From positions 1 through 21,979 of the IMG/VR virus record IMGVR_UViG_3300027907_000059: a stretch of 21,979 nt of DNA. The stretch is one strand, 5' to 3'. The notes under the pieces are model-generated. The model was not told the DNA's origin. It searched no databases and saw only the letters and a list, made by a program, of their open reading frames with translations. This document shows positions 1 to 21,979 of the stretch, piece after piece. How positions within the stretch are numbered: the first letter of the stretch is position 1; every line of letters begins with the position of its first letter. Origin of the DNA: a virus. The position numbers and the translations under genes are program-made.

Positions 1-287
1 ACCTCGTCAACGAGTGGGACCATCGCTTGCTTCTCTGGGAGGAGGACAGGACAAGGTTCGGTTACGACATCTCTCCAGACATGGATGCCTATGGTGTCCC
101 TATCGATGCTGACGATATGGAACCTGGGATCGGTGTCGTGCGTGTCCCGTTCAACCCAACAGCGGAGAATATGGCGTTCGATCTTGCACACCGGATCGTC
201 CTAGGGTTCGATCTTGACTGGTGTGAGTGCCGTCTGTGGGAAACCCCGAAGGCCTATGCGGAGGCGAGGTTCTCAAGTGCACGATAA
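1..287 (+). CDS. queD: QueD, 6-carboxy-5,6,7,8-tetrahydropterin synthase (C-terminal part, 5' truncated)
   Basis: The reading frame is open from base 3 at the window edge to the TAA at 285-287, so the N-terminus lies outside the window. The visible part carries the QueD signatures: Asp-His of the D-H-R-L-L motif (codons at 18-23; in QueD this Asp-His pair helps catalysis), the conserved PTAEN motif (residues P44-N48 counted from the TTG at 27), and the Glu of ETP (codon at 240-242) near the C-terminus. QueD converts dihydroneopterin triphosphate to 6-carboxytetrahydropterin, the second step from GTP towards preQ0. It is followed immediately by queE (10-nt overlap), and folE and queC are next, so pathway context supports the call. 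An internal TTG at 27 could be taken for a start, but the frame continues upstream with the D-H-R motif, so it is not one. Confidence 0.88.
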   Translation, partial: LVNEWDHRLLLWEEDRTRFGYDISPDMDAYGVPIDADDMEPGIGVVRVPFNPTAENMAFDLAHRIVLGFDLDWCECRLWETPKAYAEARFSSAR

Positions 288-1044
288 ACGGTTCCGAGTT
301 GCTGAGGTCTTCGGGCCTACGATTCAGGGTGAAGGTCGGCACATAGGTACCCCATGCTATTTCATCCGCTTCGCAGGCTGCGACTACAGATGTCGCTGGT
401 GTGACTCACCTCACGCAGTGCTCACTGAGTACGTCAACGAGGTCCCGCGCATCTCCGCTATGGAAACGTGGGGGAAGTTGAAGGCGCTTCCACGTGGGCC
501 TCGGTGGGTTGTCTTTTCTGGAGGTAACCCAGCACTGTTCGACCTCAAAGATCTCTGTGCACTGATCCTTGGTGACGGCTACAACCTCATGGTTGAGACC
601 CAGGGGACTGTGTACAACGATTGGTTGCGGAGTGCAGATGAGATCTGCGTGTCACCGAAGCCTCCCTCTTCTGGCAATATGACGACGGAAGGCGTCCTGA
701 GAGAGTTTCTCCGTGAGTTGTGGGGATCCTCGCTTGGCAACCCTCTCAACCAGACGTACCTGAAGGTTGTCGTCTTTGACAACGAGGACTACGCTTACGC
801 ACGGTCGATTCACAAGACCTTCGAGAACCTTCAGATGTTCATCTCTGTTGGTAACGAAGATCCCTCTCTCCCCACTGTGGGGAACCCAAATCCGAAACCA
901 GGCACGCTTCCTTTGACACGCGACATTGTTCTCGACAAGATGAGGTGGTTGATGGAGAAGGTAGCTAATGACGTGACTATGCGGAACGTCCGCGTGACTC
1001 CGCAGATGCACGTCCTCGCATGGGGGAATGAACGTGGACGTTGA
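277..1044 (+). CDS. queE: QueE, 7-carboxy-7-deazaguanine synthase (radical SAM)
   Basis: A 255-aa radical SAM enzyme that rearranges 6-carboxytetrahydropterin into 7-carboxy-7-deazaguanine (CDG). The start chosen is GTG 277, preceded by a purine-rich GAGGCGAGG at 261-269; the frame is open further upstream but that part overlaps queD deeply. Seen in the sequence: an N-terminal F-G-P-T-I-Q-G-E-G segment (residues 12-20), the [4Fe-4S] cluster motif C35-x3-C39-x2-C42, and S-G-G-N-P-A-L (residues 81-87), the SAM-contacting motif in the QueE form. Length is close to that of the family. The gene overlaps queD by about 10 nt and folE by about 17 nt, so it is probably co-translated with them. Confidence 0.93.
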   Translation: MHDKRFRVAEVFGPTIQGEGRHIGTPCYFIRFAGCDYRCRWCDSPHAVLTEYVNEVPRISAMETWGKLKALPRGPRWVVFSGGNPALFDLKDLCALILGDGYNLMVETQGTVYNDWLRSADEICVSPKPPSSGNMTTEGVLREFLRELWGSSLGNPLNQTYLKVVVFDNEDYAYARSIHKTFENLQMFISVGNEDPSLPTVGNPNPKPGTLPLTRDIVLDKMRWLMEKVANDVTMRNVRVTPQMHVLAWGNERGR

Positions 1045-1627
1045 CTACGTAGCCATGCAAGGTGAAACAATTGCTAACGCGGCACGCAACATGATCCTTG
1101 CTGTTGGCGAAGATCCAGAGAGGGAAGGTCTGCGCAAGACGCCTCAGAGGGTAGCTCACTCCATGTTTGAGCTGTGCCGCGGGTACACAGAGGACATTCG
1201 GCATGAGATCGCAGTGTTCGACGCCGAAGGTGCTGACCAGATGGTCTGCCAGTGGAACATTCCTCTCTACTCCCTATGTGAGCACCACATGCTCCCATTC
1301 GTCGGGTACGCACATATCGGGTACATTCCGAAGGAGCACGTCCTCGGTCTCTCGAAGTTGAAGAGGATCACAGATCACTTCGCACGACGTCTGCAGATTC
1401 AAGAGCGCCTCACTCGTGAAATCGTTGACTACGTTGACGGGTCTGTGCATCCTCGAGGTGCAATCGTCTGCGTAGAGGCAGAGCATCTCTGTATGACGAT
1501 GAGGGGTGTACAGGCACCAGGTACGCGCACAACCACAGAGGCAATCACAGGAGTGTTCGCTGACCCTGCAGAGGGGTCGAAGGAAGAGTTCCTCACGCTC
1601 CTCTCAATGCAAAGGAGGCCCCATTGA
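1028..1627 (+). CDS. folE: FolE, GTP cyclohydrolase I
   Basis: Catalyses GTP to 7,8-dihydroneopterin triphosphate, the entry step for both folate and 7-deazaguanine synthesis; here the neighbours show it feeds QueD. The 199-aa product has the family motifs: E-G-L-R-K-T-P-x-R-V (residues 33-42), the zinc and active-site segment C84-E-H86-H87, G-L-S-K (residues 107-110), and the second zinc cysteine C155 in H-L-C-M, followed by R-G-V-x-x-P-G-T-x-T-x-T. ATG 1028 sits right against a G-run (1022-1026), too close for normal spacing. GTG 1034, two codons later and in frame, is better spaced from the same purine run and is a realistic alternative start. The gene overlaps queE upstream and queC downstream. 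Confidence 0.95.
   Translation: MNVDVDYVAMQGETIANAARNMILAVGEDPEREGLRKTPQRVAHSMFELCRGYTEDIRHEIAVFDAEGADQMVCQWNIPLYSLCEHHMLPFVGYAHIGYIPKEHVLGLSKLKRITDHFARRLQIQERLTREIVDYVDGSVHPRGAIVCVEAEHLCMTMRGVQAPGTRTTTEAITGVFADPAEGSKEEFLTLLSMQRRPH
1613..1618 (+). promoter_or_regulatory. Ribosome binding site for queC
   Basis: A full AGGAGG at 1613-1618, inside the 3' end of folE and 5 nt before TTG 1624. It decides the TTG start of queC, because the product then begins directly with the PP-loop strand (MKSLVLLSGG). Confidence 0.8.
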
Positions 1628-2295
1628 AGTCACTAGTCCTACTGTCTGGTGGCATGGACAGTGCAGCATTACTGTCTCTTGCGATCAACCAGAGTGATGA
1701 GGTATCTGCTGTCTCGTTTGACTACGGGCAGAGGCACAGGAAAGAACTGCATGCTGCACAAGATCTCGTTGACTACTACGAGGTCCCCTGGAGAATTCTG
1801 ACTGTCGCAATTCCGAAGGGTGGGGTTCTGCTGACAGACATGGCAATGCCTCAGATGACTTACGAGGAACTCCAGAAAGAGGAAGGCCCCTCACCCACCT
1901 ACGTCCCATTCCGGAATGGCACGTTCCTCTCCCTCGCTGCAGCACTTGCCCTGACTGTCAACAGTGAGTACCTCTACACAGCGGTTCATGCAGACGATGG
2001 GCACAACTGGGCCTACCCAGATTGCACTCCTGAGTTCATCGGTGGGATGCAGACAGCGATCTATGTCGGCACGTACCACAAGGTGCGCCTTCTCGCGCCG
2101 TTCGTGTACTCAACGAAAGCGCAGATCGCACGTTCAGGTCACGAGATGGGCACACCGTTTAACCTCACGTGGTCATGCTATGAGGGGCGTGAGTACCACT
2201 GTGGCGTGTGCCCAACGTGTGTCTCTCGAATCGAGGCATTTAAGATCGCTGGTATCGACGATCCGACAATCTACGAGCAGAGGGAGAAGGTATGA
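1624..2295 (+). CDS. queC: QueC, 7-cyano-7-deazaguanine (preQ0) synthase
   Basis: A 223-aa ATP-dependent ligase that converts CDG plus ammonia to preQ0. It starts at TTG 1624, overlapping the folE stop by 4 nt, with a perfect AGGAGG upstream. Seen: the N-terminal PP-loop S-G-G-M-D-S (residues 8-13), F-D-Y-G-Q-R-H (residues 32-38), and the C-terminal zinc site C185-x7-C193-x2-C196-x2-C199, all standard for QueC. There is no fused amidotransferase (Gat) domain as found in phages that make archaeosine-type bases, so the end product should be preQ0. The stop overlaps the next start as ATGA at 2292-2295. Confidence 0.95.
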   Translation: MKSLVLLSGGMDSAALLSLAINQSDEVSAVSFDYGQRHRKELHAAQDLVDYYEVPWRILTVAIPKGGVLLTDMAMPQMTYEELQKEEGPSPTYVPFRNGTFLSLAAALALTVNSEYLYTAVHADDGHNWAYPDCTPEFIGGMQTAIYVGTYHKVRLLAPFVYSTKAQIARSGHEMGTPFNLTWSCYEGREYHCGVCPTCVSRIEAFKIAGIDDPTIYEQREKV

Positions 2296-2579
2296 ACCAC
2301 GATGGAGGAATTGTTCTGCCTGGGCCTGAGGGTTTGCCCAGGGCTCCAATGCCTGTGCAGAAAACAGAGCACGTAACGACATTCAACCAGGCGAGCATTG
2401 GCCTTGTCGCGGTGACAGACGACGACAACATCGTCCGGGGGTACCAGGTGCAGATCAAAGACGTGATCGAGAACCATGTCTACGTCTTCCCGATCACCCG
2501 TGTACACGTGAAGGACGAGATCAGAGAGATGTTCAACCAAGTTCCTGACATTGGGTTCCCGGTGCTGAGGGATGCCTGA
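2292..2579 (+). CDS. Hypothetical 95-aa protein inside the 7-deazaguanine cassette
   Basis: Not recognised. It starts at ATG 2292, overlapping the queC stop (ATGA), with a purine-rich GGGAGAAGG upstream, so it is translationally coupled to queC. The first ~20 residues are rich in Gly and Pro and look flexible; the remainder has alternating hydrophobic stretches (around residues 37-42, 50-57 and 62-72) that suggest a small beta-rich fold. No cysteines, membrane segment or recognisable catalytic motif are seen. The tight coupling to queC and its place between queC and dpdA suggest, as inference only, a role linked to base modification or to replication. Confidence 0.7.
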   Translation: MNHDGGIVLPGPEGLPRAPMPVQKTEHVTTFNQASIGLVAVTDDDNIVRGYQVQIKDVIENHVYVFPITRVHVKDEIREMFNQVPDIGFPVLRDA

Positions 2580-2811
2580 CCATGACCCTGTTAATCATCC
2601 GAGACATTACACCTACGGACCCATCGAGGTCATCGACCTCGTCGAGGGATTTGATCTCGGTTACCATGAAGGCAACGCCGTCAAGTATCTCCTTAGGTGG
2701 AGACACAAAGACGGCCTTCAAGATCTGAAGAAAGCGAGGTGGTACCTTGACCGACTCATCGAAGTCCAAGAGCGTGAAGCTGATGAGGCGAAGGGAATTA
2801 CCTCGCACTAA
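2572..2811 (+). CDS. DUF3310 family protein
   Basis: A 79-aa protein matching the common phage DUF3310 pattern (also annotated SaV-like or putative nucleotide kinase, without solid biochemical proof that I can cite). Seen: N-H-P-x-H-Y near residues 8-13, I-E-V-I-D (residues 18-22), then G-N-A-V-K-Y-L-L-R-W-R-H-K-x-G and D-L-K-K-A-x-W-Y-L-D-R-L-I. It starts at ATG 2572, overlapping the preceding gene by 8 nt. DUF3310 genes are frequent in phage early or replication regions, which fits here. The function should be treated as unknown. Confidence 0.85.
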   Translation: MPDHDPVNHPRHYTYGPIEVIDLVEGFDLGYHEGNAVKYLLRWRHKDGLQDLKKARWYLDRLIEVQEREADEAKGITSH

Positions 2812-3502
2812 CTCCGTTGGTCACGCGGACAGTGTGGAGAAGATCCTCGGGCAGATCTCGATGCTCTCACCCGACAACGTGTACTACCAGGCAGGACGTC
2901 GGAAGGAACGTCTCCTGGGAGCAGACGTCGAGCGTGTCGTTCTGTCACCTACGATCTTTCGTAAGTTCGTGTGCGTTGCAGGCTGCACCGCGTGCTGCCA
3001 GAAGTTCACTCTCGACTACATCCCGTCAGAGGTACTCAACCTCGACATCTCAATGGAGGGTTTTGACACAAGAGATGTCCGGGTGAATGGAAAGGAGAGG
3101 CAGGTCTGGACCAATGACCAGAATCAAAATCCTCTATGTGACTTTCTCACTGCTATTCGCCCGGATGGCGGATTGGGTTGCGCACGTTGGCCACATCCTC
3201 CACTTGCCTGCATTTCAGCACCGCAGTTGCAGTTCATCCAAATGCGTCCGGGGACGACCTACATCCTCAAGAAGCCATTTGGACGTGCCTGGGCGATGAA
3301 GCCCACACCTCAGTGTGAGTTTCTCGATGTAGATCTCACTGAGGTTGACCTGCAGACGAACTTGGCGATCCTTGACAGGTTCGATGCGTGGGCAAAATAC
3401 TTCAAGATCAAGACGTGTATTCCTCAGGTACGAAAGGAGATCGGCAAGGTGCTACGCGAGGGGCAAATTCCTGTAGCGGGGATTGAGGTATGGCGTAGAT
3501 GA
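2783..3502 (+). CDS. Cysteine-cluster protein, YkgJ-like (putative metal or Fe-S binding)
   Basis: From ATG 2783 the product is 239 aa; TTG 2747 and GTG 2834 are in-frame alternatives and none has a strong ribosome binding site, so the start is uncertain. The key feature is a cysteine cluster C64-x3-C68-x2-C71-C72, followed by C119-D-F-L, C133-A-R-W and P-x-x-C143 (numbered from ATG 2783). This order resembles the YkgJ/UPF0153 family (putative zinc- or iron-chelating domain, PF03692). Further cysteines occur at about 178 and 212. The gene overlaps DUF3310 at its 5' end and dpdA at its 3' end (ATGA, 3499-3502). Its place directly before dpdA makes a part in modifying or inserting the deazaguanine base possible, but this is inference. 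The domain call itself is moderate. Confidence 0.6.
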   Translation: MRRRELPRTNSVGHADSVEKILGQISMLSPDNVYYQAGRRKERLLGADVERVVLSPTIFRKFVCVAGCTACCQKFTLDYIPSEVLNLDISMEGFDTRDVRVNGKERQVWTNDQNQNPLCDFLTAIRPDGGLGCARWPHPPLACISAPQLQFIQMRPGTTYILKKPFGRAWAMKPTPQCEFLDVDLTEVDLQTNLAILDRFDAWAKYFKIKTCIPQVRKEIGKVLREGQIPVAGIEVWRR

Positions 3503-4329
3503 AAGCTGCACTGATTCCACCGATACCCTGCCTCAAGCAGTTTGGGGTTACAGGTAAGTTCCATCTACTCCTCTCTCATCTGCTCAAGGACCCCGTGTAC
3601 TTCTCTCACTACCTGACAGAACGTGAGCGCGGCGCGTACCTGCTCCTCGACAACTCAGCGCACGAGCATGGTCACGGGGACGATCCAGAGGCACTGATCT
3701 ACAACGCTGTCGCCCTCAAGGCGCAGGAGGTTGTCGTTCCAGATGTACTTGAGGATGCAGAAGGCACAGTAGAAAGTGCGCTGAACGCACTTGAGTACTG
3801 GTTCGAGAAGAAAGACAAAGTCATCCGAAAACTCAACCCTGCACTGATGTACGTGCCTCAGGCACGACATATGGAGGAGTGGGTTTGGTGCTTCGGTAAC
3901 CTCGTACGGATGCACCAGTACGTGACAGGTAGGGAAGGGTACAGGACGTCGCTCGTAATCGGAGTGTCGAAAGACTACGAGGTCTGGCACGAACAAGGTC
4001 TCATGCCGATCCTTGACTTTCTCTCCCTCATGCGCCAGAACGTCAAGTTCCAGGTGCACCTTCTCGGGTGGGGACGTGATCTGTGGAACCTAGAGATGTA
4101 CGCGAAGGAGCATCCATGGATTCGTTCGACAGACAGCGCCAAGCCTTTTGTCTACGGCCTTGAGAGAATCAAACTTGAGCCTCACGAGGACGTGCCTGAG
4201 TACCCGAAGAGACCCCACGACTATTTCACAAGACGGATGGACGACGAGCAGTTGCAGGTTTCCATATTAAATGCCATGATATTCCGTGCGATGGCATCCG
4301 GATCACTCTCAACAACAGTTCAGGTATGA
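3499..4329 (+). CDS. dpdA: DpdA-like DNA guanine transglycosylase (TGT superfamily)
   Basis: A 276-aa protein whose motif pattern fits phage DpdA, the enzyme that swaps guanine in DNA for a 7-deazaguanine base. Seen: L-L-L-D51-N-S-A-H-E, which matches the position of the first catalytic Asp of tRNA-guanine transglycosylases; V-V-V-P-D82-V-L-E-D with a following Thr; I-G-V-S-K-D-Y-E-x-W (residues 154-163); and H-L-L-G-W-G-R-D (187-194) leading to R-S-T-D212-S-A-K-P-F, where D212 fits the nucleophile position. The CxCxxC zinc site of bacterial tRNA enzymes is absent, as expected for short phage forms. It is coupled to the YkgJ-like gene (ATGA at 3499) and to the next ORF (ATGA at 4326). The upstream preQ0 genes strongly support a DNA rather than a tRNA target. 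Motif equivalences were assigned by eye. Confidence 0.8.
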   Translation: MKAALIPPIPCLKQFGVTGKFHLLLSHLLKDPVYFSHYLTERERGAYLLLDNSAHEHGHGDDPEALIYNAVALKAQEVVVPDVLEDAEGTVESALNALEYWFEKKDKVIRKLNPALMYVPQARHMEEWVWCFGNLVRMHQYVTGREGYRTSLVIGVSKDYEVWHEQGLMPILDFLSLMRQNVKFQVHLLGWGRDLWNLEMYAKEHPWIRSTDSAKPFVYGLERIKLEPHEDVPEYPKRPHDYFTRRMDDEQLQVSILNAMIFRAMASGSLSTTVQV

Positions 4330-4349
4330 CTGAGCAACCCCCCGCACAG
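4326..4349 (+). repeat. Start-codon repeat, copy 1
   Basis: A 24-bp sequence that contains the ATG and encodes MTEQPPAQ, identical to the copy at 4487-4510. Confidence 0.9.
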
Positions 4350-4490
4350 CCCAAGACCATCGAAGAATGGCAACGGCTCGTTAGAGAGGAAGAAGTCGCC
4401 CGCCTTGTGCGAATGTGGAAGGCGCTTCCCACTGCGGTCCAGTCGGAGATAATCCGCAACTTCGAGCGCAACGTTGGGTCTGGACGATGA
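4326..4490 (+). CDS. Hypothetical 54-aa protein, first of three with a repeated MTEQPPAQ start
   Basis: A short ORF starting at ATG 4326, overlapping the dpdA stop (ATGA) and ending at TGA 4488-4490. It begins with MTEQPPAQ, encoded by a 24-bp sequence that recurs at the starts of the next two ORFs. The rest is charged and probably helical (about residues 11-50), with an E-E-W-Q-R-L-V-R-E-E-E segment. No known family is recognised. The overlaps at both ends and the shared leader argue that it is a real translated gene despite its size. Confidence 0.65.
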   Translation: MTEQPPAQPKTIEEWQRLVREEEVARLVRMWKALPTAVQSEIIRNFERNVGSGR

Positions 4491-4510
4491 CTGAGCAACC
4501 CCCCGCACAG
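4487..4510 (+). repeat. Start-codon repeat, copy 2
   Basis: Identical to copy 1 over 24 bp; the match with copy 3 extends 5 bp further (AGCGA), to 4515. Confidence 0.9.
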
Positions 4511-4702
4511 AGCGACCCTGAGTTTGAGCGCGCACTACTGCGAGCGGACATCTGCGCCGGCAACACTGAGGCAGCCCAGATGCAGTACGAGAGGGTGCGA
4601 CGAATGGTGGCGCTATGTCCCGAGTGCAGCAGCGAAGGTGAGCCGGGTTCGATCTGCCAGCACCCAGAACCGATCGGTGACCGCTACCGAGTGATCCTAT
4701 GA
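4487..4702 (+). CDS. Hypothetical 71-aa protein, possible zinc-binding, second MTEQPPAQ start
   Basis: Starts at ATG 4487, overlapping the previous stop as ATGA, and ends at 4702, overlapping the next start in the same way. The leader MTEQPPAQS is encoded by the same 24 bp as at 4326. Residues 11-43 look helical; then follow C44-P-E-C47 and C57-Q-H59, which could form a small zinc site (inference). In-frame start codons further upstream exist, but the repeat-defined ATG with the 4-nt overlap is far more convincing. No family is recognised. Confidence 0.65.
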   Translation: MTEQPPAQSDPEFERALLRADICAGNTEAAQMQYERVRRMVALCPECSSEGEPGSICQHPEPIGDRYRVIL

Positions 4703-4722
4703 CCGAGCAACCCCCCGCACAG
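4699..4722 (+). repeat. Start-codon repeat, copy 3
   Basis: Same 24 bp with one silent T-to-C change in the second codon (ACT to ACC). Partial relatives without a start codon lie at 4787-4799 (CCGCACAGAGCGA) and around 5121-5141. Confidence 0.9.
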
Positions 4723-5634
4723 AGCGAGCGCTGGATTCAGGGCAAGCGCGGCTTGCAGCGTGAAACGTATGAGACGCCGCAGGATTCCGCACAGAGCGAC
4801 TACAACGACCCGACCCACGCTGGCCGTAGGGCTGGCGAGTTTGATAGCACCGAGAACGAGGCGTGCGAACACAACCCCGGCTGCGAGCACCGCAACACAG
4901 CTACGATTCAGAGCACCGAGAACGAGGCCACGAATCTTGGGGGAGGCCCTGGGATCACCGACGGATCGGATGAGGCGACGGCCTCTGAACGGCTGCGCGG
5001 AACGGCAGTCCCGGCCCCATCCTCCCCCGAGCGCGACAGCACCGAGAACGAGGCGCTAAAAGAAGCGATGAAGGCTGACTCGACCACGGTGGAGCAGGAC
5101 AACCTCATCGCCAAACACTCCAAACCCCCCGCAAAGAGCGAGCGCCCGTACATCAACGAGGACGGAGATACCGTGATTCCGCCTGGTTGGAAGGAAGTGC
5201 CAGACGCGGCTGGAAGCACCGAAGGTGTCGAGAACGAGGCGCGGAGGCTGGCGGAAATCGAAACGGCGTATCGACAATACGGCTGGCCCGGAGCAGAGCG
5301 AGAAATCCGCGCCGCCCTCTCCGACACCGAGGCCAAGCTGGAGGCCGTGCGTGCGGCAGAGCCGACCGTCGGCGGCATGATCGAAGAGATAGAGCGCCTT
5401 GAAGGGGTAGCGGAAGCGTTGCGCAAGAAGGCGAACGAGAACCGCATCGAGGCTGACAATGCGGCCCGCGACTACGAAGATCTTGAGGGCGTCGTCCATT
5501 GGGCGCTCGCGCAGATGAGGAAGAACGGCGCTCGCCTCCCGGCAGAAGAAGTGCTCGCGGCGCTTGTCGAGTCCGTGGAGGGTGCAGGCCCGCGAGCCGC
5601 CCTCACCCGCTCTAACGACGAGGAGGCGGAGTGA
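4699..5634 (+). CDS. Hypothetical 311-aa repeat-containing protein with coiled-coil C-terminal half
   Basis: Starts at ATG 4699 (ATGA overlap with the previous ORF) with the third copy of the MTEQPPAQ leader, here with one silent change. Residues 1-170 are polar and probably disordered. They hold three exact S-T-E-N-E-A copies (residues 50-55, 72-77, 114-119), a degenerate fourth, S-T-E-G-V-E-N-E-A (173-181), and an inner P-P-A-K-S-E copy (143-148) echoing the leader. A C56-x-H58-x3-C62-x-H64 cluster follows the first copy. Residues about 180-265 are heptad-like and charged, likely coiled coil. GC content is visibly higher than in the flanking genes. No known family is recognised. The location before the polymerase suggests an accessory early gene. 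The repeat structure could reflect fusion of several small ORFs or a repeat-driven expansion. Confidence 0.7.
   Translation: MTEQPPAQSERWIQGKRGLQRETYETPQDSAQSDYNDPTHAGRRAGEFDSTENEACEHNPGCEHRNTATIQSTENEATNLGGGPGITDGSDEATASERLRGTAVPAPSSPERDSTENEALKEAMKADSTTVEQDNLIAKHSKPPAKSERPYINEDGDTVIPPGWKEVPDAAGSTEGVENEARRLAEIETAYRQYGWPGAEREIRAALSDTEAKLEAVRAAEPTVGGMIEEIERLEGVAEALRKKANENRIEADNAARDYEDLEGVVHWALAQMRKNGARLPAEEVLAALVESVEGAGPRAALTRSNDEEAE
4846..5241 (+). repeat. Dispersed in-frame STENEA-coding repeats (4 copies)
   Basis: The 17-bp unit AGCACCGAGAACGAGGC occurs at 4846-4862, 4912-4928 and 5038-5054, with a copy split by an insertion at 5215-5240. Spacing is irregular but always a multiple of three. 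The DNA copies are identical at third codon positions, which points to recent duplication rather than protein-level convergence. Confidence 0.85.
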
Positions 5635-5717
5635 TCTGGCTGGAAATGCTCGGCGTGTTTCTATTCCCGATAGTGCTGGTGCTGGGGTTTATCTGGTTCT
5701 TCGGAGGTTTCGAGTGA
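5631..5717 (+). CDS. Putative 28-aa single-pass membrane mini-protein
   Basis: GTG 5631 overlaps the stop of the 311-aa gene (GTGA) and lies 4 nt after AGGAGG at 5621-5626. The product is almost all hydrophobic: a short W-L-E-M start, then a continuous stretch of Leu, Phe, Val and Ile with Pro and Gly, ending G-G-F-E before TGA 5715. This would be one transmembrane helix. It fills most of the gap before the polymerase gene. No homolog is recognised. The strong ribosome binding site and membrane-like composition support translation, but at this length a chance ORF cannot be excluded. Confidence 0.5.
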   Translation: MIWLEMLGVFLFPIVLVLGFIWFFGGFE

Positions 5718-5727
5718 ACGTCAAGCC

Positions 5728-5734
5728 GGAGGAG
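5728..5734 (+). promoter_or_regulatory. Ribosome binding site for the DNA polymerase gene
   Basis: GGAGGAG at 5728-5734, 6 nt before TTG 5741. It supports TTG as the start; the product then begins MAILVVWD, directly at the first beta strand of the UDG-like domain. Confidence 0.75.
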
Positions 5735-5740
5735 ACGTAG

Positions 5741-8404
5741 TTGGCTATCCTCGTCGTCTGGGATACTCCACCCTCTCACGGGACGAAGTACAGAGATGTC
5801 TTTGAGTCGATCCTGGACGCGTTCCAGATCGATTATGAACACACTTGGCTCTTTGAGAGAGGAATCGATCCGAAGAAGGTGAAGGCAAGTGACTACCTCC
5901 CCGCAGGGCAAGAGATCAACGAACTGTCACAGGACTTCGACAAGGTACTTTGCCTTGGTGCTCTCCCTTCTGCTGCCGTTCACCAGTCGGAGCATACTCT
6001 CCCGGTCACTCGTATCCGAGGTAGAGGATTTATAAGTCCGGCTGGGAAGTACACTGTTACGACTTACAACCCGTCGATAGTCGTTAAGGACACGGATTTC
6101 TTCCGTGATCTCGTTTTCGACATCCGGAAGTTCCTCGACAACGATGCACCGATGGAGCAACCTGAGATTGAGATCGAGGCTGTCGAGTACAAGAAGGACC
6201 TGAAGGCTCTGCGTGACCTGCATGAGGCCTCCTACGTAGCGTGCGACATTGAGACGACGTCTCTCAACCCGTACGATGCTGAGATCCTCTCTATCGCGTT
6301 CGCGTGTGAAACGACAGACGGTGGAGGATACTGCCTCGCAGTGCCTCAGCACCTAGTTGGAGAGGAAGTGCACAAGTTCCTCCGCACGTACAAAGGAACA
6401 CTCGTCTTCCACAACGCCCTCTTCGACATTCAGTTCCTGTGGAAGAAGTTCGGACGATTCGAGATCCCGCACCTCGCGGACACGATGCTCATGCACTGGG
6501 CACTCGATGAGCGTCCGTTCAACCGTTACCGCTCACACGGTCTCGACCTCCTACAGCGTCTCTACTTCGATGCACCCCCGAAGGCACTCTCGATGAAAGA
6601 TTGGCTCGATGAATACTTCCGTGAGGACGTCGGTGACGAGGCACGCTGGGAATGGGTCACTAAGTTCTGTGAGGAACACACAGAGATGGCACGTACAGCG
6701 TGGCGTGAGTGGCATATCGAGGTGTACGACGAGGAGGCAGACTGGCGTGGCAAGAAGGTGCTCAGGGACATCTCGATTGAGACTGTGTACGAGGCTGTCT
6801 GCGCGAAGAAGATGCCGAAGAAGATGCTCCCTCCCCCTGACAAGGCCCGCAAAGAAGAGATGTGGGATCAGATGATGACCTACATGGCTGAGGATGCACT
6901 CAACACGGTGCGCCTCTTCCCTGTGCTCAAGGCAGAGATGGACGAGGAGTCAGAGCGTCTGTGGAACCTGCACGAGAACTATCTGATCCCAGCGACGAAG
7001 GCGCTCGCCCAGATGCGACTGAATGGCGCGCCTGTCGATCTCCCGTACCTGATGAAACTGAAGACGGAGATCGAGACGCAGTTGGAAGAAGAGATGCAGA
7101 TCCTGCGTTCACTCGTTCAGGAGCACACAGCGCACCCGAAGGGGGAGGAGTTCAACCCGAACTCACCGAAGCAGGTTGAGGAGGTTCTCTACTCAAAGGA
7201 GATCGGTCTCGGTCTGCAGATGCCGAAAGGCGTCGGTCGCTACGCGTACAAGCGTGACGAAGAGAAACTGACGACGAACTCAGACACGTTGAAGGTCCTC
7301 GCACGCCAGGTTGCGAAGAAGCGCCCAGCAATCTCCAAACTCATCAACCTCATTCTGACGTACAGAGTGAAGTCGAAAATCATAGGCACGTACATCGACG
7401 GAATCCTAGAAAGGGTGGACCCAGATGGCAGGATACGAGGAGACACGAACCTCCATGGTACGGCCACAGGGCGTACATCGTCGTCGAATCCGAATCTTCA
7501 GAACATCCCGGATGCGAGTCACGTTGGTTTTGACATCCGAAAGGCATACATTCCCTCTGAAGGGTGGGTTATCCTCGAAGCGGATTATTCGCAGCTGGAA
7601 CTGCGAGTTGCAGGTCTCTTCTCACAAGATTCCGTCCTTCTCGAGGCTTACAGAAACGGCGCAGACATCCATCAGGAGGTTGCTGAACTCCTCTGGAACA
7701 AACCGAAGAAGGAGATAACGAAGTACGAGCGATATCTCGCCAAGTGCATGAACTTCGGAGTCCTGTACGGACGCGGGGCGCGTTCGATTGCAACAGGTCC
7801 GGAGATGGACAACCTTGTCGAGATGTCTGGGAGGTCATGGAACAATGCAGAGATTGACGCTTACTTCGACAAGTTCAAAGTTGGGTACAAAGCACTCTTC
7901 GACTGGATGGCCCTTGTCAAGAAGGACTCGATGGCGAAGCAGTACGTTGAGGGGCCGTACGGTAACAGACGCAGGTTTGATCTCATCCTTGAGTCGGAGA
8001 GAGGGCACATCGAGCGGCAGACAGTCAACTCACCGATTCAAGGCTTTGCTGCCCAGATTGCTGTGAACGCGATCATTGAGTTGGACAGGGTGTTCGACGT
8101 TGACAGACAGCGGATTCTCTCGACGGTTCACGACTCGATCCTGTGCGAGTGCGTCAACGATCAAGAGACAATCCGTGAGACAGCACACCTCATTAAGACG
8201 ACGATGGAAGAGAAGTTGCCGATAGAGGTGTTCGTGACCCTGCCAACGCTGCCTCAGGCACCGTTCAAGGAAGGCGACCGGCTAACTTACAATCTACCGT
8301 TCGTTGCAGACGTGGTCATCGGACCGAACTGGGGAGAGGCCCATGAGGAGGTCGAGCACCTTCCTGCAGTCCCGGAAGAAAACGCAATACCGCGTCTCGC
8401 TTGA
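5741..8404 (+). CDS. DNA polymerase family A with N-terminal UDG-like domain and 3'-5' exonuclease
   Basis: An 887-aa replicative-type phage polymerase. Residues about 1-132 resemble a uracil-DNA glycosylase-like fold (V-L-C-L-G-A at 69-74, R-I-R-G-R-G at 91-96, T-T-Y-N-P-S at 107-112), but the Fe-S cysteines of family 4 UDGs are not seen, so it is probably not an active Fe-S UDG. The exonuclease follows with D169-I-E171 (Exo I), N225-x3-D229 (Exo II) and Y381-x3-D385 (Exo III), so proofreading should be intact. The polymerase domain has T-G-R-T-S-S-x-x-P-N-L-Q-N-I-P (576-590), motif A D615-Y-S-Q-L-E-L-R, motif B from K668 to Y676-G, and motif C V-H797-D798-S799. Motif C usually reads HDE; the Ser replaces the second acidic residue. 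TTG start with a strong ribosome binding site. Confidence 0.95.
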   Translation: MAILVVWDTPPSHGTKYRDVFESILDAFQIDYEHTWLFERGIDPKKVKASDYLPAGQEINELSQDFDKVLCLGALPSAAVHQSEHTLPVTRIRGRGFISPAGKYTVTTYNPSIVVKDTDFFRDLVFDIRKFLDNDAPMEQPEIEIEAVEYKKDLKALRDLHEASYVACDIETTSLNPYDAEILSIAFACETTDGGGYCLAVPQHLVGEEVHKFLRTYKGTLVFHNALFDIQFLWKKFGRFEIPHLADTMLMHWALDERPFNRYRSHGLDLLQRLYFDAPPKALSMKDWLDEYFREDVGDEARWEWVTKFCEEHTEMARTAWREWHIEVYDEEADWRGKKVLRDISIETVYEAVCAKKMPKKMLPPPDKARKEEMWDQMMTYMAEDALNTVRLFPVLKAEMDEESERLWNLHENYLIPATKALAQMRLNGAPVDLPYLMKLKTEIETQLEEEMQILRSLVQEHTAHPKGEEFNPNSPKQVEEVLYSKEIGLGLQMPKGVGRYAYKRDEEKLTTNSDTLKVLARQVAKKRPAISKLINLILTYRVKSKIIGTYIDGILERVDPDGRIRGDTNLHGTATGRTSSSNPNLQNIPDASHVGFDIRKAYIPSEGWVILEADYSQLELRVAGLFSQDSVLLEAYRNGADIHQEVAELLWNKPKKEITKYERYLAKCMNFGVLYGRGARSIATGPEMDNLVEMSGRSWNNAEIDAYFDKFKVGYKALFDWMALVKKDSMAKQYVEGPYGNRRRFDLILESERGHIERQTVNSPIQGFAAQIAVNAIIELDRVFDVDRQRILSTVHDSILCECVNDQETIRETAHLIKTTMEEKLPIEVFVTLPTLPQAPFKEGDRLTYNLPFVADVVIGPNWGEAHEEVEHLPAVPEENAIPRLA

Positions 8405-8425
8405 TCTGCTCGCGTCTCGCTTGAT
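8391..8425 (+). repeat. 20-bp-period tandem duplication at the end of the polymerase gene
   Basis: The 15-mer CGCGTCTCGCTTGAT occurs at 8391-8405 and 8411-8425 (period 20 bp). The first copy contains the TGA of the polymerase gene (8402-8404); the second copy is non-coding. Confidence 0.9.
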
Positions 8426-8509
8426 GGAATACCTTCCGCCTATGACTCGATGGGCTACCGTCAAGCAACGAGAGAGCGCCTAAGACGCTCGCCCGAGTGA
8501 ATCTAAAAT

Positions 8510-8553
8510 ACTGAGGCCCTGGTAAGGAGAGAGTGAAAACCCAGGGCCTCAGT
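8510..8553. terminator. Bidirectional transcription terminator between convergent arms
   Basis: A perfect 13-bp inverted repeat: ACTGAGGCCCTGG at 8510-8522 and its complement at 8541-8553, with an 18-nt loop. It lies between the last plus-strand gene (ends 8404) and the last minus-strand gene (ends 8564). The side read from the minus strand is followed by a T-rich run (TATTTTAGAT); the plus side has a weaker TCGTTGTTG. The rest of 8405-8563 shows no convincing gene. Confidence 0.85.
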
Positions 8554-8563
8554 CGTTGTTGAC

Positions 8564-8983
8564 CTACGCTTTCGGCGGACCTGCGTTCTCCCCGCGGAAG
8601 GCCTCCTCGGTTACGGGGGCCGGGCTTGAGGCAGTCGGCACGCCAGGAATGGGGAACCCGAGCTCGCCAAGAGACGAGATGATCGAGCCCACCCATGCCG
8701 CGATGATACCGACGTAGAACGCACCTGCAATCACGCCGAGGTCGAGGCCAGGAATGACGATCTCCTGCTGGCCGGCGACTACTGCGCCTGAGTACACGAC
8801 AAAGTACGGAACGAGCTTGAACAGCACGTCATTCCGTGCGAAGTCGGCCAGATACGACAACCTGAAGTTCTTTGCCTTGAACGCAGCCACGACTCCTAGA
8901 AGAAAGTCGAGTGCGATGACCACGAGGGCGATGAGGACCTTGTCATCCTCAAAGAACCGATGCAGAAGTTCTCCGTAGTCCAT
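8564..8983 (-). CDS. Putative holin, three transmembrane segments
   Basis: A 139-aa membrane protein at the end of the minus-strand late operon, directly after the endolysin. Hydrophobic segments lie at about 16-35, 55-71 and 80-104, with a charged link (K-A-K-N-F-R) between the first two and a polar, Pro-rich tail (110-139). The pattern of a first helix ending L-D-F-L-L-G-V-V-A-A-F followed by a basic loop is like several phage holin families. ATG 8983 has a GGGGAGG about 13 nt upstream, which is long spacing. Position beside the amidase supports a role in forming membrane lesions for endolysin release; family membership is inferred from topology, not from a firm motif. Confidence 0.7.
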   Translation of the reverse strand: MDYGELLHRFFEDDKVLIALVVIALDFLLGVVAAFKAKNFRLSYLADFARNDVLFKLVPYFVVYSGAVVAGQQEIVIPGLDLGVIAGAFYVGIIAAWVGSIISSLGELGFPIPGVPTASSPAPVTEEAFRGENAGPPKA

Positions 8984-9004
8984 AGTTCACAGTTCACCTC
9001 CCCT

Positions 9005-9730
9005 CTACTTACGTACCGGCTTGAAAGACACAGGTCCACGAGCAAACGTCGCATCGTGAGAATCTGACCAGTTTGCCGGATTGTTGACCTTGTTGTGGAT
9101 CTCCTTGAGGTCCGTCCTTCGCAGATACGTGACGATGAAGAAGTCGGGCTTGGTCAGTCTCTCCTTCTCGTGTGCCACCATCTTGCGGAAGTGGTCTGCG
9201 GACGGTTCGGGAGCAGTACCGTGCAGGTTAGTCGCCACGTCGATCTTACGTGACGGTGCCCACTCATGGTGCTGAACACACTGACCTGCAGGAATGTCTC
9301 CCTTGCGGAAAAGGGCTGCGAAGCCTCGTGCTGCCATCAGCACTAGACGATCTGGTAGAGGGTGCAACCCATCGTGTTCGATCTCCATTCCGTAGGCAGT
9401 CGAGTTGCCGGTCATACCCTTGATTGAGCCTCCGTCTGGCAGACCTGCGTGGTTCGCGGGTCCAGCGGCAATCACATAGAAGACGCCGTTGAACCCGAGG
9501 AGCACGTTACACAGTGGCCCAGGGAGATCTTCTCTTCCTTCGATGCAGACCTTCAGTGATGGTGCAGGCGTGTCCTTCGACGGATGTCCTGCTGTGTGGT
9601 GCATGACTCCACCTTTTGGGTTGAACGCAGCGAGGCCTGACGAGTTCGAGTTGTTCTTCCACCCGTCGATCTCACGCACGGCAAGACCCGCTCTGCGGAG
9701 CCTTGTAGCGATGCCTGTGTCAGCAGCCAT
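9005..9730 (-). CDS. Endolysin, N-acetylmuramoyl-L-alanine amidase (Amidase_2/PGRP)
   Basis: A 241-aa enzyme cutting the amide bond between MurNAc and the stem peptide of the host wall. Seen: G-G-V-M-H44-H45-T-A-G with the first zinc His, C74-N-V-L-L-G-F-N-G-V-F-Y with the core strands, N-H-A-G (93-96), Y-G-M-E-I-E-H (113-119), and H154-H155-E-W-A-P-x-R-K-x-D164 with the second zinc His and the Asp in the third ligand position. The catalytic domain fills about residues 15-175. The remaining ~65 residues may bind the wall but match nothing I recognise. No signal peptide is seen, so export would depend on a holin. The start overlaps the preceding 44-aa ORF by 11 nt. Confidence 0.93.
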   Translation of the reverse strand: MAADTGIATRLRRAGLAVREIDGWKNNSNSSGLAAFNPKGGVMHHTAGHPSKDTPAPSLKVCIEGREDLPGPLCNVLLGFNGVFYVIAAGPANHAGLPDGGSIKGMTGNSTAYGMEIEHDGLHPLPDRLVLMAARGFAALFRKGDIPAGQCVQHHEWAPSRKIDVATNLHGTAPEPSADHFRKMVAHEKERLTKPDFFIVTYLRRTDLKEIHNKVNNPANWSDSHDATFARGPVSFKPVRK

Positions 9731-9854
9731 CGTTGTCCTCGTCCTCTTCTTCGCCCTCTGGGACGAGTGCTGCCTCTACTTCTTTCGCCGACGTCGCCGG
9801 AACTTCCTTGAAGTCGAGGTCACACCCATCGAGGGCATCAGCATTTTCTGGCAT
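9720..9854 (-). CDS. Small acidic 44-aa protein upstream of the endolysin
   Basis: ATG 9854 is preceded by AAAGGAGAG at good spacing; the ORF ends at a TGA (9722-9720) 11 nt inside the endolysin gene. The product begins MPENADALDG and ends with a dense acidic run (P-E-G-E-E-E-D-E-D-N-D-G-C). No membrane segment or known family is seen. Its ribosome binding site is better than the endolysin's own, so one role may be to couple endolysin translation. It fills the otherwise unexplained gap between the collagen-like gene and the endolysin. Confidence 0.65.
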   Translation of the reverse strand: MPENADALDGCDLDFKEVPATSAKEVEAALVPEGEEEDEDNDGC

Positions 9855-9866
9855 GCTCTCTCCTTT

Positions 9867-10499
9867 CTAACAGAACGGTAGAACGTTACAAGGGTTAGGA
9901 CCAGGTGGTCCTTGAGGCCCACGTTCACCTTGTGGTCCTCGTTCCCCTTGCAGGCCCTGTGGGCCCCTCTCTCCTTGCGGACCTGCAGGCCCAGCTGGAC
10001 CTTGAGGCCCACGCTTCCCCCTAGGTCCACGAGGTCCCCGAGCACCCTCTTGAACTGCGGGAAGATCTGTTGTGAGGTCAAGATTACGCAGGTTAACTGT
10101 CTCTACAAACGTCTCGCAGTTAAGGGGCCTTAGCCTCCGTACAAGTTCTTCTTTCTGCTCTATTCCCTGGCGTATCTCTTGTCTTGTTAGCCCAGGAATC
10201 TGCCTCCCTGACTTGAGGAACTTCTTCGACCTCTGAATTGTCTCAATAGCATCCGCGCGAAGGACTGCGTAACCTGTATTCTGCCGGATGCAGAGTGTCT
10301 TCAAGATCTCACGTTCATTGAGTGCCCTCACTCGCGTCTCTGCAGCGAGATTATCCTGAGTGTCGCTGACCTCATTTGCGAGTTCCCACGCCTTAATTGC
10401 TGTCCACGTGCAAAGGAGAGCAATCGCAGCCATCCCAAGAAGGATAACTGTCGCAGCAGTGTTCGACTGGAACACTCTGTGGGGCACTCTACTTCTCAC
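9867..10499 (-). CDS. Membrane-anchored collagen-like repeat protein in the lysis region
   Basis: A 210-aa protein with three parts. There is one N-terminal transmembrane helix (about 14-37) after a short basic segment; then a charged helical region (about 38-150) with Cys 70 and 128; then 17 uninterrupted Gly-X-Y triplets (152-202), rich in G-P-Q, G-E-R and G-P-R, ending in a short tail with two Cys (204, 210). Gly-X-Y arrays usually form collagen-like triple helices, so the protein is probably a trimer with the triplets outside the membrane (inference). Collagen-like repeats are common in phage tail fibres, but this copy has a membrane anchor and lies between holin and endolysin candidates. 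The start is GTG 10499, overlapping the upstream gene by 11 nt; GTG 10487 is an alternative. Confidence 0.8.
9892..10046 (-). repeat. Gly-X-Y (collagen-like) coding repeat
   Basis: Low-complexity 9-bp-type repeats encoding the Gly-X-Y triplets (residues 152-202 of the collagen-like protein). Internal near-identical units such as G-E-R-G-P-Q-G suggest expansion by slippage or unequal recombination. Confidence 0.8.
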
Positions 10500-10704
10500 C
10501 GTTTCCGTTCTTCCTCTTAGAGAGAGTCAGGATCGCAACCGCTCCTCCAGCAATCGTTCCGACAACTGGTGCAACAGACGATGCTGTCTCACCGCGTGTG
10601 GGGTCGATCAGGGCAACCACAACAGAGAGAAGCCAAGCAACGACGATAGCAGCGACAATGTACTCAGCCAACTTTGTGTTCACGGCGTCTCTTTTTGTAG
10701 TCAT
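10489..10704 (-). CDS. Small two-transmembrane protein, second holin candidate
   Basis: From ATG 10704 the product is 71 aa with two hydrophobic segments (about 14-33 and 42-62), a short loop (D-P-T-R-G-E-T), and a charged C-terminal tail K-R-K-N-G-N-G-E-K. An in-frame GTG at 10770 would add 22 residues but has no good ribosome binding site; the one at ATG 10704 is also weak. Size and topology fit a class II-like holin or other small lysis membrane protein. It opens the lysis region, directly after the large tail protein gene. The 90 bases between that gene and ATG 10704 show nothing else clear. Confidence 0.6.
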
Positions 10705-10793
10705 GGCACCAAGCACCCAGGCGGACTGAGAAGTAACCGGCAACGGCACATGGGAGGGATAACAATGCACTTAGCACATTTCCCGCTCTAAGA

Positions 10794-13700
10794 TCACTTG
10801 GGCGACACTCCGAACTCTCCCATGATCGGAGAGCCTTCTTCTTGAGAGAGACGCCTTCTCTCGATGTACGAATACTGCTGCCACTGTACCGTCGCTCCTG
10901 GAGGGGTGAGTTGGCACAGGACATAGTCACCAAATTCAAGGGTAAGGATAGCATCCCTCTGGGTAGTATCTGCCCCATTCAGTAGAAAGTTAGTTATGCG
11001 GGCAGTGTTAGATGCGTAGCGAGCAAGCAGGCCATCCACGTATGCCTGCGCATCTGCATCTGACACAAGGGGGATGCCGTCAATCTGCAAAACGTACTCG
11101 CCGTCCTCCTCGATGAGGTCAAGATCCTCTGCGATGAACGTTACCTCATCCTCACGTGTACCCACGACCTTGTTGTAGTAGAACGTATCTGTGTCTGACG
11201 TGTTCATTCCCTCGTACTGGACGCCAGTAGGACCAATGGTGAACTCCGGCGTCGTCACATCTTCTCTGTAGTCGTTGTCACGGAACGTCGGGTACCCTTC
11301 ACGTGAGAAGAAAAACAATGAAGGTTCCGTCTCTGCGAAGAGAACTTCATCAAGGAGTTCCTGTGGGGGCAGTCCTGCGTATCTCGCAGGTACCATCGTC
11401 TTCGTTCCAGGATCGATCTGGTAGGGGAGAGAAAACTTCCCCATTGTGTTCAGGACGTTGACGAGGCGCTCGCCAGATAGTGACTCCTCTAACCCGTAGA
11501 ACGCAGCGTTGTACCTTGCAAGCGCGCGATCTACGGTGAAGAATTTCTCGTAGATACCCAACCGTGCAATTCGCCCATCGAAGTAAGCACCTGCACTTCC
11601 AAGACCTGCGATCCACTGGTTCCTTCCAATAGCACAGGTGCCCGCGACAGCAGTAGCGTTCACGATGCCAAGAGAAGACCCAACCTCAACTCCGTTGAGG
11701 TACACGAACATCTCTCCACCATCTGCTCGTGTAGCACAGACGTGGTACCAAGTCCCTACACTCGTGGTTCCAGCAAAGACAACTCCGTCTGCACCAAACT
11801 CATCTTCAATCTCCCAAGATACTCCTCCGCCTGCATCGATCCGGACAAACCCTGGAATGAAGTCAACTCCAGCCTTGGTTGTCTTCGGGAAAGAGAAGAT
11901 GGTCATATCAGAGGAGAGGCTGTCGAGATTTACCCAGGCCTCGATGGTGATCTCCTCTGTGTCCACGAGTTCGCCAGAATCAATCGTGAAGGTGGCGTAC
12001 TCATTCTGCGCTTTTCTAAACCGCACACACGTAGCGTCATCTCCAAAGATTGGACCTTCTTCCCCAAGAAGTGGAGTGTTCTTGTAGGTACCAGAAGGCC
12101 CGGCGATACCTGTCAGGTCTGCACGTGTCTCGCGAGTACGCCACTTCTTGATTCTCTTCTTCTTCCCTTTCTTCGGCCCTTTCTTGTACTTGATTACCTT
12201 CGTGTGGGCAACCATCTTCGTGCCTCTTTGCTCGTCGAGGTTGTAGAGAACGAAAGGATCGTCTGCCTGCTGCAACTCATCGTACTCTACAACGTCAGGG
12301 AGAGAGTGAATGAAGTTCGACCTAGCGAAGAACTTGCGTCCATCCGTAGCACGCATTCTCGCTGTCATCTCCCCGATGCCTGAATCATCCCAGGTTGGTC
12401 CCCACGTGTCCGTGTACCCGTAGAAGACAGGGTAGGTCTTTCCATTTGTCTGAATCCTGTGCCAGATAGTCCTATTCTGTCGAACGAGTCCAGCCATGGG
12501 ACCACCCAGAATATTTGCTGAATCGAATGCTGCTGTTTCCCCCGTGACTCCACCTGTGACGTTATCTGTGCGTAGAGGCAGAACAGGTACTGCAGATTCA
12601 CAGAAGATGCCATCGTCAAGCCAGAACGTCGTTGCAGCAGTTCCTGACAGGGATACTCTCACGCGAGCACGTGCTGTGTTCGCAGGTGCAGTCGCGATCA
12701 AGTAAATCCACCTGAAATCAGTACGTGCAGACCTTGGAGTGGAGAAGGTAGTGGAGAGAACTGTGTCTGCGGAATTGCGCCACTCGATACCGATCCGGAT
12801 CTGGTCGAAGGCATCCCCCGACATAAGGATCGCAGCAAAGTAAGTGTTGCCTGCAATGAGGCCAGTGAAGGATGCGTTTGAGGGTGCCTGTGCGATGAAC
12901 ACACCTTGCCCAGAAGCTGCGCCATTCGTGACAACCTTCAGGGAACCTGTCCCATGCGCAGACCTCGTCGTGTCCTGTGTCGTCGTTGTTGTGCCCCCAC
13001 CTGCAGACGAGATGCCGTTCTTGTTTGTCTCAAAATCTGAGTTCTCGATGATCTGGTGGATGACCTTGTTGAGGCCTACCGTTTGGTAGACACTCGGCCG
13101 TGTCTCTGGCGTCACGTCTGCGAGCGTATGTCCGACACAATAAGCATCGTGGCGGACAACGTTTGTAAATGCTGACGCGTTCCTGTAGAGGCCAATCTTG
13201 TCTGCAATAGGAGGAACTGTTGCGTCACCCTTCACCATTGGAATCGTCTGGATGCCGGATTCCAGAGCAAAAGTCTTCCACTCCTCGCCCCATCTGCGCA
13301 TCTGCACCATGATGAAGCCATCTTTCTTTGTTGACCACTTGATGATGTAGCGCAGATCGACCCAGGCGTCTGCCTCAAAGGGCAGCATTTCGTAGTCCTT
13401 GTTGGTACCTGCGTTCGTTCCGTTGTTTGCATCTGTCAGGGTCGGGAACTCTCCTGTGTCAAGTGAAAACATGTAGCGTGTCCGTGCTGCATTAACCTGA
13501 ACACGTAGAGGGGCCTGCCCGAAGCGTGAGTCCCCGATGCAATGCTGCTGGTGGAAAATCTCCCAACCTGTCGGGTGGGTCCATGGCCCCTCAGGACTCC
13601 AGGAGATGAAGTACGCGATCACCTGGCCGTCTAGGTTGCCTGTTCCGAACCCACCGTTCGGGTTACCTCGACGCACCTCACAGCGTTCTCCTGTGGATGT

Positions 13701-14144
13701 CGAGAACTGGTCTCCTGACCGAACAGTGAACTTACCACACTTGGTGCCGAGACGCTTGTTAGAGGAGTCAGTTGTGAACTGCGCAGAAGCAGAGAATGCC
13801 TCAATGAGTCCGTTCAATTCTGTCCACTCAGGTGCCACTCCCGTACCTGCGTTCTCGAAGTCTCCCCAGAACTCGAGGTACCTCATCGTCGGCATGTTCA
13901 GTGGATTAAGGAACCCGTCCTTATTCCGCAGTATGTAGTTGCCGACCGTGGCATCGAAGTCTGCGAGTTCAGAGTCACGCCCACCCTCAACACTCCAGTT
14001 CTGCAATCTGTCTGAAACGTCAACCCAGGACTTGTCTTGCACGTCCGGAGGGTCAAACGACACCCACAGAACATGGAGAGGGTTGATGGGCTGCTCTGTT
14101 ACCTCGTCAGTATCTGTCGTCTGAGCAGTTGATGTGACCTGCAT
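10794..14144 (-). CDS. Large minor tail protein with polysaccharide-lyase-like, carbohydrate-binding-like and LamG-like regions
   Basis: An 1116-aa modular protein after the tape measure and 204-aa tail genes. Residues 1-110 and about 525-630 look like minor tail structural parts. Residues about 110-340 resemble the jelly-roll of polysaccharide lyases (PF14099-like): G-E-R-C-E-V-R-R-G (152-160), W-E-I-F-H-Q-Q-H (194-201), W-V-D-L-R-Y-I-I-K-W (261-270), and D-K-I-G-L-Y-R-N (315-322). Residues about 360-520 begin I-I-E-N-S-D-F-E-T and end W-L-D-D-G, like a CBM_4_9-type module. Residues about 690-880 are LamG/concanavalin-like, with I-T-I-E-A-W-V-N (732-739), W-Y-H-V-C (799-803) and Y-L-N-G-V-E-V-G (815-822). 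A strongly basic stretch lies at 649-673. It probably sits at the tail tip and binds or cuts host surface glycans (inference). ATG 14144 directly follows the previous TAG. Confidence 0.8.
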   Translation of the reverse strand: MQVTSTAQTTDTDEVTEQPINPLHVLWVSFDPPDVQDKSWVDVSDRLQNWSVEGGRDSELADFDATVGNYILRNKDGFLNPLNMPTMRYLEFWGDFENAGTGVAPEWTELNGLIEAFSASAQFTTDSSNKRLGTKCGKFTVRSGDQFSTSTGERCEVRRGNPNGGFGTGNLDGQVIAYFISWSPEGPWTHPTGWEIFHQQHCIGDSRFGQAPLRVQVNAARTRYMFSLDTGEFPTLTDANNGTNAGTNKDYEMLPFEADAWVDLRYIIKWSTKKDGFIMVQMRRWGEEWKTFALESGIQTIPMVKGDATVPPIADKIGLYRNASAFTNVVRHDAYCVGHTLADVTPETRPSVYQTVGLNKVIHQIIENSDFETNKNGISSAGGGTTTTTQDTTRSAHGTGSLKVVTNGAASGQGVFIAQAPSNASFTGLIAGNTYFAAILMSGDAFDQIRIGIEWRNSADTVLSTTFSTPRSARTDFRWIYLIATAPANTARARVRVSLSGTAATTFWLDDGIFCESAVPVLPLRTDNVTGGVTGETAAFDSANILGGPMAGLVRQNRTIWHRIQTNGKTYPVFYGYTDTWGPTWDDSGIGEMTARMRATDGRKFFARSNFIHSLPDVVEYDELQQADDPFVLYNLDEQRGTKMVAHTKVIKYKKGPKKGKKKRIKKWRTRETRADLTGIAGPSGTYKNTPLLGEEGPIFGDDATCVRFRKAQNEYATFTIDSGELVDTEEITIEAWVNLDSLSSDMTIFSFPKTTKAGVDFIPGFVRIDAGGGVSWEIEDEFGADGVVFAGTTSVGTWYHVCATRADGGEMFVYLNGVEVGSSLGIVNATAVAGTCAIGRNQWIAGLGSAGAYFDGRIARLGIYEKFFTVDRALARYNAAFYGLEESLSGERLVNVLNTMGKFSLPYQIDPGTKTMVPARYAGLPPQELLDEVLFAETEPSLFFFSREGYPTFRDNDYREDVTTPEFTIGPTGVQYEGMNTSDTDTFYYNKVVGTREDEVTFIAEDLDLIEEDGEYVLQIDGIPLVSDADAQAYVDGLLARYASNTARITNFLLNGADTTQRDAILTLEFGDYVLCQLTPPGATVQWQQYSYIERRRLSQEEGSPIMGEFGVSPK

Positions 14145-14759
14145 CTACGCAACCCTAACAGGTTTAATCGACAGCCATCTGTCAAACCAAGTACCCTGGG
14201 TACCTCCAGATACCCGATACTGGAGCTTGACAACTGCTGAAGCTGCAAGTCCAGTCTTCACAACTTTCTTCATCCCAGCTGCCCTGTTCGTTGCTCTTGT
14301 CGTGAACCCATCAGCATCCGCTGTTGCTGCTGCACCAAACTTCGGAGTTACAAACGCGTCATTCCCTGCAGTTGCGTTGAAGTGCTGCGCTCCAAAGTCA
14401 ACCTCGTAGTCTCCTCCGAGGGGCAGAGTGATCTGGGGACCGTTAGTTGCGAGATCCAAGTAGGTGTTAGTAGAGGATGTTTCAAGAGTAGCGATAATCG
14501 CGTACAGAGGAGGACCTCCAACGAACTCCCACTTGTAGGAGGATGCGGACGCAGACCTGTATATGAGGTGCCACTTGATTCCGTTCGTTGCGTCAGCGAC
14601 GTAGTAAACCTCCTGACCATCGAACGGAGATCCAGGCAGTGAAGATACTGTCTGAATAGATGCACGGTCGATTCCCTGTTCCATGTACCCTAGCCGTGCT
14701 GCAGACACTGGCTTCGTTACATCATTGTCAACCCAGGTTTGCTGAGTGTAGGCTGGCAC
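14145..14759 (-). CDS. Minor tail protein, 204 aa
   Basis: Starts at GTG 14759, overlapping the tape measure stop by one base (TAGTG). The N-terminus (M-P-A-Y-T-Q-Q-T-W-V-D-N, then S-A-A-R-L-G-Y-M-E-Q-G-I) is typical of minor tail and tail-fibre proteins of actinophages, where T-W-x-D is followed by an A-x-x-L-N-x-M-E-like helix. A conserved-looking L-P-G-S-P-x-D-G-Q-E-V-Y-Y-V (41-54) is also common in tail fibres. The C-terminal half is beta-rich with Thr and Ala. Likely part of the tail tip or receptor-binding apparatus with the 1116-aa protein; exact function unknown. Confidence 0.75.
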   Translation of the reverse strand: MPAYTQQTWVDNDVTKPVSAARLGYMEQGIDRASIQTVSSLPGSPFDGQEVYYVADATNGIKWHLIYRSASASSYKWEFVGGPPLYAIIATLETSSTNTYLDLATNGPQITLPLGGDYEVDFGAQHFNATAGNDAFVTPKFGAAATADADGFTTRATNRAAGMKKVVKTGLAASAVVKLQYRVSGGTQGTWFDRWLSIKPVRVA

Positions 14760-17137
14760 TAGGCAGCTCCGTTCGACATCTCGTACCTGGTTTGACCCAT
14801 GCGTACGAGCTTGTAGAGTTCGTCGGCAACATCGCGTGAACCCAATCCGATAATCGTTCCAACGTTGAGATGCACAGTGACTGGGTTATTCGCGGGTACA
14901 GACTGACGCAACGCTCCAACGCTCTGAGGTTGACGGGAGGGGGTCCCTGTGACGTGTTGGACCATGTGTCGTACCTCGTGAGACAAAGAGCGTGGGATTG
15001 CTGCTGCACCCTTCGCAATACCTTCCGCGATGCCTTGAGAGATCGGCACGCCAACCTGGTCACGAAACACCTTCGACGGCGAATCAATCCCAAGACCCTT
15101 CTTCGCCCACGAAAGCGCTCCTTCTGCACCATCGACAATTGCTCCGCCCAACCTGCTCGCGAGGTCACCGATTCCTGAGATGATCCCATCGACAATCGCC
15201 TTGCCGAGTTGCATGCCATATCCGAGAAACAGTCCAACGAACCCTCTGATTACGTCGATGATGCCGTTGAACTTGTTAGAGATCATCGTCTTGATTGTCT
15301 CAATGACGGTTGAGGCAGCCTCTTTCACTCGGTTCCAAATCGTGCGCACCACCCCCACGACTGGAGAGAGCACTGTCTTGACGACACCGACGATGGCGCC
15401 AACAACGTCAGAGATGAATCCTTTGACTGCATTGAAGATGGAGACAGTCAGGTTGTAGATCGAGCGCCACTTGCGAATAATCGCTGCTGCGATGAGTGCA
15501 GTGCCGAGAGTCATGATGACTAGAAGTAGAGGCCACCACTTACGGAAGAACCCTGCGATCGCTGTGAAAATCCTTGTAGCGATGTTCTTGATCTGGTTGA
15601 AGTACTTGAACACGAGAGCAGGAAGGGCGAGTAGACCTCCTGAGAAGATAACAGCGAGCAGCATCCAGTGGTCACGGATGAAGTTCACAGTCGCAAGGAC
15701 AGAGGACTTCAGAACCTCCCATGTCCCTAGTACGATGTTCCTAAATGTCTCTGAGCGCTTCCACAGCACGACAAGTGCAACACCAAGACCTACAAGTGCT
15801 GCAACAAGCAGGACAACAGGGTTCGCAGCCATTGCTGCATCAAGCAAGAACATTGCTGCTGCGTAGGCCTTCGTTGCAGTTGATACTGCCATCGTAATCG
15901 TCTTGTAGGTCACAAACGCGGCAGTGAGACCTGCAACAAGTGCCGTAAGGACCGGCACCCCTGTGATGAGGTTATAGATTGCCTCCACACCAGAAGAGAT
16001 AGCAGAGAAGAAAGCGATAATCCTGTCAGGGTCAATCGAGGCAATAAACCGTGACATAGCGCGCACAAGAGACTCTGCCGCTGGCAAAAGCGCTGTACCC
16101 AACTGAATCGCAAGCGTCTCTGCAGCAGATCCGAACGCCTGCAGCGCACCGTTAAAGCCTTTGGTGCGTGCCTCTGCAAACTGCTGCGCTTCTCCCCCCT
16201 TCGTGATTGCATCATGGAACTTGTTCCACCCGTCCGTACCTGCCCGCATTTGGATCCGCGCAGCACGAATCGCGTCAGACCCGAAGATCGTATAGAGGGC
16301 AGCATTCCTCTGTTTCTGCGACATCCCGTCCATCGCACTATTCAGTTCGGTGATGATCTCAGGCATGCTCTTCATGTTCCCTGAAGAGTCATAGACCTGA
16401 ATACCGAGCTCTTTCATCAGATCAGATGCCTTCTGCGTGGGAGCAGTCAGACGGTTAATCATCGTCTTCAGGGACGTACCTGCATCAGACCCGACAACTC
16501 CTGCGTTCGCCATCAGACCTAGGGAGGTCGTCAGTTCGTCAATCGTGTGCCCCGTACCAGCGAACTGTGCAGACGCCATCTGGAAACCGAGTGCCACGTC
16601 AGTCATGTCCGCAGTCGACTTGTTTGCAGTCGCCGTGAAGAGATCGGCAACAGTCGTCGCTTCCTTACCGTTCAGGGAGAACGCAGACAGCGCACGTGCG
16701 ACAATCGTTGCCGAGTCTGCGAACCCCATGTTCGCTGCAAGACCCAGTTGCAGGGTCCCGCGGGTCGCACCGAGGATCTGGTTGACGGATAGACCACCTT
16801 TAGCGAGTTCCTGCATCGCGTCCGCTGCATCCTTCGCAGACACGTTCGGCAGTTTGAAATCTGCACCAAGGGCAATCGCTTCCTTGTCGAGTGCGTTCAT
16901 CTGGTCTGCAGTCGCGCCCGACACAGCCTGGAGGATGTTCATTGACTGCTGGAAGTTACCTGCAGCGCGAAGCGACACAATGCCGATACCAGTCACTGCG
17001 AGACCGATACCGGCAGCCGCACGTGTCACGAGGCCGCCCGTACGCAGCATGGACGCGTTCGCAATCGCCATCGACCTGTAGAACCCAGAGGTGTCTGCAG
17101 TCAGGCGTGCTACGAGCTGGGCGACAGTGAGTGGCAT
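14759..17137 (-). CDS. Tail tape measure protein
   Basis: A 792-aa protein setting tail length and located inside the tail tube. The N-terminus (L-T-A-D-T-S-G-F, 13-20) and the region to about 360 match the TP901-type tape measure family: helical, Ala/Gly-rich, with K-E-A-T-T-V-A-D-L-F and G-V-V-G-S-D-A-G-T-S-L-K-T-M-I-N-R-L. The middle (roughly 390-560) holds several long hydrophobic segments, as usual for these proteins, which enter the host membrane at DNA ejection. The C-terminal part has P-S-K-V-F-R-D-Q-V-G, also typical. ATG 17137 directly follows the TAG of the chaperone frameshift product (TAGATG). At about 1.5 angstrom per residue it implies a tail of roughly 120 nm. Confidence 0.95.
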   Translation of the reverse strand: MPLTVAQLVARLTADTSGFYRSMAIANASMLRTGGLVTRAAAGIGLAVTGIGIVSLRAAGNFQQSMNILQAVSGATADQMNALDKEAIALGADFKLPNVSAKDAADAMQELAKGGLSVNQILGATRGTLQLGLAANMGFADSATIVARALSAFSLNGKEATTVADLFTATANKSTADMTDVALGFQMASAQFAGTGHTIDELTTSLGLMANAGVVGSDAGTSLKTMINRLTAPTQKASDLMKELGIQVYDSSGNMKSMPEIITELNSAMDGMSQKQRNAALYTIFGSDAIRAARIQMRAGTDGWNKFHDAITKGGEAQQFAEARTKGFNGALQAFGSAAETLAIQLGTALLPAAESLVRAMSRFIASIDPDRIIAFFSAISSGVEAIYNLITGVPVLTALVAGLTAAFVTYKTITMAVSTATKAYAAAMFLLDAAMAANPVVLLVAALVGLGVALVVLWKRSETFRNIVLGTWEVLKSSVLATVNFIRDHWMLLAVIFSGGLLALPALVFKYFNQIKNIATRIFTAIAGFFRKWWPLLLVIMTLGTALIAAAIIRKWRSIYNLTVSIFNAVKGFISDVVGAIVGVVKTVLSPVVGVVRTIWNRVKEAASTVIETIKTMISNKFNGIIDVIRGFVGLFLGYGMQLGKAIVDGIISGIGDLASRLGGAIVDGAEGALSWAKKGLGIDSPSKVFRDQVGVPISQGIAEGIAKGAAAIPRSLSHEVRHMVQHVTGTPSRQPQSVGALRQSVPANNPVTVHLNVGTIIGLGSRDVADELYKLVRMGQTRYEMSNGAA

Positions 17138-17688
17138 CTACCTCTTGCGTCCGAAGAACCGATTCATTTTCTTCTGCTTCTTCTCTTCTGCTTGCCCCTC
17201 AGCGGACATAACAGCGATCACGTGGTTGTAGTACCAGACGGGTTTCTCGACTACGACCCACGGTGGGCAGCCAAATCGATCGGCTGCTCGCTGAAGAAGG
17301 AACCAGTCCGGGACGCGTCCTGCTCGTCCGTCGAATTGGAGGTACTTGGTGAGGTCCCGGACTTCTGAGGGTCCGGCATCAGGTCTTGGGAGATCCCTTG
17401 CATGATGGTGCCGAGAACCACCAGCGGCAACCTCTTGATCTCCTCACCGTTGCACGGAAGAGGGGTTCCATCCTCACGGAGAAGATCCCAATCGACAAGG
17501 ATGGGCTCAAGAACGAGACCTGCAACGTCGCCCTCGAACCCACCCTCCATCGCATCTTTGATCTTGTCCGAGATCTCGAGAGTGAGTTCGCCAGGCTTGT
17601 ACTCCACCCTGATCGGTTCATCCTCACCCTCGACTGGAATGTCAACTACTCGGTTGGCACCTTTCAGCTGGTTAACACGAAGCGGCAT
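17138..17688 (-). CDS. Tail assembly chaperone, -1 frameshift fusion product
   Basis: A long form of about 183 aa, made by switching to the -1 frame within 17251-17443 and ending at TAG 17140-17138. The downstream part reads as a good protein (Q-R-A-A-D-R-F-G-C-P-P-W-V-V-V, then W-Y-Y-N-H-V and a basic C-terminus M-N-R-F-F-G-R-K-R). It has no ATG, GTG or TTG between the upstream in-frame TGA (17446-17444) and codons deep in the domain, so independent initiation is very unlikely. Its stop touches the tape measure start, as usual for this gene pair. Confidence 0.75.
17251..17688 (-). CDS. Tail assembly chaperone, upstream (unshifted) product
   Basis: A 145-aa product from ATG 17688 with a strong AAAGGAG ribosome binding site. 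Residues 1-105 show the phage tail assembly chaperone pattern, with V-D-W-D-L-L-R-E-D-G-T-P-L-P (65-78) and a helix L-P-L-V-V-L-G-T-I-M. After about residue 107 the zero frame turns into Ser/Thr-rich sequence that looks out of frame, while the -1 frame becomes protein-like. This is the classic gpG/gpGT arrangement before a tape measure gene: the short and long forms together chaperone tape measure and tail tube assembly. Confidence 0.85.
   Translation of the reverse strand: MPLRVNQLKGANRVVDIPVEGEDEPIRVEYKPGELTLEISDKIKDAMEGGFEGDVAGLVLEPILVDWDLLREDGTPLPCNGEEIKRLPLVVLGTIMQGISQDLMPDPQKSGTSPSTSNSTDEQDASRTGSFFSEQPIDLAAHRGS
17364..17371 (-). other. Candidate -1 frameshift site in the tail assembly chaperone
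   Basis: The best candidate found by eye is C-CCT-CAG, with the shift on the Pro codon CCT at 17370-17368 (CCT to CCC re-pairing), giving P-D-P then S-E-V-R-D-L-T-K-Y. No canonical X-XXY-YYZ heptamer is visible in 17251-17443, so the exact position is uncertain. Confidence 0.3.
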
Positions 17689-17706
17689 ATCTCTCCTTTG
17701 TTGAAA

Positions 17707-17967
17707 CTACCCCTCTGGAGGGGCCTCTGCAAGTTCGACAGCATCCGAAGCGAGTGCAGACGTGTCGTCCCTGTACGAGTCCTCAAGCGGCACTTCCTTG
17801 CTGTCGCTCTTCGCAAGCGTACGCCCGCGGAGGATGTGCTTGTCGATGAACTTCGGATCGTCCTCGACCCTCTGCGGACCTGGATCCTCTCGCGGGTTGT
17901 ACTTCGGGTCCACGACTGGACCGGTAGCGGCCCATTCCTCAGCTGCCTTTGAGTTCTTATCAGCCAT
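17707..17967 (-). CDS. Hypothetical 86-aa protein between major tail protein and chaperone genes
   Basis: Starts at ATG 17967 with an excellent AAAGGAGGG ribosome binding site. The sequence is polar, charged and Pro-containing (K-Y-N-P-R-E-D-P-G-P around 22-31, an acidic Ala-rich C-terminus), and looks mostly disordered with no hydrophobic core or Cys. Some siphoviruses carry small genes at this point. No family is recognised. Confidence 0.75.
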   Translation of the reverse strand: MADKNSKAAEEWAATGPVVDPKYNPREDPGPQRVEDDPKFIDKHILRGRTLAKSDSKEVPLEDSYRDDTSALASDAVELAEAPPEG

Positions 17968-17976
17968 GTCCCTCCT

Positions 17977-18963
17977 TTAGAGAGCCGAGACCTTGTTGAC
18001 GACGTTGGTCGTGAAGGCCTTACCCCACGCACCGTCATGTACCATATCGTAGGTAATGTCGATCACGTAGAGGCCTTCGTTCTCATCAAAGTCACCAACA
18101 TCTGCGACCTTGACAGCGCAGTCCCACGTCCACGAGTACGGAACAGTCGCTGCACCTGCGAGCGTGGGTGATGTTGCCTTGATACGGAGGAACTTGGTCG
18201 TACCTCCACGCATATCGGTCAACCACGCCATGCCTGCAGCATCTGCCTCGAGGGTCAACGCGACCTGTGCAGTCGGTTCAGTCTCAACATGCGCGGCGTA
18301 GGAGTTGTTCGCTGTGTTCAGCACCCAGACAGGAGCGTACCTGTCACCGAGGGTGAGTGTCGCCTCGATGCAGCGCGTGAGTTTCGTCGTCCCGAGACCT
18401 GCGGACGTCGTGTCGAGGTAGATGTCGATGTCCGTTGGGAGTACCGGAACCTGAGCAAGGGAGGTCGGACCGGCGGTCATCGTGATACCGTCCGAAATGC
18501 GCTGCCCGAATCCACCTCCGCCAATCGTCACACCGTCTCTGTTGAGGGTGATCTCGACTGCATTGATGAGGCCGTAGTTGAACTTGTGCGCCCTGACGAC
18601 TCCACCGACCTCGATGGTGTACGTCTTCGGCGTGTCCTCTGCTGAGGTCGCCGGCGTGAAGGTCCACGTCTGCGCTGACGTGTCCGAGACAGAAGGTGCG
18701 GACGGCGCGACGATTGCTGACGCGAACGCATAGATCAGTTCGGAGTAGTCGCCAACACCATCGAGGTCGAACTCGACAAACTCCTTGCCGGGAGTCTCGA
18801 TTGTGGCGAACTTGTTTCCGAACGCCCGAAATCGCTGCATGTCCACAGCGACTCCTGGAACGAATCCGATGGAGTTGAGCTTCTTGTTGGCAGCGACGTT
18901 CGTGCCCGGCGTGGATTCGACACCGATCTGAACGCCCTGCGTCAGTGCTGATCGTTCAGCCAT
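17977..18963 (-). CDS. Major tail (tube) protein
   Basis: A 328-aa protein that should form the hexameric rings of the tail tube. Evidence is position (after the tail terminator, before the chaperone and tape measure genes), length and composition: Gly/Thr/Ala-rich, beta-strand pattern, G-V-Q-I-G-V-E-S-T-P-G-T (10-21) at the N-terminus, and W-T-W-D-C-A-V near the C-terminus, as in other long-tailed phage tube proteins. ATG 18963 has AGGAGGAG upstream, fitting high expression. Confidence 0.85.
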   Translation of the reverse strand: MAERSALTQGVQIGVESTPGTNVAANKKLNSIGFVPGVAVDMQRFRAFGNKFATIETPGKEFVEFDLDGVGDYSELIYAFASAIVAPSAPSVSDTSAQTWTFTPATSAEDTPKTYTIEVGGVVRAHKFNYGLINAVEITLNRDGVTIGGGGFGQRISDGITMTAGPTSLAQVPVLPTDIDIYLDTTSAGLGTTKLTRCIEATLTLGDRYAPVWVLNTANNSYAAHVETEPTAQVALTLEADAAGMAWLTDMRGGTTKFLRIKATSPTLAGAATVPYSWTWDCAVKVADVGDFDENEGLYVIDITYDMVHDGAWGKAFTTNVVNKVSAL

Positions 18964-18974
18964 TTACACTCCTC

Positions 18975-19430
18975 CTACTTGCTCTGGACTATTGTACGGT
19001 AGAGTCCCCCGGCATGTCTATACCCTTCCTCGGTGTCTTCTTCTTCAGGAAGAGTGAAGGACTCTATCCGGACACAGGACATTACCCTGATCGTTGACGT
19101 CTCACCGTTCGTATCGTGCAGGACGGTGTCGAGCCTATCTGCGATTGGTACGAGGGGGGCGAGGCCTCGTCCTTTCGTCACGGCTGCGATGAGCCAGTCG
19201 AGTTGCACCATGATCCGTTCTGTCGGATTCCCGATGCCGCGTACGTCATTCCGCGTCTGCACGTGGAAGCGCACAGCAGGAGGTTCTATGTCAGGCGGGA
19301 TGAGCCCGAAGAAGATGCCCGAGATCATTGGGTCACCCGTCTCCATTAGTCCTCCTGCACCTGTGTCCGCCCTGACCTTCGCCGTGATCCACTCTGCAGT
19401 ATGCAGTTCTTCATTCTGATTCGCTGGCAT
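18975..19430 (-). CDS. Tail terminator / tail completion protein
   Basis: A 151-aa protein between the gp10-like protein and the major tail protein, the usual position of the terminator that caps the tail tube and joins it to the head. Seen: an N-terminal helix, a central P-P-A-V-R-F-H-V, then Q-L-D-W-L-I-A-A-V-T-K-G, L-A-P-L-V-P-I-A-D-R-L-D-T-V-L-H, and a final beta segment E-E-G-Y-R-H-A-G-G-L-Y-R-T-I-V. This alpha-beta order matches tail terminator folds. ATG 19430 overlaps the preceding stop (TGATG). Confidence 0.75.
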   Translation of the reverse strand: MPANQNEELHTAEWITAKVRADTGAGGLMETGDPMISGIFFGLIPPDIEPPAVRFHVQTRNDVRGIGNPTERIMVQLDWLIAAVTKGRGLAPLVPIADRLDTVLHDTNGETSTIRVMSCVRIESFTLPEEEDTEEGYRHAGGLYRTIVQSK

Positions 19431-19792
19431 CAGAACTTCACTGCTCCTCTACCACAGGCGTCGAAGAAGGCGTTCTTGTGAGCCTCGACAGCAGGAGCGA
19501 GATAAGGCTGGGCAGCCATCTTGTAGGTGCCGTACTCAACGAAAGCACCGTAGGGTGCACCAACCTGTACCTCTGCAGAGTGCCCTGCCTCAATGGACAC
19601 AGCCTGAATCGAGGAACGCAAGAAACCTGTTCGCACAGGCGCCCTTGCGCGTGCATCTGCAGCGATCTCGTCTGCCTGCTTCTTCACAGCCATACGAGTG
19701 TTCGCCTCGACAGCAACAAGCAGTTCCGGAATGCGATTCCAGATAACGACGATGCCCATTCCACCTTTGCCCCTGAGCGTTGTCTTAGCCAT
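19430..19792 (-). CDS. HK97 gp10-like head-tail joining protein
   Basis: A 120-aa protein with the HK97-gp10 pattern: a long helix with A-A-D-A-R-A-R-A-P-V-R-T-G-F-L-R-S-S-I (44-62), then V-G-A-P-Y-G-A-F-V-E-Y-G-T-Y-K-M-A-A-Q-P-Y-L-A-P-A. It sits between the stopper candidate and the tail terminator, as expected. ATG 19792 has AGGAG upstream and overlaps the previous gene by 8 nt. Confidence 0.9.
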   Translation of the reverse strand: MAKTTLRGKGGMGIVVIWNRIPELLVAVEANTRMAVKKQADEIAADARARAPVRTGFLRSSIQAVSIEAGHSAEVQVGAPYGAFVEYGTYKMAAQPYLAPAVEAHKNAFFDACGRGAVKF

Positions 19793-20195
19793 GGGGCTCC
19801 TGAAGTCGTTCTGTTTCTACTGCAACGACCCGTCGCTCGATCTCCAAGGTTTCAGGAGACAACACAGCGTGGATATGCAGGTGGATGTTGTCCGTTGAAT
19901 CGTGCGCGTGGACAACGAGGTGGTCCCCAACTAGGACATCTGTGTCTGCAGGCAAACTGACTGTGAAAACCTGAACTTCAGCTATAGCACCTGCGAAGAG
20001 ACGTTCCTGGTCCTGGGCCGCACCTGATTCGACCATGCACGGTACGTCAGAGTAGAGAGCAGTCGACCCGTGCGTTCGTGAGTGTCCACCGTATGGATCA
20101 TCTGCCCCCGTGACACGGAAAATGTCACACGTGTCCTCGAACCAGGTCTCAAGGTCATCTCTCAGACTGGTGAGTTCATCGTCAGATACCGGCAT
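19785..20195 (-). CDS. Putative head-tail stopper (head closure) protein
   Basis: A 136-aa protein placed between the adaptor candidate and the gp10-like protein. A helical N-terminus (residues 5-20) is followed by D-T-C-D-I-F-R-V-T-G and a beta-rich body with G-D-H-L-V-V-H-A-H and H-L-H-I-H-A-V, like the small beta-barrel stoppers of siphoviruses. It overlaps the upstream gene by 14 nt. Function is inferred mainly from gene order and general fold pattern. Confidence 0.65.
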   Translation of the reverse strand: MPVSDDELTSLRDDLETWFEDTCDIFRVTGADDPYGGHSRTHGSTALYSDVPCMVESGAAQDQERLFAGAIAEVQVFTVSLPADTDVLVGDHLVVHAHDSTDNIHLHIHAVLSPETLEIERRVVAVETERLQEPHG

Positions 20196-20571
20196 TCCAG
20201 TTGTTCTCTACCGCGTACGGAAGCACGTCTGACTCTGGCGTGAACCTGACGGCCATGACCTGTCCCCGTGAGAGGAACTTACGGTGCATCTCCATACAGT
20301 GGTCAAAGTATTGCTGGCGTGACAGCATCTTGCCACCCGTCATAAACAGGTAACGATTTGCTGTTCGCCCTGCCTTGACAAGCCAGGCCTGTGCGATTCC
20401 GTAGTTGATGTTGTAGGTAGGTGTCCATGAGGTGTCTGTTGGAAGCACACCGTTTACATCGACAATCCGGCACATATTCACCAGGACGTCGAGATCTTCA
20501 GGAGCCAGGGCAGGATCAGTGTCGCCATCAGCGAACAGCATGATCCTGCCTCTGACTTCTGCTTCAGTCAC
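20182..20571 (-). CDS. Putative head-tail adaptor (connector) protein
   Basis: A 129-aa, mostly helical protein starting at GTG 20571, which overlaps the previous stop by one base (TAGTG). Features: an acidic N-terminus, D-L-D-V-L-V-N-M-C-R-I-V-D (26-38), W-T-P-T-Y-N-I-N-Y-G-I-A-Q-A-W-L-V-K-A-G (48-67), and a helix with R-Q-Q-Y-F-D-H-C. The order capsid, adaptor, stopper, gp10-like, terminator is standard, so an adaptor is the best guess. Confidence 0.65.
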   Translation of the reverse strand: MTEAEVRGRIMLFADGDTDPALAPEDLDVLVNMCRIVDVNGVLPTDTSWTPTYNINYGIAQAWLVKAGRTANRYLFMTGGKMLSRQQYFDHCMEMHRKFLSRGQVMAVRFTPESDVLPYAVENNWNAGI

Positions 20572-21032
20572 TACCCGCTCAGTTCAGCTTCGCGAGCCTC
20601 TCGGGCAGCCTTCTTCTCCTCAGCCTCACGCTGGGTAACGGCCTTCAGCGTCAGTGCGTCGGAAGGAGGCCCACCCGTGGGCGGGATGACTCCGGACTCC
20701 TCGACCGCGTCGAAGTAGTCCTGGACCTGCAATTGACCTGCGTCGAGGTCCGGGTTGATGCCCTCCGGGTTGATCCCGAAGGCTTCTGCCCTCTCGACTG
20801 GATCGTCAGGGGAGTTGAGAGACGTGACGGAGAACGCCTTGTCGCCTGCAAGCTTGTCCGAGGTTGCCGGAGGTTCACCGTCGTCACTGGCGCGACGGGA
20901 CTGCTCGGACTGAGCCTTCTCCACAAGCGTTGAGCGGTCATCGTTGTCCACAATGTCCTGAAGTTCCTCGTCAGAGAGAGAAGAGACGTCGATCTCGTCG
21001 ACTGTCTGATCTTCAAACGCGCTTCCTGCCAT
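20571..21032 (-). CDS. Hypothetical 153-aa acidic protein of the head region
   Basis: Starts at ATG 21032, 20 nt inside the end of the preceding small gene. Very acidic, with a predicted helical segment L-S-D-E-E-L-Q-D-I-V (19-28), then a long polar stretch rich in Asp, Pro and Gly, and a Lys/Glu/Ala helix at the C-terminus (133-152). The first part faintly resembles short SAP/Rho-N-like helical modules, but I would not assign it. Located between the capsid gene and the head-tail genes; function unknown. Confidence 0.7.
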   Translation of the reverse strand: MAGSAFEDQTVDEIDVSSLSDEELQDIVDNDDRSTLVEKAQSEQSRRASDDGEPPATSDKLAGDKAFSVTSLNSPDDPVERAEAFGINPEGINPDLDAGQLQVQDYFDAVEESGVIPPTGGPPSDALTLKAVTQREAEEKKAAREAREAELSG

Positions 21033-21198
21033 CGAAGATCCTTTCTCTGTTGATGATTGGTTCCCAGCGCTCTTTCACCTGACGTGCTGGGCCGCCAGGA
21101 GGCTTCAGTTGTCCTTGCAGGAACCTCTGAAACCTGAACCTACGCCGAGCGGACGCCCTGTAATCGAGCGCCCGCTGCTCTTCCGGCGTAAGTGCCAT
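21013..21198 (-). CDS. Hypothetical 61-aa basic protein
   Basis: ATG 21198 follows the previous stop directly (TAGATG), without a clear ribosome binding site, suggesting reinitiation. The product is strongly basic and Arg-rich (R-A-S-A-R-R-R-F-R-F-Q-R-F) and could bind nucleic acid or an acidic partner such as the neighbouring 153-aa protein (inference). Confidence 0.6.
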   Translation of the reverse strand: MALTPEEQRALDYRASARRRFRFQRFLQGQLKPPGGPARQVKERWEPIINRERIFDGRKRV

Positions 21199-21429
21199 CT
21201 ACTGCAGGTGCTGCTGCCTGTACAGCCTGTAGGTAGCAGCGAGGCGCGATGAGAGCGAGGACTGCGCGGAAAGTGAAATGAGCGCACACTTTGCCGCGAG
21301 GAACTGCTCCGCCTCTGTGGTCGTGTCGTCCAGCCCGAGCTGCGTGACCTTCCCTGCCTTCGCCACCTTCGCGTTGACAGTGACGTCCGCAGTGGTCGGA
21401 TTGGCGACGAGGATCTGAACGGTTGCCAT
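21199..21429 (-). CDS. Hypothetical 76-aa protein after the major capsid gene
   Basis: ATG 21429 has AAGGAG 8 nt upstream. The sequence begins with beta-like V-Q-I-L-V-A-N and V-T-V-N-A-K-V, then helical E-A-E-Q-F-L-A-A-K-C-A and a polar C-terminus with Y-R-L-Y-R-Q-Q. Position next to the capsid gene would suit a small head protein, but no family is recognised. Confidence 0.7.
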   Translation of the reverse strand: MATVQILVANPTTADVTVNAKVAKAGKVTQLGLDDTTTEAEQFLAAKCALISLSAQSSLSSRLAATYRLYRQQHLQ

Positions 21430-21447
21430 CTCTTCGTCTCCTTCCTA

Positions 21448-21979
21448 CTACGGCGCCCTGAGCACGGCGAACGGATAGCGCGAGGCTTCCGTGCCCTGCT
21501 CGTAGTTGATCGGGTTCGGAACCTGCCAGGCGAATCGCGCTACGACGCGCAGCGCGACCATATCCTGCTGTGGCAGGTTGTACTGGATGGCACCGAGGTT
21601 GTCCTGAATCACGGCCTGGTCGAGGACCTTGTACGTGATGTCTTGCCGGACAGCGAGGATGCCCTGAGAGAAGTCACCCACGAACATCTCTGCAGAACCT
21701 GAACCCGTAGGCCACAGGCCCGGCATGACGTACATGAGTGTCTCACCCTCGATTGAGCTGTTGGTTACATCAAGGAGACGCTGGCCCGTCGTGTCACGAG
21801 CGGAGCGCAGGCGCGCCTTGTAGGTTGTACGAGTGACGAACCCAGACGGGGCAAAACCATCCGCCTCGACAAGGGCCATCGTCTGGTTCAGGTCTTCCGC
21901 GATTCCACCCTGGGCTGCAGTTGCTGTGCCCCTGGTGTACGAGTTGCCCGCCGCGATTGCAGCCGTGACCACATCCGAA
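21448..21979 (-). CDS. Major capsid protein, HK97 fold (C-terminal part; 5' end outside window)
   Basis: The frame is open to the window edge (minus strand), so the GTG at 21972 is internal and about 175 C-terminal residues are visible. Seen: an A-domain-like segment (N-Q-T-M-A-L-V-E-A-D-G-F), Y-V-M-P-G-L-W-P-T-G, the G-D-F-S-Q-G-I-L-A-V-R-Q-D-I-T-Y motif typical of HK97-like capsids, and Q-D-M-V-A-L-R-V-V-A-R-F-A-W-Q-V near the end. It is the first structural gene in the window and fixes the direction of the late operon. Confidence 0.88.
   Translation of the reverse strand, partial: SDVVTAAIAAGNSYTRGTATAAQGGIAEDLNQTMALVEADGFAPSGFVTRTTYKARLRSARDTTGQRLLDVTNSSIEGETLMYVMPGLWPTGSGSAEMFVGDFSQGILAVRQDITYKVLDQAVIQDNLGAIQYNLPQQDMVALRVVARFAWQVPNPINYEQGTEASRYPFAVLRAP

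What the first reader, a model, noticed from the sequence alone, without database searches (positions are those of the whole stretch)
1..4329. Complete preQ0 pathway plus DpdA in one phage operon
queD, queE, folE and queC lie together with a DpdA-like transglycosylase, all on one strand with overlaps. Each has its family motifs. This combination in phages is known to produce 7-deazaguanine in DNA, which blocks host restriction enzymes. The DpdA subfamily and the modification level in this phage are not known from sequence.
Basis: partly seen in the sequence, partly recalled or inferred. Interest (0 to 1): 0.75.

Follow-up and report, generated by a model that had tools for sequence, protein, structure and literature searches.

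The report
Phage DNA-guanine modification operon (preQ1 type)
This virus carries a gene set that builds a modified guanine and swaps it into its own DNA, probably to escape bacterial restriction enzymes; two overlooked genes indicate an aminomethyl base (preQ1), possibly methylated further, rather than the plain preQ0 first proposed.

Summary
QueE, FolE and QueC score above their family cut-offs. The 276-aa protein is a divergent DpdA: profile-related to phage DNA-guanine transglycosylases, with tRNA-guanine transglycosylases its best PDB fold matches. queD is cut by the window's left end. An overlapping contig (first 4,947 window bases identical) supplies full queD and, 157 bp outside the window, a queF gene with intact catalytic and NADPH-motif residues. 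So the pathway does not stop at preQ0; the predicted base is 7-aminomethyl-7-deaza-dG (dPreQ1), as measured in three other queF-bearing viruses. In viruses it occurs with queF (two fragments lack queF, but their near-identical sisters have it), sometimes unlinked; queF also occurs without it. FliB, a PF03692-type [4Fe-4S] enzyme, methylates lysine amines, so I propose that this protein N-methylates preQ1. It may be the published DpdM, which I could not check. The kind is known; the final base and the methylase step are inferred.

The parts
3..287 (+). queD, 3' part only (94 of 148 aa); the 5' part lies outside the window, on overlapping contig IMGVR_UViG_3300009094_000229 (L001 4343-4789)
   Evidence: PF01242 over cut-off for the full protein; phrog_2389 QueD-like E 2.4e-8 for the fragment
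277..1044 (+). queE, radical-SAM 7-carboxy-7-deazaguanine synthase, 255 aa, GTG start, overlaps queD by 11 nt
   Evidence: TIGR03365 244 bits, over cut-off 206
1028..1627 (+). folE, GTP cyclohydrolase I, 199 aa
   Evidence: PF01227 215 bits; TIGR00063 201 bits, cut-off 182
1624..2295 (+). queC, 7-cyano-7-deazaguanine (preQ0) synthase, 223 aa
   Evidence: PF06508 193 bits; TIGR00364 169 bits, cut-off 150
2292..2579 (+). 95-aa ORF of unknown function, overlapping both neighbours (4 and 8 nt)
   Evidence: no family match
2572..2811 (+). DUF3310 protein (79 aa), common in phages
   Evidence: PF11753 64.5 bits, cut-off 24
2747..3502 (+).
   Evidence: Eight invariant Cys in 27 relatives; 23 of 27 relatives match PF03692; co-occurs with queF in viruses; lowest dN/dS of the cluster
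3499..4329 (+). dpdA-like DNA-guanine transglycosylase, 276 aa; D51, D82, H187, D212 conserved
   Evidence: tblastn to phiST, MA9V-3, immuto and Youna2 proteins; hhalign to the 9g-type DpdA group, probability 91, E 1e-6; best PDB fold hits are TGT
5741..8404 (+). DNA polymerase A with 3'-5' exonuclease, 887 aa; the usual downstream neighbour of dpdA in relatives
   Evidence: PF00476 267 bits; synteny

Best explanation
The phage makes its own 7-deazaguanine base and swaps it into its DNA. FolE, QueD, QueE and QueC turn GTP into preQ0 (inferred from family membership). QueF, encoded just outside the window, reduces the nitrile of preQ0 to an aminomethyl group, giving preQ1 (inferred from family and intact residues). 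The divergent DpdA (3499-4329) exchanges guanine in DNA for preQ1 (inferred from profile relationship, fold and synteny). The YkgJ-like cysteine-cluster protein (2747-3502) then modifies the exposed amine, most likely by [4Fe-4S]/SAM-dependent N-methylation as FliB does on lysine, giving 7-(methylamino)methyl-7-deaza-dG (inferred; the least certain step). The modified guanines block host restriction enzymes (established for other phages, PMC6884629; not tested here). I put about 0.8 on preQ1 being the inserted base and about 0.5 on the methylation step.
For: QueE, FolE and QueC over cut-offs. An overlapping contig, identical over the first 4,947 window bases, carries queF: PF14489 over cut-off, best PDB match B. 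subtilis QueF 4f8b, motifs CPITAQPD, ESKSLK and RGG retained, 4-nt overlap with queD. DpdA: profile match to the 9g/Dp-1 group; alternating alpha/beta AlphaFold model with TGT heading the PDB list; 46 viral loci, usually directly before polA. The order queF-queD-queE-folE-queC-(...)-ykgJ-dpdA-polA is conserved in relatives. Among DpdA lineages clustered at 70%: QueF+/YkgJ+ 10, QueF+/YkgJ- 4, QueF-/YkgJ+ 0, QueF-/YkgJ- 9 (Fisher p 0.0016); the pair also co-occurs unlinked in whole phage genomes. One lineage shows queF+ykgJ+dpdA with no queC or true folE in 20-36 kb fragments. All seven genes are under purifying selection, YkgJ strongest (dN/dS 0.12). Viruses with queF but no YkgJ-like gene carry mainly dPreQ1: Dp-1 and HVTV-1 and 6E35.1a; gene content. 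FliB has a PF03692-type motif with eight conserved Cys and methylates amines through [4Fe-4S] and SAM.
Against: No chemistry is known for this virus. The window itself lacks queF; it rests on the identical overlap with a second metagenomic contig. The QueF score is modest (27.8 bits against 27.3 in Pfam; 49 against 86.9 in TIGR03139). The DpdA model is of middling confidence (pLDDT 67.5) and its PDB matches are weak (best E 0.009, TM about 0.4, other TIM barrels interspersed). The YkgJ-FliB link is a shared cysteine pattern and Pfam family only; no fold match was found. At 50% clustering few lineages remain and the association is not significant (p 0.11). Two bacterial genomes carry a YkgJ-like gene without a detectable DpdA: an Acidobacteriota MAG that also has no queF over cut-off, and Roseicella aerolata, so the family may have other uses.
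Confidence: 0.6

Rival explanations
1. One reading: the operon stops at preQ0 and DpdA inserts preQ0 (dPreQ0), as in phages CAjan and Rosebush.
For: FolE, QueD, QueE, QueC and DpdA are all present in or at the window; phages with just these carry dPreQ0.
Against: queF overlaps queD by 4 nt on the overlapping contig and is under purifying selection (dN/dS 0.29). Measured viruses with queF carry mainly dPreQ1.
Confidence: 0.1
2. The QueF homologue is an archaeal-type amidotransferase (QueF-like), so the base is archaeosine (dG+).
For: PMC6884629 states that QueF and QueF-L are hard to separate by sequence.
Against: The ESKSLK motif, by established knowledge the NADPH-binding motif missing in QueF-L, is present; the best PDB matches are bacterial NADPH-dependent QueF; Dp-1, predicted to have a QueF-L, proved to carry dPreQ1.
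Confidence: 0.06
3. The YkgJ-like protein is not a methylase but an iron-sulfur electron carrier, metal chaperone or other accessory of the preQ1 branch, or acts outside it; the final base is plain dPreQ1.
For: Eight invariant Cys fit any Fe-S or metal role; no fold match to a methyltransferase; similarity to FliB is remote; a few bacterial genomes have the gene without a detectable DpdA.
Against: QueF and DNA insertion work without it in Dp-1, HVTV-1 and 6E35.1a, so it is not a required cofactor; a tailoring step after QueF explains why, in viruses, it occurs with queF.
Confidence: 0.27
4. The genes feed preQ1 to host tRNA (queuosine) rather than to phage DNA.
For: QueF and preQ1 are also queuosine intermediates.
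Against: The DpdA has no counterpart of the C-terminal CxCxxC zinc motif of tRNA TGT (compare the E. coli sequence with the protein); no queA or queG gene was identified; the gene sits directly before polA in relatives.
Confidence: 0.04

Closest known systems
7-deazaguanine phages of Hutinet 2019 (PMC6884629): CAjan, Rosebush, 9g, Dp-1
   Same: FolE, QueD, QueE, QueC plus DpdA in one cluster; Dp-1 also has QueF and carries dPreQ1
   Different: The DpdA here belongs to a different group, related to 9g DpdA only at profile level; an extra YkgJ-like gene is present
Cellulophaga phage phi38:2 group, Mycobacterium phage Knocker, Pseudanabaena phage Pan1
   Same: queF, a YkgJ-like gene and a TGT/DpdA gene side by side with queC, queD and folE
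   Different: Their DpdA belongs to the 9g/Dp-1 type, not to the group in this window
Cellulophaga phage phiST, Chryseobacterium phage MA9V-3, Flavobacterium phage immuto, Weizmannia phage Youna2
   Same: Closest relatives of this DpdA in named phages (24-26% identity), near que genes; Youna2 also has polA directly downstream
   Different: No YkgJ-like gene; no true queF except in immuto (the Youna2 match lies on folE)
FliB flagellin lysine methyltransferase (PMC8598068)
   Same: PF03692-type cysteine cluster, eight conserved Cys, acts on a primary amine
   Different: Acts on protein; CX4CX3CC instead of CX3CX2CC; direct homology not tested
DpdM, dPreQ1 methyltransferase (Cui et al. 2023, doi 10.1093/nar/gkad657; recalled, paper not held)
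   Same: Recalled as a validated methylase of dPreQ1 with an unusual fold, which is the role proposed for the YkgJ-like gene
   Different: Whether the sequences are the same could not be checked here

Membership tests
preQ0 biosynthesis pathway (FolE, QueD, QueE, QueC) | All four enzymes present and intact | tested here: met
   Three complete in the window; full QueD on the identical overlapping contig
QueF (NADPH-dependent preQ0 reductase) | QueF domain with catalytic Cys/Asp and the ESKSxK motif | tested here: met
   PF14489 27.8 bits, cut-off 27.3; CPITAQPD, ESKSLK, RGG. The TIGR03139 equivalog cut-off is not reached (49 of 86.9)
DpdA (DNA-guanine transglycosylase) | TGT-like fold | tested here: inconclusive
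   TGT entries head the Foldseek PDB list (probability up to 0.98), but E 0.009 and TM about 0.4 from a model of pLDDT 67.5
DpdA (DNA-guanine transglycosylase) | Homology to an experimentally established DpdA | tested here: met
   Profile-profile match to the 9g-containing group, probability 91, E 1e-6; H187 and D212 correspond to 9g H196 and D215
DpdA (DNA-guanine transglycosylase) | Exchanges guanine in DNA for a 7-deazaguanine | not testable with these tools
   Needs biochemistry or mass spectrometry
DpdA2 (nt-1 type) | Sequence similarity to nt-1 DpdA2 | tested here: not met
   hhalign to the single nt-1 protein gives no credible match; only one nt-1-type sequence was used
DpdA3 and DpdA4 | Sequence similarity to these subfamilies | not tested
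   Defining paper not held; no reference sequences compared
PF03692 / FliB-type [4Fe-4S] amine methyltransferases | Cysteine cluster matching PF03692 | tested here: met
   23 of 27 family members match at E up to 0.1, best 9.8e-8; the window protein itself is weak (E 0.037, below cut-off)
PF03692 / FliB-type [4Fe-4S] amine methyltransferases | [4Fe-4S] cluster and SAM-dependent N-methylation | not testable with these tools
   Only the eight invariant Cys are seen

The most novel reading that the evidence does not exclude
The YkgJ-like gene is an undescribed family of Fe-S tailoring enzymes acting on preQ1 in DNA, found across unrelated phages and sometimes unlinked from the que cluster, and the DpdA here founds a further DpdA subfamily that works together with it.
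Probability: 0.25. Interest if true: 0.65.

Novelty: new member of a known kind. Interest (0 to 1): 0.42.

Why it matters
It corrects the predicted base (preQ1 type, not preQ0) and points to a specific gene for the next step. That gene is the most constrained of the cluster, accompanies queF in unrelated phages, and offers a ready test: Vibrio phages 6E35.1a (queF only, dPreQ1 measured) and D484 (queF-queC region 99% identical, plus the YkgJ-like gene) are close relatives. The DpdA group also shows how divergent these transglycosylases are: standard family models miss it, so such clusters are under-annotated.

Tried and rejected
Single-sequence searches for the DpdA gave no Pfam, NCBIfam or PDB hit; the established 9g DpdA also hits no TGT model in Pfam, so this was not taken as evidence against. 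Sequence alignment to E. coli TGT gave no credible score, nor did it for the 9g-type group, so it is uninformative. Alignment A1 was too divergent for a collection scan; a closer alignment worked. The YkgJ-like model against PDB gave no match. The weak DpoZ (aminoadenine polymerase) hit of PolA, 114 bits against a cut-off of 500, was rejected. PF14489 hits in 9g and Youna2, and the sub-cut-off hits in several contigs, lie on folE and were discounted. folE hits in the three-gene lineage lie on its queF. Cui et al. 2023 and the 2024 review on 7-deazaguanines are not held.
Full report
What was checked. The window is a 21,979-base virus record, apparently a fragment. Reading frames on the + strand give queD (3-287, truncated), queE (277-1044), folE (1028-1627), queC (1624-2295), a 95-aa ORF, a DUF3310 gene, a PF03692-like gene (2747-3502), the 276-aa gene (3499-4329), small repeat-bearing ORFs and DNA polymerase A (5741-8404). 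Neighbouring genes from queD to dpdA overlap, which suggests one transcript (inference). QueE, FolE and QueC exceed curated cut-offs. The opposite strand carries tail, head and lysis genes.

What lies just outside. A search with the DpdA protein found contig IMGVR_UViG_3300009094_000229, identical to the first 4,947 window bases. It extends to the left and carries full queD (148 aa; PF01242 over cut-off) and, overlapping queD by 4 nt, a gene for a 141-aa QueF (L012 7903-8328; window base 1 is L012 8485). It passes the PF14489 cut-off (27.8 against 27.3 bits), scores 49 bits on TIGR03139 (cut-off 86.9), and its best solved relatives are bacterial QueF. The catalytic CPxTxQPD stretch, the ESKSLK motif and RGG are intact here and in nearly all related QueF proteins examined. 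The first difference between the two contigs falls in the repeat-rich ORF after dpdA.

The DpdA. In named phages its relatives are proteins of phiST, MA9V-3, immuto and Youna2, near que genes; the immuto protein is annotated DNA guanine transglycosylase. An alignment of 12 such proteins matches a 19-member group containing the 9g and Dp-1 DpdA (probability 91, E 1e-6); nt-1 DpdA2 is not detected. D51, D82, H187 and D212 are invariant in the group, and H187 and D212 correspond to H196 and D215 of 9g. The AlphaFold model is an alternating alpha/beta chain of moderate confidence, and TGT structures head the PDB list, weakly; the closest viral model is that of phiST. Forty-six viral loci were found, nearly all with que genes and usually before polA.

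The overlooked gene. The protein before DpdA has a CxxxCxxCC cluster. Related proteins sit beside queF and a TGT gene in Pan1, Knocker and phi38:2. A scan gave 34 viral loci, most in que clusters with queF. Eight cysteines are invariant in 27 sequences and in the Vibrio versions; 23 of 27 match PF03692. Of eleven records searched whole, nine have queF over cut-off, some of them far from the YkgJ-like gene. The other two are fragments of 27.6 and 4.4 kb whose hits lie on folE; their sisters with 91% and 100% identical YkgJ-like proteins have queF. In a sample chosen by DpdA instead, all 12 contigs with the gene have queF by my profile, while queF also occurs without it. At 70% clustering the counts are 10 with both, 4 with queF only, 0 with the YkgJ-like gene only and 9 with neither (p 0.0016); at 50% they are 2, 1, 0, 5 (p 0.11). 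Related sequences are not independent, so the p-values are indicative. One lineage shows only queF, this gene and dpdA in fragments of 20-36 kb, as if it drew preQ0 from the host. Bacterial genomes give exceptions: an Acidobacteriota MAG with neither queF over cut-off nor a detectable DpdA, and Roseicella aerolata with queF but no detectable DpdA. These were not pursued.

How it probably works. FolE, QueD, QueE and QueC make preQ0, QueF reduces it to preQ1, and DpdA puts preQ1 into DNA. Measured cases support this: Dp-1 and HVTV-1 carry mainly dPreQ1, and Vibrio phage 6E35.1a carries a 295-Da nucleoside consistent with dPreQ1 at 15% of dG; all three have queF and none has the YkgJ-like gene. 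The YkgJ-like protein therefore probably acts after QueF and is not needed for insertion. FliB, with a PF03692-type motif and eight conserved cysteines, uses [4Fe-4S] and SAM to methylate lysine amines; preQ1 offers a similar primary amine. N-methylation of preQ1 is the best guess. From memory, Cui et al. 2023 described a dPreQ1 methyltransferase, DpdM; the paper is not held and the identity is unverified.

A natural test pair. Vibrio phages D480, D481, D484, D486, D491s and D527 carry the YkgJ-like gene about 20 kb from queF; 6E35.1a, 99% identical over the queF-queC region, does not.

Selection. Against the nearest relative (L018) all seven genes show dN/dS of 0.12 to 0.30; the YkgJ-like gene is lowest.

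Verdict. A known kind of phage DNA-modification operon with a corrected end product, a remote DpdA group, and a tailoring gene supported by co-occurrence but not by biochemistry.

Noticed in passing
window 4326-4354, 4487-4515, 4699-4727: A 29-nt direct repeat (ATGACTGAGCAACCCCCCGCACAG...) forms the start of three consecutive ORFs after dpdA, each beginning MTEQPPAQ; window and overlapping contig first differ just downstream, at window base 4948.
   Followed up: partly
window 9867-10499 (-): Collagen-like Gly-X-Y protein resembling phage tail fibre proteins.
   Followed up: no
window 9005-9730 (-): Endolysin-like protein (phrog_880, E 8e-27).
   Followed up: no
L079, L080, L082, L088: A lineage with queF, YkgJ-like gene and dpdA but no queC or true folE in the fragments, suggesting use of host preQ0.
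   Followed up: partly
L044 1038-1979 and 2335-3063: Two DpdA-type genes flank queF in one contig.
   Followed up: no
L054 2925-3548 and L055 8001-8633: YkgJ-like genes with the same cysteine pattern in an Acidobacteriota MAG and in Roseicella aerolata, with no que genes within the flanks and no detectable DpdA in the genome.
   Followed up: partly
L051 2992-3930 (Vibrio phage D484) versus L104 (Vibrio phage 6E35.1a): Close Vibrio phages share queF-queC at 99% DNA identity but differ in whether they carry the YkgJ-like gene.
   Followed up: yes
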